This document shows, piece by piece, positions 1 through 64,000 of a DNA stretch of 64,000 bases (positions are counted from its first letter, which is position 1; each line of letters opens with the position of its first letter). The stretch is from an uncultured Leifsonia sp. Lineage in GTDB: Bacteria > Actinomycetota > Actinomycetes > Actinomycetales > Microbacteriaceae. Under the pieces are notes generated by a model. That model worked only from the letters and a program-made list of their open reading frames with translations, ran no database searches and had not been told where the DNA came from. Both the position numbers and the translations under genes were made by a program. Location of the stretch: assembly GCF_945957465.1 (NCBI RefSeq), contig NZ_CAMFLC010000021.1, forward strand, positions 1 through 64,000. The letters are read 5' to 3'.

Positions 1-1163
1 AGATCGACTTCGACTTCATGAACCTCAACCAGGCCGCGCACGGCGACCGCGAGTTCGGGTACATCCAGACGCGACTCGGGGTGCCGCGCACCACGGTGGT
101 CGGCCACGTGAGCGATCCGGCCGTGACCTCCCGCATCGGCACCTGGATGCGCGCTGCGGCCGGCTGGGCCGCGACCCGCTCGCTGAAGCTGGCGCGTTTC
201 GGTGACAACATGCGTTTCGTTGCGGTCACCGAGGGCGACAAGACGGAGGCCGAGCTGCGCTTCGGCGTGCAGGTCAACACCTGGGGTGTGAACGAGCTGG
301 CCGACGCTGTCGCCGCCGCGTCGTCCTCCGACATCGACTCGCTGGTCGCCGAGTACGAGGAGCTGTACGACGTCGTGCCCGAGCTGCGGCGCGGCGGAGA
401 CCGCCACCGGTCGCTGCGCGACGGCGCGGCGATCGAGCTGGGGCTGCGCTCCTTCCTCGAGGAGGGCGGCTTCGGCGCGTTCACGACCAGCTTCGAAGAC
501 CTCGGGGCGCTCCGCCAGCTGCCCGGCCTCGCGGTGCAGCGCCTGATGGCGGAGGGCTACGGCTTCGGTGCGGAGGGCGACTGGAAGACGGCCATTCTGG
601 TGCGCGCCGCGAACGTCATGGGCGCCGGGCTCCCCGGCGGGGCTTCGCTGATGGAGGACTACACCTACGACCTCACGCCGGGGGACGAGCGCATCCTCGG
701 CGCTCACATGCTGGAGGTCGCGCCCTCCCTCACGTCGGCCCGGCCGAGCCTGGAGGTGCACCCGCTGGGCATCGGCGGAAAGGACGACCCGGTGCGCCTC
801 GTCTTCACCGCCGATCCCGGTCCCGCCGTGGTGGTGGCGCTGTCGGACATGCGCGACCGGTTCCGTCTCGTGGCCAACGTGGTGGAGGTCGTGGAGCCGT
901 CGGCCCCGCTGCCGAAGCTTCCCGTCGGCCGGGCCGTGTGGAAGCCGGCCCCCGACTTCACCACGTCGGCGACGGCGTGGCTGGAGGCCGGCGCGGCCCA
1001 CCACACCGTGATGAGCACCGCGGTCGGCATCCAGGCGTTCGAGGACTTCGCGCGGATGGCCCGCACCGAGCTGCTGATCATCGACGAGGACACGACGCTG
1101 CGCGCCTTCTCGCGCGAGCTCGACTGGAACGCCGCCTACTACCGCCTGGCCCGCGGCATCTAG
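1..1163 (+). CDS. araA: L-arabinose isomerase, 3' part (cut by window start)
   Basis: Cytoplasmic enzyme that converts L-arabinose to L-ribulose, the first step of arabinose use. The frame is open from base 3 to the TAG at 1161-1163 and gives about 386 residues; the family is about 500, so roughly the first 115 residues lie outside the window. Family blocks are clear: [16 protein letters not shown] at the start, [16 protein letters not shown] and [11 protein letters not shown] near residues 65-95, and the C-terminal HHTV region. A 12-bp perfect hairpin follows at 1227-1261. The upstream neighbours (araB/araD expected) cannot be seen. The internal ATG at 18 is not the start, because the conserved DFM motif spans it. 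Confidence 0.95.
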
Positions 1164-1226
1164 CCCGAGCCCTGCACGCTCCCGGCCGCCGGCATGTCAT
1201 CGGCGTCGGCGGTCGGGCCCCACGTA

Positions 1227-1261
1227 CCGCCGAGGCGGCGGATTCTCTGCCGCCTCGGCGG
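1227..1261 (+). terminator. Hairpin after araA
   Basis: A perfect 12-bp stem (1227-1238 with 1250-1261, arm CCGCCGAGGCGG) and an 11-nt loop, 64 bp past the araA stop. Only TTCTC follows, so the U-tract is weak. Confidence 0.55.
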
Positions 1262-1293
1262 TTCTCGTGCGAGTTCGCGCCCGGACACGCGAA

Positions 1294-1324
1294 AGGGCGG
1301 TCGCCCCGGGGGGACGACCGCCCT
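1294..1324 (-). terminator. Hairpin after hsp20
   Basis: A 10-bp perfect stem (1294-1303 with 1315-1324, arm AGGGCGGTCG on the plus strand). Read on the minus strand it is followed by TTT, so it probably ends the hsp20 transcript and may serve araA too. Confidence 0.55.
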
Positions 1325-1423
1325 GTGGTCATGGCGAGCGCGGCGCGCCGCCCGCATCATGCGGTCCGGCCTGCACCGGCGTGGAGCCCCGCTCGCCGAT
1401 TGCGTCCGGTGTCGACGACGCGC

Positions 1424-1849
1424 TCAGGCGGCGACGGCCTTGCGCCCCGTGCCCGCCGAATCGACGGTGACCTTGCGCGGCTTGGCGCGCTCGGCGATCG
1501 GGATCAGGACGCTGAGCACGCCGTTGTCGTAGCTCGCGCTGATGCCTTCGGTGTCGACGTCGTCTCCGATGGTGAACTGCCGGAGGTAGCTGCCGAACGG
1601 ACGCTCCTGCAGCAGCCAGCGGCTGTTCGTGTGGTCGCCTGCCGACCGCTGCGCCCGGATGCTCAGCAGGTGACCGTCGAGGTCGATGTCGATCGAGCCG
1701 GGATCGATGCCCGGCAGGTCCGCGTTGAGCAGGTACTTGTCGCCCTCACGGGACAGGTCCACCGGCATCATGCGCGGCTGGCGGCTGGTGTCGAAGACGC
1801 TCTGAGCGATCCTGTCCAGCTGGCTGAAAGGATCGAACGACATGGCCAT
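1424..1849 (-). CDS. Hsp20/alpha-crystallin small heat-shock protein
   Basis: ATP-independent holdase chaperone of 141 residues. The alpha-crystallin domain runs over about residues 25-130. It shows P-V-D-L-S at the start of the domain, DLPGIDPGSIDIDLDG, the conserved RPFGSYLRQFTI stretch and the near-C-terminal NGVLSVLIPI (family GVLxVxxP). The ATG at 1849 is preceded by AAAGGAG. A MerR/HspR-like regulator gene is divergent about 430 bp upstream, with a small gene between, which suggests heat-shock control by that regulator. Length is typical. Confidence 0.93.
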   Translation of the reverse strand: MAMSFDPFSQLDRIAQSVFDTSRQPRMMPVDLSREGDKYLLNADLPGIDPGSIDIDLDGHLLSIRAQRSAGDHTNSRWLLQERPFGSYLRQFTIGDDVDTEGISASYDNGVLSVLIPIAERAKPRKVTVDSAGTGRKAVAA

Positions 1850-2174
1850 GGGTGTGAACTCCTTTCATCGTGGTGTGCATGGGGTGCGCGCCCGACGCGC
1901 GCTTCGCTGAGCGAGGGCTCGATCCGGGCGGACACCGGGCGACCGCGCGGATGCGCGCATCGGGCCCGTCGAGATCGCCGGCGAGATCGCCGTCGAACCG
2001 CGCACCGCCGGAATCGCCCGGCGTGGCCGATGGCGGTCCCGGTGTCCCGGCACGGCGGGGAGGCTCCAGGCCCGTGCGCGCGACCAGCGCGGCGAATTCG
2101 GCCTCCAGCCATTCCGGATCGGAGCAGATCAGGTCTGCGAACCCTGCCGTCGTCGTCTCGGTCGCCGTCTGCAT
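1746..2174 (-). CDS. Small conserved-type hypothetical protein overlapping hsp20
   Basis: An open frame of 142 codons begins in the AT-richer promoter gap and overlaps the first 104 bases of hsp20 in another frame. Only the first 40-50 residues look like real protein: TTAGFADLICSDPEWLEAEF resembles the short actinobacterial proteins with an LICSDxxxLxxEF signature. After about residue 45 it turns into low-complexity Pro/Arg/Gly sequence. Either the gene ends late by accident or a frameshift removed the normal stop. Same strand as hsp20 and probably co-transcribed. Function unknown. Confidence 0.4.
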   Translation of the reverse strand: MQTATETTTAGFADLICSDPEWLEAEFAALVARTGLEPPRRAGTPGPPSATPGDSGGARFDGDLAGDLDGPDARIRAVARCPPGSSPRSAKRASGAHPMHTTMKGVHTHGHVVRSFQPAGQDRSERLRHQPPAAHDAGGPVP

Positions 2175-2246
2175 CCCGGAGCCTCCCGTTCCCCGTCCGA
2201 ATGAGATTACCTACAGCGTCTGATACAGATTTAATACACCTAGCGC

Positions 2247-2275
2247 TTGACAAAAGTTCCACTTAACAGCAAACT
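2247..2275 (+). promoter_or_regulatory. Promoter of the MerR-like gene
   Basis: TTGACA at 2247-2252 and CAAACT at 2270-2275 are spaced 17 bp, inside an AT-rich stretch unusual for this genome. The start codon at 2282 lies about 6 nt past the -10, so the mRNA would be leaderless. The same gap must hold the minus-strand promoter for the 2174 gene and hsp20. Confidence 0.5.
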
Positions 2276-2281
2276 TTGAGG

Positions 2282-2557
2282 ATGACGGACCGGGCAGGCG
2301 ACCTGCCGCTCTACAGCATCGCGGTGGCGGCGCAGCTCACCGAGCTCCCCGCGGCGACGCTGCGCCTCTACGAGGAGAAGGGGCTGATCACGCCCGCCCG
2401 CACCCAGGGCGGCACACGTCGCTACAGTGACGACGACATCGCGGCCATCCGGGAGGTCGCCGTGCTGCAGGGCGACGGCGTCAACCTCACCGGAATCGGG
2501 CGGGTGCTCGAACTGCGAGCCGAGAACGCCGAACTCCGCCGCCGCCTCGACGGCTGA
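2282..2557 (+). CDS. MerR-family (HspR-like) transcriptional regulator
   Basis: A 91-residue DNA-binding protein. The MerR winged-helix domain covers nearly the whole chain: YSIAVAAQLTELPAATLRLYEEKGLITPARTQ is helix-turn-helix plus wing, and RRYSDDDIAAIREV is the second conserved block. A short C-terminal coiled tail (ELRAENAELRRRL) allows dimerisation; there is no effector domain. Size and position opposite an hsp20 gene match HspR-type heat-shock repressors. No clear HAIR operator (CTTGAGT-N7-ACTCAAG) is seen, so the HspR label is by context. ATG 2282 is chosen over the TTG two codons earlier because it fits the promoter as a leaderless start. Confidence 0.85.
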   Translation: MTDRAGDLPLYSIAVAAQLTELPAATLRLYEEKGLITPARTQGGTRRYSDDDIAAIREVAVLQGDGVNLTGIGRVLELRAENAELRRRLDG

Positions 2558-2582
2558 CCGGCCCGAGGTGCACGATGGGCTC

Positions 2583-3422
2583 ATGGGCCTGATCGCAGTC
2601 ACCGGTGTGACCGGAACGGTGGGGCGACTCGTCGCCGACTCCCTGTCCTACGCGGGCGTCCCCTTCCGGATGCTGGCGCGCTCTCCCGAGCGCGCACCAC
2701 GGTTCCCGAACAGTGATGTCGTCGCCTGCAGCTACGCCGACGCGGCGTCGGCGCGCGCGGCGCTGGCGGGCGTCGACACGCTGCTGATGGTCTCAGCGGC
2801 CGAGAACGCCGAGCGACTGCGCGAGCACGTCACGTTCGTGGACGCCGCCGCTGCGGCGGGCGTGCGCCACATCGTCTACACCTCGTTCTTCGGCGCGGCT
2901 CCCGATGCGACGTTCACGCTCGCACGTGATCACTTCGCCACCGAGGAGCGCATCGCGGGCAGCGGCATGACGTACACGTTCCTCCGCGACAACCTCTATC
3001 TCGACTTCGTCGAGTTCATGGTGGGCGAGGACGGCGTCATCCGCGGTCCCGCCGATCACGGACGCGCCGCCATGGTCGCGCGGGCGGATGTCGCCAGGGT
3101 CGCGGCCGTCGCGCTCCTGCATCCCGAGCAGCACCGCGATGTCGCGTACGACCTCACCGGCCCGGAGGAGCTGACGATGGCAGAGGTCGCCGAGAAGCTG
3201 ACCGAGCACCTCGGCCGGCCGGTGTCCTTCCACGACGAGTCGGTGGAGGAGGCGTACGAGTCGCGCAAGAAGTGGCACGCCCCGCGGTGGCAGTACGACG
3301 CGTGGGTGTCCACCTACACGGCGATCGCCGCGGGCGAGCTCGCCGGCGTCAGCGGCGACGTCGAGCGCGTCACGGGTCGCCGCCCGCTCTCTCTCGACGA
3401 GTACCTCGCCGGCGAGCAGTGA
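2583..3422 (+). CDS. NmrA-like NAD(P)-binding reductase (QorB type)
   Basis: A 279-residue atypical short-chain dehydrogenase with a Rossmann nucleotide site at the N-terminus: AVTGVTGTVGRLVADSL gives the G-x-x-G-x-x-G pattern of the NmrA/QorB family. Middle blocks HIVYTSFFGA and YTFLRDNLYLDF match quinone-reductase-like members. Substrate unknown; quinone or NADPH sensing is the family norm. The ATG at 2583 starts 26 bp after the MerR gene stop, so the two may be co-transcribed. The gene ends into a long inverted repeat shared with the convergent phospholipase gene. Confidence 0.85.
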   Translation: MGLIAVTGVTGTVGRLVADSLSYAGVPFRMLARSPERAPRFPNSDVVACSYADAASARAALAGVDTLLMVSAAENAERLREHVTFVDAAAAAGVRHIVYTSFFGAAPDATFTLARDHFATEERIAGSGMTYTFLRDNLYLDFVEFMVGEDGVIRGPADHGRAAMVARADVARVAAVALLHPEQHRDVAYDLTGPEELTMAEVAEKLTEHLGRPVSFHDESVEEAYESRKKWHAPRWQYDAWVSTYTAIAAGELAGVSGDVERVTGRRPLSLDEYLAGEQ

Positions 3423-3428
3423 ACGCGC

Positions 3429-3485
3429 CGAAGGGCACGTCGTCGTCGCTTTCCTGACCGAGAAGCGACAACAACGTGCCCTTCG
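3429..3485. repeat. Gene-end inverted repeat, family I, copy 1
   Basis: Arms of about 24 nt (3429-3453 and 3462-3485) contain GAAGGGCACG and its complement CGTGCCCTTC around an 8-nt loop. The repeat lies between the convergent NmrA and phospholipase genes, 6 bp past one stop and 9 bp before the other, so it can act as a two-way terminator although it has no U-tract. Related copies occur at 44637-44693 and 46276-46300. Confidence 0.85.
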
Positions 3486-3494
3486 TGGAGTGGG

Positions 3495-5165
3495 TTACCG
3501 CTGGTCGTCGTCGCCGAAGTGCCCGTGGACCGGGACGATCTGCGTGACGGCGCCGGTGGTCGGGCTCAGCAGCACTTCGCGCTGCTGCGGGTGGCGCCAG
3601 TCGAACAGCCCGTTCAGCGAGCCGGCGCGCGCGTCGAACGACGAGTCGCCGATCCGTCCGGTGCTCCAGTTGTCCTCGATGAACTTCAGCGGGCTGGTCT
3701 GCTCGATCGCGGTGTGGTCGACCTTGTTCTGCGCGGCCCACGGCGAGACCACGAGGAACGGCAGGCGCTGGCTCGGGCCGCAGCGGTCGGCGTAGCCGCC
3801 GGCCACCTTCGGGACTCCGGTGCAGACCGACGAGTCGACCGTGGCGTCGTGCGAGCCGTTCGCCACGGTCGGCGCGACGTGGTCGTACCACCCGTCCGAG
3901 TCGTCATAGGTGACGATGACCGCGGTGCTCTTCCAGTCCTTCGACTTCTGGAGCGCGTTGATCTCGTTCACGACGAACTTCTGCTCGTCCAGCGGGTCGG
4001 AGTAGCCCGCGTGGCCGTCCTGGGCCTCCGGGGCCTTGAGGAACGAGACGGCCGGCAGGTTGTTCGCCGCCAGTGCTGCATCGAACGAGGTGAGGTCGTA
4101 CTGGTGGTTGGCCTGGTCGGTGTGACCGATGGCCTTGGTCGACGTCGGCGGCAGGTGGTGCGGGTTCGACGTGGACTTGTAGTACGCGAACGGGTTGTGG
4201 TGCGGCGAGTAGTCCTTGGGAGTCGCGCCTCCGACGTTCGCGGTGGTCGCGTCGCACCGGGCGTAGCTGCCGGCCTGGCCGTTCCACGCGGTGGTCGGCG
4301 TGAAGCCGCCCTGGAACCAGCCCCAGGTCACTCCGCGCGCGTTGAGCAGGTCGCCGACGTTCTTGCCGGACATGCCGACGAGCGCCGACGTGGAGGCGTG
4401 GTCGTTGTCCGAGCAGTCGTCGTACACCGGGTCGGGGTCGCCGATCACCGTCCCGACACCGGCCGCGTTCGCCGAATGGACGGCCGTGGAGGCCGGCAGG
4501 ACGGCCCCGGTCGTGGGGTCGTACGCCGTGCCGCCGTGCGTCTGGCCCGAGATCAGGTTGAGCGCGCCGGGGGTGGAGGGCCCGAACGTGGTGTCCCACA
4601 TGTTGTCGCTCATGGCGTAGTTCTGGGCGTAGTTCCAGAGCCCGGTGACGGTGTTGCCGTCGTAGTAGTCCATGACGAGTCCCGGCTGCCCGAACGCGCC
4701 GGTGCAGGTGTCGGTGGAGGTCTTCTGGACGAACATGTCCATCTTGCCGTCGTCGACAGCGCCCTGCTCTGCCGCGTAGCCGTGGTTCTGGTCGCAGGTC
4801 AGCGCCTGCGCCGGGGTCAGCCGCGACGGCTTGTAGAGGTTCGGGTTGTCGGTGAGGGTCCCGCTGGTGACCAGCGTGTTCGCCTTCGGGGTGTTCGGTG
4901 CGGCGTGGAACGGCGTCCCGTCGGTGTTCGCCACGTTCGGGTAGGTGCCGAAGTAGTGGTCGAAGGAGACGTTCTCGTCGAAGATCACGACGAGGTGCTT
5001 GATCGGGGTCCGGGTCTGGTGCGAGTGGTCGGGAGATCCGTGCGCGGGGAACGCCGACGCCGGGGCGACGGCGAGCACGCCGGCTCCGACGAGGGTGGCC
5101 GCGCCGAGCAGCGCGAGACCGGCCGAGGCGACCGGGTGGCGGCGCAGACGGGAGAGTCTGGACAC
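3495..5165 (-). CDS. Secreted phospholipase C / acid phosphatase-like phosphoesterase
   Basis: Exported hydrolase of the alkaline-phosphatase-superfamily phosphoesterase family (PF04185), 556 residues. The family entry motif is clear near residue 57: KHLVVIFDENVSFDHYFGTYP (usual ENRSFDHYFG; Arg is Val here). Metal-site blocks VIVTYDDSDGWYDHV and PFLVVSPWA follow near residues 410-480. GTG 5165 is preferred: AAGGAAG lies 8 nt upstream and a signal peptide starts at once (VASAGLALLGAATLVGAGVL, cut after APASA). An upstream GTG at 5237 overlaps the efeB stop (GTGA) but lacks a Shine-Dalgarno sequence. It lies downstream of efeOB on the same strand. Phospholipid or phosphate-ester scavenging is likely; the substrate is unproven. 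Confidence 0.9.
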   Translation of the reverse strand: MSRLSRLRRHPVASAGLALLGAATLVGAGVLAVAPASAFPAHGSPDHSHQTRTPIKHLVVIFDENVSFDHYFGTYPNVANTDGTPFHAAPNTPKANTLVTSGTLTDNPNLYKPSRLTPAQALTCDQNHGYAAEQGAVDDGKMDMFVQKTSTDTCTGAFGQPGLVMDYYDGNTVTGLWNYAQNYAMSDNMWDTTFGPSTPGALNLISGQTHGGTAYDPTTGAVLPASTAVHSANAAGVGTVIGDPDPVYDDCSDNDHASTSALVGMSGKNVGDLLNARGVTWGWFQGGFTPTTAWNGQAGSYARCDATTANVGGATPKDYSPHHNPFAYYKSTSNPHHLPPTSTKAIGHTDQANHQYDLTSFDAALAANNLPAVSFLKAPEAQDGHAGYSDPLDEQKFVVNEINALQKSKDWKSTAVIVTYDDSDGWYDHVAPTVANGSHDATVDSSVCTGVPKVAGGYADRCGPSQRLPFLVVSPWAAQNKVDHTAIEQTSPLKFIEDNWSTGRIGDSSFDARAGSLNGLFDWRHPQQREVLLSPTTGAVTQIVPVHGHFGDDDQR

Positions 5166-5233
5166 GTTTCCTGCTTCCTTCTTGTGGGTGGGTGTTACGG
5201 GACCTCCGGGTGCGGGCTCGGACGCCGACATGC

Positions 5234-6468
5234 TCACGCGAGCATGGTACGTCCGAGCCAGTCGGAGGAGTTGCGGGCGCCGGGGAGCGCGAAGTAGTAG
5301 CCGCCGCCGAACGGCCGGACGTAGTCGGTCAGCGGCTCGCCCGCCAGGCGCTTCTGCACGGCGACGAACTGGCGGTCGAGGTCCTGGTTGAAGGCCACGA
5401 AGATCGGCCCATGTCGAGTGTGCCGTTGGCGTCGACGCCGCCGTCGTAGTTGTAGGCGCGGCGGAGCATCCGCTGGCCGGCCGTGGCCGTGGTGCGCGGG
5501 TTGGCGAGCCGGATGTGGGCGTCGAGCTGGATGACGTCGCCGGTGGGGTCGTTCTCGTAGTGCGGGTCGTCGTGCTCGGCCGAGGCCGTGAGCGGTGCTC
5601 CGGTGTCGCGCCGGCGGCCGATCATGTTCTCCTGCTCGTGGAGGTTCACGCGGTCCCAGAACTCCACCAGCATGCGGATGAGGCGGACGACGTGGTAGCT
5701 GCCTCCCGCCGCCCACGCGGGCTCCCCGGCCGTCGCGTCCGTCCAGACGAGCTGCTTCATCAGTGCGGCGTCGCCGGTGTCGGGGTTGCTGGTGCCGTCT
5801 TTGAACCCCATCAGGTTGCGCGGGGTGCCGGTGGGCCGCGGAGGCGAGACGAAGCCGTCCTGCCGCCAGCGCACGCCCATCCCGCCGCGGGTGGCGCGGG
5901 CGATCTCCCGCACCGCATGGGTGACGGCGTCGCGGTCGTCGGCGCAGACCTGCAGCAGGAGGTCGCCGTCGCAGACGTCGCGGCGCAGCGCGTCGTCCGG
6001 GAACTCGTCCATCGTGCGCAGCTTCGCGGGCTTGACGGAGGCGAGGCCGTAGCGGCCGTCGAACAGGGACGCCCCGGCGGAGAGCGTGACCGTGAGCCCG
6101 TCGGGGACGACGGTCGGTCCGAGCACGCCCGAGTCGCGCGGCGGGGCGGTCAGTCCGGGGTCGGGAGGCGTGCCCCCGGTGGTCAGGAACCGTGCGCGTT
6201 CGGTGATGGTGCGCAGCAGGTCGGCGAGCTCGGCCCGGGAGGCCGCGGTCACGTCGAGCGCGACGAACGCGGCCGAGCGCTGCGCGGGTGTCAGGATGCC
6301 CTGCTGGTGGTCGCCGTGGAACGACGGCTGCGACCGCGGCCGGGCTCCGGAGCCCGCCGCCGAGCCCGCCGCGGCCTCCCGTCCGGAGCTCGCTCCGCCC
6401 GTGGCGGCGGCACCGGCCGCGAGGCCCGCGCCGGCGTGCAGGAAGTCCCGTCGTCCGATGCCTGTCAC
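5234..6468 (-). pseudogene. efeB: efeB DyP-type heme peroxidase with a frameshift
   Basis: EfeB is the periplasmic/extracytoplasmic heme peroxidase of the EfeUOB ferrous-iron system. The GTG at 6468 has GAGGAGG upstream and overlaps the efeO stop (GTGA). The N-terminus carries a twin-arginine signal ([15 protein letters not shown]), then the DyP signature GFKDGTSNP and the proximal-His block [10 protein letters not shown]. Near residue 352 (bases about 5401-5415) the frame breaks: the first frame reads NGTLDMG and then nonsense, while the family continuation [13 protein letters not shown] to the stop at 5234 is in the next frame. One missing base explains it; GGC CTG ATC would restore the family sequence. 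A sequencing error is possible. If real, the C-terminal fifth is lost after both heme motifs. Confidence 0.88.
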
Positions 6469-7640
6469 GGGTCCCTCCTCGGGTCGCAGATGGCCGCAAC
6501 GGGGGCGAGCAGCTCGGCGGTCTCGCTCAGTGCCGCATCGACGTGCTCCCGCTGGGCGGTGGTCAGCGACGAGAGGCGCGTCCACGTGCCGTCGGCGCCG
6601 CGGAAGCTCTCGACCAACTGCTGCGTCGTCGCGATCGACCGCTGGGTCGCGGCGAGTCCGGGGTAGCGGGTGGCGAGGATGCCGTTCAGCGGTGCGAGGG
6701 CCTGGGCCGTACCGGTGAGCGTGGCGTCGACGGTGGCGAGTTCGGTTCCCGAACCGGCGTCGGCCGCGCCGCCGAGCACGTCGCGCAGGGCGTCCTCCAC
6801 GATCTCGTGCGCGCGCAGCCCCATGTCGCCCGGGTCGATCTGCGTGGCGGGGAAGGCGGCGATCAGAGCGTCGACGTCGCGCACGAGCGCCTGCGCCGGC
6901 TCGACGACGGTCGCGGCGGGCGCGCCGCTGAAGAGCGGCGCTTCGACGGCGTGGAAACCGGTCGGTCCGTGGTTGGGGAGGCCGTCGATCGCGTCACCGA
7001 GTTCGCCGAACGCACCGTAGGCGCCCCCGAGCGTCTCATAGGTCGTGTGGGCGGTGAGCCAGTCGCGGCGTGCGGCCGCTGAGTCGCCCTCCTCGGCGTC
7101 GGCCGCGACCGCTGCGACCTGCCGGCGCAGTGCGGGGAGGCGCGACGCGACCCAGGCGCCGTAGCTCTGGGCCGCCGGGATGAGATCCGTGCGGGTCACC
7201 GGGACGATGCCCGGAGTGAGTGCCGAGCCTTTCGGTGCCGGCCCCACCGCGACCGTGGGACCGCGCACGGGGTCGGCGTCGGCCGGCAGGCAGACGAACC
7301 GGTAGCGCCCGGACCCCAGAGTGACCCGCGCGTGTGCGTGGGCGCCAGCTCCGATGCTCTCCAGGTCGAGGTAGACCTTCTGGGTGTCGATCGCCTGGAG
7401 GTAGACCTCGAGGCCGCCGACCGCGGTGTTCTCGACGTCGAAAGCGGCCGCGCCTCCTGGCGCCTTTCCGCCCGATCCCCAGCCGCCGCCGCAGTCGTCC
7501 ATCCCCGCCGTCACCGCGATCTCGGCGGCCGGTTCGGCGCTGACCGCGGCCGGCCGTGCCGCCAGGGCGAGCACGATCACGACGGCGACCACGGCCGCCA
7601 TCACGCCGAAGAGCGCCGTGAGTCGGGCGCGCGTGGACAT
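6465..7640 (-). CDS. efeO: Iron-uptake lipoprotein-like protein EfeO (M75 domain)
   Basis: Extracytoplasmic iron-binding component of the Efe system, 391 residues. One N-terminal membrane segment (residues 7-28) serves as signal/anchor. A cupredoxin-like domain follows (about 38-125), then the imelysin/M75 domain from about residue 145 with the HxxE motif as [11 protein letters not shown] 7640 has AGGAGG 11 nt upstream. It is coupled to efeB by a 4-nt overlap. No efeU permease gene lies next to it: the upstream gene is on the other strand, and the upstream 275 bp hold only GC-rich direct repeats. Confidence 0.9.
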
Positions 7641-7750
7641 CGGCGGAAGGCCTCCTGGTCGTGGTCAGGAGCGAGCCTAGGAGGCGGCTGTGCGCCGCCG
7701 GGCGGCCTTCACGCGATGTTCACCCGCCTGTCACGGGTTCGCCCCCGAAC

Positions 7751-7800
7751 GGGGGACGAGGCCCGGGGACGAGGCCCGGAGGCGAGGCCGGGCGGCGACG
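7751..7800 (+). repeat. Short GC-rich direct repeats upstream of efeO
   Basis: GGGACGAGGCCCG occurs twice in tandem and is followed by related GGCGAGGCCGGG and GGCGACGCCGGG units. They lie in the 275-bp gap between efeO and the small regulator gene. No function is evident. Confidence 0.5.
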
Positions 7801-7915
7801 CCGGGCAGCGCCACGACGGACCGGCACGCATCGTCTACCCGCGGTGGGCGTTTCGGTGTACCTTCCGACATTTGGGTTCTTCTAAAGAGAGCGCGTCCAT
7901 GAGAGCATTCAGTTC

Positions 7916-8221
7916 ATGAAGGATTCTCACGGTATTGATGTCGCTGAGCCCGCGTCCGCTCACGGCCCCGGTCGTGCGCCTGCAGGAATCCCCCTCACCA
8001 TCCGCCTGGGCGAGCGCGAGTTCGCCGCGCTGGTCAGGATCGCCCGCCATCGCGAGACGACGGCGGCCGAACTGGTCGAGCAGTTGGTGCTGCACGCGCT
8101 GAGCCGGGCCGATGTGCCGCCTCCCGCCGAGTCGCACCCGGCCCGCAAGCACACCACGTACGAGGAGGCCACGGCCGGGTTCCGCTCGGATCACGGGGCC
8201 AGGACCGCGCCCGACATGTAG
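7916..8221 (+). CDS. Small hypothetical protein, ribbon-helix-helix-like
   Basis: A 101-residue protein. The middle (residues 23-63) reads PAGIPLTIRLGEREFAALVR, followed by a helix with E-L-V-E-Q-L-V-L-H-A-L. A short strand followed by two helices, as in CopG/Arc DNA-binding proteins, is plausible but not certain. The tail is polar and probably disordered. It stands alone and converges on a small membrane-protein gene, with a striking 27-bp inverted repeat after its stop. No toxin or antitoxin partner is visible. Confidence 0.6.
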   Translation: MKDSHGIDVAEPASAHGPGRAPAGIPLTIRLGEREFAALVRIARHRETTAAELVEQLVLHALSRADVPPPAESHPARKHTTYEEATAGFRSDHGARTAPDM

Positions 8222-8238
8222 TGGTGCCGCTCAGAGCG

Positions 8239-8300
8239 ACCCAGACGTGAGTAATCGTGGGAATCGGCCCTTTGATTCCCGCGATTACTCACCTCTGGGT
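8239..8300. repeat. Long near-perfect inverted repeat, family III
   Basis: Arms 8239-8265 and 8274-8300 pair in 25 of 27 positions around an 8-nt loop; the core is GTGAGTAATCG. It sits between two convergent genes and may act as a two-way terminator or be a remnant of a small mobile repeat. There is no U-tract. Confidence 0.8.
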
Positions 8301-8341
8301 GTCCGGCTCGGCGCTCGAGGCGATCGGGGCGCGGGCTCGGG

Positions 8342-8521
8342 TTACTGCCGCTCGGAGTGACCGAGCGCGTGGACGGGGATGCCGAACGACAGGGCCACGC
8401 AGAGGATCCCCGCGAAGAACACCAGGCCTTCCCACCCCGGCAGCGTGACGGCCAGGCCGAGGAGGAAGAGCCCTGCCAGGAAGAGGAGCAGGCAGAGGAT
8501 GAATGCGATCACGTCTCCCAT
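8342..8521 (-). CDS. Small two-helix membrane protein
   Basis: A 59-residue protein, almost entirely membrane: segment 1 about residues 2-23 (VIAFILCLLLFLAGLFLLGL), then a PGWEG turn, then segment 2 about 30-50 (LVFFAGILCVALSFGIPV). A short tail carries HALGHSE. No family is recognised. The start could be ATG 8521 or GTG 8536; neither has a strong Shine-Dalgarno sequence. Confidence 0.65.
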   Translation of the reverse strand: MGDVIAFILCLLLFLAGLFLLGLAVTLPGWEGLVFFAGILCVALSFGIPVHALGHSERQ

Positions 8522-8585
8522 GCCGCAACTATCCACCCCGGCTCCCGGCTTGGCAAGAGCGCGCCGGGCGCGCGAAGCTGGGCCG

Positions 8586-8633
8586 GTGGAGCGGCGAACG
8601 GTGGAGCGGCGAACGGTGGAGCGGCGAACGGTG
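8586..8633 (+). repeat. 15-bp tandem repeat carrying start codons
   Basis: GTGGAGCGGCGAACG is repeated three times (8586-8630) and a fourth unit begins at 8631. The period is five codons, so all the GTG codons are in frame with the lipase that follows. Each unit also supplies GGAG 9 nt before the next GTG. Confidence 0.85.
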
Positions 8634-9335
8634 GAGGAGAGTCCCGCCCGCGCACGCGGCGTCCGCCCGCTCCGCGGGATCGGCGTCCTCCTGGCCGACT
8701 GGGGGTACGTCCTCCGCCACCAGCTGCGCGCCGCGTTCGACCGGGGCGAGCCCGCCGCCCTCGTCGACGAGAGCGGAACCGGTGAGCCGGTGATCCTGTT
8801 GCCGGGGATCTACGAGACGTGGCGGTTCCTGCACCCGCTGGCCCGTCGCCTCCACACCGCCGGGCACCCGGTGCACGTCGTGGCCGCCCTCGGCGACAAC
8901 CGCATGTCGCTGCAGGAGGCCGCAGACCTGGTGCAGCGCCACCTGCTCGAGAATCATCTGGGCGACGTGACGATCGTCGCCCACAGCAAAGGCGGCCTCG
9001 TGGCGCGCGCTCTGCTCGCCCGGCCGGAGGTCGCCGCGCGCATCCGCCGTGTCGTGGCGATCTCCACACCGTTCTCGGGGTCGGTACTGGCCGGCTGGAT
9101 CCCGATCCCCGCCGTGCGGGCGCTGCGACCCACCGGTCCGGACTTCGCCCGGCTGGCGGCCGCCGAGACCGACCTCTCGCGCATCGTGTCGATCTGGGGC
9201 TGGTACGACCCGCACATTCCGGGGGGATGCGCACTGCCGGGGGCGCGCAACATCGAGGTTCCCGTGGGTGGGCACTTCCGCATCCTCGGCAGCCCCCGCG
9301 TGCTCGCCCTGGTGGACGACCTCACCGACATCTGA
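8601..9335 (+). CDS. Alpha/beta-hydrolase, lipase-like
   Basis: Serine hydrolase of the lipase/PGAP1-like class, about 244 residues. The oxyanion-side motif PVILLPGIYETW is near residue 60 and the nucleophile elbow VTIVAHSKGGLVARALL near residue 125. The late HF in VGGHFRILGSP probably carries the catalytic His. There is no signal peptide or membrane segment. The start is uncertain: in-frame GTG codons at 8586, 8601, 8616 and 8631 come from a 15-bp tandem repeat, and from 8601 onward each has GGAG at good distance. Substrate unknown; an acylglycerol or other ester is likely. Confidence 0.82.
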   Translation: MERRTVERRTVEESPARARGVRPLRGIGVLLADWGYVLRHQLRAAFDRGEPAALVDESGTGEPVILLPGIYETWRFLHPLARRLHTAGHPVHVVAALGDNRMSLQEAADLVQRHLLENHLGDVTIVAHSKGGLVARALLARPEVAARIRRVVAISTPFSGSVLAGWIPIPAVRALRPTGPDFARLAAAETDLSRIVSIWGWYDPHIPGGCALPGARNIEVPVGGHFRILGSPRVLALVDDLTDI

Positions 9336-9377
9336 TCCGGCCGACGCGCACCCTGTTGCGCATTCGTCGCACAACGC

Positions 9378-9441
9378 TATCCTCTGCCTCGTGAAGGCCG
9401 GTCCGCCCTGCCGCGGATCGTGGACGGGAGGGCGACCATGA
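9378..9441 (+). promoter_or_regulatory. Promoter and possible 16-codon leader ORF
   Basis: TATCCT at 9378-9383 precedes a GTG at 9391 by 7 nt, fitting a leaderless start. That frame runs 16 codons (VKAGPPCRGSWTGGRP) and its TGA at 9439-9441 overlaps the ATG of the lipoprotein at 9438. Translational coupling is possible. Confidence 0.35.
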
Positions 9442-9824
9442 TGCGATCGACACGGAGGCCGCCCGTCGGCCTCCTCGGTGCCTGCGCCGCCGCCGCTGCC
9501 GTCCTCGGCCTTCTCGCGGGCTGCGCAGGCACCCCGAGCGGTGCGGCGGTCGTCGGCACGTGGGGCTCGACCGCCGCGAAGCAACCGAATCTCACGATCG
9601 AGAACGACGGCGCCTTCTCGGGCACCGACGGCTGCAACCGGCTCACCGGTCGCGGTTCGATCGACGGCGACAGCATCACGTTCGGCCCCATCGCCAGCAC
9701 CATGATGGCGTGCACCGGGGTCGACGAGTGGCTGGGCAAGGCCGCCACCGGAACGGCCAAGGGCTCCACCATGGTCGTCTACGACGAGGGCGGAAACCAG
9801 ATCGGAACACTCGACAAGAAGTGA
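9438..9824 (+). CDS. META-domain lipoprotein (HslJ-like)
   Basis: A 128-residue exported lipoprotein. A lipobox LLAGC follows an alanine-rich signal peptide (cleavage before the Cys near residue 30). The META/HslJ core follows: VVGTWGSTAAKQPNLTIENDGAFSGTDGCNRLTG, then MMACTG with the paired Cys typical of the family. In other bacteria such proteins are linked to heat or antibiotic resistance; the role here is unknown. ATG 9438 is chosen because GGGAGG lies 7 nt upstream. The glutamate decarboxylase gene starts 27 bp downstream, so the two may share a transcript. Confidence 0.85.
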   Translation: MMRSTRRPPVGLLGACAAAAAVLGLLAGCAGTPSGAAVVGTWGSTAAKQPNLTIENDGAFSGTDGCNRLTGRGSIDGDSITFGPIASTMMACTGVDEWLGKAATGTAKGSTMVVYDEGGNQIGTLDKK

Positions 9825-9851
9825 TCCGCGGGACCGGAAGGAGGCGCGCGG

Positions 9852-11279
9852 ATGGCGCGGCTCGAGTCAGACATCCCCTCGGCGAGCGGGAGCACCCGCG
9901 TCGCACCCGCCTACACCGGGCGCCTGTCGCGCAAGAGGCCGCCGGACGTCCTCCCCGATGAGGCCACCGATCCGGCCTCCACCTACCGGTTGATCCACGA
10001 CGAACTGCTGCTCGACGGCAGCTCGCGGCTGAACCTCGCGACCTTCGTCACCACGTGGATGGACCCGGAGGCCGAGATCCTGATGGCCGAGGCGTTCGAC
10101 AAGAACATGATCGACAAGGACGAGTACCCGGCGACGGCGGCGATGGAGCGCCGCTGCGTCTCGATCGTGTCCGGCCTCTTCAACGCCGAGCCGGGCGAGC
10201 CGACCGGCGCCGCCACCATCGGCTCCAGCGAAGCGGTCATGCTCGCGGGGTTGGCGCTCAAGTGGCGGTGGCGGGCGCGCCGTGCGGGAGCGACGGGCGG
10301 CGTCGAGCCGGGAGGCGTCCCGAACCTGGTGCTCGGCTCGAACGTCCAGGTGGTGTGGGAGAAGTTCTGCCGCTACTTCGAGGTGGAACCGCGTTATCTG
10401 CCGGTCGCGAAGGGGCGGTACGTCATCACCCCGGAGCAGGTCGTCGACGCGGTCGACGAGAACACCATCGGCGTGGTCGGCATCCTGGGCACGACCTACA
10501 CCGGCGAGCTGGAGCCGATCGCCGAGATCTGCGCGGCCCTCGACGCCCTGGCCGCCTCGGGCGGCCCGGACGTGCCGGTGCACGTGGACGCCGCGAGCGG
10601 CGGATTCGTCGTGCCGTTCCTCCACCCCGACCTCGAGTGGGACTTCCGCCTCCCGCGGGTGGTCTCCATCAACGTCAGCGGCCACAAGTACGGGCTGACC
10701 TATCCCGGCATCGGGTTCGTGGTGTGGAGGTCGCCGGAGCACCTGCCGGAGGATCTCGTCTTCCGCGTGAACTACCTGGGTGGCGACATGCCGACCTTCA
10801 CCCTGAACTTCTCGCGGCCGGGCAACCAGATCGTCGGGCAGTACTACAACTTCGTGCGGCTGGGCCGGTCGGGGTTCACGGCGATCATGGAGGCGTTGCG
10901 CGACACGGCGCTCTCGATCTCCAAGGGACTCGCGGAGGACCCGGCGATCGAGATCATCACCGACGGCTCCGCGATCCCGGTGCTCGCCTTCACCCTGAAG
11001 GAGGGGACGCCGTACACCGTGTTCCAGGTGTCGCACGAGCTCCGCGCCCGCGGCTGGCAGGTTCCGGCGTACACGATGCCCGCCGATGCGACGGACGTCG
11101 CCGTGCTGCGCATCGTCGTCCGCGACGGCTTCAACGCCGACCTCGCAGCCGACCTCGTCACGGATGTGCGCGCGGTCTGCGCCGAGCTCGGCGCGCAGGC
11201 GGAGAAGGCCGGCGCGACGGCCGACGCGGCCGCGAAGGCCACGGAGTCGGCACGCACCAAGTCGCACTTCGCGCACTGA
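9852..11279 (+). CDS. gadB: Glutamate decarboxylase
   Basis: PLP enzyme that turns L-glutamate into GABA and CO2 while consuming a proton, giving acid tolerance. 475 residues, normal length. Family blocks: LNLATFVTTWMDPEAEILMAE (about 60-80), MIDKDEYPATAAMERRCV, GAATIGSSEAVMLAGLALK, and the PLP lysine in NVSGHKYG (K279). The C-terminus ends SHFAH, reminiscent of the His near the end of enteric Gad that seals the active site at neutral pH. No glutamate/GABA antiporter (gadC) lies beside it; the next gene encodes an unrelated membrane protein. Confidence 0.95.
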   Translation: MARLESDIPSASGSTRVAPAYTGRLSRKRPPDVLPDEATDPASTYRLIHDELLLDGSSRLNLATFVTTWMDPEAEILMAEAFDKNMIDKDEYPATAAMERRCVSIVSGLFNAEPGEPTGAATIGSSEAVMLAGLALKWRWRARRAGATGGVEPGGVPNLVLGSNVQVVWEKFCRYFEVEPRYLPVAKGRYVITPEQVVDAVDENTIGVVGILGTTYTGELEPIAEICAALDALAASGGPDVPVHVDAASGGFVVPFLHPDLEWDFRLPRVVSINVSGHKYGLTYPGIGFVVWRSPEHLPEDLVFRVNYLGGDMPTFTLNFSRPGNQIVGQYYNFVRLGRSGFTAIMEALRDTALSISKGLAEDPAIEIITDGSAIPVLAFTLKEGTPYTVFQVSHELRARGWQVPAYTMPADATDVAVLRIVVRDGFNADLAADLVTDVRAVCAELGAQAEKAGATADAAAKATESARTKSHFAH

Positions 11280-11292
11280 GCGGACACAGTCC

Positions 11293-11901
11293 GTGAGCGG
11301 TGAGGGAGGCGCCTGGGAGCGGAACAGGGTCCTGCTCTCGGACGTCTCCTTCTCCGTGGGCTCGGTCTGCTTCGCGGTCGCGGCGCTGCCGTCGGCCGCC
11401 GCCGCCCTCGGGGCGATCGCCACCAGCGCGGTGTTCGTGATCGGGTCGGTCTTCTTCACGGCCGGTGCCGGTCTGGCTCTCGGCCTCCCGAACCGCAGCT
11501 CGTCGGTGATCCAGTTCGTCGGCACGCTGTTCTTCAACGTGAGTACGTCGCTGGCGCTCGCCGCGGCGGTGCCGGCCGGGGCGGCGGGAGGGACGGGCTG
11601 GCGTCCGGACGTCTACGGCTCGATCTGCTTCCTGCTCTCGAGCGTGCTCGCCGTGGTCGCACTCTCCCGCCGGCGCGCCGATACCAGGGACAGTGCGGGA
11701 GGCTGGCTCAACCTGGCCGGGTCAGTGCTGTTCGGGTTCGCGGCGGTCGGCGCGTTCGAGCCGCCGGGTACGAACGCCCTGCTGAGCCCGTTCTGGACCG
11801 GGGTCGGCACGGTCGGCGGCGCGCTGTGCTTCCTCGCCGCCGCCGTGCTCGGCCTGCTGCCGGCGCCGCGCGCTCAGCGCGCGGGGACGGCCTCGAAGTA
11901 G
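11293..11901 (+). CDS. Multi-pass membrane protein, YrhK-like
   Basis: A 202-residue integral membrane protein with about six hydrophobic segments, e.g. residues 12-45, 58-80, 92-112 and 165-190. The pattern of paired helices with W/G-rich turns suggests the YrhK family, but the match is by feel only. GTG 11293 starts 13 bp after gadB on the same strand; ATG alternatives are absent. It converges on the next gene, overlapping its 3' end by 28 bp. Function unknown; a link with GABA or acid stress would be guesswork. Confidence 0.6.
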   Translation: MSGEGGAWERNRVLLSDVSFSVGSVCFAVAALPSAAAALGAIATSAVFVIGSVFFTAGAGLALGLPNRSSSVIQFVGTLFFNVSTSLALAAAVPAGAAGGTGWRPDVYGSICFLLSSVLAVVALSRRRADTRDSAGGWLNLAGSVLFGFAAVGAFEPPGTNALLSPFWTGVGTVGGALCFLAAAVLGLLPAPRAQRAGTASK

Positions 11902-12779
11902 GCGCCCGACGCGAAGTCCTCCAGCAGGGTCGGCCCGGTGGGCGTCCAGCCGTAGCGCTCGCGGGTGATCGCGCTGGAGGCGGGGATGTCCATTGCGAAG
12001 AACCGACCGATCCAGCCGAAGTGCGCATCCACCTGCTCCGGTGCGATCGACTCGACAGGCAGTCCGAGGCCGGCGCCGATCGCCTCGGCGATGGCACGGG
12101 TCGGGATGCCTTCCTCTCCCACGGCGTGGACGCGCGCGGCGGGTGCGGCCTGCTCGAGCGCGAGACGTACGAGGCGCGCCGCGTCGAGGCGGTGGACGGC
12201 CGGCCAGCGGTTGCCGCCGTCGCCGACGTAGCCGGCCACCCCTTTCTCGCGCGCCACCCGCACGAGCTCGGCGCTGAAGCCGTGGTCGCCGCGCCCGTGC
12301 ACCGTCGGCGAGAAGCGCAGCGCGACCGGGCGCACGCCCTTCTCCGCGTACTCGAATGCGAAGGCCTCACCGCCGCCGCGCGGCGCGTCGGCGCCGACGT
12401 ACGGCGATGGCACGTCCTCGGTGAGCACCTCTCCAGGCCGCGCGACGATGCCGGACGCGAACAGGAACGGCCGGTCCGAGCCCGCGAGCTCGTCGCCGAT
12501 CGTCGCCACGACCGATCGTTCGGTGCGGCCCGCGCCGGCGTAGTCGGCGAAGTCGTGCTTGAAGCCGAGGTGGATGACGGCGTCGGCCGCTGCGGCGCCC
12601 GACCGGATGCTCTCCAGGTCGTCGAGCGATCCGGCGACGGGCGTCGCCCCCGCGGCACGGATACGTTCGGCCGAGGAGTCGGAGCGGGCGAGCCCGGTCA
12701 CCTCGTGACCGGCGGTGAGCAGTTCGGGGACGACGGCGGATCCGATCCAGCCGGATGCTCCGGTGACGAAGACGCGCAT
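11874..12779 (-). CDS. NAD-dependent epimerase/dehydratase (extended SDR)
   Basis: A 301-residue Rossmann enzyme. N-terminal nucleotide motif VTGASGWIGSAVVPEL, then VIHLGFKHDF. The catalytic YxxxK is replaced by a weaker arrangement (AFEYAEKGV), as in atypical SDRs. RFSPTVHGRGDHGF and HRLDAARLVRLAL match reductases of the dihydroflavonol/cinnamoyl type. It is divergent from a TetR regulator, and two palindromic sites between the starts suggest repression until a ligand binds. Substrate unknown. Confidence 0.82.
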   Translation of the reverse strand: MRVFVTGASGWIGSAVVPELLTAGHEVTGLARSDSSAERIRAAGATPVAGSLDDLESIRSGAAAADAVIHLGFKHDFADYAGAGRTERSVVATIGDELAGSDRPFLFASGIVARPGEVLTEDVPSPYVGADAPRGGGEAFAFEYAEKGVRPVALRFSPTVHGRGDHGFSAELVRVAREKGVAGYVGDGGNRWPAVHRLDAARLVRLALEQAAPAARVHAVGEEGIPTRAIAEAIGAGLGLPVESIAPEQVDAHFGWIGRFFAMDIPASSAITRERYGWTPTGPTLLEDFASGAYFEAVPAR

Positions 12780-12810
12780 GGGGTGACCTCCTGAAGTCGG
12801 TGTGCAACTC

Positions 12811-12872
12811 GATGTCAGTGACTGTCGTCAGTGACTGACATCACGATAGCACCGATGTCAGCAGCTGTCATC
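12811..12872. promoter_or_regulatory. Paired operator for the TetR regulator
   Basis: Site 1: GATGTCAGT (12811-12819) and its perfect inverse ACTGACATC (12834-12842). Site 2: 12854-12872, GATGTCAGC-A-GCTGTCATC, 8 of 9 pairs. Both share GATGTCAG half-sites and lie between the divergent SDR and TetR starts, overlapping the promoter side of each gene. Confidence 0.7.
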
Positions 12873-12889
12873 ACCCGGTGCGAACCCGC

Positions 12890-12895
12890 TACACT
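12890..12895 (+). promoter_or_regulatory. -10 element of the TetR gene, leaderless
   Basis: TACACT lies 6 nt before the GTG start at 12902, so transcription probably begins at the start codon. Operator site 2 ends 17 bp upstream and would block the -35 zone. Confidence 0.5.
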
Positions 12896-12901
12896 GACCG
12901 C

Positions 12902-13462
12902 GTGGGACGCTGGACACCGGACGCGCGCGGCCGCCTCGCACAGGCGGCCATCGAGCTGTACGCGGAGCGCGGCTTCGAAGGCACGACCGTCGCCGACATC
13001 GCCGAGCGGGCGGGTGTGACCGAGCGCACCTTCTTCCGCCATTACGCCGACAAGCGCGAAGTGCTCTTCGCGGGGTCATCGGCGATGCAGGAGGCCGTGC
13101 TCGCGGCGATCGCCGCAGCACCCGCCGACGCACCGCCGTTCACGGTCGCGGGCGAGGGCATGCGCGCCGCCGCCGCCCTCATCGACAGCGCCGACGCTGA
13201 CTATCCGCGCCGCCGGTCGGCGGTCATCGCAGCGAACCCCAGCCTCCAGGAGCGCGAGCTGCTCAAGCTGGCCTCGCTCGCCACGGCGTGCGGTGACGCG
13301 CTGCGCGCCCGCGGCGTCGCCGAACCGGCGGCGAGCTTGGCGGGCCAGGCGGCGGTCGGGGCGTTCCACGTGGGCTTTGCCCAGTGGATCGCCGGCGCCG
13401 CCGACGCGACGCTGACCTCCCACGTCGACGAGGCGCTGCGCACCCTCCCGACCCTCGCCTGA
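12902..13462 (+). CDS. TetR/AcrR-family repressor
   Basis: A 186-residue dimeric DNA-binding regulator. Residues 8-55 form the TetR helix-turn-helix: AAIELYAERGFEGTTVADIA, AGVTERTFFRHYADKREVLF. The rest is a helical ligand domain of usual size. The GTG at 12902 is preferred because a -10 element sits just upstream. It most likely controls itself and the divergent SDR gene through the two GATGTCAG palindromes. The inducer is unknown, perhaps the SDR substrate. Confidence 0.9.
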   Translation: MGRWTPDARGRLAQAAIELYAERGFEGTTVADIAERAGVTERTFFRHYADKREVLFAGSSAMQEAVLAAIAAAPADAPPFTVAGEGMRAAAALIDSADADYPRRRSAVIAANPSLQERELLKLASLATACGDALRARGVAEPAASLAGQAAVGAFHVGFAQWIAGAADATLTSHVDEALRTLPTLA

Positions 13463-13481
13463 TCTCGGGGGCGGCCGCACC

Positions 13482-13532
13482 GGGGTCGCAACACGCCGCC
13501 ATCCGGCGGCGATACCGGCGTGTTGCGTCCCC
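13482..13532. repeat. Gene-end inverted repeat, family IV, copy 1
   Basis: Arms 13482-13498 and 13516-13532 match in 16 of 17 positions (core CGCAACACGCCG), with a smaller GCCGCC/GGCGGC hairpin nested inside. It lies between the convergent TetR and aldo-keto reductase genes. Probable two-way terminator without a U-tract. Confidence 0.75.
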
Positions 13533-13543
13533 TCGGCGTCGCG

Positions 13544-14536
13544 CTAGGCGAGAGCCGCGTCGATGGCGGCGAGCTCGCCCGCGGTGAGCGGGGCGGCGTT
13601 CAGGGCACCGAGGTTCTGTTCGAGCTGGGCCACGCTGCTGGCCCCGATGATCGCGGAGACGACCACGGGCTCGCGCAGCACCCACTGCAGCGCCAGCTGA
13701 GCGAGGCTCTGCCCGCGGCCGGAGGCGATCTCGTTGAGTGCGCGCACCGTCGTCAGCACGTCGTCGGTCAGGTCCGACTCGTGCAGGAACACGCTCGTGA
13801 CGGCGCGGGAGCCCTCGGGCACGCCGTCGAGGTAGCGGTCGGTGAGCATCCCCTGGGCGAGCGGCGAATACACGATGGCAGCTGCGCCTGCGGCCTCCAC
13901 CGCGGCGAAGACGCCGTCCTCCGGGCTGCGATCGAACAGGGAGTAGCGCGGCTGGTGCAGGAGCAACGGCGTGCCCGCCGCGGCGAGCAGCTCGGCGGCC
14001 TCCGTGGTGCGCTCGGCCCCGTAGTTGGAGATCGCCGGATAGAGCGCCTTGCCCTGCGCCACGGCGGTGGTCAGCGCGCCCATCGACTCCTCGAGCGGAG
14101 TGTCGGGGTCGGGCCGGTGGTGGTAGAAGACGTCGACGTAGTCGAGTCCGAGCCGCTTCAGGCTCTGATCGAGCGACGACAGCAGGTACTTGCGCGAGCC
14201 GAAGTCCCCATACGGGCCGGGCCACATCAGGTAGCCGGCCTTGGTCGACACCACGATCTCGTCGCGGTAGGCGCGCAGGTCGGTCGCGAGAATCCTCCCG
14301 AAGAACTCCTCGGCGGCACCGGGAGGCGGCCCGTAGTTGTTCGCCAGGTCGAAGTGCGTCACGCCCAGGTCGAACGCCCGCAGCACGATGGCGCGCTGCA
14401 CGTCGTACGAACGCGCGGTCCCGAAGTTCTGCCACAGGCCGAGCGAGAGCGGAGGCAGCTGGAGTCCGCTGTGTCCGGCGCGGCGGTAGCTCATCGAGTC
14501 GTAACGGGCGGGATCGGCGACGTGATCGGAGCGCAT
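13544..14536 (-). CDS. Aldo-keto reductase (YghZ/MgrA type)
   Basis: NADPH-dependent (alpha/beta)8 barrel reductase of 330 residues. Catalytic tetrad signs: DLANNYGPP (Asp/Tyr), STKAGYLMWPGPYG (Lys) and FYHHRPDPDTP (His). The MWPGPYG insertion and LHQPRYSLFDR are typical of the L-glyceraldehyde-3-phosphate/methylglyoxal reductase branch (YghZ). It detoxifies reactive aldehydes in known members. Stands alone between two hairpins; no regulator beside it. Confidence 0.9.
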   Translation of the reverse strand: MRSDHVADPARYDSMSYRRAGHSGLQLPPLSLGLWQNFGTARSYDVQRAIVLRAFDLGVTHFDLANNYGPPPGAAEEFFGRILATDLRAYRDEIVVSTKAGYLMWPGPYGDFGSRKYLLSSLDQSLKRLGLDYVDVFYHHRPDPDTPLEESMGALTTAVAQGKALYPAISNYGAERTTEAAELLAAAGTPLLLHQPRYSLFDRSPEDGVFAAVEAAGAAAIVYSPLAQGMLTDRYLDGVPEGSRAVTSVFLHESDLTDDVLTTVRALNEIASGRGQSLAQLALQWVLREPVVVSAIIGASSVAQLEQNLGALNAAPLTAGELAAIDAALA

Positions 14537-14582
14537 GCCGACCAGCCTAGATCGCGGAGGCAGTGCAGCGGCCGCTGCGAAC

Positions 14583-14640
14583 CGATTCGTCCCGACACGC
14601 CGTCGACCCGAAGGCGGTGACGGCGTGCCGGGACGAATCG
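14583..14640 (-). repeat. Gene-end inverted repeat, family IV, copy 2
   Basis: Arms 14583-14604 and 14619-14640 match in 21 of 22 positions around a 14-nt loop; the core CGTCCCGACACGCCG resembles the 13482 repeat. It starts one base after the stop codon of the giant surface-protein gene on the minus strand and probably ends that transcript. Confidence 0.78.
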
Positions 14641-14641
14641 A

Positions 14642-17600
14642 TCAGCGGACCGGAGCGCGGCGGTGGCGGCGGAGGAGGAGCACCGCACCCGCCAGGGCTG
14701 TCAGGGCCGCTGCGGCGAGCATCGCCCACCACGCCGAGTCGGTCACCGGGCTGCCCCCGGTGTCCGCAAGGGCGCCGTCGGGACCCGTCGGGGCCGCCGG
14801 AGCGGGTACGACATCGACCGCGCGGGCGATCAGCGTCGTGACCGTGCTGGTCGCCGGGCTCACCGCATCGACGCCGGCGGGCGGCGTCGCGTTCGCCGTG
14901 CCGGTGTTGACCACCGTGCCGAGGAGGGCTTCGGCCTCCGTGACGACGTGGGCGTTGTCGCCGTGGCAGACGATGCTCTCCCCGGGGGCGACCGGGCCCG
15001 CCGGACAGGTGACCGAGCCGCTGAGCTGGTCCGTGACCGTGACATCGGTCAGCGTGACGTTGCCCGTGTTGGTGACGGTGAAGGTGTACGAGATGGTCTC
15101 GCCCGCGTCGACCGTTCCGTTGCCGTTCTCGTCGCCGGGTACGGCGGTCGTCACCAGGCTCAGCCGGCCGAGCGCCGTCGCCGTCGGCGTGCTGATCGTG
15201 TCGGTCGCCGGGACGATCGGACCCACGCCCGCGGGCGGCGTCCCGTCGGCGGTGCCCGTGTTGACGATCTCGCCGCGCACCACGTCCTCCTCGGTCACTG
15301 TGTGCGGGTTGTCGCCGGTGCAGGTGATCGTCTGGCCGGGAGCCAGCGGGCCGGCCGGGCAGGTGACGGAGCCGCTGAGCTGGTCGGTCACCGTCACGTC
15401 GGTCAGGGTGACCGTGCCGGTGTTTGTCACCGTGAACGTGTACGAGACCGTCTCGCCGGGGTCGACGATCCCGTCGCCGTTCTCGTCGCCCGGCGTCGCC
15501 GTCGTGACGATGTCGAGCTCCCCGAGCGCGGTGCCGGCGACCGGGGTGGTCACCGAGCTGCTCGGCGGTGTGAGCTCCGGAGCGCCAGGAGGAGTCGTCG
15601 CGTCCGCGGTGCCGGTGTTGGCCACCTCGCCCGCGATGAGGTCGGTCTCGGTGACGGTGTGCGGGGCGTCGCCCGTGCAGACGATGGTCGAGCCAGGGGC
15701 CAGCGGACCGGCCGGGCACGTGACGGAGCCGCTGAGCTGGTCGGTCACCGTCACGTCGGTCAGGGTGACGGTTCCGTTGTTGGTCACCGTGAACGTGTAC
15801 GAGATCGTCTCGCCGACCTCCACGGATCCGTCGCCGTTCTCGTCGCCGGGGACGGCCGTGGTCACGATGTCGAGCGACGACGCCGCGGGCACGGTCGGTG
15901 TCGTGGCCGTGCTCGTCGGCGGCGCGATCGGCGCGACGCCGACCGGCACCGTGCCGTCCGCGGTACCGGTGTTGGAGATCTGCCCGGCCACGATGTCCGC
16001 GTCGGTGACGGTGTGCGGGGCGTCGCCGGTGCAGGTGATGGTCTGACCCGGTGCGAGGGGGCCGGTGGGGCAGGTGACCGAGCCGCTGAGCTGGTCGGTG
16101 ACCGTCGGATCCGTGATCGTCACGGTGCCGGCGTTGGTCACGGCGAACGTGTAGGAGACGGTCTCGCCGACGTTCACCGAGCCGTCCCCGTTCTCGTCGC
16201 CGGGCACAGCCGTGGTGACGATGCTCAGCGCAGCGGCGGCCGTGGCCGTCGGCGTCGTGGCCGTACTCGTCGGCGGAACGATCGGGGCGACGCCGACCGG
16301 GGTGGTCGCGTCGGCGGTGCCCGTGTTCACGATCTGTCCGGCGATGATGTCCGCGTCGGTGACGGTGTGCGGGGTGTCGCCCGTGCAGGTCATCGTCGCG
16401 CCGGGCGCGAGGGGCGTCGTGGGGCAGGTGACCGAGCCGCTGAGCTGGTCGGTCACCGTGACGTCGGTCACAGTGACCGTTCCGGTGTTCCTGACGGTGA
16501 ACGTGTACGAGACGGTCTCGCCCACATCGACGGACCCATTGCCGTTCTCGTCGCCCGGAACGGCGGTGGTGACGATGTCGAGGGCGCCGGTGGCCGGGGC
16601 GGTGGGCGTCGTCGCGGTGCTGCTCACCGGGGTCAGCGGAGGAACGCCCGCGGGCGTCGTGCCGTCGGCCGTGCCGGTGTTGCTCACCAGTCCGGCGCGG
16701 ATGTCCGCCTCCGTCACAGTGTGCGGGTTGTCGCCGGTGCAGGTCACGGTGGCGCCGGGCGCGAGCGGGGTGGTGGGGCACGTGACCGAGCCGCTGAGAC
16801 CATCCACGACGGACAGGTCGGTGACTGTGACGTTGCCGGTGTTCGTGACCGTGAAGGTGTAGGAGATGGTCTCGCCCGGGTCGACGACGCCGTCGCCGTT
16901 CTCGTCGCCGGGCACCGCGTTGGTCACGATCGACAGTGCTCCAGCCGCGGGCCCGGCGACCGGGGTGGTCGCGGTGTCCGTGGCGGGGGTGACGGCGGGG
17001 ACGCCGGCCGGCGGCGTGGCGTTGGCGGTGCCGGTGTTCGTGATGGTCCCGGCGATGAGGTCGGCTTCGGTGACGGTGTGCGGGTTGTCGCCGGTGCAGG
17101 TCATGGACGCGCCGGGTGCGAGCGGGGTGGTGGGGCAGGTGACCGAGCCGCTGAGCTGATCGGTGACCGTCACGCTGCTCAGCGTGACGCTGCCGGTGTT
17201 CGTCACCTCGAAGGAGTACGAGACCGTCTCGCCGGGGTCGACGTTCCCGTCGCCGTTCTCGTCGCCCGGGGTCGCGGTCGTGACCAGCGAGAGGGAGCCG
17301 ACGGCCGAGCCGGCGACCGGGGTGGTCGCGGTGTCCGTGGCGGGGGTGACGGCGGGGACGCCGGCCGGCGGCGTGGCGTTCGCGGTGCCGGTGTTCGTGA
17401 TCGTCCCGGAGATGAGGTCGGCTTCGGTGACGGTGTGCGGGTTGTCGCCGGTGCAGGTCACGGACGCGCCGGGTGCGAGCGGGGTGGTCGGACACGTCAC
17501 GGATCCGCTCAGCAGGTCGGTCACGCCGACACCGGTGAGCGTGACGGTGCCGGTGTTCGTCACCGCGAAGGAGTACGAGACCGTCTCGCCCACGTTGACG

Positions 17601-18943
17601 GACCCGTCGCCGTTCTCGTCGCCGGGGACCGGGTTCGTGACGATGCTCACCGAGCCGACCTGCGGCGCGATCACGTCGATGACCGGCGTGGAGGCGTCGC
17701 CGCCGCCGCACGAGCCGTCGTCGCAGCCCGCGTCGGTCGGCGTGATCGTCGCGGTGTTGGTGGCGAGACCGCCGGCGACCGCGGTCGCTCTGATGGTGAA
17801 GACGGTCGTCCCGCCCGGCGGGATGGTCGTGGTACCCGTCACGTTCTGGCCGGAGAAGCTGCCGGAGCACGTCCCGGGAGCCGTCGTGGTGCAGGTGACG
17901 TCGACCGGGCTCACCGTCGCCGGGAGCGCGTCGGCCAGGTCGGCCGTGCCGGTGTACGCGCGCGAGTTGGTGGCGGTGACCGTGTAGGTCACCGTGTCGC
18001 CCACGTTGTAGCTGGTCTGATCGGAGGTCTTGACCTGCCCGAAGTACGGTCCGCATCCCGGGTCCTGGATCGACGACATGCCGTAGATCTGCGCGCCCAT
18101 GCTCGCGATAGCGGTCGTGGGCAGCGGGTCGGTCGATGACGCCGTCGGGATCGAATCGACCGACCGGAACATCTGGTCGGGGCCGCCGGTGTAGACCACG
18201 CCCTCCGCCTGCGTCAGGCCGTACGACGTCGGAATGGTGCCGATCGTGGTGGTCGTCCCGTCCGGGTGGAGGCGGAACAGCGTGGTGGGGATGCCGGCGC
18301 CCTGGGAGGTGCTCCCGGACATCAGGATGTCGCCGTCGCTGAGTTGGATGAAGTCACCGGTCGGGAAGTAGCCGGCGGGGTAGCGGGCGAACGGCGTCGC
18401 GACACCGGTCGTGACGTCCAGGGTGTACACGAGCTGGTTGTTGGTGAACCCGATGAGCATGCGGCCGTCGCGCGTCGGTGACAGCGCGACGGGGTTGGCG
18501 ATGACTCCGGTCGACGCTGAGATCGGTACCGAGCTCAGCTCGGCGCCCGTCGCCTTGTCGATGTCGACGAGCACCGGGGCGGGGTTGAGCCCGAGGAAGG
18601 TGCCGTAGAGGTGCGTGCCGTCGGAACTGAAGCCGATGTCGCCGTAACTCTGCGACAGCGGTATCGACGAGACCACCGAGCCGTCGGCGGAGACCTCCCT
18701 CAGAGTGTTCGGAGCGGTCGTGTTGAGGAAGACGTTCTCGGCCGGACAGTCGACGGCCGCGGCAGCGGGCGCCGCGGTCACCGCGACGGAGACGGCGACG
18801 AGGCTCGAGATGCCGAGGAGCGTGGACAACGTGGCCGCGACGCCACTGCGGAGCCGGGTCCGGAGCCGGCCTGCGCGGCCGGCGCGATCGGGCCGGGCCG
18901 CGCCTCCCGTCACCCGCTGAGTTCGTGGTTCAGTGCTTGCCAT
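14642..18943 (-). CDS. Giant wall-anchored repeat protein (DUF11-like repeats, LAxTG tail)
   Basis: A 1433-residue secreted surface protein. Signal peptide about residues 30-62 (LRSGVAATLSTLLGISSLVA, cut near APAAAA). An N-terminal beta-propeller-like head (about 63-310) has repeated short strands such as GDIGFSSDGTHLYG. One divergent DUF11-type Ig-like domain follows, then eight closely similar 118-119-residue repeats, each starting with a GDENGDG-type acidic loop and containing VTDQLSGSVTCP and CTGDNPHTVTE. The loop D-x-N-G-D-G looks calcium-binding. The C-terminus is a sorting signal: LADTGG, hydrophobic helix, RRHRR, i.e. the LAxTG motif used by class E sortases. Likely an adhesin or cell-surface stalk; the ligand is unknown. 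A gene-end hairpin follows one base after the stop. Confidence 0.88.
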   Translation of the reverse strand: MASTEPRTQRVTGGAARPDRAGRAGRLRTRLRSGVAATLSTLLGISSLVAVSVAVTAAPAAAAVDCPAENVFLNTTAPNTLREVSADGSVVSSIPLSQSYGDIGFSSDGTHLYGTFLGLNPAPVLVDIDKATGAELSSVPISASTGVIANPVALSPTRDGRMLIGFTNNQLVYTLDVTTGVATPFARYPAGYFPTGDFIQLSDGDILMSGSTSQGAGIPTTLFRLHPDGTTTTIGTIPTSYGLTQAEGVVYTGGPDQMFRSVDSIPTASSTDPLPTTAIASMGAQIYGMSSIQDPGCGPYFGQVKTSDQTSYNVGDTVTYTVTATNSRAYTGTADLADALPATVSPVDVTCTTTAPGTCSGSFSGQNVTGTTTIPPGGTTVFTIRATAVAGGLATNTATITPTDAGCDDGSCGGGDASTPVIDVIAPQVGSVSIVTNPVPGDENGDGSVNVGETVSYSFAVTNTGTVTLTGVGVTDLLSGSVTCPTTPLAPGASVTCTGDNPHTVTEADLISGTITNTGTANATPPAGVPAVTPATDTATTPVAGSAVGSLSLVTTATPGDENGDGNVDPGETVSYSFEVTNTGSVTLSSVTVTDQLSGSVTCPTTPLAPGASMTCTGDNPHTVTEADLIAGTITNTGTANATPPAGVPAVTPATDTATTPVAGPAAGALSIVTNAVPGDENGDGVVDPGETISYTFTVTNTGNVTVTDLSVVDGLSGSVTCPTTPLAPGATVTCTGDNPHTVTEADIRAGLVSNTGTADGTTPAGVPPLTPVSSTATTPTAPATGALDIVTTAVPGDENGNGSVDVGETVSYTFTVRNTGTVTVTDVTVTDQLSGSVTCPTTPLAPGATMTCTGDTPHTVTDADIIAGQIVNTGTADATTPVGVAPIVPPTSTATTPTATAAAALSIVTTAVPGDENGDGSVNVGETVSYTFAVTNAGTVTITDPTVTDQLSGSVTCPTGPLAPGQTITCTGDAPHTVTDADIVAGQISNTGTADGTVPVGVAPIAPPTSTATTPTVPAASSLDIVTTAVPGDENGDGSVEVGETISYTFTVTNNGTVTLTDVTVTDQLSGSVTCPAGPLAPGSTIVCTGDAPHTVTETDLIAGEVANTGTADATTPPGAPELTPPSSSVTTPVAGTALGELDIVTTATPGDENGDGIVDPGETVSYTFTVTNTGTVTLTDVTVTDQLSGSVTCPAGPLAPGQTITCTGDNPHTVTEEDVVRGEIVNTGTADGTPPAGVGPIVPATDTISTPTATALGRLSLVTTAVPGDENGNGTVDAGETISYTFTVTNTGNVTLTDVTVTDQLSGSVTCPAGPVAPGESIVCHGDNAHVVTEAEALLGTVVNTGTANATPPAGVDAVSPATSTVTTLIARAVDVVPAPAAPTGPDGALADTGGSPVTDSAWWAMLAAAALTALAGAVLLLRRHRRAPVR
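14830..17665 (-). repeat. Eight tandem 354-357-bp coding repeats
   Basis: The landmark TTCTCGTCG recurs on the plus strand at 15126, 15480, 15837, 16191, 16545, 16899, 17256 and 17613, spaced 354 or 357 bp. All spacings are multiples of three. Copies are close enough that recombination could change the copy number. Confidence 0.9.
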
Positions 18944-19169
18944 GGACCTTCGTGCCCCCGCTCGTCGATGTGGTGCATCGATAATGGCGGGGCGGCATCG
19001 ACCGGCATTCGCGGCCTGAGGGCGCGAGACGGCGTTGTACCGTCAGAATCCCTTGGATTCCCGGGGATGCGCAGCGGCAGCCGACCGGCGCGCCTGTTCG
19101 GCTCCGCCGGCTACTTAACCAGCCCGATCACCCGGCCGTGCGTGTCGGGCCGCGGGACGATCGCGAGGT

Positions 19170-20360
19170 TCAGGCCTCGACCAACGGCTCCTTGGGCAGT
19201 CGCCGCACCTTCGTACGCCGTTTGCGTCGGTCCGGGATCATGGAGCGCATCTCCTCCAGCTTTCCGAAACACAGCAGACGGTCGCCGGCCTGCAGCTCGA
19301 CCCCGCTGCGCGGGTTGGGGATGACGGTCGCTCCGCGGTGCAGGGTCAGGACGGTGATGTCGCGGTCCCAGAGACCCGACTCCTTGATCGTCTTGCCGAC
19401 CAGGTCGGCGTTGCCGTGCACGAGCAGTTCCGCCACGCCGTAGCCGCGGGAGACGCTCAACCGCTGGCGTACGTCGATCTCGGGGAAGGCGACCTGGTTG
19501 TCGATGAAGTCGATGATCGCACCGGCCACGTCGAGCCCGGTCGCCCGCTCGATGCCCTCCAGGCCCGGCGAGGAGTTGACCTCCATCACCAGCGGTCCGT
19601 CACGGCCCTCGAGCATGTCGACTCCGGCCACCCGGAGGCCCATGATCTGCGCGGAACGGACTGCGGCCTCCTCGTACTCCGGCGTCAGCTCGACCTTCTC
19701 CACGGTGCCGCCGCGATGCACGTTCGAACGGAACTCGTCGCCGCTCGCGACCCGGCGCATCGCCGCGACGACACGGTCGCCCACGACGAGCGCACGGATG
19801 TCCCGCCCGCGGCTCTCCGAGATGAAGCTCTGGATGAGCACGTTCTGCTTGGTCGAGTGCAGCGTCTCGACGATGGACTCCGCGATCTTCGCTTCGGGCG
19901 CGAGGATCACCCCGATGCCCTGGGTGCCCTCCAGCAGCTTGATGACGACCGGGGCGCCGCCCACCTGTTCGATCGCCATGCGCACGTCGGCGCGGCTGTT
20001 GACGAAGGTCGTCGCCGGCATCCCGATGTTGTGGCGCGAGAGGATCTGGTTGGCCCGCAGCTTGTCGCGCGAGTTGGTGATCCCGTTCGCCGTGTTGGGC
20101 GTGTAGACGTCCATCTGCTCGAACTGCCGCACGACCGCAGTGCCGTAGTACGTGATCGAGTTGCCGATGCGCGGCAGCACCGCGTCGTAGTCCGACAGCA
20201 GCCGGCCGCGGTACTGGAGATCGGGCTCCGGCCCGGAGAGGTCGATCGCGAACCGCAGCGTGTTGAGGACCTTCACCGTGTGGCCGCGGTCCCGTGCCGC
20301 CGCGCGCAGGCGCTGGGTCGAGTACGCGTGCGGAGCGCGGGAGAGGATGGCGAGCTTCAT
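19170..20360 (-). CDS. rimK: RimK-family ATP-grasp ligase with C-terminal TrkA-C domain
   Basis: Adds glutamate to a protein C-terminus; ribosomal protein S6 is the classic target. 396 residues. Residues 1-300 are RimK: MKLAILSRAPHAYSTQRL, the N-terminal pre-ATP-grasp part with YYGTAVVRQFEQM, the ATP-grasp core APVVIKLLEGTQGIGVIL, QSFISESRGRDIRALVVG, and the metal site VMEVNSSPGLEGIE. Residues about 310-385 are an added RCK_C/TrkA-C domain (AELLVHGNADLVGKTIKESG and VELQAGDRLLCFG), which in potassium systems binds a nucleotide regulator. Start ATG 20360 has AGGA 9 nt upstream. It is divergent from the RimB-like protease gene only 25 bp away. Confidence 0.9.
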   Translation of the reverse strand: MKLAILSRAPHAYSTQRLRAAARDRGHTVKVLNTLRFAIDLSGPEPDLQYRGRLLSDYDAVLPRIGNSITYYGTAVVRQFEQMDVYTPNTANGITNSRDKLRANQILSRHNIGMPATTFVNSRADVRMAIEQVGGAPVVIKLLEGTQGIGVILAPEAKIAESIVETLHSTKQNVLIQSFISESRGRDIRALVVGDRVVAAMRRVASGDEFRSNVHRGGTVEKVELTPEYEEAAVRSAQIMGLRVAGVDMLEGRDGPLVMEVNSSPGLEGIERATGLDVAGAIIDFIDNQVAFPEIDVRQRLSVSRGYGVAELLVHGNADLVGKTIKESGLWDRDITVLTLHRGATVIPNPRSGVELQAGDRLLCFGKLEEMRSMIPDRRKRRTKVRRLPKEPLVEA

Positions 20361-20385
20361 CGATGGATCCTGCAAAGATAGGGGG

Positions 20386-20862
20386 GTGGCCGGTGACATC
20401 CATTCAAACACCCTCGTGGTCGGGTGGCGTGAATGGGCGAGCCTGCCCAGCATCGGCATTCCGTGGATCAAAGTCAAGATCGACACCGGGGCGCGCAGTT
20501 CGGCGCTGCACGCGTTCGATCTCGAGGAGCTCCCGGGCGATCGTGTGCGGTTCACGGTGCACCCCTGGCAGGACGCCGACACCGACGCGACGGTGGTCGA
20601 GCGGCCCATCCACGATCGCCGTGTCGTGCGCAGCTCCTCCGGTCACACGGAGGAGCGCATCGTCGTGCTGCTCGAGCTGGCGCTGGCCGGACAGACCGTC
20701 CTCGCCGAGACCACGCTGAGCAACCGCGACCAGATGGGCTTCCGGATGCTCGTGGGCCGGGAGGCGCTCCGCCAGGGCTTCGTCGTCGACCCCGGCCGTT
20801 CGTTCCTCGCCGGGCGTGCGCCGCGGGAGGTGCGCCGCCGCAATCGCGGGCGCGCGGTGTAG
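20386..20862 (+). CDS. RimB-like retropepsin protease (PF05618)
   Basis: A 158-residue protein of the family once called ATP-dependent zinc protease and now seen as a retroviral-type aspartic protease. The active-site motif is IDTGARSSALHA (DTGA near residue 30). The second part HTEERIVVLLELALAG and NRDQMGFRMLVGREAL are the other conserved blocks. In pseudomonads rimB and rimK are neighbours and RimB modulates RimK; the same pair is here but divergent. The start is uncertain: GTG 20386 directly abuts AGGGGG, and ATG 20347 would overlap rimK. An MFS gene follows after 4 bp. Confidence 0.82.
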   Translation: MAGDIHSNTLVVGWREWASLPSIGIPWIKVKIDTGARSSALHAFDLEELPGDRVRFTVHPWQDADTDATVVERPIHDRRVVRSSSGHTEERIVVLLELALAGQTVLAETTLSNRDQMGFRMLVGREALRQGFVVDPGRSFLAGRAPREVRRRNRGRAV

Positions 20863-20866
20863 CCGG

Positions 20867-22276
20867 GTGGCCCCCGCCCGCACCGCCGCTTCGTTCAGCC
20901 GCGGCCTCGCCCTGCTCGTGGCCGCGACGTTCTTCATGGAGAACCTCGACGGCACGATCATCCAGACGGCGGCGCCGACGATGGCGCGCGAGTTCGGCGT
21001 CGCGCCGGCGGACGTGAGCGTCGCGATGGTGGCCTATCTGCTGGCCGTCGCCGCCGGCATCCCGGCCACCGGCTGGCTGTCACGGCGGCTCGGGATCCGC
21101 CCCGTGCTGATCACCGCGATCGTCGTCTTCACGGCGGCGTCGCTGCTGTGCGCGTTCGCGCCCACCCTGACGCTGCTGACCGTGGCGCGGGTGCTCCAGG
21201 GCATCGGCGGGGCGCTCATGGTGCCGGTCGGGAGGCTCGCGGTGCTTCGCGACATCGACCCGGTAGATCTGCTCGACGCGATCGCCTACCTCACCTGGCC
21301 CGCGCTGATCGCTCCGGTGGTCGCGCCTGCCCTGGGCGGCATCCTCTCGGACACGGTCGGCTGGCGCTGGATCTTCCTGATCAACCTCCCGCTCGGCGTC
21401 GCCGCGTTCGCCGCCGGTCTCGTGCTGGTGCCGAAGGCGGTACGCGAGCGCGGCCTCCGCTTCGACGGGCGCGGCTACGCCGCGATCGCGCTCGCCCTGG
21501 TGCTGCTCACGGCGGGAGCCGAGGGCCTGAGCGCCGAGGACGGCCGGCTGCAGCTCGCGGGGGGCGCCGCGATCGTCGTCGCGATCGTCATCGGCTGGGT
21601 GGCCGTCGCGTCGTCGCGCGGGCGCGAGCACGCGCTCTTCGACTGGAGCGTGCTGCGGCTCCACTCGTTCCGCGCCGGGAACATCAGCGGCGGCGTCTAC
21701 CGGATGATCATCACCGGAGCGCCGTTCCTGTTCACCCTGCTGTTCCAGCTCGCCTACGGGTGGAGCGCGACGGTCGCGGGCCTCGCCGTCATCGCGATCT
21801 TCGTGGGGAACCTCGCGATCAAGCCGTTCACGACGCCGCTGATCCGCCGGCTCGGCTTCCGCACCGTGCTGATCTGGTCGAACCTGCTCGGCCTGCTGGT
21901 GCTCGCCGCGTTCGTCGGCATCGGTCCGGCGGCTCCTCTGCCGGTGCTGCTCCTGCTGCTGGTGGCGAGCGGCGTGTTCCGCTCGATCGGCTTCAGCGCA
22001 TACAACACGCTGCAGTTCGCCGACGTCGGGGCCGGCGACACGAACAACGCGAACACGCTCGCCTCCGCCCTGCAGCAGGTCGCGACCGCTCTGGGGCTCG
22101 CCGTGGTGGCGGTGTTCGTGCGCGCCTCCACCACGGTGGCGGAGGGCGTCACCGGCTCGCCGCTTCCCGGCTACCATTGGGCGTTCGCGCTCGCGGCGGC
22201 GCTGCTGCTCATCCCGCTGGCCGGAGCGTTCCTGCTGCCGCATGACGCCGGCGCGCGGGCGACCGCCCGCCGCTGA
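20867..22276 (+). CDS. MFS multidrug efflux transporter, DHA2 type
   Basis: A 469-residue proton-coupled exporter with about 14 predicted membrane helices. Family motifs: FFMENLDGTIIQTAAPTMAREF in helix 1, the loop GWLSRRLGIRPVL (motif A), and helix 5 motif C-like PALIAPVVAPALGG. The late part NTLQFADVGAGDTNNANTLA is common in DHA2 pumps of actinobacteria. Its start is 4 bp after the protease gene, so it is probably co-transcribed. Substrate unknown; drugs or dyes are usual. Confidence 0.9.
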   Translation: MAPARTAASFSRGLALLVAATFFMENLDGTIIQTAAPTMAREFGVAPADVSVAMVAYLLAVAAGIPATGWLSRRLGIRPVLITAIVVFTAASLLCAFAPTLTLLTVARVLQGIGGALMVPVGRLAVLRDIDPVDLLDAIAYLTWPALIAPVVAPALGGILSDTVGWRWIFLINLPLGVAAFAAGLVLVPKAVRERGLRFDGRGYAAIALALVLLTAGAEGLSAEDGRLQLAGGAAIVVAIVIGWVAVASSRGREHALFDWSVLRLHSFRAGNISGGVYRMIITGAPFLFTLLFQLAYGWSATVAGLAVIAIFVGNLAIKPFTTPLIRRLGFRTVLIWSNLLGLLVLAAFVGIGPAAPLPVLLLLLVASGVFRSIGFSAYNTLQFADVGAGDTNNANTLASALQQVATALGLAVVAVFVRASTTVAEGVTGSPLPGYHWAFALAAALLLIPLAGAFLLPHDAGARATARR

Positions 22277-22378
22277 AGCCCCAGGGTCCGCCCCTCGACC
22301 GGCTGAGCCACCGCGCGCGTCTGAGCAGGCCGTTGCCAACGGAGGAGCCGCCGGTCGACACGCCGCCCGACTCCTCCG

Positions 22379-23938
22379 TCAGCTGCGGATCCCGGGCGCG
22401 TCGCGAGCAGTCTCCTCCGTTCGCAGCAGCGACCGCAGCGTGGCGATCGTGTCCGCCTCCGCGGCCGGCTTGTCGTCGCGGTAGCGCTTGACCCGCGCGA
22501 ACCGCAGTGCAATGCCGCCCGGATACCGGGTCGACCGCTGCACCCCGTCGATCGCGATCTCGACCACGGTCGTCGGCGCCACCCACACTGTGCCCGGCGT
22601 GCGGCGCACCTCGATCCGCTGGAACTCCTCGGTCTGCCAGCGCAGCAGCTCGTCGGTGAGCCCCTTGAAGGTCTTGCCCACCATCACGAAGCCTCCCGGC
22701 TCGCCGAAGGCGCCGTCCGGGTCGCGCGCACCGAGGTGGAGGTTGGACAGCAGCCCGCGGCGACGGCCCGACCCCCACTCGCAGGCGAGCACCACCAGAT
22801 CGTAGGTGAGCACCGGCTTGACCTTGATCCAGCTCGAGCCGCGCCGCCCTGCGGCATAGGGCGAGTCGATCGCCTTGACGACGACGCCCTCCTGCCCGGC
22901 CGCGAGCGCCTCCCGCGACACCCGCTCGGCGGTCTCCGGGTCGTCGGTGACTTCTCCGGGGATCCGGTACTCCCCGGCCACGCGCTCCAGTTCGCCACGC
23001 CGCACGGAGAGCGGCTCGTCGAGCAGGTCGCGGCCATCGACGTGCAGGATGTCGAAGAACCACGGGTGGAGGACGACCTCCCGCGCGGCCTCCGCGCCGA
23101 AACGCGACATCGTCTCCTGAAAGGGCCGCGGCCCGCCGTCCTCGTCGAGCGAGAGGGTCTCGCCGTCGAGGATGACGTCGCGAGCGGGGAGGCGGCGCAC
23201 GATCTCGACCACCTCCGGCACGCGGTGGGTGATGTCGGCGAGGTTGCGCGTGAAGACGCGCACGCTGTCGCCCGACCGGTGCACCTGGATGCGTGCGCCG
23301 TCGAGCTTGTACTCCACCGAGGCCGGCCCGGTCGTCTCCAGCGCCGCCGCAGCCGTCGCCGCAGTGGCGGCGAGCATCGGCAGCACCGGTCGGCCGACCT
23401 CCAGCCCGACGGCGTCGAGCTCGTCGGCGGTGCCCGTGAGGGCGATCACCGCGGTCTCGCCGAGATCGCCGGTGAGCATGGCGGCGCGCCGGACGCTCGG
23501 CCCGGGTCGATCGGCCGCTCGCGCGACGGCGTCGATCAGCACCCCCTCGAGCGCTCCCGTGCGCATCTCGCCCAGGAGCACGCGCGCGAGCAGGTCCTGC
23601 TCGCCGGCGGTCGCGCGCGCCGCGAAGTCGCGCAGCGTCGCGCTGCGGTCGCGCGCAGAGCCTTCGCCGCCGAGCGCCGCCAGCTCGCCGAGCAGCGCGT
23701 CGAGGTCGGTCACAGTGAGCGTCGGCGCGTCGGCCGGCTCGCCCATGGCGGCCGACACGCCGCGCCAGCCGACGCCGACCCGGCCCTGGCGCGGCTTGCC
23801 GACGAGGAAGCCGACCGCCGGCGCGATCTCCTCGGGCGCGAGCGCGCCGAGCAGGCCGGCGAGCGCGTCGACCTTGGCCAGCCGCGAACGGGTGGAGGCG
23901 ACGGTGTCGAGTGTGGTGACGACGGTCTCGAGGAGCAC
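22379..23938 (-). CDS. lig: ATP-dependent DNA ligase
   Basis: Seals nicks with ATP; 519 residues, close to the mycobacterial LigB length. Order: N-terminal DNA-binding domain (about 1-190), adenylation domain with the nucleotide-accepting lysine in EYKLDGARIQVHR (about 213-220), later motifs DGETLSLD (III), FDILHVDG (IIIa), EGVVVKAIDSPY (IV) and WIKVKP (V), then an OB fold. It has no Ku or polymerase partner here, so it resembles the stand-alone repair ligases that supplement NAD-dependent LigA. GTG 23938 gives the expected V-L-L-E start. It is 38 bp downstream of the HdeD-like gene on the same strand. Confidence 0.93.
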   Translation of the reverse strand: MLLETVVTTLDTVASTRSRLAKVDALAGLLGALAPEEIAPAVGFLVGKPRQGRVGVGWRGVSAAMGEPADAPTLTVTDLDALLGELAALGGEGSARDRSATLRDFAARATAGEQDLLARVLLGEMRTGALEGVLIDAVARAADRPGPSVRRAAMLTGDLGETAVIALTGTADELDAVGLEVGRPVLPMLAATAATAAAALETTGPASVEYKLDGARIQVHRSGDSVRVFTRNLADITHRVPEVVEIVRRLPARDVILDGETLSLDEDGGPRPFQETMSRFGAEAAREVVLHPWFFDILHVDGRDLLDEPLSVRRGELERVAGEYRIPGEVTDDPETAERVSREALAAGQEGVVVKAIDSPYAAGRRGSSWIKVKPVLTYDLVVLACEWGSGRRRGLLSNLHLGARDPDGAFGEPGGFVMVGKTFKGLTDELLRWQTEEFQRIEVRRTPGTVWVAPTTVVEIAIDGVQRSTRYPGGIALRFARVKRYRDDKPAAEADTIATLRSLLRTEETARDAPGIRS

Positions 23939-23976
23939 GCCTTCAGTGTTCCACCAGCGTCCGACGGCGCCCGGCC

Positions 23977-24585
23977 TCAAGCCGAGGGCGTCGCCACCCC
24001 GCGCCCGAACGTGATCGCGCGGACGATCTGCACGATCCCGAGGACGATCAGGCTGATGCCCGCGAGGATGAACAGCACCACGATCCCCCACAGCGGGCTG
24101 AACAGCAGCACGATGCCGGCGATGATGCTCAGGATGCCGAAGAAGATCGACCAGCCGCGCGACGGAGAGTCGCCCAGCTGTGCGAGCGCCACCGCGCCCT
24201 CCACGATCCAGGCGATGCCGACCAGGATGCCGATGAAGACCGCGAGGAACGCCGTGGTTCCGGCGAGGTTGGCGAACGCGACGATCGCGGCGATCACGAG
24301 CAGGACGCCGAAGACGATGTCGAGTGCCCGGGCGCCTCCGCCGATCCCCTTAGCGAAGATCCCGATGCCGAGGTAGGCGATTCCGGACACGAGCAGCGAG
24401 ATCGCGATCAGCACCGTGAGCCCGACCGCGGCCGTCTTGGGCCAGAAGACGATGATGATGCCGATGATGAGGGCGACGGCTCCGCTGATCCCGAGCGCGA
24501 CGCGGACACTGTTGATGACCGCCGGCGTCAGGTCTCTGCCGTTGAGCGAGAACGACGCGAAAGCGGACGGCTGAGAAGTGGACAT
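23977..24585 (-). CDS. HdeD/DUF308-family membrane protein
   Basis: A 202-residue integral membrane protein with six helices in three pairs, e.g. SGAVALIIGIIIVFWP, GLTVLIAISLLVSGIAYLG, AFLAVFIGILVGIAWIVEG and GWSIFFGILSIIAGIVLLF. The repeated G-x-x-x-I-x-x-G pattern and W at the helix ends fit HdeD/DUF308. E. coli HdeD protects against acid at high cell density; the role here is unknown. ATG 24585 has AGGAGG upstream. It lies just before the ligase gene. Confidence 0.88.
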   Translation of the reverse strand: MSTSQPSAFASFSLNGRDLTPAVINSVRVALGISGAVALIIGIIIVFWPKTAAVGLTVLIAISLLVSGIAYLGIGIFAKGIGGGARALDIVFGVLLVIAAIVAFANLAGTTAFLAVFIGILVGIAWIVEGAVALAQLGDSPSRGWSIFFGILSIIAGIVLLFSPLWGIVVLFILAGISLIVLGIVQIVRAITFGRGVATPSA

Positions 24586-24708
24586 CGCGGGATCCTCCTG
24601 GTGCGAACGAAACGTGTTCGGACGCTATCGCCACCGCACGCGGCCTGTCTAGGGCCGTTGGGCCCTGCCGTAACTGAGCGCCGCGTGCCCGCTGATCGCG
24701 CGGGGGCG

Positions 24709-24876
24709 TCAGTAGTCTTCGCGGCCCTCTGCGAGAACCGCCAGCGCGTCCTGATCGGCCGCCCACGCCTGGAGTGCCCGCTCGAGCTGCCTGCGGGTCC
24801 ACTCCGGGGTGACATTGTCGCCCGCTCGGGAGAGCTGGTCGAGGCGTTCTGCCGCCGTGCCTTCGAGATCGTCCAT
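24709..24876 (-). CDS. Small hypothetical protein (55 residues)
   Basis: A short acidic helical protein: MDDLEGTAAERLDQLSRAGD followed by NVTPEWTRRQLERALQAW and AADQDALAVLAEGREDY. The ATG at 24876 has a strong AGGAGG 8 nt upstream, which argues for real translation. No family is recognised; similar small proteins are common in Microbacteriaceae. Upstream of the HdeD-like gene on the same strand, with a 123-bp gap. Confidence 0.65.
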   Translation of the reverse strand: MDDLEGTAAERLDQLSRAGDNVTPEWTRRQLERALQAWAADQDALAVLAEGREDY

Positions 24877-25132
24877 GGTCTGGCCTCCTGAACCGATCCT
24901 GATCCTCGATGCGCGGGTGGTGCAAGAGGCACGAGGGGGAGGACGGGCAGCGCATACCGGTCGGTCTGCTCGCGGGTTACCGCGACCGACGGGAGAGCTC
25001 AAGTGCCCTTCGTGACCTCGCAGAGGGTACGGACGGGAGGTCCAGAACGGTCTCGTAACGTCGCCGGATGCCCGCGGTCGGAACAGGCCGGCACCCCTGC
25101 CGGCCCTGTCGCGGGCGACGGAAAGGATCCAC

Positions 25133-25999
25133 GTGAAGAACACCATCCAGAACACCTCCGACCACACCACCACCGCGCGCACCGCCTTCGGCGCCCGGCG
25201 CTTCGTCGTCGGCGCCGCCTCCGTCGTGGCGGCGGGCGCGCTGATCGGCGTGGGCGCACAGGGAGCGTTCGCGGCGACGGGCGACTCGGGCGCAGCCGGC
25301 TCCGGCTCGGCTTCCGCGTCGACGCCGTTCGGCGGCGCGAAAGCGGGCGGGTCGGCGTCGTTCGACCGCTCGGCGCACGGCTTCTCGCTGGTCGGACAAG
25401 CGCACGCGCTCTTCAACGGTCACGTCGACGGCGCCGAGGCGCAGCAGCTCGCCAAGCGGATCGTGGCAGACACGGCCGTCTTCTCGCTGCTGCCCGACAG
25501 CCTGCAGCACGATCTGAAGGCGCTCGCCGGCGCATCCGCCCACGACCGCACGGCCGACGCCGAGAAGATCGTCTCGACCGCGCTCTCGGGAGGCTACGGC
25601 ACCGCCGTTCGGAAGCTCGCGACCCAGCTCACGAGCAGCGACCGCGCGGACACCAGGGACGGCCTCCACGTGAAGGGCCTCGACGTGAAGGGCCTCGACG
25701 TGAAGGGCCTGCTCGGCGGTCTGCGCAGCGGCGACCTCCTGAGCTCGGGTTCGGGCGCCGCCTCGCAGCTCGGCGCCGCCGCGGCGGACGTCGCCTCCAC
25801 CGTCGCCGGTGACCGCGGACTCGCGGCCAAGCTGCCGGACTCGCTGCGCACCGACCTGTCGCAGCTGGCCTCGGCACCGGCCGCCGACCGCACCGCCGAC
25901 GTGCAGAAGGTCGTGACGACCGCGCTCTCCGGCGGCTACGGAGCTCAGCTCCAGCAGGTCGCCGACCAGGTGGAGCAGGCGGTCACCGCCGCGCACTGA
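25133..25999 (+). CDS. Secreted protein with duplicated domain and VKGL repeats
   Basis: A 288-residue exported protein of unknown function. Signal segment about residues 23-48 (RRFVVGAASVVAAGALIGVG, cut near AFAA). Two related helical units follow: LLPDSLQHDLKALAGASAHD and LPDSLRTDLSQLASAPAAD, each followed by RTAD, a K-I/V-V-S/T-T-A-L-S-G-G-Y-G block and a helix. Between them is a tandem (H/D)VKGL x3 linker. Start GTG 25133 has GAAAGGA 9 nt upstream. Stands alone. The duplication and the linker suggest modular growth. Confidence 0.75.
   Translation: MKNTIQNTSDHTTTARTAFGARRFVVGAASVVAAGALIGVGAQGAFAATGDSGAAGSGSASASTPFGGAKAGGSASFDRSAHGFSLVGQAHALFNGHVDGAEAQQLAKRIVADTAVFSLLPDSLQHDLKALAGASAHDRTADAEKIVSTALSGGYGTAVRKLATQLTSSDRADTRDGLHVKGLDVKGLDVKGLLGGLRSGDLLSSGSGAASQLGAAAADVASTVAGDRGLAAKLPDSLRTDLSQLASAPAADRTADVQKVVTTALSGGYGAQLQQVADQVEQAVTAAH
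25667..25710 (+). repeat. 15-bp tandem repeat inside the secreted protein gene
   Basis: Three in-frame copies of (C/G)ACGTGAAGGGCCTC encode (H/D)VKGL units. They link the two halves of the protein. Confidence 0.85.
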
Positions 26000-26123
26000 C
26001 GGTACGGCCACCACGTCTCCGCCTCCTCCGCGGCTCACCGCGCGAGGGGGCGGGGGCGTCCCTCCGCCAGGATCCATCGCGAGACGGATGCCCGACCCGC
26101 CCGCGCGGGCGGATGATGCGTGC

Positions 26124-26657
26124 ATGTGGCTCAGGAGGATCATCATCGCGGTGGCCGCGTACCTGCTCTTCGCGGGCGGCCTCGCGACTCTCTACGTCGT
26201 CGTTCAGCAGGACGGCCGGCAGGCGGTCGAAGACGCCCCGCGTGCTCTGCTGTCCGCGGGCGAGGCGTCGTCGCCGACGCAGCAGCCCGGCCAGGTCGAT
26301 CTCTCCCGCTCTCTCGGCACCTTCTGGGTCCGTTACGACGCCGCGGGGAGGCCGATCGCGGGTGACGGGTACCTCGACGGCTCGCTCGCCCGGGTGCCGC
26401 AGGGCGTGCTGCGCACAGCGCGCACGCTGGGCGAGGATGCCGTGAGCTGGGAGCCGAAGCCCGGTCTGCGGTTCGCCGTCGTCGCTCAGCCGGTCGGCGA
26501 CGGGGTCATCGTCGCAGGGCAGTCCCTGCAGCGCACCGAGCAGCGGATCGAGCGCACCTCGCTCTACGTCGGGGGAGCGCTCGTGGCGGGCCTGTTCGTC
26601 GTCGGTGCGGCCGTCGTCGCCGACGCGCTCGTCGCTCAGCGGCGCTTGACGCCGTAG
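26124..26657 (+). CDS. Membrane-anchored sensor-like hypothetical protein
   Basis: A 177-residue protein with two membrane helices, about residues 3-27 (LRRIIIAVAAYLLFAGGLAT) and 144-170 (LYVGGALVAGLFVVGAAVVA), around an exported domain of about 115 residues. The layout is that of a sensor input half without kinase or cyclase: FWVRYDAAGRPIAGDGYLDG resembles the exported part of some histidine kinases. ATG 26124 is chosen because the membrane helix follows at once. The last 22 bases overlap the convergent response-regulator gene. Function unknown. Confidence 0.65.
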   Translation: MWLRRIIIAVAAYLLFAGGLATLYVVVQQDGRQAVEDAPRALLSAGEASSPTQQPGQVDLSRSLGTFWVRYDAAGRPIAGDGYLDGSLARVPQGVLRTARTLGEDAVSWEPKPGLRFAVVAQPVGDGVIVAGQSLQRTEQRIERTSLYVGGALVAGLFVVGAAVVADALVAQRRLTP

Positions 26658-27352
26658 CGGTGCTCCGGCCTGCCGGTCGCGCCGTAGCGGAGCTCGAGCG
26701 TGAGCACGTCGCTCTGCTCGAGCTGCGAGAGCGCGCGCTGCGCCGTGGTGCGGCTGATGCCGATGGCGGTCGCCACATCGCTGGCCGACAGGCTTCCGCT
26801 GCTCGACGCGACGGCGTCGTAGACCGACTGCAGGGTCGGCGCGAGCCGGCGCGTCGACTCGGCCTGCGCCGGGTTGCCGGGGCGCAGGAGGTCGAAGAGC
26901 CGGTCGATGTCGTGCTGCGTCGCCTCGGCAGGGAACGCCCCGAGGTCGTCGTGCGCGCGCCGGAACGCCGTGAGCCGTTCGGCCAGCTGCGCGAAACCGA
27001 ACGGCTTCACCAGGTAGTGCAGGGCGCCGAGCTGCACGGCCTGCCGCACCGTCGCGACGTCGTTCGCCGCCGAGATCACGATCACAGCGGGCGCCGACGG
27101 CTCCGCCAGCAGCTGCCGCACGACGTGGAGGCCGTCGCCGTCGGGAAGGTAGACGTCCATCAGCACCACGTCGGGGCGCAGCTCCCCGGCCAGCCGGATG
27201 GCGTCGGCCGCGCTGTGCGCCTGCCCGACCACGCGGAAGCCGGGAACGGCCTCCACGAACCCCACGTGCACAGACGCGACCCGGTAGTCGTCGTCGACGA
27301 CGAGCACGGTGAGGGATGGAGTGGAGGCTGCGGCACCCGGGAGATCGCTCAC
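26636..27352 (-). CDS. CitB/DcuR-type response regulator
   Basis: A 238-residue two-component regulator. The receiver domain covers residues 15-135, with phospho-acceptor D66 in LMDVYLPDGDG, acidic pocket VVDDD (19-22) and the late K in LVKPFGF. The C-terminal HTH (about 180-235) is of the DcuR/CitB kind (SASDVATAIGISRTTAQRAL). It pairs with the adjacent kinase: its GTG start overlaps the kinase stop by 4 nt (GTGA). The likely target is the divergent ABC importer operon or a carboxylate transporter elsewhere. Confidence 0.9.
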   Translation of the reverse strand: MSDLPGAAASTPSLTVLVVDDDYRVASVHVGFVEAVPGFRVVGQAHSAADAIRLAGELRPDVVLMDVYLPDGDGLHVVRQLLAEPSAPAVIVISAANDVATVRQAVQLGALHYLVKPFGFAQLAERLTAFRRAHDDLGAFPAEATQHDIDRLFDLLRPGNPAQAESTRRLAPTLQSVYDAVASSSGSLSASDVATAIGISRTTAQRALSQLEQSDVLTLELRYGATGRPEHRYGVKRR

Positions 27353-28983
27353 CGCGCACCTCCGGCCGCCACCGTGGGGGAGCCGGCGACGGCCCCTCCC
27401 GTCGCGCGCGGGAGCACCACCGTGAACACGGCGCCCGGGCCTCCCGACACGGTCACGCTGCCGCCCAGCTTGGTCGCCGTCGAGTGCACGAGCGACAGCC
27501 CGAGCCCGCCGTGCCGGGCCAGGGAGCCGCGCTTGGTCGTGTAGCCGCTCTCGAAGATGCGCGGAAGCTCCGTGCTCGGCACGCCCGGCCCGTTGTCGGA
27601 GACGCGGACCGTCACCGACTCGGCGGTCTCGACGACGCTGACCACGACGCGTCGCGGTGCCGGGGCCGCCGCGAGCGCATCGAACGCGTTGTCGATCAGG
27701 TTGCCGAGCACGGTCGTCAGCGCCTGCACCCGCTCCGGCGCCTCCCCGAGCTCCGTGTCAGGGGCGATCACCAGGTCGATCCCGCGCTCATTCGCTTCGG
27801 CGGCCTTGCCGAGCAGAAGCCCGACGATCATCGGCGACCCGATGTGCGACCGCAGGGTGGCGTCGAGGTCGGCCGTCGTGCCGCGGATCTCGTTGAGGTA
27901 CTCGAGCGCCTCCTGTGTCCTCCCGAGCTCCAGCAGCCCGGAGACGGCGTGCATCCGGTTGGAGAACTCGTGCTGCTGCGCACGGATGGACTCGCTGAAG
28001 CTGCGCTCGCCGTCGAGCTCGCGGGTGAGGCCGACGAGTTCCGTGCGGTCCTGGAGGGTGAACACCGCGCCGTGCGCCCGGCCGCCGAGGCTCACCGGCA
28101 TCCGGTTGACGACGAGGCAGTGGTCATCGGTGATCACGATCGCGTCCTTCACCTCGGTGGTGCCCGTCAGGGTCTCACGCAGCGGGCCCGGGAGCAGCAC
28201 GTCCACCAGCAGCCTGCCCCTGGCGCCTTCCGGCAGTCGGAGCAGGCGCTGCGCTTCGTCGTTCACGACCGAGATGCGCCCGCCCGGGTCGATTGCGATG
28301 ACGCCCTCGCGGATGCCGTGCAGCGTGGCTTCGCGCTCCTGCAGCAGGCGGGCGATCTCGTCCAGTTCGAGGCCGAAGGTCCGCCGTTTGAGGAGGCTGG
28401 CGAGCCCGAACGACGCCACAGCCCCGATCGCCATAGCCAGCACGAACCAGGCTGCGTAGGCCGGCAGCTGGCGCAGGAGCTCCTGGCCCACCGAGCTCTC
28501 GCGGATGCCGACGGAGACCTCGCCGACGATCGCGCTCGACGCCGGAGCGTAAAGGGGAACCCGCGCATTCGCGGTGGGGCCCGTCGAGCCCGAATTGGTG
28601 CCCATGTGCACCTTCCCGTCGGCCGCGACGAGGGGCTCGCTCACCTTCTTGCCGATCAGAGCGGGATCGGGGTGCGAGTGCCTGACCCGGTTCCGGTCGA
28701 TGACGACCACGTATGCCGCGCTCGTGCGGGTCACGGTCTGCGAAGCGAGGCTCTGCACCGTGGCGGCGCACCCGGGCCCGCCGTTCGCCAGGCAGTTCTG
28801 GACATCGGGGATGCCGGCGAACGTTTGCGCGATGGCCGCTGCACGCGCCTGGAAGTCGGCGTCGAGATTGGCCCGCGCCGTCTGCGCGAGCAGGAGGAAC
28901 CCGATGAGCATCGACACGGCCAGGATCGCCAATTGAGCCAGGAGTATCTGGCTCGAAAGTCGTCTGATCCGTCGTCGCATCAT
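27349..28983 (-). CDS. CitA/DcuS-type sensor histidine kinase
   Basis: A 544-residue membrane sensor. TM1 about 13-33, exported PAS-like (CACHE/PDC) ligand domain about 34-170 with VVVIDRNRVRHSHPDPALIG, the signature of carboxylate sensors (family D/RxxRxSHP), TM2 about 177-197, cytoplasmic PAS about 215-310 and the SPOB-type helical region QQHEFSNRMH with H338. The HATPase domain shows NLIDNAFDAL and RHGGLGLSLVH. It senses an external small acid such as citrate, malate or similar in known members. ATG 28983 (followed by a second ATG) has AGGAGGTGA upstream. Open frame upstream of this start is not coding. Confidence 0.92.
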   Translation of the reverse strand: MMRRRIRRLSSQILLAQLAILAVSMLIGFLLLAQTARANLDADFQARAAAIAQTFAGIPDVQNCLANGGPGCAATVQSLASQTVTRTSAAYVVVIDRNRVRHSHPDPALIGKKVSEPLVAADGKVHMGTNSGSTGPTANARVPLYAPASSAIVGEVSVGIRESSVGQELLRQLPAYAAWFVLAMAIGAVASFGLASLLKRRTFGLELDEIARLLQEREATLHGIREGVIAIDPGGRISVVNDEAQRLLRLPEGARGRLLVDVLLPGPLRETLTGTTEVKDAIVITDDHCLVVNRMPVSLGGRAHGAVFTLQDRTELVGLTRELDGERSFSESIRAQQHEFSNRMHAVSGLLELGRTQEALEYLNEIRGTTADLDATLRSHIGSPMIVGLLLGKAAEANERGIDLVIAPDTELGEAPERVQALTTVLGNLIDNAFDALAAAPAPRRVVVSVVETAESVTVRVSDNGPGVPSTELPRIFESGYTTKRGSLARHGGLGLSLVHSTATKLGGSVTVSGGPGAVFTVVLPRATGGAVAGSPTVAAGGAR

Positions 28984-28989
28984 TCGAGA

Positions 28990-29178
28990 TTGTGTCACCT
29001 CCTGCTGTGCACCGTGTGCGCGCAGAACGCGCAAAACCTGCGACAACGCACACAACGCGGCGAATCGGGCGCAAGCGAGACAGCCTCCCTGTTGCGGGAC
29101 GAACATCGATCTCCAACGGGCACCGGACATCGAACCAACCGCCGGGCCCGCAACGGAAAGACAGAGAGGTCTTGACTC
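28990..29178. promoter_or_regulatory. Divergent control region between kinase and ABC importer
   Basis: 189 bp between divergent operons. It holds several spaced GCGCA/AACGC elements (around 29020-29070: GTGCGCGCAGAACGCGC, CGACAACGCACACAACGCG), which could be response-regulator sites. No clear -35/-10 pair could be chosen by eye. Confidence 0.35.
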
Positions 29179-30036
29179 ATGGGTGAACACCGGTCCCGGA
29201 GCGCCCCCGGCTCCGCCCCCGCGGCGGACGAGGCGGCGCGCATCGACATCGTCGGACTGACGAAACGCTTCCTGACGCCGAAAGGCGACACCTTCACCGC
29301 GATCCGCGACGTGACGCTCACGGTCGAACCCGGCCAGTTCTGCGCCATCGTCGGCCCGACCGGCTGCGGCAAGTCGACGACGCTCGCACAGGTCTCCGGC
29401 CTGGAGCGCCCCAGCGCCGGCTCGGTCAGCGTCGGCGGTCGCATCGTCGACGGGATCACGAGCGGGGTGAGCTACATGTTCCAGGCGGACTCGCTGTTCC
29501 CGTGGAAGACCGTGCTCGCCAACGTGATGATCGGCCCGATCCTCCTGGGCACGCCCAAGAAGGAGGCGACAGCTCTCGCGCTGGACTGGCTGCGCCGCGT
29601 GGGGCTGGCCGGGTTCGAGGACCGCTACCCGCACCAGCTGTCCGGCGGCATGCGCAAGCGCGTCGCGATGGCGGCAGCGCTCATCAACAACCCGCGCATC
29701 CTGCTCATGGACGAGCCGTTCGGCGCGCTCGACGTGCAGACCAAGGCGATCATGCAGACCGAGCTGCTCACCCTGTGGGAGGAGCTGCGGCCGTCCGTGC
29801 TGTTCATCACCCACGACCTGGACGAGGCCGTGGCGCTCTCGGACCGCGTCGTGATCATGACCAGCAGCCCGGGCACGGTCAAGGACGTCTTCGACATCGA
29901 CCTGCCACGGCCTCGCGGCGACGTGCAGGAGATCCGGCACGAGCAGCGGTTCATCGAGATCCAGAGCCGCATCTGGGAGTCGCTCCGCGACGAAGTGACC
30001 CGGGCGTACCAGCAGACGGCAGGAGCGGCGGCGTGA
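29179..30036 (+). CDS. ABC importer ATPase (NitT/TauT family)
   Basis: A 285-residue nucleotide-binding subunit that drives import. Walker A GPTGCGKST (about 62-70), Q-loop MFQADSLFPW, signature LSGGMRKRVAMAAAL, Walker B ILLMDEPFGALD and the switch His in FITHDLDEA. The F/P-W after the Q-loop and the FGALD stretch are typical of SsuB/TauB/NrtD. Start ATG 29179. The 3' end overlaps the permease start by 4 nt (GTGA). Confidence 0.93.
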   Translation: MGEHRSRSAPGSAPAADEAARIDIVGLTKRFLTPKGDTFTAIRDVTLTVEPGQFCAIVGPTGCGKSTTLAQVSGLERPSAGSVSVGGRIVDGITSGVSYMFQADSLFPWKTVLANVMIGPILLGTPKKEATALALDWLRRVGLAGFEDRYPHQLSGGMRKRVAMAAALINNPRILLMDEPFGALDVQTKAIMQTELLTLWEELRPSVLFITHDLDEAVALSDRVVIMTSSPGTVKDVFDIDLPRPRGDVQEIRHEQRFIEIQSRIWESLRDEVTRAYQQTAGAAA

Positions 30037-30914
30037 CGACCATGACCATTGCAGAGAAGATCACCCCGAGCACCTCCGAGCGCGAGATCGAGCTCAAGGC
30101 CTCCGCCCGCCGCACGTACCGTCGCCGCACCGCCTGGATCTGGGTGGGCCGGGCAGCGGTCGCCGTGATCGTTCTCGGCGGCTGGCAGTGGTTCACCGCC
30201 GTCGGCTGGGTCGACAAGTTCTTCTACGGCCAGCCGTCCGGCATCTGGGACAGCCTCGTGCACCTGTTCACGCAGGGCACCGCGTTCGGCACCATCTGGG
30301 AGAACCTGTGGATCACCGTGCAGGAGGCCTTCCTCGGCTTCCTGCTCGGCACCGTCCTCGGCGTCGTCTTCGGCATCCTGCTCGGCTCCAACCGCTACCT
30401 CGCCTCGGTGTTCGGCCCCTACATCAAGGTGGTCAACTCCATCCCGCGGATCGTGCTCGGCTCGATCTTCATCGTGGCCTTCGGCCTGGGCGTCTTCCCC
30501 AAGGTGCTCCTCGCGGCCGTGCTCGTGTTCTTCGTCGTCTTCTTCAACGCCTTCCAGGGCGTCAGGGAGGTCGACCAGAACCTGATCGCCAACGTGCGGG
30601 TGCTCGGCGCCTCGCCGTTCCAGGTCGCCCGGCACGTCACCATCCCGTCGGCCATGACGTGGATCATCGCGAGCCTCCACACCGCGTTCGGCTTCGCCAT
30701 CATCGGCGCGCTCGTCGCGGAGGTGCTCGGGGCCCAGCACGGCGTCGGCCTGATCATCAGCCAGGCGCAGGGCAACTTCGACCCGGACACGGTGTTCGCC
30801 TGCATGGTCATCGTCGCCGTGGTCACGCTCGTGGCCGAGTACCTCATCACGCTCCTCGAGAAGTCCCTCCTCAAGTGGCGGCCGCCGAGCCGCTCCGAGG
30901 CCCAGGCGATCTAG
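30033..30914 (+). CDS. ABC importer permease (NitT/TauT family)
   Basis: A 293-residue inner-membrane subunit, about six helices. N-terminal cytoplasmic arm (1-35), TM1 about 37-58, and the EAA loop near residue 195: NLIANVRVLGASPFQVARHVTIPSA. This matches BPD_transp_1 proteins of the SsuC/TauC group. Start GTG 30033 overlaps the ATPase stop; ATG 30042 is the alternative. The substrate is set by the binding protein downstream. Confidence 0.92.
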   Translation: MTTMTIAEKITPSTSEREIELKASARRTYRRRTAWIWVGRAAVAVIVLGGWQWFTAVGWVDKFFYGQPSGIWDSLVHLFTQGTAFGTIWENLWITVQEAFLGFLLGTVLGVVFGILLGSNRYLASVFGPYIKVVNSIPRIVLGSIFIVAFGLGVFPKVLLAAVLVFFVVFFNAFQGVREVDQNLIANVRVLGASPFQVARHVTIPSAMTWIIASLHTAFGFAIIGALVAEVLGAQHGVGLIISQAQGNFDPDTVFACMVIVAVVTLVAEYLITLLEKSLLKWRPPSRSEAQAI

Positions 30915-30975
30915 CTCCCGACCTGCAATGAAGCAGAGCCGGCCCCGGCCGGCACGACGAAAGGAAACACATCCC

Positions 30976-32067
30976 ATGAAGAAGCGCAGCATCGCAGCCA
31001 TCGCGGCGGCGGGCGTCGTGGCCCTCGGTCTCGCGGCCTGCAGCGGCGGTGGAGGCGGCACCGCGGCCGCCGGCAGCAGTTCCGGCCCGATGCCGACCGT
31101 CAAGATGATGGTCGGCGGCATCGACAAGCAGATCTACCTGCCCTACGACCTCGCTCAGCAGCTCGGCTATTACAAGAAGTACGGCGTCAACATGGAGCTG
31201 TCGACCGAGCAGAACGGCGGCGTGGGCGCCGAAGACGCCATGGCCTCCGGCCAGGTCGACCTCGCCGGCGCCTGGTACGTGCACACCGTCGACTTCCAGT
31301 CCAAGGGCAAGGACGTCATCAACATCGTCCAGCTCTCGGGCGCCCCCGGCGAGCGCGTGATGTGCAACCCGAAGGCGGGAGTCAGCTCGGGCGCCGACTT
31401 CAAGGGCAAGAACATGGGCGTGACCGACCTGGGGTCCGGCACGGATGAGCTCACCCAGTTCCTGGCCGCACAGCAGGGTGTGACCCGCAAGCAGTACAAC
31501 ACCATCGCCGTGCACGCCGGATCGACCGCGATCGCCGCGATCCAGCGCGGCACAGCCGACTGCGTGATGACCACTCAGCCGACGGTCGGCGCGCTCACCT
31601 CGCAGAAGCTCGCCACCTCGGCGATCGACCTGGCCACCACCAAGGGCGCGACCAAGGCGCTCGGCGGCGCCTGGCCCGCGGCCGGCCTGCTCGCTCGCGC
31701 CGACTGGGTGAAGAAGAACCCGGACACCGCGCAGAAGGTCGTCGACGCGCTGGTCGCGACGATGCACTGGATCGCGAGCCACTCGGCCGCCGACATCGCG
31801 AACAAGCTGCCGCAGGACTACGTGCAGAACAGCACGATCACCAAGCAGCAGTACATCGACGGCCTGACCACCGACAAGGGCCAGTTCCTGCCCGACGGCA
31901 TCATGCCCGCCGGGGGGCCCAAGGTCATCTTCGACATGGAGAAGACGATCGGCGTCGACACGTCCAAGGTGAAGATCTCCGACACCTTCACCAACAAGTA
32001 CGCCGAGGCGGCGAACAAGCTGGAGGGCTTCAAGACCACGACGACGCCCGCCGGCGCGGACGGCTGA
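30976..32067 (+). CDS. ABC importer substrate-binding lipoprotein (NMT1/TauA-like)
   Basis: A 363-residue lipoprotein: signal and lipobox LGLAAC with Cys near residue 22. The binding domain follows the NMT1/THI5-like fold: IYLPYDLAQQLGYYKKYGV, EDAMASGQVDLAGAW, GVTDLGSGTDELTQFL. Family members bind sulfonates, nitrate, thiamine precursors or aromatic acids, so the ligand is not fixed; the neighbouring carboxylate-type sensor points to an organic acid. ATG 30976 has AAAGGAAAC upstream. A strong intrinsic terminator closes the operon. Confidence 0.92.
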   Translation: MKKRSIAAIAAAGVVALGLAACSGGGGGTAAAGSSSGPMPTVKMMVGGIDKQIYLPYDLAQQLGYYKKYGVNMELSTEQNGGVGAEDAMASGQVDLAGAWYVHTVDFQSKGKDVINIVQLSGAPGERVMCNPKAGVSSGADFKGKNMGVTDLGSGTDELTQFLAAQQGVTRKQYNTIAVHAGSTAIAAIQRGTADCVMTTQPTVGALTSQKLATSAIDLATTKGATKALGGAWPAAGLLARADWVKKNPDTAQKVVDALVATMHWIASHSAADIANKLPQDYVQNSTITKQQYIDGLTTDKGQFLPDGIMPAGGPKVIFDMEKTIGVDTSKVKISDTFTNKYAEAANKLEGFKTTTTPAGADG

Positions 32068-32101
32068 GCCCGCTCCGTCCCCGCGCTCGCCGCGCCAGAC
32101 C

Positions 32102-32147
32102 AGCCCGCCCGGTGCCTCCAGCCATCCACGGCACCGGGCGGGCTTTC
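32102..32147 (+). terminator. Intrinsic terminator of the ABC operon
   Basis: A 15-bp perfect stem (32102-32116 with 32130-32144, arm AGCCCGCCCGGTGCC), 13-nt loop, then the run TTT. It is 35 bp past the lipoprotein stop. Confidence 0.85.
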
Positions 32148-32198
32148 GCGCGCCGCCGGCGCGCCGCTGCAGTTGCCGAGGGGCCGCCGAGGGGTCGC

Positions 32199-32255
32199 CG
32201 AGGGGCGTCTAAGGGCCCTAATTCGCGCGTTTTAAGGGCGCTTGCGCGCCCCTCG
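32199..32255 (-). repeat. 57-bp gene-end repeat, family II, copy 1
   Basis: 57 bp that match the copy at 32907-32963 in about 47 positions, same orientation. The ends are inverted to each other (CGAGGGGCG and CGCCCCTCG), with an inner AGGGCGC/GCGCCC hairpin. It ends 3 bp after the methyltransferase stop codon. Confidence 0.88.
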
Positions 32256-32258
32256 ATC

Positions 32259-32882
32259 TCAGGTGGCCGGGCGGGTGGCGCGGATGCGCTCGACAGCGCC
32301 CGAGCGCAAGCGCTCGTGCTCGACGACCTCCAGGCCGGCGGCCTCCACCTCGGCCCGGTGCCGGCGGGTGAGGTGCTCGCCCTCGATCGGGATGGTGAAC
32401 CGCTCCATGAGCCACTGCCCCGCGAAGACGATGGCGCGGTCGCTGCGCGTGTGATCGACGAGCACGACGGAGCCGCCCGGAACCACCACGCGCGCCATCT
32501 CGCCGAGTGCGACCTGCGGCCGAGGGATGGAGCAGAGCGCGAGCGCGCACACGACCGTGTCGAAGCTCGAATCCTCGAACGGCAGCGCCTCGGCGTCGCC
32601 CTGCCGCAGGTCGGCGTCGACCCGGACCTCCGCAGCCCGGGTGCGCGCGATCGCCAGCATCTCCGGGCTGAGGTCGATGCCGACCAGCGAGACGTCTCGC
32701 GAGTAGTAGGGGAGGTTGCGACCGGTGCCGACCGCGACCTCCAGCACCCGGCCCCGCGCCCGCGCGGCCACCCATTCGCGGCTGCCGTGGAGCATGGTGC
32801 GCTCGGCTCGCTGGACCGTGCGGTCGTAGCTCGCCGCGTGCTTGCGCCAGGCGCGCTGCTGGCGGCGGGTCTCATCGATCAC
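32259..32882 (-). CDS. Class I SAM-dependent methyltransferase
   Basis: A 207-residue cytoplasmic methyltransferase of the UbiE/Methyltransf_11 kind. SAM site VLEVAVGTGRNLPYYSRDV (motif I, about 46-60), LVGIDLSPEML (acidic hinge), QGDAEALPFEDSSFDTVV (motif II) and MARVVVPGGSVVLVDH (motif III). Substrate unknown. The gene is enclosed by two 57-bp direct repeats, which gives it the look of a small cassette; codon use resembles its neighbours. Confidence 0.9.
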   Translation of the reverse strand: MIDETRRQQRAWRKHAASYDRTVQRAERTMLHGSREWVAARARGRVLEVAVGTGRNLPYYSRDVSLVGIDLSPEMLAIARTRAAEVRVDADLRQGDAEALPFEDSSFDTVVCALALCSIPRPQVALGEMARVVVPGGSVVLVDHTRSDRAIVFAGQWLMERFTIPIEGEHLTRRHRAEVEAAGLEVVEHERLRSGAVERIRATRPAT

Positions 32883-32906
32883 GCCGCCATTCTGCTCTAT
32901 CAGCGT

Positions 32907-32963
32907 CGAGGGGCGTCTAGGTGCCCCTATTTACTCGTTTTGAGGGCGTTTGCGCGCCCTTCG
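32907..32963 (-). repeat. 57-bp gene-end repeat, family II, copy 2
   Basis: Second copy of the 57-bp unit, starting 24 bp upstream of the methyltransferase start and ending 11 bp after the stop of the oxidoreductase gene. Both copies thus lie just 3' of minus-strand genes, as terminators would. Confidence 0.88.
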
Positions 32964-32974
32964 ACTCGCTGGTC

Positions 32975-34582
32975 TCACCCCACCCGCACCACCGTCGTCT
33001 GCCATCCCGTCGACCCGTTGGGCGCGATCGGGGTGCGCTTCTCCTCCTGCAGGCGCCCGTCGCGGTCGGTCGCGCGGACGGCGAGCGTGTGGCTGCCTGT
33101 GGTGGCCTCCCAGTCGAGCGACCACTGCACCCAGGTGTCGGCGTTGACCGGCGCGGCCAGGGCGGCCTCCTGCCACGGGCCGCCATCGATCTGCACCTCG
33201 ACCTTCCGGATGCCGACCGTCTGTGCCCACGCCACCCCCGCGATCTTCGTCGGGCCGGCCGCGAGCGCTCTGTCGATGCGCGGGGTGTCGATGCGGCTGG
33301 AGAGCTTGATCGGGGCTTGCGGGCTGTAGCCGCGCGGCGTCCAGTAGGCCTGGTCGGCAGCGAAGGTCGTGACCTTGAGCTCCGTGAGCCACTTGGTCGC
33401 CGACACGTAGCCGTACAGGCCGGGGACCACCATCCGCACGGGGAAGCCGTGTTCGAGCGGCAGCGGCTCGCCGTTCATGCCGACGGCGAGGATCGCGTCG
33501 CGGCCGGGGTCGGTCAGCGCGCTCAGCGGGGTGCTCGCGGTGAAGCCGTCGATACTCCGGGAGAGAACCATGTCCGCGCCGCGGCGGGGGCGGGCGCGCG
33601 ACAGCACGTCGCGCAGCGGGACACCCAGCCAGAGGGCGTTGCCGACCAGGTCGCCGCCGACCTGGTTGCTGACGCACGTGAGGGTGATCGCGTACTCGCG
33701 CAGGCCCATCGCGAGCAGGTCGTGGAAGCTCAGTTGCACGCGCTGCTCGACCAGTCCGTCGACGGTGAGCCGCCAGGTGTCCGGGTCGATCGCCGGCACC
33801 GTCAGGGCCGTGTCGACGCGGTAGAAGTCCGTGTTGGGCGTGAACAGCGGGGACAAGCCGGGCAGCCGGAGGTCGGCGCCGGACGGGACGGTGACCCGGT
33901 CGCGCGGCGCCGGCAGCCGCAGCGCCGCCCGCACTGCGGCGATGGAGGACGTCGCGGCCGACCCGATCCGGGAGCCCACGCCGGCCACCAGGGCCAGCGC
34001 CGCACCCGCCCCGGTCAGCACGAGGAACCGGCGCCGGTCGACGCCCGTCGTCGACGCGCCGCGCTCGCGCGCTCCGCGCCAGCGACGCAGTGCGTCGACG
34101 AGCACGTGCACGGACGCGGCCGCCGCCAGCGCGCCGATCGTCGGCGGCAGGAAGGCCAGGGGGCTCGCATCGGCCCGCGTCACCGTGGCCGCGATCGCCG
34201 CCGCCCCGGCCGCGCCGATCACGGCGACTCCGGCCCAGCGGCGGGCCAGCTCGAGGAGTCCGGCCGCGACCGCTGCGATCAGGGCGGCGACGGCCACCGT
34301 GCTGATCAGGAACAGCTTGTCGTTCGACCCGAACAGCTCGATGGCCGCCTCTTTCGCCCAGCGCGGCACGACGTCGACGACGAACGACCCCACCGCGATC
34401 ACAGGACTGGCGTCGCGAGCCGCGAGGAGGGCGACCGTGTCGGCCACCCCGACGAACAGTGCGCCGCTCACCGCCCCGGCCAGCGCGGCCCAGGCCCAGG
34501 CCCAGGCGGAACGGTCACGTCCGTTGCGCCGGCGTCCGTCGTGCCGATGTCCGTCGTGCCGATGCCCGTCGCTCCGTCTCAT
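32975..34582 (-). CDS. Membrane-anchored molybdopterin oxidoreductase (sulfite-oxidase family)
   Basis: A 535-residue redox enzyme. A His/Arg-rich start ([14 protein letters not shown]) precedes four membrane helices (about 28-185). A twin-arginine-like [14 protein letters not shown] then leads to the exported molybdopterin domain (about 265-420): [12 protein letters not shown], conserved metal-ligand Cys in [12 protein letters not shown], and [14 protein letters not shown]-terminal dimerisation Ig-like domain follows ([22 protein letters not shown]). Start ATG 34582 leaves a 28-nt leader from the SigK-like promoter; GTG 34606 is the alternative. Divergent from the fasciclin lipoprotein. Electron partner and substrate are unknown. 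Confidence 0.9.
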
Positions 34583-34616
34583 CCCGAAACGCCTTGTGCT
34601 GATGCTCACGACTGGT

Positions 34617-34645
34617 GTTCGGCGCGGCCCGGTCTCGCGGATTGG
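34617..34645 (-). promoter_or_regulatory. SigK-like promoter of the oxidoreductase
   Basis: On the minus strand, CCAATC (34645-34640), 17 bp, CCGAAC (34622-34617). This is close to the mycobacterial SigK pattern CCATCC-N15/16-CCGAAT. The predicted transcript start is near 34610. Confidence 0.6.
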
Positions 34646-34668
34646 CCGCAGCCGGTTCCGGACCACGT

Positions 34669-34696
34669 CCAATCCGATCGGCCGCCCGGCCCGAAC
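34669..34696 (+). promoter_or_regulatory. SigK-like promoter of the fasciclin lipoprotein
   Basis: CCAATC (34669-34674), 16 bp, CCGAAC (34691-34696), the same hexamers as in the divergent promoter 24 bp away. In mycobacteria SigK drives the fasciclin genes mpt70/mpt83. Confidence 0.62.
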
Positions 34697-34766
34697 CCCT
34701 GATGTCGGCCGCACGATGCGGCCACCCGAACGGAATCACTCGAAGCACCTCTCGAAGGAGAAGAAC

Positions 34767-35423
34767 ATGCGATCCACCACCCGTCTCGCCGCTGCAGGCA
34801 TCCTCGCCGCCGCCGCGCTCGCGCTCACGGCCTGTTCGTCGAGCGCCGGCTCGTCGACCACCGATACCAGCTCGTCCATGAGCTCCCCGTCGCCGTCGGC
34901 CTCGTCGTCGATGAACCCGGCCGCCGACCTGGTCGGGCCCGGCTGCGCGGCGTACGCCAAGCAGGTGCCGTCGGGTGCCGGCTCGGTGGAGGGCATGGCT
35001 CAGGACCCGGTCGCGACCGCGGCGAGCAACAACCCCCTGCTGACGACTCTCGTCGCGGCCGTGTCCGGCAAGGTCAACCCCAAGGTGAACCTGGTCGACA
35101 CGCTCAACAGCGGCCAGTTCACCGTCTTCGCTCCGGTCGACGACGCGTTCAAGAAGATCGACGCGGCCACGCTGGACAGCCTCAAGACCGATGCGGGCGC
35201 GGCCACGCTGACCAGCATCCTCACCTACCATGTCGTGCCGGGGCAGATCGCGCCGAAGGACATCGTCGGCACCCACAAGACGGTGGAGGGCGGCACGGTC
35301 ACGGTGACCGGGTCGGGCGACTCCCTCAAGGTCAACGACGCGAACGTCATCTGCGGTGGCGTGCACACCGCGAACGCGACCGTGTACCTCATCGACTCGG
35401 TGCTGATGCCCCCGGCCAAGTGA
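34767..35423 (+). CDS. Fasciclin-domain lipoprotein (MPT70/MPT83-like)
   Basis: A 218-residue exported lipoprotein. Lipobox LALTAC with Cys at about residue 23, then a Ser-rich linker, then one FAS1 domain (about 70-218): [24 protein letters not shown] (H1-type motif), [11 protein letters not shown] and the late [11 protein letters not shown]. The paired Cys in GPGCAAY and VICGGVH matches MPT70/83-type secreted proteins. ATG 34767 has AAGGAG 7 nt upstream. It shares a SigK-like promoter pair with the divergent oxidoreductase; no sigK gene is in the window. Confidence 0.93.
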
Positions 35424-35460
35424 CGACCGACCCGGTGACCTGACCAGGTGCGCCGGGCAC

Positions 35461-35551
35461 GACGGGCACGACGTCGTCGGCTCCGAAGAGGAGCGACGGC
35501 GCCGTGCCCGTTCGCGGCGCCGTGCCCGTTCGCGGCGCCGTGCCCGTTCAC
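35461..35551. repeat. Hairpin plus 18-bp tandem repeats after the fasciclin gene
   Basis: GGCGCCGTGCCCGTTCGC occurs three times in tandem (35498-35551). The first copy also pairs with ACGGGCACG upstream (about 35461-35479), giving a hairpin between two convergent genes. Probable terminator that has expanded. Confidence 0.7.
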
Positions 35552-35552
35552 G

Positions 35553-36473
35553 TCAGGGGAGGCGCCCGTTCGGTGCGGTCTCCGTCGCTGTGTCGTCCCT
35601 CTGCGTCGCGGCCCAGCTGGCCAGCAGCTTCAGCGCGTCCTCCGACGGCGTGCCGGGGTCGGCGGTGTACACGTTGATGCGGAGGCCGGGGTCGGCGGGG
35701 AGTTCGAGCGCTTCGAATGCCAGGTCGAGATCGCCGACGATCGGGTGGTGCACGCGCTTGCGGCCCGTGCGGTGGTACTTCACGTCGTGGCGTGCCCAGC
35801 GCACCCGGAACTCCTCGCTGCGCGTGCTCAGCTCGCCGACCAAGTCGGTGAGGTCTCGGTCGTACGGGTTGCGGCCTGCGGCCGACCGGAGGATCGCGAC
35901 GATGTCGTCGGCTGCGCGTTCCCAGTCCGAATAGAACTGGCGCGCCTTCGGGTTGAGGAACGTGAACCGGGAGTTGTTGGGCGGCTGGACGGTCTCAGCC
36001 ATCAGGTCGAGGTAGAGCGCGCGGCCGAGCTCGTTGGCGGCCAGCACGTCGCCGCGGTCGTTGCGCACCCAGGCCGGCGCACCGGTGATCGCGTCGATGA
36101 CGCGCTGGAGGCTGGGCCGCACCGTCTGCGGGCTGCGCCTGCGACGGGCGCGCGGCGCCACCACTGCGGCTCGGGCGAGGTCGTACAGGTGGGCGGTCTC
36201 CGCGTCGTTGAGCTGGAGCGCCCGGGCCAGCGCCTCCAGCACGCTGTCGGACGCGCCGGACAGATTCCCGCGCTCGAGGCGCGTGTAGTAGTCGACGCTC
36301 ACGCCGGCGAGCATCGCGACCTCTTCGCGGCGCAGCCCCGACACGCGGCGGTTGCCGCCGTAGGCGGGGAGGCCCGCCTGCTCCGGCGTGATCCGGGCGC
36401 GACGGGAGGTCAGGAACTCCCGCACGTCGTCGTTGGTCCTGGCGGGATCGTCGGTCGTGCCCGGATCGCTCAT
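35553..36473 (-). CDS. XRE regulator with MmyB-like ligand domain
   Basis: A 306-residue regulator. The N-terminal XRE HTH (about 30-90) contains RRVSGLRREEVAMLAGVSVD and YYTRLERG, the signature of this group. The C-terminal MmyB-like domain (about 110-300) has APAWVRNDRGDVLAANELGR and FRVRWARHDVKYH. In known pairs such regulators control a divergent oxidoreductase; here the divergent gene is an aldo-keto reductase, with an 8-bp inverted repeat between them. Confidence 0.92.
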   Translation of the reverse strand: MSDPGTTDDPARTNDDVREFLTSRRARITPEQAGLPAYGGNRRVSGLRREEVAMLAGVSVDYYTRLERGNLSGASDSVLEALARALQLNDAETAHLYDLARAAVVAPRARRRRSPQTVRPSLQRVIDAITGAPAWVRNDRGDVLAANELGRALYLDLMAETVQPPNNSRFTFLNPKARQFYSDWERAADDIVAILRSAAGRNPYDRDLTDLVGELSTRSEEFRVRWARHDVKYHRTGRKRVHHPIVGDLDLAFEALELPADPGLRINVYTADPGTPSEDALKLLASWAATQRDDTATETAPNGRLP

Positions 36474-36514
36474 ACTCCGACGCTACGCCGCCCGCGCCCG
36501 CTGAGGGGGGCACT

Positions 36515-36539
36515 GGCACGGCCTCCCAGGCGCCGTGCC
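36515..36539. promoter_or_regulatory. Candidate operator between XRE regulator and reductase
   Basis: Perfect inverted repeat GGCACGGC (36515-36522) and GCCGTGCC (36532-36539) with a 9-bp spacer, 20 bp before the reductase start codon. Confidence 0.55.
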
Positions 36540-36559
36540 GCGCGTCTAGCGTGTGACGC

Positions 36560-37447
36560 ATGACCATCGAACTCATTCTCAACAACGGCGTCACGATGCC
36601 CGCGCTCGGGCTCGGCGTCTTCCAGAGCCCGCCGGAGGAGACCACCGCCGCCGTGGTGGCGGCGCTCGCGACCGGGTACCGGCACATCGATTCCGCGGCC
36701 GCCTACGGCAATGAGCGGGAGGTCGGCGAGGGGATCCGCCGGTCCGGTCTCGACCGCTCCGAGGTCTTCGTCGAGACCAAGGTGTGGGTGTCGGACTACG
36801 GCTACGACGAGACCCTGCACGCCTGGGAGAAGGCGTCGGGCAAGCTCGGGATCGAGCAGCTCGACCTGCTGATCCTGCACCAGCCGGCGACCGACCGCTT
36901 CGAGAAGACGATCGCGGCGTACCGGGCGCTGGAGACGCTGCTCGCCGATGGGAAGGTGCGGGCCATCGGCGTCAGCAACTTCCTGCCGCACCACCTGGAC
37001 CGCCTCCTGGCCGAGACCTCCGTCGTGCCGGCGGTCAACCAGGTCGAGCTGCACCCGTACTTCACGCAGCCGGACGTTCAGGCGACGGATGCGGAGCACG
37101 GGATCGTGACCCAGGCGTGGTCGCCGATCGGCGGGATCACGTTCTACCCGGGCTGGGGCGAGCAGCGCCGCAACGTGATGGAGGACCCGGTGCTCGCCGA
37201 GCTCGGAACCGCCCACGGCAAGACGCCGGCGCAGGTCATGTTGCGCTGGCACCTGCAGCAGGGCCGCTCGGCCATCCCGAAGTCGGTGAACCCCGGTCGC
37301 ATCGCCGAGAACTTCGACGTCTTCGACTTCGAACTGAGCGACGCCGAGCTCGCCCGCGTCGACGCCCTCGACGCCGGGGTGCGCAACGGCCCCGACCCCG
37401 ACGTGCCGCGCCCGGAGCGCTTCGCGATGCCGATCCCGGAGGCGTGA
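36560..37447 (+). CDS. Aldo-keto reductase (2,5-diketogluconate reductase type)
   Basis: NADPH-linked barrel enzyme of 295 residues. The tetrad is visible: HIDSAAAYGNE (Asp, Tyr), VETKVW (Lys) and LLILHQPATD (His). GVSNFLPHHLDRLL and QVELHPYFTQ are AKR5-type blocks, and IPKSVNPGRIAENFDVFDF is the C-terminal NADPH phosphate loop. Reduces aldehydes or keto-sugars. Probably controlled by the divergent XRE/MmyB regulator. Confidence 0.93.
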   Translation: MTIELILNNGVTMPALGLGVFQSPPEETTAAVVAALATGYRHIDSAAAYGNEREVGEGIRRSGLDRSEVFVETKVWVSDYGYDETLHAWEKASGKLGIEQLDLLILHQPATDRFEKTIAAYRALETLLADGKVRAIGVSNFLPHHLDRLLAETSVVPAVNQVELHPYFTQPDVQATDAEHGIVTQAWSPIGGITFYPGWGEQRRNVMEDPVLAELGTAHGKTPAQVMLRWHLQQGRSAIPKSVNPGRIAENFDVFDFELSDAELARVDALDAGVRNGPDPDVPRPERFAMPIPEA

Positions 37448-37542
37448 GGCAAGCCTCGAACGGGCCGTCGCGGCGCGTGACGTCCGGGTCGGAAGCATCA
37501 CATATCACGGGCCTCGCGTCGCCCTGGCCCCTTCCGCACGTC

Positions 37543-37548
37543 TACACT
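37543..37548 (+). promoter_or_regulatory. -10 element, leaderless start
   Basis: TACACT lies 7 nt before the GTG at 37556, the same arrangement as at 12890 for the TetR gene. Confidence 0.45.
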
Positions 37549-37555
37549 CGGCCTC

Positions 37556-37960
37556 GTGGTCAGGAAGCACCGCGGTTCCGCGGATACTCAGGCCGCCGTC
37601 GACCGGTACGAGTACGTGCTGGCGGCAGGCCAGCCCGATCAGCTCTACCGTGTGCACGCGGAGGCGTTCGCCGCGCTGAGCGACGAGCAGCGGGCGGACC
37701 TGCGCTCCCGGCTCTCCGGCGAGATCGCCGTGCAGGCCGACAGGCCCATCGACGACCGGCCGGAGACCTTGGCCCGGGTGTCGACCGACCTGGAGACCGC
37801 GCGGCCGGGCAACCTCGCGCGGGTTCTCGGACCGCTGGTGCCGGTCGTCGCGGCCCTCGTCATGTCCTCCCCTCTGGCGATCGCGCTGTTCCCGTACGAC
37901 TACGCCGCGGGCACCGAACAATGGGCGACAGGAGCGGAGGAGGACGGGGAGCTCTTCTGA
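37556..37960 (+). CDS. Hypothetical protein with one membrane segment
   Basis: A 134-residue protein, not recognised as a named family. Residues 10-75 are hydrophilic and helical (AAVDRYEYVLAAGQPDQLYR, then FAALSDEQRADLRSRL). A membrane helix follows (about 88-112, VLGPLVPVVAALVMSSPLAI) and an acidic tail. The DEQRADLRSRL stretch recalls small actinobacterial proteins beside stress genes. GTG start 37556 fits a leaderless promoter. Confidence 0.6.
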   Translation: MVRKHRGSADTQAAVDRYEYVLAAGQPDQLYRVHAEAFAALSDEQRADLRSRLSGEIAVQADRPIDDRPETLARVSTDLETARPGNLARVLGPLVPVVAALVMSSPLAIALFPYDYAAGTEQWATGAEEDGELF

Positions 37961-38123
37961 GCCGGCGCGGCGGATCCCCACGCGGATTGGGGGGTTCTCC
38001 TCACTTACGGTTCGCGGGCGGCCCAGGTTGCGGGGTGTCCCGTATACCCGAGCGGTCGCCGCTCGGAGCAGTCTGGCTCGCGGCGGCGCGCACCGTGCGC
38101 CGGAACCAGAAGGAGACCCCGAC

Positions 38124-39344
38124 ATGTCCATCACCGCACCGCGCCCCGGAACCGACCGGAGCGGCGACTCCGCCGCCGTCCGGCCGTTCCGCGTGGACGT
38201 CCCCCAGGCCGACCTCGACGACCTGAAGCATCGGCTGCGCCGGACCCGGCTCCCCGAGCGCGAGACCGTCGACGACAGCTCGCAAGGCGTGCGGCTGCAG
38301 GTCGTGAACGATCTGCTCGCCTACTGGCGCGACGAGCATGACTGGCGCGGCGTGGAGGCCCGGCTCAACAGCCTCCCCCAGTTCGTCACCGAGATCGACG
38401 GGCTCGACATCCATTTCATCCACGTGAGGTCGCGGCACGAGGGGGCGCTTCCGCTGATCGTGACGCACGGCTGGCCGGGCTCGATCATCGAGCAGCTCAA
38501 GATCGTCGGCCCGCTCACCGACCCGACGATGTACGGCGCGAGTGCGGAGGACGCCTTCGACCTCGTGATCCCGTCGCTGCCGGGGCACGGATTCTCGGCC
38601 AAGCCCGACACGCCGGGCTGGGACCCGATCCGCATCGCCCGGGCCTGGGCGGAGCTGATGCGGCGCCTGGGCTACGACCGCTACGTCGCCCAGGGCGGCG
38701 ACTGGGGCAACGCCGTCACCGAGCAACTCGCGCTGCTGAAGCCGGAGGGACTGGTCGGCATCCACACCAACATGCCCGCCACGGTGCCCGACGAGATCCA
38801 GGCCGCCCTCGACGCGCACGAGGCGCCACCGGCCGACCTCGATGCCGAGGAGCGCTACGCCTGGGACCAGCTGGCGTTCTTCTACGCGCACGGTCTCGCC
38901 TACGCGCAGGAGATGGGGGGCCGGCCGCAGACGCTGTACGCGCTCGCCGACTCGCCCATCGGGCTGGCCGCGTGGATGCTCGACCACGACGCCCGCAGCT
39001 ACGACCTGATCGCACGCGTCTTCGCAGGGGAGGCCGAGGGCCTGACGCGCGACGACATCCTCGACAACGTGTCGCTGTACTGGCTCACCAACACGGCGGT
39101 CTCGTCCGCGCGCCTCTATTGGGAGAGCAAGCTCGCGTTCTTCGCACCGAAGGGCGTGCAGCTGCCGACCGGGGTGAGCGTGTTCCCGGACGAGATCTAC
39201 GCCGCGCCGCGGAGTTGGGCGACACGCGCGTACCCGCAGCTGATCCACTTCAACCGGCTCGAGAAGGGCGGCCATTTCGCGGCGTGGGAGCAGCCGGAGC
39301 TGTTCTCGCAGGAGGTCCGGGCGACGTTCCGGTCGCTGCGATGA
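38124..39344 (+). CDS. Epoxide hydrolase (juvenile-hormone type)
   Basis: A 406-residue alpha/beta-hydrolase. The N-terminal EHN domain (about 15-120) starts PFRVDVPQADLDDLKHRL; the oxyanion HGWPGS motif follows at about 115-120, nucleophile Asp in QGGDWGNAV (about 195) and catalytic His in KGGHFAAWEQPE near the end. Hydrolyses epoxides to diols. ATG 38124 is preceded by AGAAGGAG. It overlaps the next hydrolase by ATGA, forming a three-gene operon with a thioredoxin-like gene. Confidence 0.94.
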   Translation: MSITAPRPGTDRSGDSAAVRPFRVDVPQADLDDLKHRLRRTRLPERETVDDSSQGVRLQVVNDLLAYWRDEHDWRGVEARLNSLPQFVTEIDGLDIHFIHVRSRHEGALPLIVTHGWPGSIIEQLKIVGPLTDPTMYGASAEDAFDLVIPSLPGHGFSAKPDTPGWDPIRIARAWAELMRRLGYDRYVAQGGDWGNAVTEQLALLKPEGLVGIHTNMPATVPDEIQAALDAHEAPPADLDAEERYAWDQLAFFYAHGLAYAQEMGGRPQTLYALADSPIGLAAWMLDHDARSYDLIARVFAGEAEGLTRDDILDNVSLYWLTNTAVSSARLYWESKLAFFAPKGVQLPTGVSVFPDEIYAAPRSWATRAYPQLIHFNRLEKGGHFAAWEQPELFSQEVRATFRSLR

Positions 39345-40303
39345 GCGACGCCGCGGAGGGTCTCGCGCACGTCGAGGCGGGCGAGCTCGACATCGAGTTC
39401 ACCGACGTCGGGCCCCGCTACGGCGCAGCAGTGCTGCTGCTGCACGGCTGGCCGTACGATCTCCACAGCTTCGATGACGCCGGCGCGCTGCTCGCAGCGC
39501 GCGGCTACCGTGTGCTCGCGCCGAATCTACGCGGGTACGGCGGCACGCGCTTTCTGTCGAGCGATGCGGTGCGCAACGGCGAGCAGGCGGTGTTCGCGAC
39601 CGATGCGCTGGCGTTCCTCGACGCGCTCGGCGTGGGCGATGCCGTGGTGGCCGGGTTCGACTGGGGCGCGCGGACCGCCAACGTCCTCACGGCGCTCTGG
39701 CCGCGGCGCTTCCGGGGCCAGGTGTCCGTCAGCGGATACCTGATCGGCAGCCAGGCGGTGAACGCCGAGCCCCTGCCTCCCGCCGCCGAGCTGTCCTGGT
39801 GGTACCAGTTCTACTTCGCGACCGAGCGGGGGAGGCTCGGCTACGACCGCAACCGCGACGAGTTCGCGCGGCTCATCTGGCGCACCGCCTCACCGGAGTG
39901 GGACTTCGACGACGACACCTTTGAGCGCACCGCCGCCTCGTTCGCCAACCCCGACCACGTCGAGATCGTCATCCACAACTATCGGTGGCGTCTGGGCCTG
40001 GCCGACGGGGTGCCGGCACTCGCCGAGCTGGAGGGGCGGCTGGCCGCACGCCCGGCGACCGCCGTGCCGACGATCACGATGGAGGGCGACGCCAACGGCG
40101 CACCGCATCCCCCGGCCGCGGCGTACCGCGACCGGTTCACCGGGCCCTACGAGCACCGCGAGGTCGGCGGCGGGATCGGTCACAACCTTCCGCAGGAGGC
40201 GCCGCGCGCGTTCGCGGACGCGGTCGTCGACGTCGACCGGCTGGCGGAGCAGAACATGCGGAGCGGCCCCGGATCGCTTCAGGAGGTGCGGCATCGTGGC
40301 TGA
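39341..40303 (+). CDS. Alpha/beta-hydrolase (haloalkane dehalogenase / epoxide hydrolase-like)
   Basis: A 320-residue hydrolase. Oxyanion motif LLLHGWPYDLHSF (about 33), nucleophile elbow VVAGFDWGARTA with Asp, and final His in GGGIGHNLPQEAP. The Asp nucleophile plus W next to it is the pattern of epoxide hydrolases and dehalogenases. Start ATG overlaps the epoxide-hydrolase stop (ATGA); its own end overlaps the next gene by 8 nt, so translation is coupled. Likely works on the same class of xenobiotic or epoxide substrate. Confidence 0.9.
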   Translation: MSDAAEGLAHVEAGELDIEFTDVGPRYGAAVLLLHGWPYDLHSFDDAGALLAARGYRVLAPNLRGYGGTRFLSSDAVRNGEQAVFATDALAFLDALGVGDAVVAGFDWGARTANVLTALWPRRFRGQVSVSGYLIGSQAVNAEPLPPAAELSWWYQFYFATERGRLGYDRNRDEFARLIWRTASPEWDFDDDTFERTAASFANPDHVEIVIHNYRWRLGLADGVPALAELEGRLAARPATAVPTITMEGDANGAPHPPAAAYRDRFTGPYEHREVGGGIGHNLPQEAPRAFADAVVDVDRLAEQNMRSGPGSLQEVRHRG

Positions 40304-41333
40304 GGCGACGGGGCGGCGACCCTTCCGTTCGATCCTGCACCGGCAGCCGGACGAGCGCGACCGCCTCCCCGACGAGGGGGCGCTGCCGCCGCTCAGCAGG
40401 GCGACTGCATGGCTCAACTCGCCGCCGCTGACTCCCGAGGTCGTTCGCGGCCGGGTCGTGCTGGTCGACTTCTGGACGTTCACCTTCGTGAACTGGTTGC
40501 GCACCGCGCCCTACCTGCGCGCCTGGCATGCGAAGTACGCGGGGGCCGGGCTCACCGTGATCGGTGTGCACACCCCCGAGTTCGGCTTCGAACACGACCT
40601 CCCGACCGTGACCGAGCGGGTGCGGCAGCTCGGGATCGCCTACCCGGTGGCGGTGGACAGCGACTACGGCATCTGGGGCGACTTCGCCAACCAATACTGG
40701 CCGGCGCTCTACCTCGCGGACGCGTCGGGGCGGCTGCGCCACCACCACTTCGGCGAGGGCGAGTACGTGATGACCGAGATGGTGGTGCAACAGCTGCTGC
40801 TGGAGGCCGGCGCGGCCGACGTCGACGCCGATCTGGTCTCGCCGTCTCCGAGCGGGCTGGAGGCGGCTGCCGACTGGGGAACGCTGCGGTCGCCGGAGAC
40901 CTACCTCGGCTACGGTCAGAGCAGCGGATTCGCGTCGGAGGATGCCCGCTTCTACGACGTCTCGCACGACTACGCCGGCGGTGGCCGGCTGGGTCTCAAC
41001 GAGTGGGACCTGTCGGGTGGGTGGACGCAGAGGCGGGACGCGGCCGTGCTCGACGGGACCGGCGGCCGGATCGCGTTCGCCTTCCACGCGCGGGACGTCA
41101 ACCTGGTCATGGGACCGCCGCCGGGCGGCGACCCGGTGCCGTTCCGCGTGCTCCTCGACGGGAGACCGCCGGTCGACGCACGCGGAACGGACGTCGACGC
41201 GGACGGCCGCGGGCTGCTGGATGAGCAGAACACGTATCAGCTGCTCCGCCAGCACGACCGGATCGAGACGCGGCTCTTCGAGCTCGAGTTCGAGGCGCCC
41301 GGCGCAGAGGCGTACTGCTTCACGTTCGGGTGA
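40296..41333 (+). CDS. DipZ-type thioredoxin-like protein lacking the CxxC
   Basis: A 345-residue protein matching the C-terminal half of DipZ/CcdA-fusion redox proteins: an AhpC/TlpA-like thioredoxin fold (about 30-180) and a carbohydrate-binding-like domain (about 190-345). The family active site, usually TCINC before the RT-PYL block, reads TFVNW (F64, W67) within FWTFTFVNWLRTAPYL, so both redox Cys are gone. The remaining fold is well kept (VIGVHTPEFGFEHD, WPALYLADASGRLRHHHFGE). No signal peptide or membrane part. GTG 40296 has AGGAGG 9 nt upstream. It may have turned into a binding protein; disulfide activity is unlikely. Confidence 0.88.
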   Translation: MAEATGRRPFRSILHRQPDERDRLPDEGALPPLSRATAWLNSPPLTPEVVRGRVVLVDFWTFTFVNWLRTAPYLRAWHAKYAGAGLTVIGVHTPEFGFEHDLPTVTERVRQLGIAYPVAVDSDYGIWGDFANQYWPALYLADASGRLRHHHFGEGEYVMTEMVVQQLLLEAGAADVDADLVSPSPSGLEAAADWGTLRSPETYLGYGQSSGFASEDARFYDVSHDYAGGGRLGLNEWDLSGGWTQRRDAAVLDGTGGRIAFAFHARDVNLVMGPPPGGDPVPFRVLLDGRPPVDARGTDVDADGRGLLDEQNTYQLLRQHDRIETRLFELEFEAPGAEAYCFTFG

Positions 41334-41340
41334 CGGCCTC

Positions 41341-41378
41341 CGGCCTCACGGCACCGGCCTCACGGCACCGGCCTCGCG
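41341..41378 (+). repeat. Short tandem repeat between convergent genes
   Basis: CGGCCTCACGGCAC occurs twice and then in part, in the 51-bp gap between the thioredoxin-like gene and the luxR-type gene. Confidence 0.6.
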
Positions 41379-41384
41379 CCCTGG

Positions 41385-42290
41385 CTAGACGACACCGTGC
41401 CGCAGAGCGAACGCCGTCGCCTCGCTCCGGCGGGCGACGCCGATCTTGCGGTACAGCGACGTGATGTGACGCTCGACGGTGCGGTCGCTCAGCCAGAGCA
41501 CGCCGGCGATCTCCTTGTTGCTGAGGCCCTGGGCGAGCAGTCCGAGCACCTCGACCTCGCGCCTCGTGAGCGCGGCGGACGACGACCGGCCGTCGCCGCC
41601 CGTCGCCTGGCCCGGTGCCGTCTCCCGCTGCTTCCCGGACGCGGGCTCGGGCTCTGCCTCCTGCGCCGCCTCGTGCGCCGCCTCGCGCAGGTACCGAGCC
41701 AGGCCGGAGAGCTCGGGAGCCACCTCGTCCACCAGCGAGCGCAGGAGCCTGCGCTGATGATGGAGGGCCTGCTCGGCCGCCCGCCGCGCGTCCGTCTCCC
41801 GGGCGAGGCGCCGGGCGGTGTGGATCGCGATGGCTGCCTGCCCGACCGCCACGCGCAGCAGCTGCGTCTCGATCGCGGTCGGAAAGTCGGCGCGTGGCGC
41901 CGACACCACGACGGTTCCCGAGCCCCACGGAAGGGCGAGTGGGAGGGTGGCCGCACGGCCGGTGCCTGTGCCGCCGAGCGGACGGCTCTCGAGTGCGCCG
42001 TCCCCCCGATCGGGAGTCGCGAGTTCCAACAGCCCTGTGGGGGGCCGGGGGCCCGACGGTCGCCAGACCTCGAGGGTCTCGTCGTCGCCGTCATCGAAGC
42101 GTGCGTAGGCGCCGTCGAGCTGGAGCACGCCGAACAGCACGCTGAGCAGGCCCGTCGCGATCTCGCGCGGCTCGTGGTCGACCCACAACGCGGGGAGGGC
42201 GAGCAGGGCGCTCAGATCGCGCAGCCAGCGACGCGTGTCGACGGAGGGGTCGTCGTCGGGCAGCCCGCCCGGTCCCGGTCGCTCCGTCAT
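41385..42290 (-). CDS. LuxR-type regulator with GAF-like input
   Basis: A 301-residue regulator. The N-terminal part (about 25-190) looks GAF-like (LSALLALPALWVDHEPREIA, PLALPWGSGTVVVSAPRADF, and a helix RVAVGQAAIAIHTARRLARE). The C-terminal LuxR HTH (about 235-295) reads LTRREVEVLGLLAQGLSNKEIAGVLWLSDRTVERHITSLY. ATG 42290 has GGAGGG upstream. The MEDS-domain gene ends 29 bp before it on the same strand, suggesting a sensor/regulator pair. Target genes are unknown. Confidence 0.88.
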   Translation of the reverse strand: MTERPGPGGLPDDDPSVDTRRWLRDLSALLALPALWVDHEPREIATGLLSVLFGVLQLDGAYARFDDGDDETLEVWRPSGPRPPTGLLELATPDRGDGALESRPLGGTGTGRAATLPLALPWGSGTVVVSAPRADFPTAIETQLLRVAVGQAAIAIHTARRLARETDARRAAEQALHHQRRLLRSLVDEVAPELSGLARYLREAAHEAAQEAEPEPASGKQRETAPGQATGGDGRSSSAALTRREVEVLGLLAQGLSNKEIAGVLWLSDRTVERHITSLYRKIGVARRSEATAFALRHGVV

Positions 42291-42319
42291 GTCGCCCTCC
42301 GCCGCCGACCCGGCCATCG

Positions 42320-42952
42320 CTACCGGGCGGCGCCTGCCGAGCGCTCCGCGAGGAACTGCGACGGGGCGACGAAGAAGGGATTCTCCTGCAGCATCCCGCC
42401 GAGATACACCAGCGGGTGCGTTCGCAGGATGTCGAGGATGAAGGTGCCGTCGAACTGCGATGTGTCGTACGAGCAGATGACCACGTGCTCGTGCCGCGCG
42501 TGGATGAAATTGGCGCGCGCCTCGAACTCGATGAGCTGGTCGGCGGCGTCGTCGCGTCCGGCGGCCCACCCCATGTCGGCGAGCATCCGGATGCGCGGGG
42601 AGGGCTGTGCGATGAGCATCCGGTCGAGCAGGTCGAGCATCGCGGACTGGTCGAACCGCCCGCCGCGCAGATACGTGTCCGTCCAGGTCCGCACGTCGCA
42701 GCGGTGCTGTTCGAGCAGCGCAGCGGCGTCGAAGCCGAGGTGCCGCAGCCGGTTGACGGGCGCCGCGGCCTCGGCTGCGTCCACCAGATACAGCAGCCGG
42801 TCGCCCTCGTCGACGCCCTGCCGGACGAACGCGTCGAGCACACGATCGTCGACGTCGTGCCCGTTCACGAAGGCGCAGACGTGGCGGTAGCGGTCGAGTA
42901 CACCACTGGCGAAGGTCGCGGGTGCACTCGCAGCCCGATCGTCTTCCACCAT
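42320..42952 (-). CDS. MEDS-domain (DcmR-like) sensor protein
   Basis: A 210-residue single-domain protein of the MEDS family, found as the input half of DcmR and some regulators, with a RecA/KaiC-like core. Signature parts: HVCAFVNGHDVDDRVLDAFV, GDRLLYLVDAAEAA, GRFDQSAMLDLLD and the late HVVICSYDTSQFDGTFILDILRTHP. Ligand in DcmR systems is thought to be a small organic molecule. No DNA-binding part; the LuxR gene downstream probably supplies it. Confidence 0.88.
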   Translation of the reverse strand: MVEDDRAASAPATFASGVLDRYRHVCAFVNGHDVDDRVLDAFVRQGVDEGDRLLYLVDAAEAAAPVNRLRHLGFDAAALLEQHRCDVRTWTDTYLRGGRFDQSAMLDLLDRMLIAQPSPRIRMLADMGWAAGRDDAADQLIEFEARANFIHARHEHVVICSYDTSQFDGTFILDILRTHPLVYLGGMLQENPFFVAPSQFLAERSAGAAR

Positions 42953-43047
42953 GTCGTCTCTCGATCTGCGAACCCGGGGCCGAGGCTAGCGCAGCCCGGT
43001 CGCAGCGCACAACGAGACCGAGCGGTCGGCCCCGCCGAGGACGGCAG

Positions 43048-43596
43048 TCAGGCCTCCTGGCGCGCTCGGAACGCGATCATGTTCATCCGGTTTCCGCAGC
43101 GCACGCTGCAGAACCGCTTGGACCCGTTGCGGGAGAGGTCGAGCAGCAGGCCGTCGCAGTCGTCGGCCGCGCAGCTGCGCAGCCGGTCGTTCTCGTTCGA
43201 CCGGATCACGTCGACGAGCGCGAGGGCGATCTCGACCCGGATGCGCTCCGCGAGAGGCGCGTCGAGGGCGGTCGCGTGCAGGTGCCAGTCGAATCCGTCG
43301 TGACGCATCAGGTAGGGGGAGGCGTGCGCGTCTGCGAGCATCGCGTTGACCTCCGCCACCGCCTCGTCGCGTGGCAGCGTCCAGGCGCGCCGCAGCCGCT
43401 CGCGGGTCGCGTGCACCTGGCGCAGTTCCTCCTCGTCGCCGTCGATGCGCCCGGAGTACTGGTTCTCGTGCAGGAGCGCCGCGAGGAGCTCGGGTGTGGC
43501 GAGCTCGTCGGTGCCGCTGCGCGAGGCGCTCGGCACGGTGTTGCAGAGCTCGACCGCGAACCGGAGGGCCTCCTCCGCGTCAGGGGCGAAATGCAA
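43048..43596 (-). CDS. CGNR zinc-finger (ABATE) regulator
   Basis: A 182-residue regulator. The N-terminal ABATE stress-sensing domain (about 5-110) starts AVELCNTVP. The C-terminal CGNR zinc finger (about 135-175) shows C-x4-C (CAADDC) and CSVRCGNRMNMIAFRAR. ABATE/CGNR proteins are putative stress-responsive transcription factors. It is divergent from an EamA exporter; an inverted repeat lies between them (GTCAGGA 43626-43632, TCCTGAC 43649-43655). Confidence 0.92.
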   Translation of the reverse strand: MHFAPDAEEALRFAVELCNTVPSASRSGTDELATPELLAALLHENQYSGRIDGDEEELRQVHATRERLRRAWTLPRDEAVAEVNAMLADAHASPYLMRHDGFDWHLHATALDAPLAERIRVEIALALVDVIRSNENDRLRSCAADDCDGLLLDLSRNGSKRFCSVRCGNRMNMIAFRARQEA

Positions 43597-43625
43597 GTTG
43601 ACTCCTTACGTTTCCGAGTACTAGC

Positions 43626-43655
43626 GTCAGGATCATAACGCACGACACTCCTGAC
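43626..43655. promoter_or_regulatory. Candidate operator between CGNR regulator and EamA exporter
   Basis: Perfect 7-bp inverted repeat GTCAGGA/TCCTGAC with a 16-bp spacer, midway in the divergent gap. Confidence 0.5.
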
Positions 43656-43681
43656 ATTCCGAACTCGACAGGCGGCTGCCC

Positions 43682-44698
43682 ATGGCCACGACCCACACCA
43701 CCCGGGGACTGATCGTCGCGGTCGTCGCCGCGGCCTCCTTCGGTCTGTCCGGAGCGTTCATCAAGCCGCTGCTCGAGAGCGGGTGGTCGCCGGCCGCCGC
43801 GGTCAGCGCGCGGGTGCTGATCGGCGGCGTGGTGCTCGCACCCTTCGCTGCGCTCGCGCTGCGGGGCCGGTGGGACACGCTGTGGCGGGGGCGCTGGCGG
43901 CTGCTCGGGATGGCGCTGGTCGGGGTCGCCGGCACCCAGGTGCTGTACTTCGCCGCGATCGAGCGCATCCCGGTGAGCACCGCGATCCTCATCGAGTACC
44001 TCGCCCCGGTGGTGCTGGTGCTGCTCGTCTGGGTGCGGACCCGCCGCGCGCCCCGGTGGATGGTGCTCGCGGGCTCGGCAGTGGCGATCGCCGGTCTCCT
44101 GCTCGTCGTGGCCCCGGGCGGCGGTCACGGCCTCGACGCCGTGGGCGTGGCGCTCGCGGTCGCCGCGATGCTGGGCTGCGCCGGCTACTACGTGATCGCC
44201 GCGCGCCCGGCCGACGGCCTTCCGCCCGTCGCGCTGGCGGCGGTCGGCCTCCTGCTCGGCGGCGTCGCGCTGCTCGCCGTGAGCGCGACCGGGCTGTTGC
44301 CGTTCGTCGTCAGCTTCCGCGACGTCGAGCTGTTCGGCGGCCCGGCGCCGTGGTGGGTTCCGCTGGCCGTCGTCGGCGTGCTGGCGACCGCCCTCGCCTA
44401 TGCGGCGGGGATCACCGCGGCCGGCCTGCTCGGATCGCGCCTGAGCTCCTTCGCGGGGCTGCTGGAGGTCGTGGCCGCGACGATCTACGCCTGGCTGCTG
44501 CTCGGAGAGTCGCTCGACGCCCTCCAGCTGGTCGGCGGTGTGCTCATCCTGGCCGGAATCGCCCTCGTGCGCGCAGAGCCCGACCCCACGCCCGCGCCCA
44601 CGCCCACGCCCACGCTCGCCGCGAGATCGGAGGCCGCGAAGGGCACGTCGTTGTCGCTTTCAGCCGCCGAAAGCGACAACAGCGTGCCCCTCGGCTAG
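43682..44698 (+). CDS. EamA (DMT) family exporter with repeat-derived tail
   Basis: A 338-residue membrane protein with ten helices in two EamA halves; GVAGTQVLYFAAIERIPVST and SRLSSFAGLLEVVAATIYAW are conserved helices. It exports amino acids or metabolites in related systems. After the last helix comes a (TP)n linker (CCCACG-type 6-bp repeats near 44585-44620), then a tail AAKGTSLSLSAAESDNSVPLG encoded entirely by a family I inverted repeat, which also provides the stop. The normal family end is about 30 residues earlier. Divergent from the CGNR regulator. Confidence 0.9.
   Translation: MATTHTTRGLIVAVVAAASFGLSGAFIKPLLESGWSPAAAVSARVLIGGVVLAPFAALALRGRWDTLWRGRWRLLGMALVGVAGTQVLYFAAIERIPVSTAILIEYLAPVVLVLLVWVRTRRAPRWMVLAGSAVAIAGLLLVVAPGGGHGLDAVGVALAVAAMLGCAGYYVIAARPADGLPPVALAAVGLLLGGVALLAVSATGLLPFVVSFRDVELFGGPAPWWVPLAVVGVLATALAYAAGITAAGLLGSRLSSFAGLLEVVAATIYAWLLLGESLDALQLVGGVLILAGIALVRAEPDPTPAPTPTPTLAARSEAAKGTSLSLSAAESDNSVPLG
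44637..44693. repeat. Family I inverted repeat, copy 2 (inside EamA 3' end)
   Basis: Arms 44637-44661 and 44669-44693 around a 7-nt loop, closely related to 3429-3485. It is translated as the C-terminal tail of the exporter. Confidence 0.88.
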
Positions 44699-44820
44699 GG
44701 CAGCTGGTCAGCGACCGCCGGCCCGTCGCGGCGGGGCACCTGAGTGGATCCCCTCAATCCGCCTGATCCTCCCGCATTCGATTGGCGGGAACCCACGATT
44801 CGCCCGGCCGCTTCGCGGAC

Positions 44821-44826
44821 GTACCG
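44821..44826 (+). promoter_or_regulatory. -10 element of the carbonic anhydrase gene, leaderless
   Basis: TACCGT lies 7 nt before the ATG at 44834, placing the transcript start at or next to the start codon. Confidence 0.4.
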
Positions 44827-44833
44827 TCTCCCC

Positions 44834-45373
44834 ATGAGCATCATCGATGACGCACTGACCGCCAATGCCCGGCTCGCCGGCGAGTACGATGCCCGCCTCG
44901 GCGGCATTCCCCACCCGAAGATCGCGGTGCTGACGTGTGCGGACCCGAGACTCACCGGCATCGTCCGGCTGATGGGTCTGGATGACGCCGACGTCGACCT
45001 GATCCGCAACGTCGGCACTGTCGTGGACGACGATGCCGTGCGCTCGCTCATCATCTCGACCCGGGTGCTCGGCACCCGCGAGATCATGATCATCAACCAC
45101 AACGAATGCGGTCTGTCGACATTCTCGGGAGACGAGCTAGCGGCGCGACTGACGGACGAGACCGGCTCGGCGCCGATCGCGCCGGCCACCTTCTACAGCT
45201 TCACCGATGTGGAGCAGAACACGCGGGAGCAGATGCTCAGAGCTCGGTCGCATCCGTGGATCGACGCGGACATCCCCGTGCGAGGTTTCGTCTTCGACGT
45301 CCACACCGGTCGGTTGACCGAGGTGCTGCCCGCACGCTCGGGCACTCCGGCGCCCGCTCGGGCAGCGGCGTGA
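44834..45373 (+). CDS. Beta-carbonic anhydrase (CanA-like)
   Basis: A zinc enzyme interconverting CO2 and bicarbonate, 179 residues. Zinc and active-site residues: C35, D37, R39 in LTCADPRL, then H89 and C92 in NHNECG. IRNVGTVVDDDAVRSLIIST matches the mycobacterial Rv1284 (CanA) branch, where ADPR replaces the usual MDAR. The end overlaps the next start (GTGA). Likely housekeeping bicarbonate supply. Confidence 0.93.
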   Translation: MSIIDDALTANARLAGEYDARLGGIPHPKIAVLTCADPRLTGIVRLMGLDDADVDLIRNVGTVVDDDAVRSLIISTRVLGTREIMIINHNECGLSTFSGDELAARLTDETGSAPIAPATFYSFTDVEQNTREQMLRARSHPWIDADIPVRGFVFDVHTGRLTEVLPARSGTPAPARAAA

Positions 45374-46305
45374 GCATGCCGAGCCCGCAGATGGAGGCCG
45401 TGCTCGCGACGTTGAGGCAACGCCAGCGCGACGCCGCAGGTCGGGCGCCTCGGTCGCTCGAGGAGCTCAGGGCGGATTTCGTCCCTGCTGATGCGATCCA
45501 CCCGATACCCGATGACGTGCGGGTAACGCCCACCACCGCCGGAGACGCGCCCGGATACTGGCTGGACGCCCCCGACGTCGACAGGACGCGGGTCCTGCTC
45601 TTCCTGCACGGCGGCGGCTTCCAGCTGGGTTCGCTGACCAGCGACGGCGAACTCGCGGCGCGCATCGGCCGAGCGGCCGGCATGCGGGTGCTGTTCCTCG
45701 ACTACCGGCTCGCACCGGAGCACCCGTTCCCGGCCGCGCTCGACGACGTGCGGGCGGCCTGGACCTGGTTGTGCGCCGCCCAGCAGCTCGATCCGCGGGC
45801 GTCGGCGGTCGCGGGCGACTCGGCCGGCGGCGGACTGGCCGTGTCGCTGCTCGTCGCTACCCGCGACGCGCGAGCACCCCTTCCCGCAGCGGCCGTGCTG
45901 CTGTCGCCGACCGTCGACCTGACCTGCTCCGGCGCCTCGATGACCGACCGTGTCGGGCAGGATCCGATCTCGACCCCTGAACTCCTGAAGCGGCTGGCCT
46001 CGGATTATCTCGCGGGCGCCGACCCGCGAACGCCTCTGGCGTCGCCGCTGTTCGCGCCGCTCTCCGGCCTGCCGCCGCTGCTCATCCAGGTCGGCACCGC
46101 CGATCTGCTGCTCAGCGACGCACAGCGGCTGTCGAGCGCCGCCTCCCGCGCCGGCGTTCCGGTGACTCTGGAGATCGGCGACGGCCTTCCGCACGTCTAT
46201 CAGCTCGACGCCGGAGCTCCGGAAGCTCGCGCGGCCACCGAGCGCATCGGATGTTTCCTCCGCTCGCACACCGCCGAAAGCGACAGCAGCGTGCCCCTCG
46301 GCTGA
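45370..46305 (+). CDS. Alpha/beta-hydrolase, HSL-type esterase, with repeat-derived tail
   Basis: A 311-residue esterase. Oxyanion motif HGGGFQLGS (about 75), nucleophile GDSAGGGLA (about 153), Asp in QVGTADLLLSD and His in LPHVYQ. Fits hormone-sensitive-lipase family carboxylesterases. The last nine residues (ESDSSVPLG) come from the right half of a family I repeat, as in the EamA exporter. GTG 45370 overlaps the carbonic anhydrase stop; ATG 45376 is the alternative start. Confidence 0.9.
   Translation: MSMPSPQMEAVLATLRQRQRDAAGRAPRSLEELRADFVPADAIHPIPDDVRVTPTTAGDAPGYWLDAPDVDRTRVLLFLHGGGFQLGSLTSDGELAARIGRAAGMRVLFLDYRLAPEHPFPAALDDVRAAWTWLCAAQQLDPRASAVAGDSAGGGLAVSLLVATRDARAPLPAAAVLLSPTVDLTCSGASMTDRVGQDPISTPELLKRLASDYLAGADPRTPLASPLFAPLSGLPPLLIQVGTADLLLSDAQRLSSAASRAGVPVTLEIGDGLPHVYQLDAGAPEARAATERIGCFLRSHTAESDSSVPLG
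46276..46300. repeat. Family I repeat, half copy (inside esterase 3' end)
   Basis: 25 bp matching the right arm at 44669-44693 with one change. No left arm is present, so a hairpin cannot form. The reading frame is the same as in the EamA gene. Confidence 0.82.
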
Positions 46306-46314
46306 GGAGCCGGC

Positions 46315-47799
46315 TCAGCTCAGCGTCGCCTCCAGCCGCACCTCCGCCCGCGGCGGAACCACGGCCGGGTGCGTGCCGGCCATGGCCTCCAGCACGCGGA
46401 CCACCTGGCACGAGTACCCGTACTCGTTGTCGTACCAGACGTAGAGCACCACGTTGGTCTCGTCGGCGATGGTCGCGAGGCCGTCGACGATGCCGGCCCG
46501 GTGGGAGCCGACGAAGTCGCTGGAGACGACCTCCGGCGACTCGACGTAGTCGATCTGCTGGCGCAGCCGGGAGTGCAGCGAGACGCGGCGCAGGTAGTCG
46601 TTGATCTGGTCCTTGGTGGCGGGTCGGTCGAGGGTGAGGTTGAGGATCGCCAGCGAGACGTCCGGGGTGGGGACGCGGATGCTGGAGCCGGTGAGCTTGC
46701 CTGCGAGCTGCGGAAGCGCCTTGGCGACGGCTTTGGCGGCGCCGGTCTCGGTGATGACCATGTTGAGCACGGCGGAGCGGCCGCGGCGGTCGCCCTTGTG
46801 GAAGTTGTCGGTGAGGTTCTGGTCGTTCGTGAACGAGTGGACCGTCTCCACGTGGCCCCGTGCGATCCCATACGCCTCGTCGACGGCCTTCAGCACCGGC
46901 GTGATCGCGTTGGTGGTGCAGGAGGCCGCCGACAGGATGCGGTCGCCGTCGGTGATCGTGTCGTCGTTGATGCCGTGGACGATGTTCTTCAGCGGCGTCT
47001 TGCCCGGTGCCGTCAGCAGGACGCGCGCCACCCCGGGCGCAGCCAGATGCTGGGCGAGCCCCGCTTCGTCGCGCCAGCGGCCGGTGTTGTCGACCACGAT
47101 CGCGTCATGGATGCCGTAGCCGACGTAGTCGACGCTCGCGGGGTTGTCCGAGTAGATCACTTGGATGCGCGTCCCGTTGGCGATGAGCACGTCGTTGTCG
47201 GTGTCGACCGTGACCGCCCCAGGGAAGGGCCCGTGCACCGAGTCGCGCGCGAGCAGGCTGGCGCGTTTGTGCAGGTCGTTGTCCGACCCGCGCCGCACGA
47301 CGATCGCGCGCAGCCGCAGGCCGTTGCCGTTGCCGGCGTGGTTGATCAGGATGCGCGCCAGCAGGCGTCCGATGCGCCCGAACCCGTAGAGGACGACGTC
47401 GGTCGGGCCGGCCGCGTACGCCGGGTGCGCCGCGTCGATCTCTGCCCGCAGCCGCTCGGCGACGGCCTCCCCGTCGAGTCCGCGCACCGACATGGCGAGC
47501 CGTGCGACGTCGATGGAGGCCGGTTCCGGTGCGATCGTGAGCAGCGCGGCGAGAACGACGCCCGTCTCGTCGAGTGTCAACTCGTCGTGCCCGAGCTCGC
47601 GCGCGCGATCGTGCACCGAGATGACGCCGGTCGCCGACAGGTTGATGAGGCGGTGGCCGTGGATGGAGGTGACCACGCCGTGGTCGCGGTAGAGCCGCCC
47701 GATCAGCGGGATGAGCTGCTCGGCCCGCTCCTCGCGGGCGACCCACGCCGCGCGGTGGGACTCGAAGGCGTGCGGGAATTCGTCGTTGAAGGCGGTCAC
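46315..47799 (-). CDS. gapB: Glyceraldehyde-3-phosphate dehydrogenase, long GapB-like form
   Basis: A 494-residue dehydrogenase; about 160 residues longer than glycolytic GapA, as in the actinobacterial GapB group used in gluconeogenesis. The N-terminal extension (about 1-130) is followed by the Rossmann start VLYGFGRIGRLLARILI, the active Cys in SAASCTTNAITPVLK, TVHSFTNDQNLTDNFHKGD, and the C-terminal WYDNEYGYSCQVVRVLE. R-R-G-S after the first strand replaces the usual Asp, hinting at NADP use. GTG 47799 is the family-like start (VTAFNDEFPHAFESH); the frame upstream is non-coding. Confidence 0.93.
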   Translation of the reverse strand: MTAFNDEFPHAFESHRAAWVAREERAEQLIPLIGRLYRDHGVVTSIHGHRLINLSATGVISVHDRARELGHDELTLDETGVVLAALLTIAPEPASIDVARLAMSVRGLDGEAVAERLRAEIDAAHPAYAAGPTDVVLYGFGRIGRLLARILINHAGNGNGLRLRAIVVRRGSDNDLHKRASLLARDSVHGPFPGAVTVDTDNDVLIANGTRIQVIYSDNPASVDYVGYGIHDAIVVDNTGRWRDEAGLAQHLAAPGVARVLLTAPGKTPLKNIVHGINDDTITDGDRILSAASCTTNAITPVLKAVDEAYGIARGHVETVHSFTNDQNLTDNFHKGDRRGRSAVLNMVITETGAAKAVAKALPQLAGKLTGSSIRVPTPDVSLAILNLTLDRPATKDQINDYLRRVSLHSRLRQQIDYVESPEVVSSDFVGSHRAGIVDGLATIADETNVVLYVWYDNEYGYSCQVVRVLEAMAGTHPAVVPPRAEVRLEATLS

Positions 47800-48141
47800 T
47801 CTCGGTTCTCGGGTCCTTCTGCGCTGGTGAACGCGTCGTGGGTGGGGCGTGCGGGATGGCCGCGAAGCGAGCCTAAGTGTCGCCCGCCGTAAGATTCGCG
47901 GAAATGCGCTGGAAAGAATCGTTGTTCTTGCGCTTGCGGCAAAACGCGATTCATTCGTCGCACCCATGAATCTTATAATCAACGCCTGTTTGACCGTTGA
48001 ATCCTCGCGTACTTAACATCGGTGTAGGACGTCGTCGCTGCTGCCCTCGCGACCGCGTCCGGCGCGACGGTGCGGTTCTGATGTCCGCACCCTGAACCCG
48101 CGCCCCGCGACCTCACGGCCGCCGCACCACCCCGAGGAACC
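47800..48141. other. Intergenic region, 342 bp
   Basis: Divergent spacer between the GAPDH and DUF3892-like genes. The part 47930-48010 is AT-rich. On the minus strand TTCAAC-N17-TTATAA (48001 to 47974) could be the gap promoter. On the plus strand TATAAT at 47974-47979 has no matching -35. No other element seen. Confidence 0.4.
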
Positions 48142-48534
48142 ATGCTGGACCTGAGGATCGAAGTCGTCGCCCGCAACGAACTGGGCGCCATCGTCGCGCT
48201 CGTCACTCCGCACGGCGTCGTCGACGCGCAGCACGCCTCGTCGCAGATCGCGCGCGGCGAGGCGACGTACGTGACCGGCCCCGACTCGTACTCGCGCGTT
48301 CCCGTCCGCGCGATCTCCACCCTCGGGGGCGCCTACCTGTACGCGAACTGGGACGGCACGCAGCGCAACAACCTCCACGACCTGGCCGCCGTGCGCGTGC
48401 GGACACCCCCGGCGGACGCGGTCGGCGACGCGCTCGCGACCGTCTGGTCGACGCGCCGCGGGCAGGTCGCCGCGCTCTGGGGGCGTCTCTTCCCGGCCTC
48501 GACACGACCACGCCAGGGCGCACGCAGCGCATAA
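48142..48534 (+). CDS. DUF3892-like small protein
   Basis: A 130-residue protein. The block GGAYLYANWDGTQRNNLHDLA (about 65-85) has the DGT-x-x-N-N-L signature of DUF3892. The N-terminus (MLDLRIEVVARNELGAIVAL) and the charged tail show no other domain. ATG 48142 has GAGGAAC just upstream. It stands 95 bp before the first ECF41-type promoter and is not obviously part of that regulon. Function unknown. Confidence 0.6.
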   Translation: MLDLRIEVVARNELGAIVALVTPHGVVDAQHASSQIARGEATYVTGPDSYSRVPVRAISTLGGAYLYANWDGTQRNNLHDLAAVRVRTPPADAVGDALATVWSTRRGQVAALWGRLFPASTRPRQGARSA

Positions 48535-48628
48535 CGGCCCGCTGTACGTCCGAGAGCGACGCGGCCGACGCGGTGAAGCTCGCGCGACCTCGCGATCCGT
48601 TGGGCGGACCCACCTCAGGAGGCCGCGA

Positions 48629-48655
48629 TGTCACAAATCCTCCTGCCGATCGGTC
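48629..48655 (+). promoter_or_regulatory. ECF41-type promoter P1
   Basis: TGTCACA (48629-48635), exactly 15 bp, CGGTC (48651-48655). It is 53 bp before the 48709 start codon. The -35 heptamer is that reported for ECF41 sigma factors; the same pattern occurs twice more nearby. Confidence 0.75.
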
Positions 48656-48708
48656 TCAGTCGGTGACGGTGACCGAGGACACCACCTCGGCCGGACGGAG
48701 GCAATCGG

Positions 48709-49164
48709 ATGACCGCGATCGCACACGGCACGAGAAGGCGGACCCTCGGCCCGGCCCTCCGGCGGGGCGGCTGGGCCGCATGGGAATGGCTTGCGCGGCC
48801 CGTCCACTATCGCTCGGTGCACCGGCTGCAGACCGCAGCGGAGGCCGGCGACACGGAGCGGTTGCGCTCCCTGCTCGCGCCGACGGTCGCGGTCGTGGTC
48901 GACTCGGGCAGCGGTGACCCGTCGGGACTGCGGGTGATCCAGGGCGTCGCGAACGCGGCGGTGGTGCTCGAACACGGCTTCGCGCGCGTCGACGGCGTGT
49001 TGGTCGATGCACGGTCGGTCAACAGCCAGGCCGGCCTCATCATCAGCCGCGCCGGCACCCCGATCGCCTCCGTCGCCGTCGACTTCACCGGCCGCCTCGT
49101 CTCGATGGTCTGGGTGCGCCTGAACCCGGTGGAACGCCGGCACTGGAACAGCGTCTACGCCTGA
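48709..49164 (+). CDS. Stand-alone ECF41-C-terminal-like (SnoaL/NTF2) protein, 1
   Basis: A 151-residue protein without a signal peptide. From about residue 36 it follows the order of the ECF41 C-terminal domain: helix HRLQTAAEAGDTERLRSLLA, VVVDSGSG (DGGG position), SVNSQAGLIISRAGTPIASV (104-121) and WVRLNPVERRHW (NPDKL position, degraded). Similarity is low but colinear. It lies behind ECF41-type promoter P1; start ATG 48709 has GGAGG 8 nt upstream. The role could be to sense the same cue as the sigma factor or compete with its regulatory domain; this is inference. Confidence 0.7.
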   Translation: MTAIAHGTRRRTLGPALRRGGWAAWEWLARPVHYRSVHRLQTAAEAGDTERLRSLLAPTVAVVVDSGSGDPSGLRVIQGVANAAVVLEHGFARVDGVLVDARSVNSQAGLIISRAGTPIASVAVDFTGRLVSMVWVRLNPVERRHWNSVYA

Positions 49165-49349
49165 GCGGACCCGCAGATGCTCAGCTCGACGCATCCGGCG
49201 GTGGGTGGGACCAGCCGTGGTCTGCTTGGCGCTACCCGGGGAGGGGCCGCCTGAAACCCTGTGCTCCCGCGCTTACCTCGCGGCTCGGCCGGACGCGTCG
49301 ACAGCTCGGACAGTCGACATGGTAGAGCTGTAACGCCCTGTGCGGAACC

Positions 49350-49376
49350 TGTCACATCCGGGAGGTCTGCTCGGTC
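49350..49376 (+). promoter_or_regulatory. ECF41-type promoter P2 (epimerase-sigma operon)
   Basis: TGTCACA (49350-49356), 15 bp, CGGTC (49372-49376), 46 bp before the start codon at 49423. It would make the sigma factor autoregulated. Confidence 0.78.
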
Positions 49377-49422
49377 AGAGCAGGTGACGGCGCGACCGCG
49401 CCGCCGCAACGAAGGGATGAAC

Positions 49423-50178
49423 ATGAAGATCGTCGTCATCGGCGGAACCGGCCTCATCGGCCGCCCGCTCGTCGAGCAGCTCCGCCAGGCCGGGCACGAG
49501 GTCGTCCCGGCCTCCCCGTCGACCGGCGTCGACACGGTGACCGGTGCGGGCGTGGACGCGGCGCTCGCCGGCGCCGCCGTGGTCGTCGACGTGGCCAACT
49601 CGCCGTCGTTCGACGACGGCCCCGTGCTGGAGTTCTTCGAGCGCAGCACCGGCACGCTCGTCGAAGCGGAGAAGAGGTCGGGCGTCGGCCACCACGTCGT
49701 ACTGTCGATCGTCGGCGCCGACCGGATGCCCGACATCGGCTACATGAGGGCCAAGGTGCGGCAGGAGGAGATCGTCCGGGGCAGCGGGGTGCCGTTCACG
49801 ATCGTGCGGGCCACGCAGTTCTTCGAGTTCCTCTCCGCGCTCGCCGAGGGCGGAGCGGCCGGCGACACCATCACCCTGTCTCCGGTGCTCATGCAGCCGA
49901 TCGCCGCGGCCGACGTGTCGCAGGCGCTCGCCGCCGTCGCGCTCGCCGAGCCGGCGAACGCCCTCGTCGAGCTCGCCGGCCCGGAACCACTGCGCCTCGC
50001 CGACGCTGCAAGGGCGGTACTCGGCAGTCGCGGTGACACCCGCGAGATCATCGCCGACGACTCCGCCGGCTACTTCGGCGGAACCGTGACCGACGAGTCG
50101 CTCGTTCCCGGTCACGACCCGAAGGCGGTCGCGCAGCTGCGCGGCGCGACCTCCCTCGCGGAGTGGATGCGCCGCTAG
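49423..50178 (+). CDS. NAD(P)-binding epimerase/reductase of the ECF41 locus
   Basis: A 251-residue atypical SDR. Nucleotide site KIVVIGGTGLIGRPLVEQL; VVDVANSPSFDDG; then HHVVLSIVGADRMPDIGYMRAK and VRATQFFEFL, as in NmrA/SDR_a5-type proteins. ECF41 sigma genes are usually found with an oxidoreductase, epimerase or carboxymuconolactone-decarboxylase-like gene (the COE group), and this fits. ATG 49423 is preferred to 49417 because GAAGGG is 6 nt upstream. The sigma gene starts 10 bp after its stop. Confidence 0.9.
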   Translation: MKIVVIGGTGLIGRPLVEQLRQAGHEVVPASPSTGVDTVTGAGVDAALAGAAVVVDVANSPSFDDGPVLEFFERSTGTLVEAEKRSGVGHHVVLSIVGADRMPDIGYMRAKVRQEEIVRGSGVPFTIVRATQFFEFLSALAEGGAAGDTITLSPVLMQPIAAADVSQALAAVALAEPANALVELAGPEPLRLADAARAVLGSRGDTREIIADDSAGYFGGTVTDESLVPGHDPKAVAQLRGATSLAEWMRR

Positions 50179-50188
50179 CATCGAACCC

Positions 50189-51097
50189 ATGTCCCGACCC
50201 GATGCGACCGCGGACGAGCGCAGCGGCGACGACCTCGCGTCCGCCGTCGCGACCTTCGCGGAGGTCCGTCCGCGGCTGTTCGGCATCGCCTACCGGATGC
50301 TCGGCACCGTCGCGGACGCCGAGGACATCGTGCAGGACACCTGGCTGCGCTGGCAGGCCTACGATCGCTCCACCGTGCGCGAACCCGCCGCATTCCTGGC
50401 CACCATCGCGACGCGCCTCGCGATCACCGCGGCGACCTCCGCGCGCGCACAGCGCGAGACGTACATCGGGCCGTGGCTCCCGGAGCCTGTCGATACCTCT
50501 CAGGACCCGACCCTGGGCGCTGAGCGCGGCGAAGCCCTGAGCGTCGCCGTGCTCGTGCTGCTTGAGAAGCTGTCACCCGCCGAGCGCGCGGCGTACGTGC
50601 TGCGTGAGGCGTTCGACTACCCGTACGCGGACATCGCGGGGGTCATCGAGACCAGCGAGCAGGCCGCCCGGCAGCTGGTCAGCAGGGCGCGCAAGCACCT
50701 CGCGGCCGAACGGAAGTCGCGCGCCGTCGGAGACGACGAGCGCATGCGCCTCCTCACCGCGTTCATGGCGGCGGCCGTGGAGGGCGACATGGGCGCCCTC
50801 GAGAAGCTGTTCGCCGACGACGTCGTCTCGCTCTCCGACGGCGGCGGTGTCGTGCGGGCGACGCGCATCCCCGTCGTCGGCGCCGTCACCGTGGCAAAGT
50901 ACATCCACGCGTTCGCCTCGCGGTTCTGGGCGGGATCGGCCCTCCACCTGGTCGAGCTCAACGGCGGTCCGGCGTTCGTGGCCACCCGTGATGGCGAAGT
51001 CTTCGCCTCCGTCACGGCCGATCTCGACGGCGCCGGCATCCACGGCCTCTTCTGGGTCCTCAATCCGGACAAGCTGGGGCACGTCACCGCCGCCTGA
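50189..51097 (+). CDS. sigJ: ECF41-family sigma factor (SigJ-like)
   Basis: A 302-residue extracytoplasmic-function sigma factor that directs RNA polymerase to its own promoters. Sigma-2 (about 25-90: RPRLFGIAYRMLGTVADAED, DTWLRW), linker WLPEP (96-100), sigma-4 (115-172: LSPAERAAYVLREAFDYPYA, VSRARKHL), then a fused SnoaL-like domain (185-302) holding the ECF41 hallmark DGGG (217-220) and NPDKL (292-296). No anti-sigma gene is present; in this family the C-terminal domain regulates the sigma factor. Expected promoter TGTCACA at -35; three matching sites surround the gene. Confidence 0.95.
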   Translation: MSRPDATADERSGDDLASAVATFAEVRPRLFGIAYRMLGTVADAEDIVQDTWLRWQAYDRSTVREPAAFLATIATRLAITAATSARAQRETYIGPWLPEPVDTSQDPTLGAERGEALSVAVLVLLEKLSPAERAAYVLREAFDYPYADIAGVIETSEQAARQLVSRARKHLAAERKSRAVGDDERMRLLTAFMAAAVEGDMGALEKLFADDVVSLSDGGGVVRATRIPVVGAVTVAKYIHAFASRFWAGSALHLVELNGGPAFVATRDGEVFASVTADLDGAGIHGLFWVLNPDKLGHVTAA

Positions 51098-51113
51098 CGG
51101 CCCGCCGGGGCGA

Positions 51114-51140
51114 TGTCACAGAACGGTCCCCTGTCCGGTC
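51114..51140 (+). promoter_or_regulatory. ECF41-type promoter P3 (cytochrome b-like operon)
   Basis: TGTCACA (51114-51120), 15 bp, CGGTC (51136-51140), 28 bp before the start codon at 51169 and 16 bp after the sigma gene stop. Confidence 0.78.
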
Positions 51141-51168
51141 ATAACCGGTGAGGGCGGGAGGTCTGAAG

Positions 51169-52764
51169 ATGAGGCAGGCACTGACGGAGAGGGACTCGCG
51201 AGCGGCGGAGCGGACCGCGGCCGGGCGACGGATAGCCGCGGCCCGTGCCGAACTCGGGGGTCGCCGCGTCTCGCTGCACTGGTCGAACCTGTTCGGCGTG
51301 GTCGCCCTCGCGTGCGTCGTCGTGCTCTTCGTCACCGGCCTCCTGCTGCTGTTCTGGTACGCGCCGTCGGGCCGGGGCGTGACCTACGAGGGCTCGTACG
51401 GCCCGCTCGCCGGGCAGGAGGCTTCCGCCGCGTACGTGTCGATCCTGCGCACCTCGTTCGACATCCCCGGCGGCCTCCTCGTGCGGCAGGCCCATCACTG
51501 GGCCGCGCTGCTGCTGCCCGCCGCGATCATGATGCAGCTCGCCGTCGCGTTCTTCACCGGAGCGTTCCGGCGCCGGCGCGGCTCGTGGCTGGTGCTGTTC
51601 GGGCTGCTGGTCGTCGCGCTCGCGGGAGGCCGGAGCGGCTACGCCCTCCCCGACGACATGCTCTCCGGCACAGGCCTGCGGATCTTCCAGGGCATCCTCC
51701 TCGGCATCCCGGTCGTCGGCACCTGGCTGTCGTGGCTGGTCTTCGGAGGTGGGTTCCCGGGATGCATCATCGAGAACCTCTACCCCGTGCACATCGCCGT
51801 GGTTCCCCTCCTCCTGGTCGTGCTGCTCTGGCTGCGCGCGCGGCTCGCGTCCCGCCAGGAGCCGAGACGGTACCCGGGAGAGATCGGCGTGGCGGTGTTC
51901 CCGGACGCGGCGGTGCGCGCCGGAGGGCTCTTCGCGATCGTGACCGGTCTCCTCGTGCTGATGGCCGCGACCGTGACGGTCGCACCGGTCTGGCTGTTCG
52001 GGCCGTCGTCACCGGGTGACGCGTCGGCCGGAAGCCAGCCCGACTGGTACACCGGGTTCCTCGACGGCGCGCTGCGACTGGTACCGCCCGGGTGGGAGGT
52101 CGTGTGGCTGGGTCGCACCTGGACGCTCGCGATCCTCGTACCGTTGGCGGTCGTCGGCGCGTTCCTGCTCGCCGTCGCGGTCTACCCGTTCTTCGAGCAG
52201 TGGGTCCGTGGCCCCGGCGAAGACGATGCGTTGCTCGACCGCCCCCGCAACGAGCCGACCCGCACGGCGCTCGGCGTGGCCGGCATCGTCTTCTATGGGG
52301 CGCTCTGGGGAGCGGGCAGCGCCGACCTCCTCGCGACGCATTTCAGCATCGGGCTGGAGGCGGTGGTGCACGGGTTCCAGGCGCTCGTGGTGCTCGGACC
52401 GGTCGCAGCGTTCCTCCTCACGCGGAGGGTGTGCCTCGCTCTGCAGAAGAAGGACAGGGGACTGCTCCTGCACGGCTACGAGACCGGTCGCATCGTCCGG
52501 CTGCCCGGCGGGCGGTACGTGGAGGTGCACGCGCCCGTTCCGGAGGCGGAGCGCGTACAGCTCGGCGGCCCGCGGGCCGTGGCCGCCGCCGTCGTCCGTC
52601 CCGATGAGTCCGGGAGGATACGCATCGGGAAACTCATCCGGGCGCGCCTTGCGCGTGCGTATCTCGAGGACCGGCTCGAACCGGCGCCGCTCGCGCGGAT
52701 CGAGGCGGCCGCGGAAAGGGACCGGGTGGATGAGGCGACCGCTGGCCGGGCCGGAGCGGCCTGA
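51169..52764 (+). CDS. QcrB-type cytochrome b paralogue without heme bH ligands
   Basis: A 531-residue membrane protein aligned end to end with actinobacterial QcrB: SLHWSNLFGVVALACVVVLF, GSYGPLAGQEASAAYVSILR, RQAHHWAALLL, SGYALPDDMLSGTGLRI, quinol-site PDWY (291-294) and C-terminal LLLHGYETGRIVRLPGG. Heme bL ligands are kept (H109 in helix B, H208 in helix D). Both bH ligands are replaced: Q123 (14 after H109) and R223 (15 after H208). No QcrA or QcrC lies beside it. Start ATG 51169 has GGGAGG upstream; it is behind ECF41-type promoter P3. It may take electrons from quinol in an incomplete chain, or sense the quinone pool. The ligand losses were read by eye against remembered QcrB sequence. 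Confidence 0.88.
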   Translation: MRQALTERDSRAAERTAAGRRIAAARAELGGRRVSLHWSNLFGVVALACVVVLFVTGLLLLFWYAPSGRGVTYEGSYGPLAGQEASAAYVSILRTSFDIPGGLLVRQAHHWAALLLPAAIMMQLAVAFFTGAFRRRRGSWLVLFGLLVVALAGGRSGYALPDDMLSGTGLRIFQGILLGIPVVGTWLSWLVFGGGFPGCIIENLYPVHIAVVPLLLVVLLWLRARLASRQEPRRYPGEIGVAVFPDAAVRAGGLFAIVTGLLVLMAATVTVAPVWLFGPSSPGDASAGSQPDWYTGFLDGALRLVPPGWEVVWLGRTWTLAILVPLAVVGAFLLAVAVYPFFEQWVRGPGEDDALLDRPRNEPTRTALGVAGIVFYGALWGAGSADLLATHFSIGLEAVVHGFQALVVLGPVAAFLLTRRVCLALQKKDRGLLLHGYETGRIVRLPGGRYVEVHAPVPEAERVQLGGPRAVAAAVVRPDESGRIRIGKLIRARLARAYLEDRLEPAPLARIEAAAERDRVDEATAGRAGAA

Positions 52765-53125
52765 GCCCGACCGTCGTCTCGCGCTCGAGGTGCTGCGCGC
52801 CCTCCGGGCCGGCGATGTCGAGCAGCTGCTGCGCGTCATCGGGCCGCATCCACGCGTCGTCGTCGACGGCTGCGGCCACGGCGACGAGTTGCGGCTGCAG
52901 TGTGCGATGCTCGACTGCCCGGTGAGTCGTGTGGTGGCGGCCGCGTTGCGCTGGGAGCTGCGTTCGGTGAACGGCGGACCGGGATTGGTCGGCAGCCGTT
53001 CGGGGCGGGTGGTCGTCGTCGCGGTGCTCGTCGGGGCCGTCGGCGACGCGACGGAGCTCTGGGTCGTCGCGAACCCCGACAAGCTCCGGAGCTGGAGCTC
53101 GGGATCCGCGACCGAGCGGCTCTAG
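52730..53125 (+). CDS. Stand-alone ECF41-C-terminal-like (SnoaL/NTF2) protein, 2
   Basis: A 131-residue protein that keeps ECF41 C-terminal hallmarks without sigma domains: helix RRLALEVLRALRAGDVEQLL, VVVDGCGHGDEL (DGCG 46-49 for DGGG), SVNGGPGLVGSRSGRVVVVA (NGGPG 81-85; sigma has NGGPA) and ANPDKLRSW (115-119). It overlaps the cytochrome b-like gene by 35 bp, with GGAAAGGG before its ATG, so it belongs to the P3 operon. Likely senses or titrates the same signal as the sigma factor. Its end overlaps the convergent DUF2207 gene by 4 bp. Confidence 0.82.
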   Translation: MRRPLAGPERPEPDRRLALEVLRALRAGDVEQLLRVIGPHPRVVVDGCGHGDELRLQCAMLDCPVSRVVAAALRWELRSVNGGPGLVGSRSGRVVVVAVLVGAVGDATELWVVANPDKLRSWSSGSATERL

Positions 53126-54996
53126 ACGCCCCCGCCCCCGCCGCCGCCTCCTCCGCCGCCGGAGAAGCCGCCGCCTCCCGTGCCGCCGGACGACGAGCTG
53201 CTCGCCATCGTGGTGCTGGCGGAGATCCCGCTGACCATCGACGCGAGCGCGGCCGCGTTGAACGCGGTCTGACCGGAGTACCAGCCCGGCGTCTGCCCGG
53301 TCTGCTCGTAGAACCTCCCGAGTTCGGCCAGCCACTTCTTCTCTTCGCCGAAGAGCACCGCCCACGGGAGGAGTCGCTCGGTGAGCTGGAGCATCTCGCG
53401 CGGGTCGTCGACGGCGACCCGTGCGCGCTCGGCACCCTGCGGCGACTGGAGGTAGCGGATGCGGTCGGCCTCGGCGAGCTCGACGTACATCCGCAGGCCG
53501 CGCACGTACTCCTGGAGCGCCGTGCCGGAGCCGGTCAGGGGCGAGTGCGACAGCAGGACCGCGGTGCCGACGAAGAGGGCGACCGAGCCGAGGAGGATGC
53601 CCACCGGCCACCCGCCTCCGTAGACGCCCACGAGACAGAGGATCGCACCGACCGCGGCGAGCAGGGTCGCGCCCAGGGCGCTGAAGAACAGCGCACGGAT
53701 CGGCCCGCGCGGCCCGGTGGTGCGGTAGCCCAGCTTGGCGGCGTCACGGTGCACGCGTTTCAGGAGCGACTGGATGGAGCGCGCGACACGTGGGTTGGAC
53801 GACCCGAGTTCGAGGGTGTCGCCCGGCGTTAGCGGCTCTCCGAACAAGGCACGGAGGAACTGGAGTTCGTCGGCGGTCGGTTGCGGTCGGCGCAGCGCCT
53901 CCCGGCCCGTCGCCTCCGTCGAGACGAACTCGAGTGTGTAGGAGGCGCGGCCGAAGAAGCCCTTCGCGGCCTCCAGCACCCGCATCCGGCCCGAGACGGC
54001 GAGGTCGAGCGTCTGCGCCGGAACCGCCTTCTTGGTGAGCCCGGCGATGTCCGCCGCGAGCAGCAGACCCTCCGGGGGCGGGACGTACTCGGGGATGATC
54101 GTGCCGCGCCCGGGAGCATCGGCCAGCAGGCGCACCCGCGCGACGGCGGAGCCGATCAGAGCGAGGAGGGCGATGACGAAGCCGGCGACGGCCGCGAAGC
54201 CCCAGCCGGTGTCGAACAGCCCGTCGGCGCGCGCCGTGAAGGTGCCGGCGGCGAACCCGATCGCGAACGTGAGGTTCTCGTGCGGGCCGAGCCGCTCGGC
54301 GCTGAACCGGTACCCGTCGGCGGTGCGCTCGACGGCTGCGACGTCGGTGGAGCCCTGGGCGCCGCGGTACGCGGACGCCGCGCCCTGCAGGGCTCCGGCC
54401 AGACCGGAGCCGAGGTGCACGGTTGCCGTCACCCGGTCGAACGGCTGTGCCCACTCCGTGCCGTTGGTGTCCCAGTAGAACTCGTCGTCGCGGGTGTCGC
54501 CGAAGTAGCGCGTGACGTTCGACTGCCGGTAGGTGATGACGTACGTCTGGTCGCCGTGGACGTAGTCTTTGGCGGCGATCGTCAGCGTGAGGATCCCGCT
54601 GTCGGATTCGCTGGTATACGGCCGCGGGGTGCCGTTCTGGTCGGTGACGGACAGGACCTTCAGGTCGGTCGGGTGGCCGTCGTAGTCCTCGACGAGCTCA
54701 CGCCGGATGCCGTGGTTCTGGTCGGTGCTGGGGAAGCGCGCCACCAGCGTCTCCACGGTCGTGAGCGTCGAGTGCCCCGCGGCGTCGCGGCCGAGCCGGT
54801 AGTCGCCGTCGAAGCTCGCGAAGGTGAAGTCGTCGACGCCCGTCCGGGCGGTGTGCGCGGCCCGGGCATCCGCGTGCGCCGGGTGGATGCCGGCGGGAGC
54901 GGCGGCGACCAGCACGAGCGCGACCAGCGTCGCGGCGAGGGAGGCCGAAAGCACCCTCCAGCTGCGACGCGCCGTCCGCGTACCTCGCACGCGCAC
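53122..54996 (-). CDS. DUF2207-domain membrane protein
   Basis: A 624-residue protein. Signal/first helix about 13-35, exported DUF2207 domain (about 50-255: DFTFASFDGDYRLGRDAAGH, TYVITYRQSNVTRYF, DEFYWDTNGTEWAQPFDRV), helices near 266-288 and 445-495, a cytoplasmic part, and a C-terminal poly-glycine/serine tail ending GGGGGGGV. This layout (DUF2207 + TM + Gly-rich tail) is common in Gram-positive envelope proteins of unknown role. GTG 54996 has AGGGGG upstream. Confidence 0.88.
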   Translation of the reverse strand: MRVRGTRTARRSWRVLSASLAATLVALVLVAAAPAGIHPAHADARAAHTARTGVDDFTFASFDGDYRLGRDAAGHSTLTTVETLVARFPSTDQNHGIRRELVEDYDGHPTDLKVLSVTDQNGTPRPYTSESDSGILTLTIAAKDYVHGDQTYVITYRQSNVTRYFGDTRDDEFYWDTNGTEWAQPFDRVTATVHLGSGLAGALQGAASAYRGAQGSTDVAAVERTADGYRFSAERLGPHENLTFAIGFAAGTFTARADGLFDTGWGFAAVAGFVIALLALIGSAVARVRLLADAPGRGTIIPEYVPPPEGLLLAADIAGLTKKAVPAQTLDLAVSGRMRVLEAAKGFFGRASYTLEFVSTEATGREALRRPQPTADELQFLRALFGEPLTPGDTLELGSSNPRVARSIQSLLKRVHRDAAKLGYRTTGPRGPIRALFFSALGATLLAAVGAILCLVGVYGGGWPVGILLGSVALFVGTAVLLSHSPLTGSGTALQEYVRGLRMYVELAEADRIRYLQSPQGAERARVAVDDPREMLQLTERLLPWAVLFGEEKKWLAELGRFYEQTGQTPGWYSGQTAFNAAALASMVSGISASTTMASSSSSGGTGGGGFSGGGGGGGGGGGV

Positions 54997-55100
54997 CCCC
55001 TGTCCTGCCGTCCACCCCCTGCGTGGTGGAGTTCGGCCGCCGGCCCGCCCGGCAGCGCGTGTCCATCCTCACACGGCTACCGGTCGGCACCGTCACGGAA

Positions 55101-56147
55101 TCAGGACGCGATCTCCGACTCGGCGGCCGAGCGTTCGCCGACCGGGCGCCGACGCAGCCGCGCGTCGCCCACCTCAGGCCCGCGGTACACCATGTCCATC
55201 GCGCCGATGCTCTCGCCCGGCGCGACGATCGCGTCGATGCGGTCGAGCACGTCGTCGGACAGTTCCAGCTCGCTGCCGGCCAGCGTGTCCTCCAGCTGCT
55301 CGAGAGTCCGCGCGCCGACGATGGCCGAGGTCACGGCGGGGTGCGCGGTGACGAAGGCCATGGCGAGATGGGTGAGGCTCACGCCGATCTCGTCGGACAG
55401 CCGGAGCAGTTCCTCGACGGCGGCGAGCCGACGTTCGTCGCGGAAGTGCCGCATCCCCGTGCGCACCGATCGGAAGTTGGCGTTCTCGCCTCCGGCCCGG
55501 TACCGGCCGGTCAACGTGCCGCCGGCGAGCGGGCTGTAGATGAGCGTCCCCATCCCGTAGCGCTGCGCCACCGGGAGGACCTCGGTCTCGATCTGCCGGT
55601 CGAGCAGGGAGTAGTTCGGCTGTTCCGTGCGGAAGCGCTCGAAGCCGCGGCGCTCGGAGACCCACTGCGCCTCCACGATCTCGGACCCGCGCATCGACGA
55701 CGAACCGATCGCCCGCACCTTGCCCTGCCGCACCAGGTCGGTGAGCGCCGAGAGGGTCTCCTCGATGTCCGTGCCGGGCTGCGGGCGGTGCAGTTGGTAG
55801 AGGTCGATGTAGTCGGTCTGCAGCCGGCGCAGCGACCCCTCCACCGCCTGCATGATCCAGCGGCGGGATGCCCCGCGGTGGTTGATGTCGTCGTCCACCG
55901 GTCCCGAGAACTTGGTCGCGAGCACCACCTGATCGCGTCGGCCGACGAGCGCCTCGCCGACGACGTCCTCCGAGTCGCCGTAGCGGTCGGCCGTGTCGAT
56001 GAAGGTGATCCCTGCATCCAGTGCCCGGTGGATGACGCGGATGCCGTCGCGTCGGTCCGGGTTGCCCAGCGCTCCGAGCATCATCGCCCCGAGCGCGTAG
56101 GTGCTCACCTGGATGCCGGTCGCCCCCAGAGGTCGGTATCGCATCAT
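55101..56147 (-). CDS. Aldo-keto reductase (YajO/AKR11-13 like)
   Basis: NADPH-dependent reductase of 348 residues. Tetrad: TFIDTADRYGDSE (Asp, Tyr), LATKFSG (Lys), LYQLHRPQPGTD (His). RTEQPNYSLLDRQIE and IVGARTLEQLEDTL are the C-terminal blocks. The locus is divergent from a TetR regulator, with two GGGACA-N-TGTCCC operators between; the TetR protein therefore probably represses this gene. Substrate unknown; an aldehyde or electrophile inducer is plausible. Confidence 0.92.
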   Translation of the reverse strand: MMRYRPLGATGIQVSTYALGAMMLGALGNPDRRDGIRVIHRALDAGITFIDTADRYGDSEDVVGEALVGRRDQVVLATKFSGPVDDDINHRGASRRWIMQAVEGSLRRLQTDYIDLYQLHRPQPGTDIEETLSALTDLVRQGKVRAIGSSSMRGSEIVEAQWVSERRGFERFRTEQPNYSLLDRQIETEVLPVAQRYGMGTLIYSPLAGGTLTGRYRAGGENANFRSVRTGMRHFRDERRLAAVEELLRLSDEIGVSLTHLAMAFVTAHPAVTSAIVGARTLEQLEDTLAGSELELSDDVLDRIDAIVAPGESIGAMDMVYRGPEVGDARLRRRPVGERSAAESEIAS

Positions 56148-56198
56148 TCCCTTCTCCCTTCTGGCGTCCGTCGAGGAGGCCGTGACATGATGAGTAAA

Positions 56199-56241
56199 CG
56201 GGACATTGTCCCGCTAAGCGAATATACGGGACAGTGTCCCA
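56199..56241. promoter_or_regulatory. Double palindromic TetR operator
   Basis: Site 1 CGGGACATTGTCCCG (56199-56213) and site 2 CGGGACAGTGTCCCA (56227-56241), 28 bp apart centre to centre, i.e. nearly the same face of the helix. Both extend into a CTWAGC flank. An AT-rich TATAC (56223-56227) lies between them as a -10 candidate. Confidence 0.82.
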
Positions 56242-56266
56242 CTTAGCAAGGAAACGGGGAGGCTCC

Positions 56267-56842
56267 ATGCCGCGCGCAGACGCCCAGCGCAACGTGGACG
56301 CGCTGCTGAGCGCCGCCAAGGACGAGTTCACGGCCCACGGCGTCGACGTGCCCGTCCGCGCCATCGCCGCGCGCGCCGGCGTCGGAACGGCCACCCTCTA
56401 CCGGCATTTCCCGCTGCGGTCGGACCTGATCGCGGCGGTCTTCCGTCGCGAGATCGACGACGTCACCGCGCTCGCGGCCCGACTGGCGGCAACGCACCCG
56501 CCGGTGGAGGCGCTCGAACTCTGGGCGCAGCGCTACACCGAGTTCGTGGCCACGAAGCACGGCCTCGGCGCCGCCCTCCACTCGGGCGACCCGGCGTACA
56601 GCGGGCTGCGTGAGTACTTCGAGGGCAACGCCGGCCCCGCCCTGCAGCGCCTGCTGGACGAGGCCGCCGACGCGGGCGAGATCCGCCCGGGCGTCGACGC
56701 CATCGAGTTGATCGGTGCGATCGCCAACCTCTCGGCACCGCCCCCGGGCGAGCGCGGCTCCGAACGCGCCGGCCGCATGGTCGGCCTCCTGCTCGACGGG
56801 CTCCGCTACGGGGCGACCGCCGGTGGGAGACTGAACGGATGA
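56267..56842 (+). CDS. TetR/AcrR-family repressor
   Basis: A 191-residue regulator. HTH about residues 10-55: VDALLSAAKDEFTAHGVDVP, RAIAARAGVGTATLYRHFPLRSDLIAAVF. The C-terminal domain has the pattern of the AefR/SCO-type groups (YFEGNAGPALQRLLDEAADA). ATG 56267 has GGGGAGG 5 nt upstream; an earlier GTG at 56234 would lie inside the operator. It overlaps the DUF952 gene by ATGA. Controls itself and the divergent reductase through the double operator. Confidence 0.93.
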   Translation: MPRADAQRNVDALLSAAKDEFTAHGVDVPVRAIAARAGVGTATLYRHFPLRSDLIAAVFRREIDDVTALAARLAATHPPVEALELWAQRYTEFVATKHGLGAALHSGDPAYSGLREYFEGNAGPALQRLLDEAADAGEIRPGVDAIELIGAIANLSAPPPGERGSERAGRMVGLLLDGLRYGATAGGRLNG

Positions 56843-57243
56843 CCATCCTCCACCTCGCTCACCGCGACGACTGGGAGACGGCGGTGGCTACCGGCGAGTA
56901 CCGCACGTCCACACGGGGCGCCACGCTCGACGAGGTCGGTTTCATCCACGCGTCGTACCCGGATCAGCTGCCGCGCGTTGCGGCCTTCGTTCACGCGGGC
57001 GACGACCAGGAGCTGTGCGTGCTCGTGCTCGACGACGAGCTCATCCGCGCCGACGGCGTGCGCGTGGTCGACGAGGACGGCGGCGACGGCGAACTGTACC
57101 CGCACATCTACGGGCCGCTCCGACCGCGCTGGGTGGTGGAGGTGCGCCCGGCGGGCTTCGATGCGGGCGGGGTGTTCTGGTACCGAAGTGGGCCGTGTGA
57201 TCACCGCGAGCCTGGGCGTCGATCAGTAGGGTTCGACCTGTGA
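56839..57243 (+). CDS. DUF952-family protein
   Basis: A 134-residue cytoplasmic protein. The DUF952 core covers residues 3-110: ILHLAHRDDWETAVATGEYR, GFIHASYPDQLPRVA (the I-H-A/C-S signature), LCVLVLDDELI, and ELYPHIYGPL. The fold resembles ADP-ribosyl/glutathione-type transferases, but the role is unknown. Its ATG overlaps the TetR stop (ATGA), so translation is coupled. The last 20 residues run into atypical sequence. Confidence 0.88.
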   Translation: MTILHLAHRDDWETAVATGEYRTSTRGATLDEVGFIHASYPDQLPRVAAFVHAGDDQELCVLVLDDELIRADGVRVVDEDGGDGELYPHIYGPLRPRWVVEVRPAGFDAGGVFWYRSGPCDHREPGRRSVGFDL

Positions 57244-57286
57244 CCGCTGAGCCGTTGCCCACACTACGGAGCGCGTTCGGGGCGGG

Positions 57287-57637
57287 ATGCCGGTGAGCAT
57301 ACAGCTGGGCTTGCTACTCGTCGCGTTTGCGCTCGCCATCGCCGCGACGGTGCTGCTGGCACGCCGGAAGCGGGTGGTGGGCTACTTCCTCACCCAGTGC
57401 ACCTCCGACCGGCCCGAGCCAGAGCTGCGCCGCGACCTCGGCATCGGTGTCGCCCTCATGGCCGTCGCGGGCTACGTGCCGGCGGCAGCGCTGGCCGCCG
57501 GTGTGCTCCTGCCATCCACCGCGATCGTGTGGGTCGCCGGAATCGCCATCCCGACCGAACTCCTCGTCTACCTGCTCTACACGATCCGGTTCCAGAACGC
57601 TGGACTGCACGTGTTCTTCCTGAAAGGGAACCAGTGA
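57287..57637 (+). CDS. Small membrane protein
   Basis: A 116-residue protein with three helices, about residues 5-25, 50-72 and 78-100. It is Arg-rich between helices 1 and 2 (ARRKRVVGYFLTQ). No family is recognised. ATG 57287 or GTG 57293 may be the start. It is the last gene of normal composition before the low-G+C island. A 26-codon frame (MTTGCMREKGAMKVLFDRTI, then GTIGGS) starts on its stop codon at 57637 and ends at 57717; whether it is used is unclear. Confidence 0.6.
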   Translation: MPVSIQLGLLLVAFALAIAATVLLARRKRVVGYFLTQCTSDRPEPELRRDLGIGVALMAVAGYVPAAALAAGVLLPSTAIVWVAGIAIPTELLVYLLYTIRFQNAGLHVFFLKGNQ

Positions 57638-58046
57638 TGACGACGGGCTGTATGCGCGAGAAAGGGGCCATGAAGGTCCTGTTCGACCGAACCATCGGCA
57701 CCATCGGCGGATCGTGACAAACGGTGTCACGTCTCAGGCTAGTTGGGCTTTCTCAAGCTAGTTGGGCGCCTTCCGGATGACACGCCGAACAATTGGTTGG
57801 CGCACGTGTGGACTGTCCCCTCTCCTCGCTGGGTAATCACGAGTTTCAGGACCAAACAGAGATCTGATGAAGTGTCACGGATCTTCTTAGAGGGCGAGTT
57901 TGTCCGTCCGCAAAGTAGCGCTGTGACGGCACCTCAGTCAAAAGCGGAGGCCCATGAATGGTGAAGCGATACAGCACGATGCGCGATTCCGATAGTCGAG
58001 TGTCGGGCTTGGCTGGCACTGTTGGGTCACGGAACAGGAGGGTTCG
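57638..58046. other. Island left boundary and intergenic region
   Basis: 409 bp without a convincing gene. It holds the short 57637-57717 frame, the boundary repeats at 57713-57755 and, after 57780, lower-G+C sequence with one 74-codon frame (57743-57964) of no known family. AGGAGGG just before 58047 serves the DUF3644 gene. Confidence 0.5.
57713..57755 (+). repeat. Left terminal repeat of the DUF3644 segment
   Basis: CGTGACAAACGG (57713-57724) repeats directly at 59330-59341, next to the tRNA 3' end. The following TGTCACGTCTCA-x-GC-x-AGTTGGGC (57725 on) is repeated inverted on the minus strand from 59336 down. It also contains a tandem AGCTAGTTGGGC. Confidence 0.75.
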
Positions 58047-59102
58047 ATGAAGAAGGAAGCTCGGTTGTTGAAGTTGAAAGCCATATCGTCTCTTCTCCTG
58101 TCGATCGACCATTTCAATCGACTATCCGATGTGGGGCGGGTCGAATCGGTGTTGATCTTGATGGATCACTCGTTCGAGATGCTGTTGAAGGCTGCGATCC
58201 TCAACAAGGGCGGAAGGATTCGTGAACCGCGCCAAGTGAACACCATCGGATTTGATGCATGCGTGAGACGCGGGCTTTCTTCTGAGATGTTCCTCTCGGA
58301 GGACCAAGCACTCGTCCTGCAGACACTCAACGGCCTCCGTGACGCTGCGCAGCATCATCTTCTTGAGCTGTCAGAGGGGCAGCTGTATCTCCACGCGCAG
58401 TCCGGGGTTACCTTGTTTCGGGATCTTCTGCGCGACGTATTCGATGAGAGCCTTGCCGCGCTACTCCCCGAGCGCGCCCTGCCTATCTCAACAGTGGCGC
58501 CGATCGACCCCATCTCGATGTTTGCGGAAGAGATCGAGGAAGTCAGGCGTTTGCTCGCGCCCGGCCGGAGGCGACACGCCGAAGCGACGGCGAAGCTACG
58601 CGGGCTCGCAATCGTGAATGGCGCTCTGCAAGGAGAGTTCATTCAACCGAGCGAGCGTCAACTCTCCCAGTTAGGCGAGAAGCTGATGTCTGGCACGAGC
58701 TTTGACGACTTGTTCCCTGGGATATCGGCCGTCTCTTTCAACACGGCCGGGGAAGGCGCCGACGTCAGTCTGCGAATCACAAAGAATGAGGGGATACCAG
58801 TGCATCTAGTGCCAGAGGGCACGCCGTCCGCCGGTGTGATTGCCATCCGACGCGTCGACGAACTTGGCTTCTACAACCTCTCGCACGGCGATTTGGCCCG
58901 AAAGCTCAAGATCACTCCCAACAAGACCACGGCCGCGATTGCCGTTCTGAATCTCAAGGATGACCTCGACTGCTCGAAGGCTTTCAAGATCGGACGGACA
59001 GTATTCCAGCGCTACTCGCAGAAGGCCATAGAGCGAATCCAGGCGTTGGTGGACGAGCGTGGCCTCGACGAGGTCTGGGCGCAGTACCGGGCGTTACGTT
59101 AG
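58047..59102 (+). CDS. DUF3644-domain protein
   Basis: A 351-residue cytoplasmic protein with clearly lower G+C than the chromosome. The N-terminal half is DUF3644: SLLLSIDHFNRLSDVGRVES, LMDHSFEMLLKAAILNKGGR, LNGLRDAAQHHLLELSEGQL. This domain is often found near defence or mobile genes, and the fold is HEPN-like by its H-x-x-L/helix pattern. A later part (about 250-340) has a winged-helix look (SHGDLARKLKITPNKTTAAI). ATG 58047 has AGGAGGG upstream. The gene is enclosed by terminal repeats and abuts tRNA-Gly. Function unproven; phage defence or RNA cleavage is a guess. Confidence 0.82.
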   Translation: MKKEARLLKLKAISSLLLSIDHFNRLSDVGRVESVLILMDHSFEMLLKAAILNKGGRIREPRQVNTIGFDACVRRGLSSEMFLSEDQALVLQTLNGLRDAAQHHLLELSEGQLYLHAQSGVTLFRDLLRDVFDESLAALLPERALPISTVAPIDPISMFAEEIEEVRRLLAPGRRRHAEATAKLRGLAIVNGALQGEFIQPSERQLSQLGEKLMSGTSFDDLFPGISAVSFNTAGEGADVSLRITKNEGIPVHLVPEGTPSAGVIAIRRVDELGFYNLSHGDLARKLKITPNKTTAAIAVLNLKDDLDCSKAFKIGRTVFQRYSQKAIERIQALVDERGLDEVWAQYRALR

Positions 59103-59305
59103 AGGGCGGCCGCTTGACACGACAATCACCAGCGTCTTAATTTGTCGGGCGATGTGCGGCCGCGTCGCAGTCGTCTCGTGCCGGGTCCGGCGGGGTTCCG
59201 GCCGCCGCCGGCCGGTGACCCCCGGTCGATCGAACGACGCTGGAGTCCGAGCCCCAGAAACGGAAAGCCACCGGGGCGAACGTAGATGCCATGCCCAAGT
59301 AGAAC

Positions 59306-59325
59306 GAGAAAAGCCCAACTGGCTT
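59306..59325 (-). terminator. Terminator of tRNA-Gly
   Basis: On the minus strand AAGCC-AGTTG-GGCTT followed by TTCTC, 17-36 bp past the tRNA end. The same sequence is the inverted end repeat seen at 57725-57755. Confidence 0.65.
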
Positions 59326-59341
59326 GAGACGTGACAAACGG

Positions 59342-59412
59342 AGCGAGTGACGGGAATCGAACCCGCGCTATCAGCTTGGGAAGCTGAGGTTCTACCATTG
59401 AACTACACTCGC
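59342..59412 (-). tRNA. tRNA-Gly (anticodon CCC)
   Basis: 71 nt on the minus strand fold as a full cloverleaf: acceptor GCGAGTG with CACTCGC, D-arm GTTCAATGGTAGAAC, anticodon stem TCAGC/GCTGA around loop TTCCCAA (anticodon CCC), T-arm GCGGGTTCGATTCCCGT and discriminator T. CCA is not encoded. The 3' end faces the DUF3644 segment, and a short direct repeat begins at once beyond it, as at integration sites. Confidence 0.95.
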
Positions 59413-59612
59413 GCGGCCCGGAATCCCAGTAAAACACTGGGAAGTAAGGCTGCCGCCCAGACTACCCGGTCGATGGTCTTTGGCCAAACTCACCGTTTAC
59501 TCACCGCTTTGGGATTTCCGGCCCGTAGCTGCACGGTCTGCCCGCCCGCGGCCGTGTATGAGATGCTTGCCGCCGCTCGCATCGGTGATGGAAGCGCGAC
59601 CCACCCGAGGAG

Positions 59613-61424
59613 CTACGAATTTCCGTCTTCCGCGTCTCCGTTAGCGGAAGCTTCATCTACGGCCTCAGCCCCGCCACGTACCGCGTTGAAGTACGGCACG
59701 AACGCGAGCCGGAACGCGAAGAACCACGCGTAGATGCTCGCGGTGCTTTCGGCCTCGGCTCGTGTGACGAGTCCGTGGGCCACACGGTTGCGGAGGTTCG
59801 GTCCGATCGGACCGCAGAAGAGCGCGCGGATGTTCCAGGCGAGGTCCTTGTCGAAGATGTCGTCTGCACCGTCGAGGTCCATGAGGGCGCTGAGCCCGGT
59901 TTCGATTTCTGTGTCGTCATCCCGGATAGCGCGGGTTTCGATGCCGTACTGATGGAGGATGTGTCGGACGCTGCCTTCAATCGCGGGTGCGAGGATGAAT
60001 AGAGCTTCGGTGAACCTTCCGTAGTATCCGTGGTGAATCGCGGTCGCCCAGAGGTCTTCTTGTTCGGGAGCGACGAATGGCGAGCTCCGCACTAGGTGTG
60101 CGAAGTCCGTTCTCGTCAGCTGCCGTTGGCTACTTAGTTCGTTGAGGACTGGCAGGACCAGTCCGGGAATGACGATTTCCAACCTCAGCTGGAAGCTCTT
60201 CACCATTTGAGCCCAGAGCTCGTCGGGAAGCCCGAGCCGTTCCCGGTTGCCGGTGCTGTGAATCTTTCGGCCGTCGTCGGTGACGGTTGACCGTCCGATG
60301 AAGTTGAGCAGTGGATGGTCTGCTGCTTGCTTCCGTGCGGCTTCGACGGCGTCATCGTACTTTTCGAGCGGTGCAGCGGTGAACCACGCCGCGATCGCGT
60401 CGAGGGTGTCGGGGATTTCCGTTATCTGTTCGGCGAGCTTCTTGATGCCGGTCAGGTCGACCGTTGTCGATCCGACCGGCATCATCTCGTCGAGAGAGGC
60501 AGCGCCGGTCTCGCGGATCAGGCGAGGCAGTTCGGCCAGCCGTGTCTGGGTCTGTTTGCTGCGATGCTTCCTGGGAACGGAGGAGTAGACCGAGTATGCC
60601 TTCCCGAGGAAGTCGCGGCGGACCAGCATCGAGTCTGTCCGTTGGCCGGCTTCCTCCCACCACGAGTCCCCGACCTTCTCGAGATAGGTTCCCGTGGCCT
60701 CAAGGTTTCCAGAGAACTGAGCCCAACGGAACGCTTCGTAATGGATTTCCCGGTAGAGGTGCGGTGGTGTCGTGTTCGCGCCAAGTGTGGCCAGCCGGGT
60801 GTGAATCTCGGATGCCTCGTCGCGGGAGACGCCGGCATTCCGCATCGCCTGGGCGATCCTCCATGCTTCAACTTCGTCGGCGATCTTGAACGTGTTTGAT
60901 GCGGAGACAATGAGCTGGTTGAGGACGTCCTCGAGTCGGAACCGCGCCGAGAGTTCGATACCGCGCCGCCAGCCGTGGAGGGTTTCCCTGTCGGGGTCGT
61001 CCCGGAGTTCGATGCCCGCGTACGCCTCTGCGGCGCGTTTCGCTGCCGTGTAACGGGCGCTTCGATCGTGCTGGCGGACGAAGAGCACGTCGGCGATGCG
61101 TGCGGTGAGCCACGGATGGTCTATAGACTCCAGCAATTGCTCGAGGAAGACGAGTTCGTCGTCGGTGAGGTCGGACGGGAGCGCCGAGCGGCCGGTGGAG
61201 AAGACAAGCATGGGTGCGAACGGTGCGTCCCAGTTCTCCGGCTGAAGCATCATGCTGAACACTCCGGCGAGGGCTCTCGCGCTTGCCTCGGCGTCCGGGT
61301 CGCTGTTTGCGACGCCGCTCGCAAGCTCGTAGAGCATGGCGGATCCGGTGGCGTGATCGTGTTCGAGCGCTGGCTGCCAGGAGAGCCGGTTCAACGCGTC
61401 TACGGAAGGGGTGGGATCGGCCAT
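59613..61424 (-). CDS. DUF4209-like protein
   Basis: A 603-residue cytoplasmic protein of moderate G+C. The C-terminal third has the DUF4209 signature: APAIEGSVRHILHQYGI, LSALMDLDGADDIFDKDLAW, IRALFCGPIGPNLRNRVAHGL. R-N-x-x-A-H-G is the end of an HEPN-like RN-x4-6-H arrangement. The long N-terminal part is helical, TPR-like, without catalytic motifs. Start ATG 61424 is chosen because sequence upstream is low-complexity. It lies beside a degenerate Mrr-like gene and a relaxase; HEPN-type domains in such islands often belong to defence, but no test is possible here. Confidence 0.78.
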   Translation of the reverse strand: MADPTPSVDALNRLSWQPALEHDHATGSAMLYELASGVANSDPDAEASARALAGVFSMMLQPENWDAPFAPMLVFSTGRSALPSDLTDDELVFLEQLLESIDHPWLTARIADVLFVRQHDRSARYTAAKRAAEAYAGIELRDDPDRETLHGWRRGIELSARFRLEDVLNQLIVSASNTFKIADEVEAWRIAQAMRNAGVSRDEASEIHTRLATLGANTTPPHLYREIHYEAFRWAQFSGNLEATGTYLEKVGDSWWEEAGQRTDSMLVRRDFLGKAYSVYSSVPRKHRSKQTQTRLAELPRLIRETGAASLDEMMPVGSTTVDLTGIKKLAEQITEIPDTLDAIAAWFTAAPLEKYDDAVEAARKQAADHPLLNFIGRSTVTDDGRKIHSTGNRERLGLPDELWAQMVKSFQLRLEIVIPGLVLPVLNELSSQRQLTRTDFAHLVRSSPFVAPEQEDLWATAIHHGYYGRFTEALFILAPAIEGSVRHILHQYGIETRAIRDDDTEIETGLSALMDLDGADDIFDKDLAWNIRALFCGPIGPNLRNRVAHGLVTRAEAESTASIYAWFFAFRLAFVPYFNAVRGGAEAVDEASANGDAEDGNS

Positions 61425-61555
61425 GCGCTCGACGATATCGGGAGGATCTGACGCTGCGAGCGTCGTGTCAGGCTTCCCGGGATCGGGGGCGTCAACTGGG
61501 CACGAAGGCTGGCGGCGCCGGAACGGTTGACCGTGGCATCGGGCAAACTGGTGGG

Positions 61556-61957
61556 GTGGAATGTGAGCCTCCGGCGCCGAGGCCGTTTGGTGTCTCTGCC
61601 GATGAAGCAGTCGAGTTGTGCCGCGAATGGATGATCTACCTTGGTGCGGTGGACACTGTCGCGGCGCAAGATTCTGCGCGGCAGCTCTGCGATCTCTATA
61701 GTTCTCGCTATCTTGCATGGGTCGACAATCGACGGGGGAATCTGGATGTCGATTCGGTTGAGGATGCCGCTCGGCTTGCTGCCTCTGATGGTCGGCGGGC
61801 GGTGATCTTCGTGCGCGGGGGCGTGCGGCCGGTGGCGCAGCAGCGGGCCGACGTGCTTGGCGTGGCTATCCTCTGGTATCACGCGGTCGACGCGACGTTG
61901 GCAGGCCGCAGTCGACCCGGTCTTGCCGTCTTGGCCTCAGGGTTGAGGACCGTGTAG
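61556..61957 (+). CDS. Mrr-like restriction-fold protein lacking catalytic residues
   Basis: A 133-residue protein. Its order resembles the C-terminal Mrr_cat/REase-like fold of small actinobacterial proteins: ECEPPAPRPFGVSADEAVEL, WMIYLGAVDTVAAQDSARQL, then RAVIFVRGGVRPVAQQRADV and LGVAILWYHAVDAT. The usual D...(D/E)xK core (DGGIDV...QVK) is replaced by ARQLCDLYSSRYLAWVDN, so nuclease activity is unlikely. GTG 61556 gives the family-like start. It sits in the gap between two minus-strand genes of the island. Confidence 0.6.
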   Translation: MECEPPAPRPFGVSADEAVELCREWMIYLGAVDTVAAQDSARQLCDLYSSRYLAWVDNRRGNLDVDSVEDAARLAASDGRRAVIFVRGGVRPVAQQRADVLGVAILWYHAVDATLAGRSRPGLAVLASGLRTV

Positions 61958-61964
61958 CCCCGCG

Positions 61965-64000
61965 TTAGAAGCTCATTGACCGCGAGGGGACTTCAGCCGA
62001 GGCCGAAACTCGGGTCGGATCGGTTCGGGATGCGCGGGCGAGTTCGCGGCGGGCGGCGATCCGGGACTTCCCGAGAGTCTCTTCTCGCGGCTGTCGCAGC
62101 ATGGTGTCAGCCAATTCGCTGATTGCGGCACGTTTCGTTCCTGCGATAACAATGGCTTCGTTTCCCCCTCTGCCGCGGGTGAGGCCGACGTAGAGTCCGG
62201 CTGCGTCGACTCCGGGGCCGACGATGGATCGCTCAGTGGTCTCTCCTTGGACGCCGTACACGGTGCTCGCGTAGCCGAGGTGCAAGTGCGAGCCCGCGTA
62301 CTCATGCGTGATTTTCCTCAGGTGGGACGAGTCGGTGAGGCTGGCCAGGAGCACGTGGTCTTTGGTGATGCTCTTGATGGTCCAGGTTTGACGGTTTTCC
62401 ACTCCAGAGGTGCTGTCGTTGCGTCGAGTCTGCACGACATCGCCTACGAAACATGGCTGGTCGGACTGACCAAGGACCTGGCGCTTGGCGCTTAGCGCAC
62501 CGGACGCGATGCGTTGCATCTGGATGCTGTCGTTGATTTGCTGTGCTTCGGCGTGAGTGGCGGTGACGAGGGCGATCGTCTGCCCGTGCCGGGCCGCATC
62601 GAACCAGCCATCGACCATTCTTTGCTGGGCTTCGAGCTCGGTGGTGACGGACGTGGCGTGTCCGGTGTCGATCAGCTCCTCAGCGATCCGCCGGCCTTCT
62701 TCAGCGCCGTCGGCGTCGCGGAGTCGCAAAGTGAGGTTGGCCCAGTCGGGGTCGCGGAATCGGTGGATGTTCGAGAGTTCGACTTCGGCGAACGATGCGG
62801 ATCGGAACAATGCCATGGCGCCGGAGTGTCCAACGGGGAGGGCTTGGTAGTCGTCACCGACTACCGCGATGGTCGACCGGGTGCGCTCGACGACATCCAT
62901 GAGGGCGTTGGCCGCTTCGAGGTCGAGCATGCCAGCTTCGTCGACGACGATTCGGTCGCCCGGCCGTATCGGGATTCGGGGACCGCGATACTCGGCACCT
63001 GTCGTGGCGTCGACTGACCCGGGGAGCAGTCGCGTCCACTCGGTGCTGCCGGAGGAGCTCGTTGTCCAGCGCCATCCGTAGTCGTAGAGGAGTTGGTGGA
63101 GGGCGGAGGCGCTGCTGTTTGTTTCTCGTCCGGCGACGGTGGAGGCCTTCTTAGTGGGAGCGACGATGATCAGGTTGCGACCTCGCCGGCGAAGCGCCGC
63201 CCCGGCGACCTTGAGCATGGTGGTCTTTCCCGTTCCCGCCGCGCCGGTGATGGAGACGATCGAGGCTGTACCGGCGAGTGCGGCAGCACCGTCGGTCTGG
63301 TCGCCATCGAGGACACGCTCCGGGTCGAGCGCGTGGGCTATCGCCGTGATCTCGCCGGTCGAGACGGCATCTCCTGGTGCCGCCATCGCGTCGATCCGGT
63401 TCGCGAGAGTGGTCTTCACGATGACTGTCGCGGTTGCCATCCGGTGCTTGACGTGCTTTGGCGGCTCTGGCTCGTTCAGCAATGTCACCGTGTAGGTTCG
63501 AGCGGCTGCTTCGGCTATCGCATCAACAGTTGATGCAATCTCACCGCGCTCCGCCAGAACGCCCGAGGCTGCCACCGCGCGAATGGCACCGGCTCGGATG
63601 TCCATGTCGCTGAAACGCCCACCCGTGCCGGTTGACCGGGCATCCGCGTCAACGATTGCTCTGGCCGCTAGAAGGTCCAAGTCCAGGTCCTCGATCGAGA
63701 CAGCAGCATGGGGCGCGGGGACGCGCTCCTGACCCAGCGTCGGGTCAGCCGTCCTCAACTCATGATGGATGAGCTCCGCCCAATCGTTTTCGTCCAGATC
63801 ATCGGGCTTGTTGGGTCGGCCAGCAGCCCACGCCCAACGGTCGATCTGGTTCAACACATCGTGGGACGGTTCCTGTCCGGGGTGCTGTTGCTTCCACCAC
63901 GCCGTGCGGACGATCTTGTTGGCTTCGATCTGAGCGGACCGCTTCGACAACGGCCGCACCAAGTGCCGCAGCTGGGCGATTTCCCCGTCCTGATTGAGGG
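61965..64000 (-). CDS. MobF-type relaxase/helicase, 3' part (cut by window end)
   Basis: C-terminal part of a TraA/TrwC-type conjugation protein; the frame stays open to base 64000, so the relaxase N-terminus lies outside. Visible, about 675 residues: helical linker; superfamily 1 (RecD/TraI-like) helicase with Walker A TGAAGTGKTTMLKVAGAAL, Walker B RIVVDEAGMLDLE, motif III VVGDDYQALPVGHSGAM, and late STVYGVQGETTERSIVGPG plus LYVGLTRGRGGNEAIVIAG. It unwinds the transferred plasmid strand in known systems. G+C is lower than in the chromosomal genes, which agrees with transfer. Confidence 0.9.
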   Translation of the reverse strand, partial: LNQDGEIAQLRHLVRPLSKRSAQIEANKIVRTAWWKQQHPGQEPSHDVLNQIDRWAWAAGRPNKPDDLDENDWAELIHHELRTADPTLGQERVPAPHAAVSIEDLDLDLLAARAIVDADARSTGTGGRFSDMDIRAGAIRAVAASGVLAERGEIASTVDAIAEAAARTYTVTLLNEPEPPKHVKHRMATATVIVKTTLANRIDAMAAPGDAVSTGEITAIAHALDPERVLDGDQTDGAAALAGTASIVSITGAAGTGKTTMLKVAGAALRRRGRNLIIVAPTKKASTVAGRETNSSASALHQLLYDYGWRWTTSSSGSTEWTRLLPGSVDATTGAEYRGPRIPIRPGDRIVVDEAGMLDLEAANALMDVVERTRSTIAVVGDDYQALPVGHSGAMALFRSASFAEVELSNIHRFRDPDWANLTLRLRDADGAEEGRRIAEELIDTGHATSVTTELEAQQRMVDGWFDAARHGQTIALVTATHAEAQQINDSIQMQRIASGALSAKRQVLGQSDQPCFVGDVVQTRRNDSTSGVENRQTWTIKSITKDHVLLASLTDSSHLRKITHEYAGSHLHLGYASTVYGVQGETTERSIVGPGVDAAGLYVGLTRGRGGNEAIVIAGTKRAAISELADTMLRQPREETLGKSRIAARRELARASRTDPTRVSASAEVPSRSMSF

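Follow-up and report, generated by a model that had tools for sequence, protein, structure and literature searches.

Which genes answer to an ECF41 sigma factor besides its own operon? The question is raised by a locus in a 64,000-nucleotide stretch of an uncultured Leifsonia sp. (contig NZ_CAMFLC010000021.1, positions 1 to 64,000; here referred to as the window). ECF41 is a widespread group of sigma factors, and in the accessible parts of the published work (PMC3426412, PMC6180224) COE genes are its sole targets. A first-pass annotation had read the locus as a self-controlled regulon with two further outputs. Our analysis supports this reading, and the outputs are stranger than was stated there: the -10 element deviates from the published one, the cytochrome b lacks its heme bH ligands, and a second relative of the sigma control domain overlaps the cytochrome gene.

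Promoter sites in the window and in the genome

The pattern TGTCACA-N15-CGGTC was found exactly at three positions, all on the forward strand and with a spacer of 15 each time. Promoter 1 (48629..48655; -35 TGTCACA at 48629-48635, -10 CGGTC at 48651-48655) precedes a small gene here named CTE1, promoter 2 (49350..49376; 49350-49356 and 49372-49376) the SDR-sigma operon, and promoter 3 (51114..51140; 51114-51120 and 51136-51140) the cytochrome operon. The gaps to the best start codons are 53 nt (ATG 48709), 46 nt (ATG 49423; 40 nt to the in-frame ATG 49417) and 28 nt (ATG 51169), as in the annotated range of 28 to 53 bp. The -35 heptamer, said to match the published ECF41 pattern, is an exact TGTCACA in all three copies. 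The published consensus is TGTCACA-n16-CGTC according to the accessible text of PMC3426412. The window sites have the same total length; GGTC after 16 nucleotides (equivalent to CGGTC after 15) replaces the published CGTC after 16 +/- 1.

The genome-wide search proposed in the annotation returned the exact pattern four times in the 4.06 Mb assembly (4,055,485 bases, 112 contigs) and not once in the reversed control. A trehalose-synthase-like ORF contains the fourth copy (C1:114834). A relaxed search for N16-[CG]GTC with one mismatch gave no excess in this genome (39 sites, 56 in the reversed control), and a two-mismatch search within the window yielded five sites where 8.37 were expected, which is not above chance. 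Since the relaxed genome search does not exceed its control, the signal resides in the exact sites only and no further sites are claimed in this genome.

The three sites are conserved in relatives. The footprint of promoter 1 is kept in 5/5 aligned loci as [TGA]GTCACA and GGTC; the initial T occurs in the window only, and locus L039 has the most altered -10. Promoter 2 is likewise kept in 5/5 loci, with GGTCACA in L036, and promoter 3 in 3/3. Each of the units named in the annotation, the free SnoaL-like gene, the epimerase-sigma operon and the cytochrome b-like operon, is led by a site that is conserved in relatives.

The ECF41 sigma factor and its SDR partner

The SDR-sigma operon is composed of a gene for an NAD(P)H-binding SDR or NmrA-like epimerase, the COE gene (49423..50178, + strand; Pfam NAD_binding_10, E 3e-11), and the sigma factor gene 10 bp downstream (50189..51097, + strand), with a single promoter site ahead of both. 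The sigma factor matched Sigma70_r2, r4_2 and NCBIfam TIGR02957, the latter with 339.9 bits over residues 22-299 and thus above the cut-off of 323.25. The hallmarks ascribed to it, DGGG and NPDKL, are present in the ORF and align with relatives; as motif names they stem from the first-pass annotation and do not appear in the accessible text of PMC3426412. The ORF also carries GPWLPEP. In the parts of PMC3426412 and PMC6180224 available, WLPEP is placed in the sigma2-sigma4 linker of ECF41 factors, and the former describes control of ECF41 activity by the C-terminal extension in two other species.

In total, three ECF41-like sigma factors were found in the own genome. The second locus (contig C13) has a site at C13:18406 with the published CGTC, ahead of an SDR-like gene. 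No site was detected by the pattern used at the third sigma locus (L005, contig C2).

Stand-alone relatives of the control domain

CTE1 (48709..49164, + strand, 151 aa) resembles the C-terminal control domain of ECF41 factors without the sigma regions. It matched TIGR02957 at model positions 166-274 (E 5e-11), far under the whole-protein cut-off, as expected for a single domain, and the profile of the CTE1 family matched residues 174-231 of SigJ (PDB 5xe7; E 2e-5). A second protein of this kind, CTE2 (52730..53125, + strand, 131 aa), shares 35 bp with the end of the cytochrome gene. It matched C-terminal model positions of PRK09636 (E 1e-6) and TIGR02957 (E 6e-6), and the alignment shows that it retains VNGGPG and NPDKL. 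Many CTE1 proteins start with WEWLARP, a faint echo of the WLPEP linker.

CTE1 is the gene annotated as a free SnoaL-like gene behind promoter 1. An NTF2/SnoaL fold is predicted for it; the Pfam SnoaL models matched neither CTE1 (no Pfam family) nor CTE2 (a weak unrelated one). Its kinship with the ECF41 control domain had been missed in the annotation.

A QcrB-like cytochrome b that lacks the heme bH histidines

The gene behind promoter 3 (51169..52764, + strand, 531 aa) encodes a QcrB-like cytochrome b for which a single heme is predicted. It matched Cytochrom_B_N_2 and, with 486.2 bits, fell under the curated cut-off of 500 for NF050120. According to the alignment the heme bL ligands His109 (CAT, 51493..51495) and His208 (CAC, 51790..51792) are kept, and the heme bH ligands of helices B and D are replaced by Gln123 (CAG, 51535..51537) and Arg223 (CGC, 51835..51837), all codons on the + strand. 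The resulting pattern is H-Q-H-R, versus H-H-H-H in 14/14 housekeeping QcrB copies. Judged from these residues, the protein would carry a single heme b and lack heme bH.

To analyze this class across genomes it was defined as "not H-H-H-H", giving 62 sequences (26 family loci and 36 others). Seven of the 36 were left out as apparent duplicates of loci counted, resulting in 55. One of the seven, L146, has no counterpart among the 55 because L052 was excluded as partial; it has a one-mismatch site 67 bp before its matched start. Loss of at least one ligand follows from the class definition, which does not apply to the loss of both bH ligands (53/55) or the retention of both bL ligands (55/55). 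H-Q-H-R itself was present in 51/55 loci. The Qo-site motif PDWY occurs in 26/26 family loci; the 36 others were retrieved with the peptides AGSQPDWY and GFLDGALRL and therefore contain it by selection. Mean column identity was 66% over 22 cytochrome sequences.

QcrB paralogues of other families were considered as members of the same class and rejected for 12 of 13 among the matches listed, as the helix B histidine is kept; the exception, L235, belongs to the class. The extra QcrB copies in eight genomes of other families (L228-L234, L237) show this histidine.

Association of the cytochrome class with the promoter

Of the class loci, 29/55 have an exact ECF41-type promoter at the head of the operon and 38/55 have one when a single mismatch is allowed, against dinucleotide-shuffle means of 0.06 and 1.07, respectively. 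A slightly narrower search window gave 28/55 exact. Among four-histidine QcrB loci the number was 0/58 for both settings. A regulon limited to the COE gene and the sigma factor does not fit these counts. By the first-gene rule 17/55 class loci had no site; in two of these an exact site precedes an operon of CTE1 and the cytochrome, and in one the rule missed a one-mismatch site. This leaves 14/55 without a site, mostly Promicromonospora and kin.

An extended family motif, TGTCACA-N10-CTGTCCGGTC, which promoter 3 also fits, had 26 sites in 21/398 family genomes (reversed control: 4 sites). Twenty-one of the sites lie in the loci retrieved: 17 immediately upstream of an SDR, sigma, NDH-2, cytochrome or CTE1 gene and one upstream of a longer operon containing such genes. 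In L054 and L052 the extended site and the cytochrome operon lie on opposite strands. In Agromyces, many cytochrome promoters have GCGTC or GTGTC at their end instead of CGGTC. Outside the order, locus L235 shows the series promoter, NDH-2, cytochrome, ECF41 sigma, and another promoter stands before an SDR gene; both promoters have CGGTC.

Co-occurrence in genomes pointed in the same direction. Cytochrome presence was determined from the best three candidates scored per genome, so that its total of at least 27/398 genomes is a lower bound. CTE1 was found in 20 genomes, 16 of which have the cytochrome (P 4e-18), and the window's sigma subgroup in 20/27 cytochrome genomes among the matches listed, versus 49/398 (P 6e-15); these and the following P values overstate the association because related genomes are not independent. 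Two genomes (G269, G386) had been recognised via their CTE1 loci, and without them the counts are 14/20 (at least 25 cytochrome genomes; P 6e-15) and, among the matches listed, 18/25 (P 5e-13). With the own genus left out, 9/13 CTE1 genomes (P 2e-10) and 14/20 for the sigma subgroup (P 1e-10) remained among the matches listed; by genus, likewise among the matches listed, it was 7/10 CTE1 genera versus 15/85 (P 1e-4).

Seven of the 27 cytochrome genomes among the matches listed have no sigma factor of the window subgroup. One is that of the close relative L037, in which SDR and sigma are lost while the cytochrome and promoter 3 persist, a result that speaks against strict dependence on the local sigma. 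Other ECF41 factors may therefore read cytochrome promoters.

Explanation of the locus and its alternatives

We would explain the locus as a local ECF41 regulon in which three matched promoters allow the sigma factor to drive two further units besides the SDR-sigma operon that encodes it, at a probability of roughly 80%. We infer from the matched sites that the local sigma transcribes all three units, its own gene included. In the proposed mechanism this sigma factor of a Leifsonia-like actinobacterium would read three promoters of the form TGTCACA-N15-CGGTC; one output would be CTE1, related to the control domain of the sigma factor itself but free-standing, and the other the QcrB-like cytochrome b that lacks heme bH ligands and whose gene CTE2 overlaps. 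A ligand or redox signal would relieve the fused control domain, the relieved sigma would amplify itself, CTE1 and CTE2 might bind either the sigma factor or that same signal and so tune the response, and the membrane output might alter the disposal of NADH and menaquinol electrons. That three motif copies arose by chance or from a dispersed repeat without promoter function is hardly credible: one-mismatch sites are no more frequent than in the reversed control and the fourth exact copy is intragenic, yet four exact sites stand against none, three of them precede genes within 2.5 kb, and the footprints in relatives and the locus statistics (29-38/55 versus 0/58) agree with promoters. A division of labour, with other ECF41 paralogues or a mixture of them reading the cytochrome promoters and the local sigma acting mainly on its own operon, we hold to be improbable. 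The three ECF41-like factors of the genome, the loss of the sigma in L037 and the deviating Agromyces -10 elements speak for it; against it, the C13 factor has its own CGTC site, which suggests separate -10 preferences, and CGGTC is common to the three window sites.

Within the preferred regulon, the roles of the outputs are less certain. A regulatory action of CTE1 and CTE2 in trans is a tentative proposal at somewhat under even odds. Alternatively, both could be ordinary SnoaL/NTF2-like enzymes or small-molecule binders of sigma-domain ancestry that regulate nothing, the local regulon itself being real. Against this weigh the sequence models, which for both proteins select the C-terminal region of ECF41 and for the CTE1 family also SigJ, the VNG-PG and NPDKL of CTE2, and the missing Pfam SnoaL matches. 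This too is a quite conceivable solution, if short of probable: in Foldseek the CTE1 model matched many proteins of the NTF2 fold, ketosteroid isomerases among them, about as well as it matched SigJ, CTE1 has a conserved RHWN-V end where NPDKL would be, and the fold matches of CTE2 include isomerases and cyclases. For the cytochrome we consider a decaying or non-catalytic QcrB copy, e.g. a quinol or inhibitor decoy, rather unlikely. Both heme bH ligands are gone, no recurrent Rieske or cytochrome c family stands beside the loci among the neighbour clusters listed, and the L054 copy is frameshifted; however, the replacement is non-random (H-Q-H-R in 51/55), the bL ligands and PDWY persist in all loci counted for them, and sequence identity remains at 66%.

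A non-bifurcating respiratory role of the cytochrome is conceivable on its residues, though we would not expect it. With a Qo side and heme bL and without heme bH, such a protein would run no Q cycle. NDH-2 is the first operon gene in at least 21/55 class loci. More doubtful still is the full combination, in which the subgroup sigma would command an uncoupled NADH/menaquinol outlet (the bH-less cytochrome and, in many genomes, a non-pumping NDH-2), with the copied-out CTE1 and CTE2 giving feedback or sensing a shared ligand in trans. If true, NDH-2 and the cytochrome would form an uncoupled outlet under a sigma factor with a copied-out control domain.

In the literature searched, with few subscription papers within reach, we found no ECF41-controlled cytochrome b, no cytochrome b with H-Q-H-R and no free ECF41 control domain. 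A conserved respiratory target and free control-domain relatives would offer handles on the signal and purpose of ECF41 factors, and the consistent Gln/Arg exchange a natural test of what half of a bc-type cytochrome b can do.

Comparison with known systems

As far as described in the accessible parts of the sources, the sigma factor shares with Ecf41Bli and Ecf41Rsp (Wecke et al. 2012, PMC3426412) and Sinorhizobium RpoE9 (PMC6180224) the sigma2/sigma4 regions, the fused C-terminal control domain and the WLPEP linker, as well as an upstream SDR/epimerase gene led by a TGTCACA promoter, with no anti-sigma gene seen. Those factors are described there with one target operon, that of the COE gene, whereas in the window the promoter also precedes two more units, the -10 reads GGTC where theirs has CGTC, and the outputs include two stand-alone relatives of the control domain. 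CTE1 is similar by sequence and fold to the extension of SigJ of Mycobacterium tuberculosis (5xe7), and CTE2 by fold to that of SigG1 of Streptomyces tsukubaensis (PDB 7qh5). In both, the SnoaL_2 domain is fused; in the window it also occurs free, without sigma regions.

The cytochrome is about 50% identical to the genome's own housekeeping QcrB of the actinobacterial bcc complex (NF050120) and has the bL ligands and PDWY in common with it. It differs in the replacement of both heme bH ligands, its position as a single gene outside a qcr operon and its ECF41-type promoter. QcrB2 and QcrB3 of Streptomyces coelicolor (accessible parts of PMC7931247) are likewise QcrB paralogues apart from the qcr-cta genes. 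In relatives, a gene of the type II NADH dehydrogenase kind (e.g. PDB 9mqy, 5na1) precedes the cytochrome; NDH-2 is absent at the window locus and is a partner only in other genomes.

Promoters and genes of the sigma factor locus

Three exact copies of TGTCACA-N15-CGGTC were found on the plus strand of the window. These are located at 48629-48655, 49350-49376 and 51114-51140 and lie 53, 46 and 28 nt upstream of the ATG codons of the genes starting at 48709, 49423 and 51169, respectively, as the first-pass annotation had proposed (positions 48629, 49350 and 51114, spacer 15, 28-53 nt from starts). The genes of the locus are orientated in the same direction: CTE1 (48709-49164), a stand-alone relative of the ECF41 C-terminal control domain, the COE-type gene SDR of the NAD_binding_10/NmrA group (49423-50178), the sigma factor gene (50189-51097), a QcrB-like cytochrome b here referred to as the cytochrome (51169-52764), and CTE2 (52730-53125), a second free relative of the control domain, whose first 35 bp lie within the cytochrome gene. 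The sigma factor passed the ECF41-type model TIGR02957 and contained WLPEP besides the previously noted hallmarks DGGG and NPDKL. Upstream of the locus, an ORF of 130 aa (48142-48534) had no family matches and was 85-87% conserved in two Leifsonia relatives.

The genome-wide search suggested earlier showed that the motif is rare, with four exact copies in the own genome versus none for the reversed control. Three of these are the pre-genic copies of the window and the fourth is located within a coding region. Looser versions were enriched neither in the own genome nor in the window. A second ECF41 locus of this genome (C13:18406 and C13:19368) carried the published -10 element CGTC before an SDR-like gene.

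The cytochrome and its class

The cytochrome shared approximately 50% identity with the housekeeping QcrB of the same genome. All 14 housekeeping copies had four histidines (HHHH) at the heme ligand positions, whereas the 26 window-type copies of the family Microbacteriaceae showed HQHR (24), HHHY (1) and HQHL (1); the Qo-site PDWY was retained in all 26 family loci. A scan of named genomes added 80 loci, 44 HHHH and 36 of the class without four histidines, the latter from Leifsonia, Agromyces, Microbacterium, Okibacterium, Humibacter, Promicromonospora, Isoptericola, Microlunatus, Nocardioides and others. After removal of seven duplicates the class comprised 55 loci (HQHR 51, HHHY 2, HQHW 1, HQHL 1). 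By the ligand order established for cytochrome b, the retained histidines are assigned to heme bL, beside the Qo site, and the missing pair to heme bH. No Rieske or cytochrome c genes were among the recurrent neighbours listed for the cytochrome loci. An alpha/beta hydrolase (L042:11446-12183 and relatives) recurred in 9 of the 55 neighbourhoods.

Conservation of the promoters

Operon promoters were counted as the -35 heptamer, N15-17 and [CGT]GTC within about 250 bp of the first gene, the upstream stretch being shorter at some contigs. By this rule, 29 of the 55 class loci had an exact heptamer (shuffle mean 0.06, maximum 1) and 38 had one with up to one mismatch (shuffle mean 1.07, maximum 3). 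None of 58 HHHH loci had an exact or one-mismatch site. In a narrower upstream interval a site was present in 28 of 55 class loci and the reversed pattern in one; in this count the 44 named HHHH loci had none even across 2,600 bp. Among the 17 loci negative by the first-gene rule, two carried an exact site upstream of a CTE1-cytochrome operon and one a one-mismatch site overlooked by the rule; 14 were left without any site, several of them from Promicromonospora and kin. In two long operons an apparently membrane-bound protein of 200 aa precedes CTE1 (L040:9645-10253, L042:9277-10110); the L040 copy had no Pfam match.

All three promoters were conserved in alignments with relatives. The CTE1 promoter was present in 5/5 loci, its -35 reading [TGA]GTCACA (T at the first position in the window only) and its -10 GGTC; the SDR promoter was present in 5/5 (GGTCACA in locus L036) and the cytochrome promoter in 3/3. 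A search of 398 family genomes for the family motif TGTCACA-N10-CTGTCCGGTC, one mismatch allowed, found 26 sites, distributed over 21 genomes, versus 4 reversed-control sites. Fetched loci contained 21 sites, of which 17 were directly upstream of SDR, sigma, NDH-2, cytochrome or CTE1 genes and one was upstream of a longer operon including such genes. Three were off-pattern, two on the opposite strand and one without a module gene.

A type II NADH dehydrogenase (NDH-2) gene lies upstream of the cytochrome in at least 21 of the 55 loci (23 by gene clustering), and the closest solved structures are NDH-2 enzymes. Locus L235, which belongs to a different order, has a promoter followed on one strand by the genes for NDH-2, the cytochrome and an ECF41 sigma factor, and a second promoter upstream of an SDR gene; CGGTC forms the end of each promoter. 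The window locus has no NDH-2, and the search of the own genome turned up a single copy, a 65% relative interrupted by a contig end. As judged from the alignment, the window operon looks like a shortened form of the NDH-2-bearing operon, since the promoter-to-cytochrome stretch of the close relative L036 (11407-11515) appears to retain the first codons of an NDH-2 gene followed by a stop.

Free control domains and co-occurrence

CTE2 matched PRK09636 (E 1e-6) and TIGR02957 (E 6e-6) and retained VNGGPG and NPDKL. A profile of 20 CTE1 proteins matched residues 174-231 of SigJ (5xe7) at E 2e-5; CTE1 retained VN-QAGL, but ended in RHWN-V. Both are predicted to adopt NTF2/SnoaL-like folds (mean pLDDT 80 for CTE1, 77 for CTE2), and fold comparison of the models placed SigJ at ranks 6-7 for CTE1 and SigG1 at rank 2 for CTE2, amid many other NTF2-fold proteins. 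Further free proteins resembling the control domain (cluster 11) were found near the cytochrome in three loci, one of them L119 (-2756 from the cytochrome match).

The cytochrome was present in at least 27 of the 398 family genomes, among the matches listed. These included 16 of the 20 genomes with CTE1 orthologues (E below 1e-20; P 4e-18), and 20 of the 27 had a sigma factor of the subgroup (defined by E up to 1e-70; 49 of 398 genomes; P 6e-15), all P values being inflated by kinship of the genomes. The association was smaller yet sustained after dropping the own genus, or two genomes recognised via CTE1. Seven cytochrome genomes had no subgroup sigma factor. In one of these, G360, SDR is gone and the sigma gene is reduced to its last ~27 codons (L037:9656-9835), while promoter and cytochrome remain.

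Proposed function and comparison with known ECF41 systems

A signal sensed by the fused domain would lead the autoregulated sigma factor to amplify itself. The free relatives, which would be expressed from promoters of this sigma factor, may provide feedback, either through competition for the linker or by sharing the ligand. On the output side there would be an NAD(P)H-linked SDR and a Qo-side cytochrome, joined in many relatives by NDH-2. According to the literature, the second quinol electron usually travels via heme bH; since this route would be missing, the boldest compatible reading is that the cytochrome serves as a non-bifurcating, non-energy-conserving electron outlet. It might also act as a decoy or as a sensor.

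The window SDR fits the COE partner at published ECF41 loci as described by Wecke et al. 2012 (PMC3426412). There, truncation of the ECF41 extension activated the sigma factor, whereas full removal inactivated it. The -35 heptamer TGTCACA is identical to the published one, as had been stated before; however, the published consensus continues with n16 and CGTC, while the window sites, of the same total length, have N15 and CGGTC and thus GGTC in place of CGTC. The same study gives a single target operon and reports no conserved regulon members beyond the COE and ECF41 genes, and one target is likewise described for Sinorhizobium RpoE9 (PMC6180224). Compared with these single targets, the window thus represents an extension of the ECF41 plan known so far.
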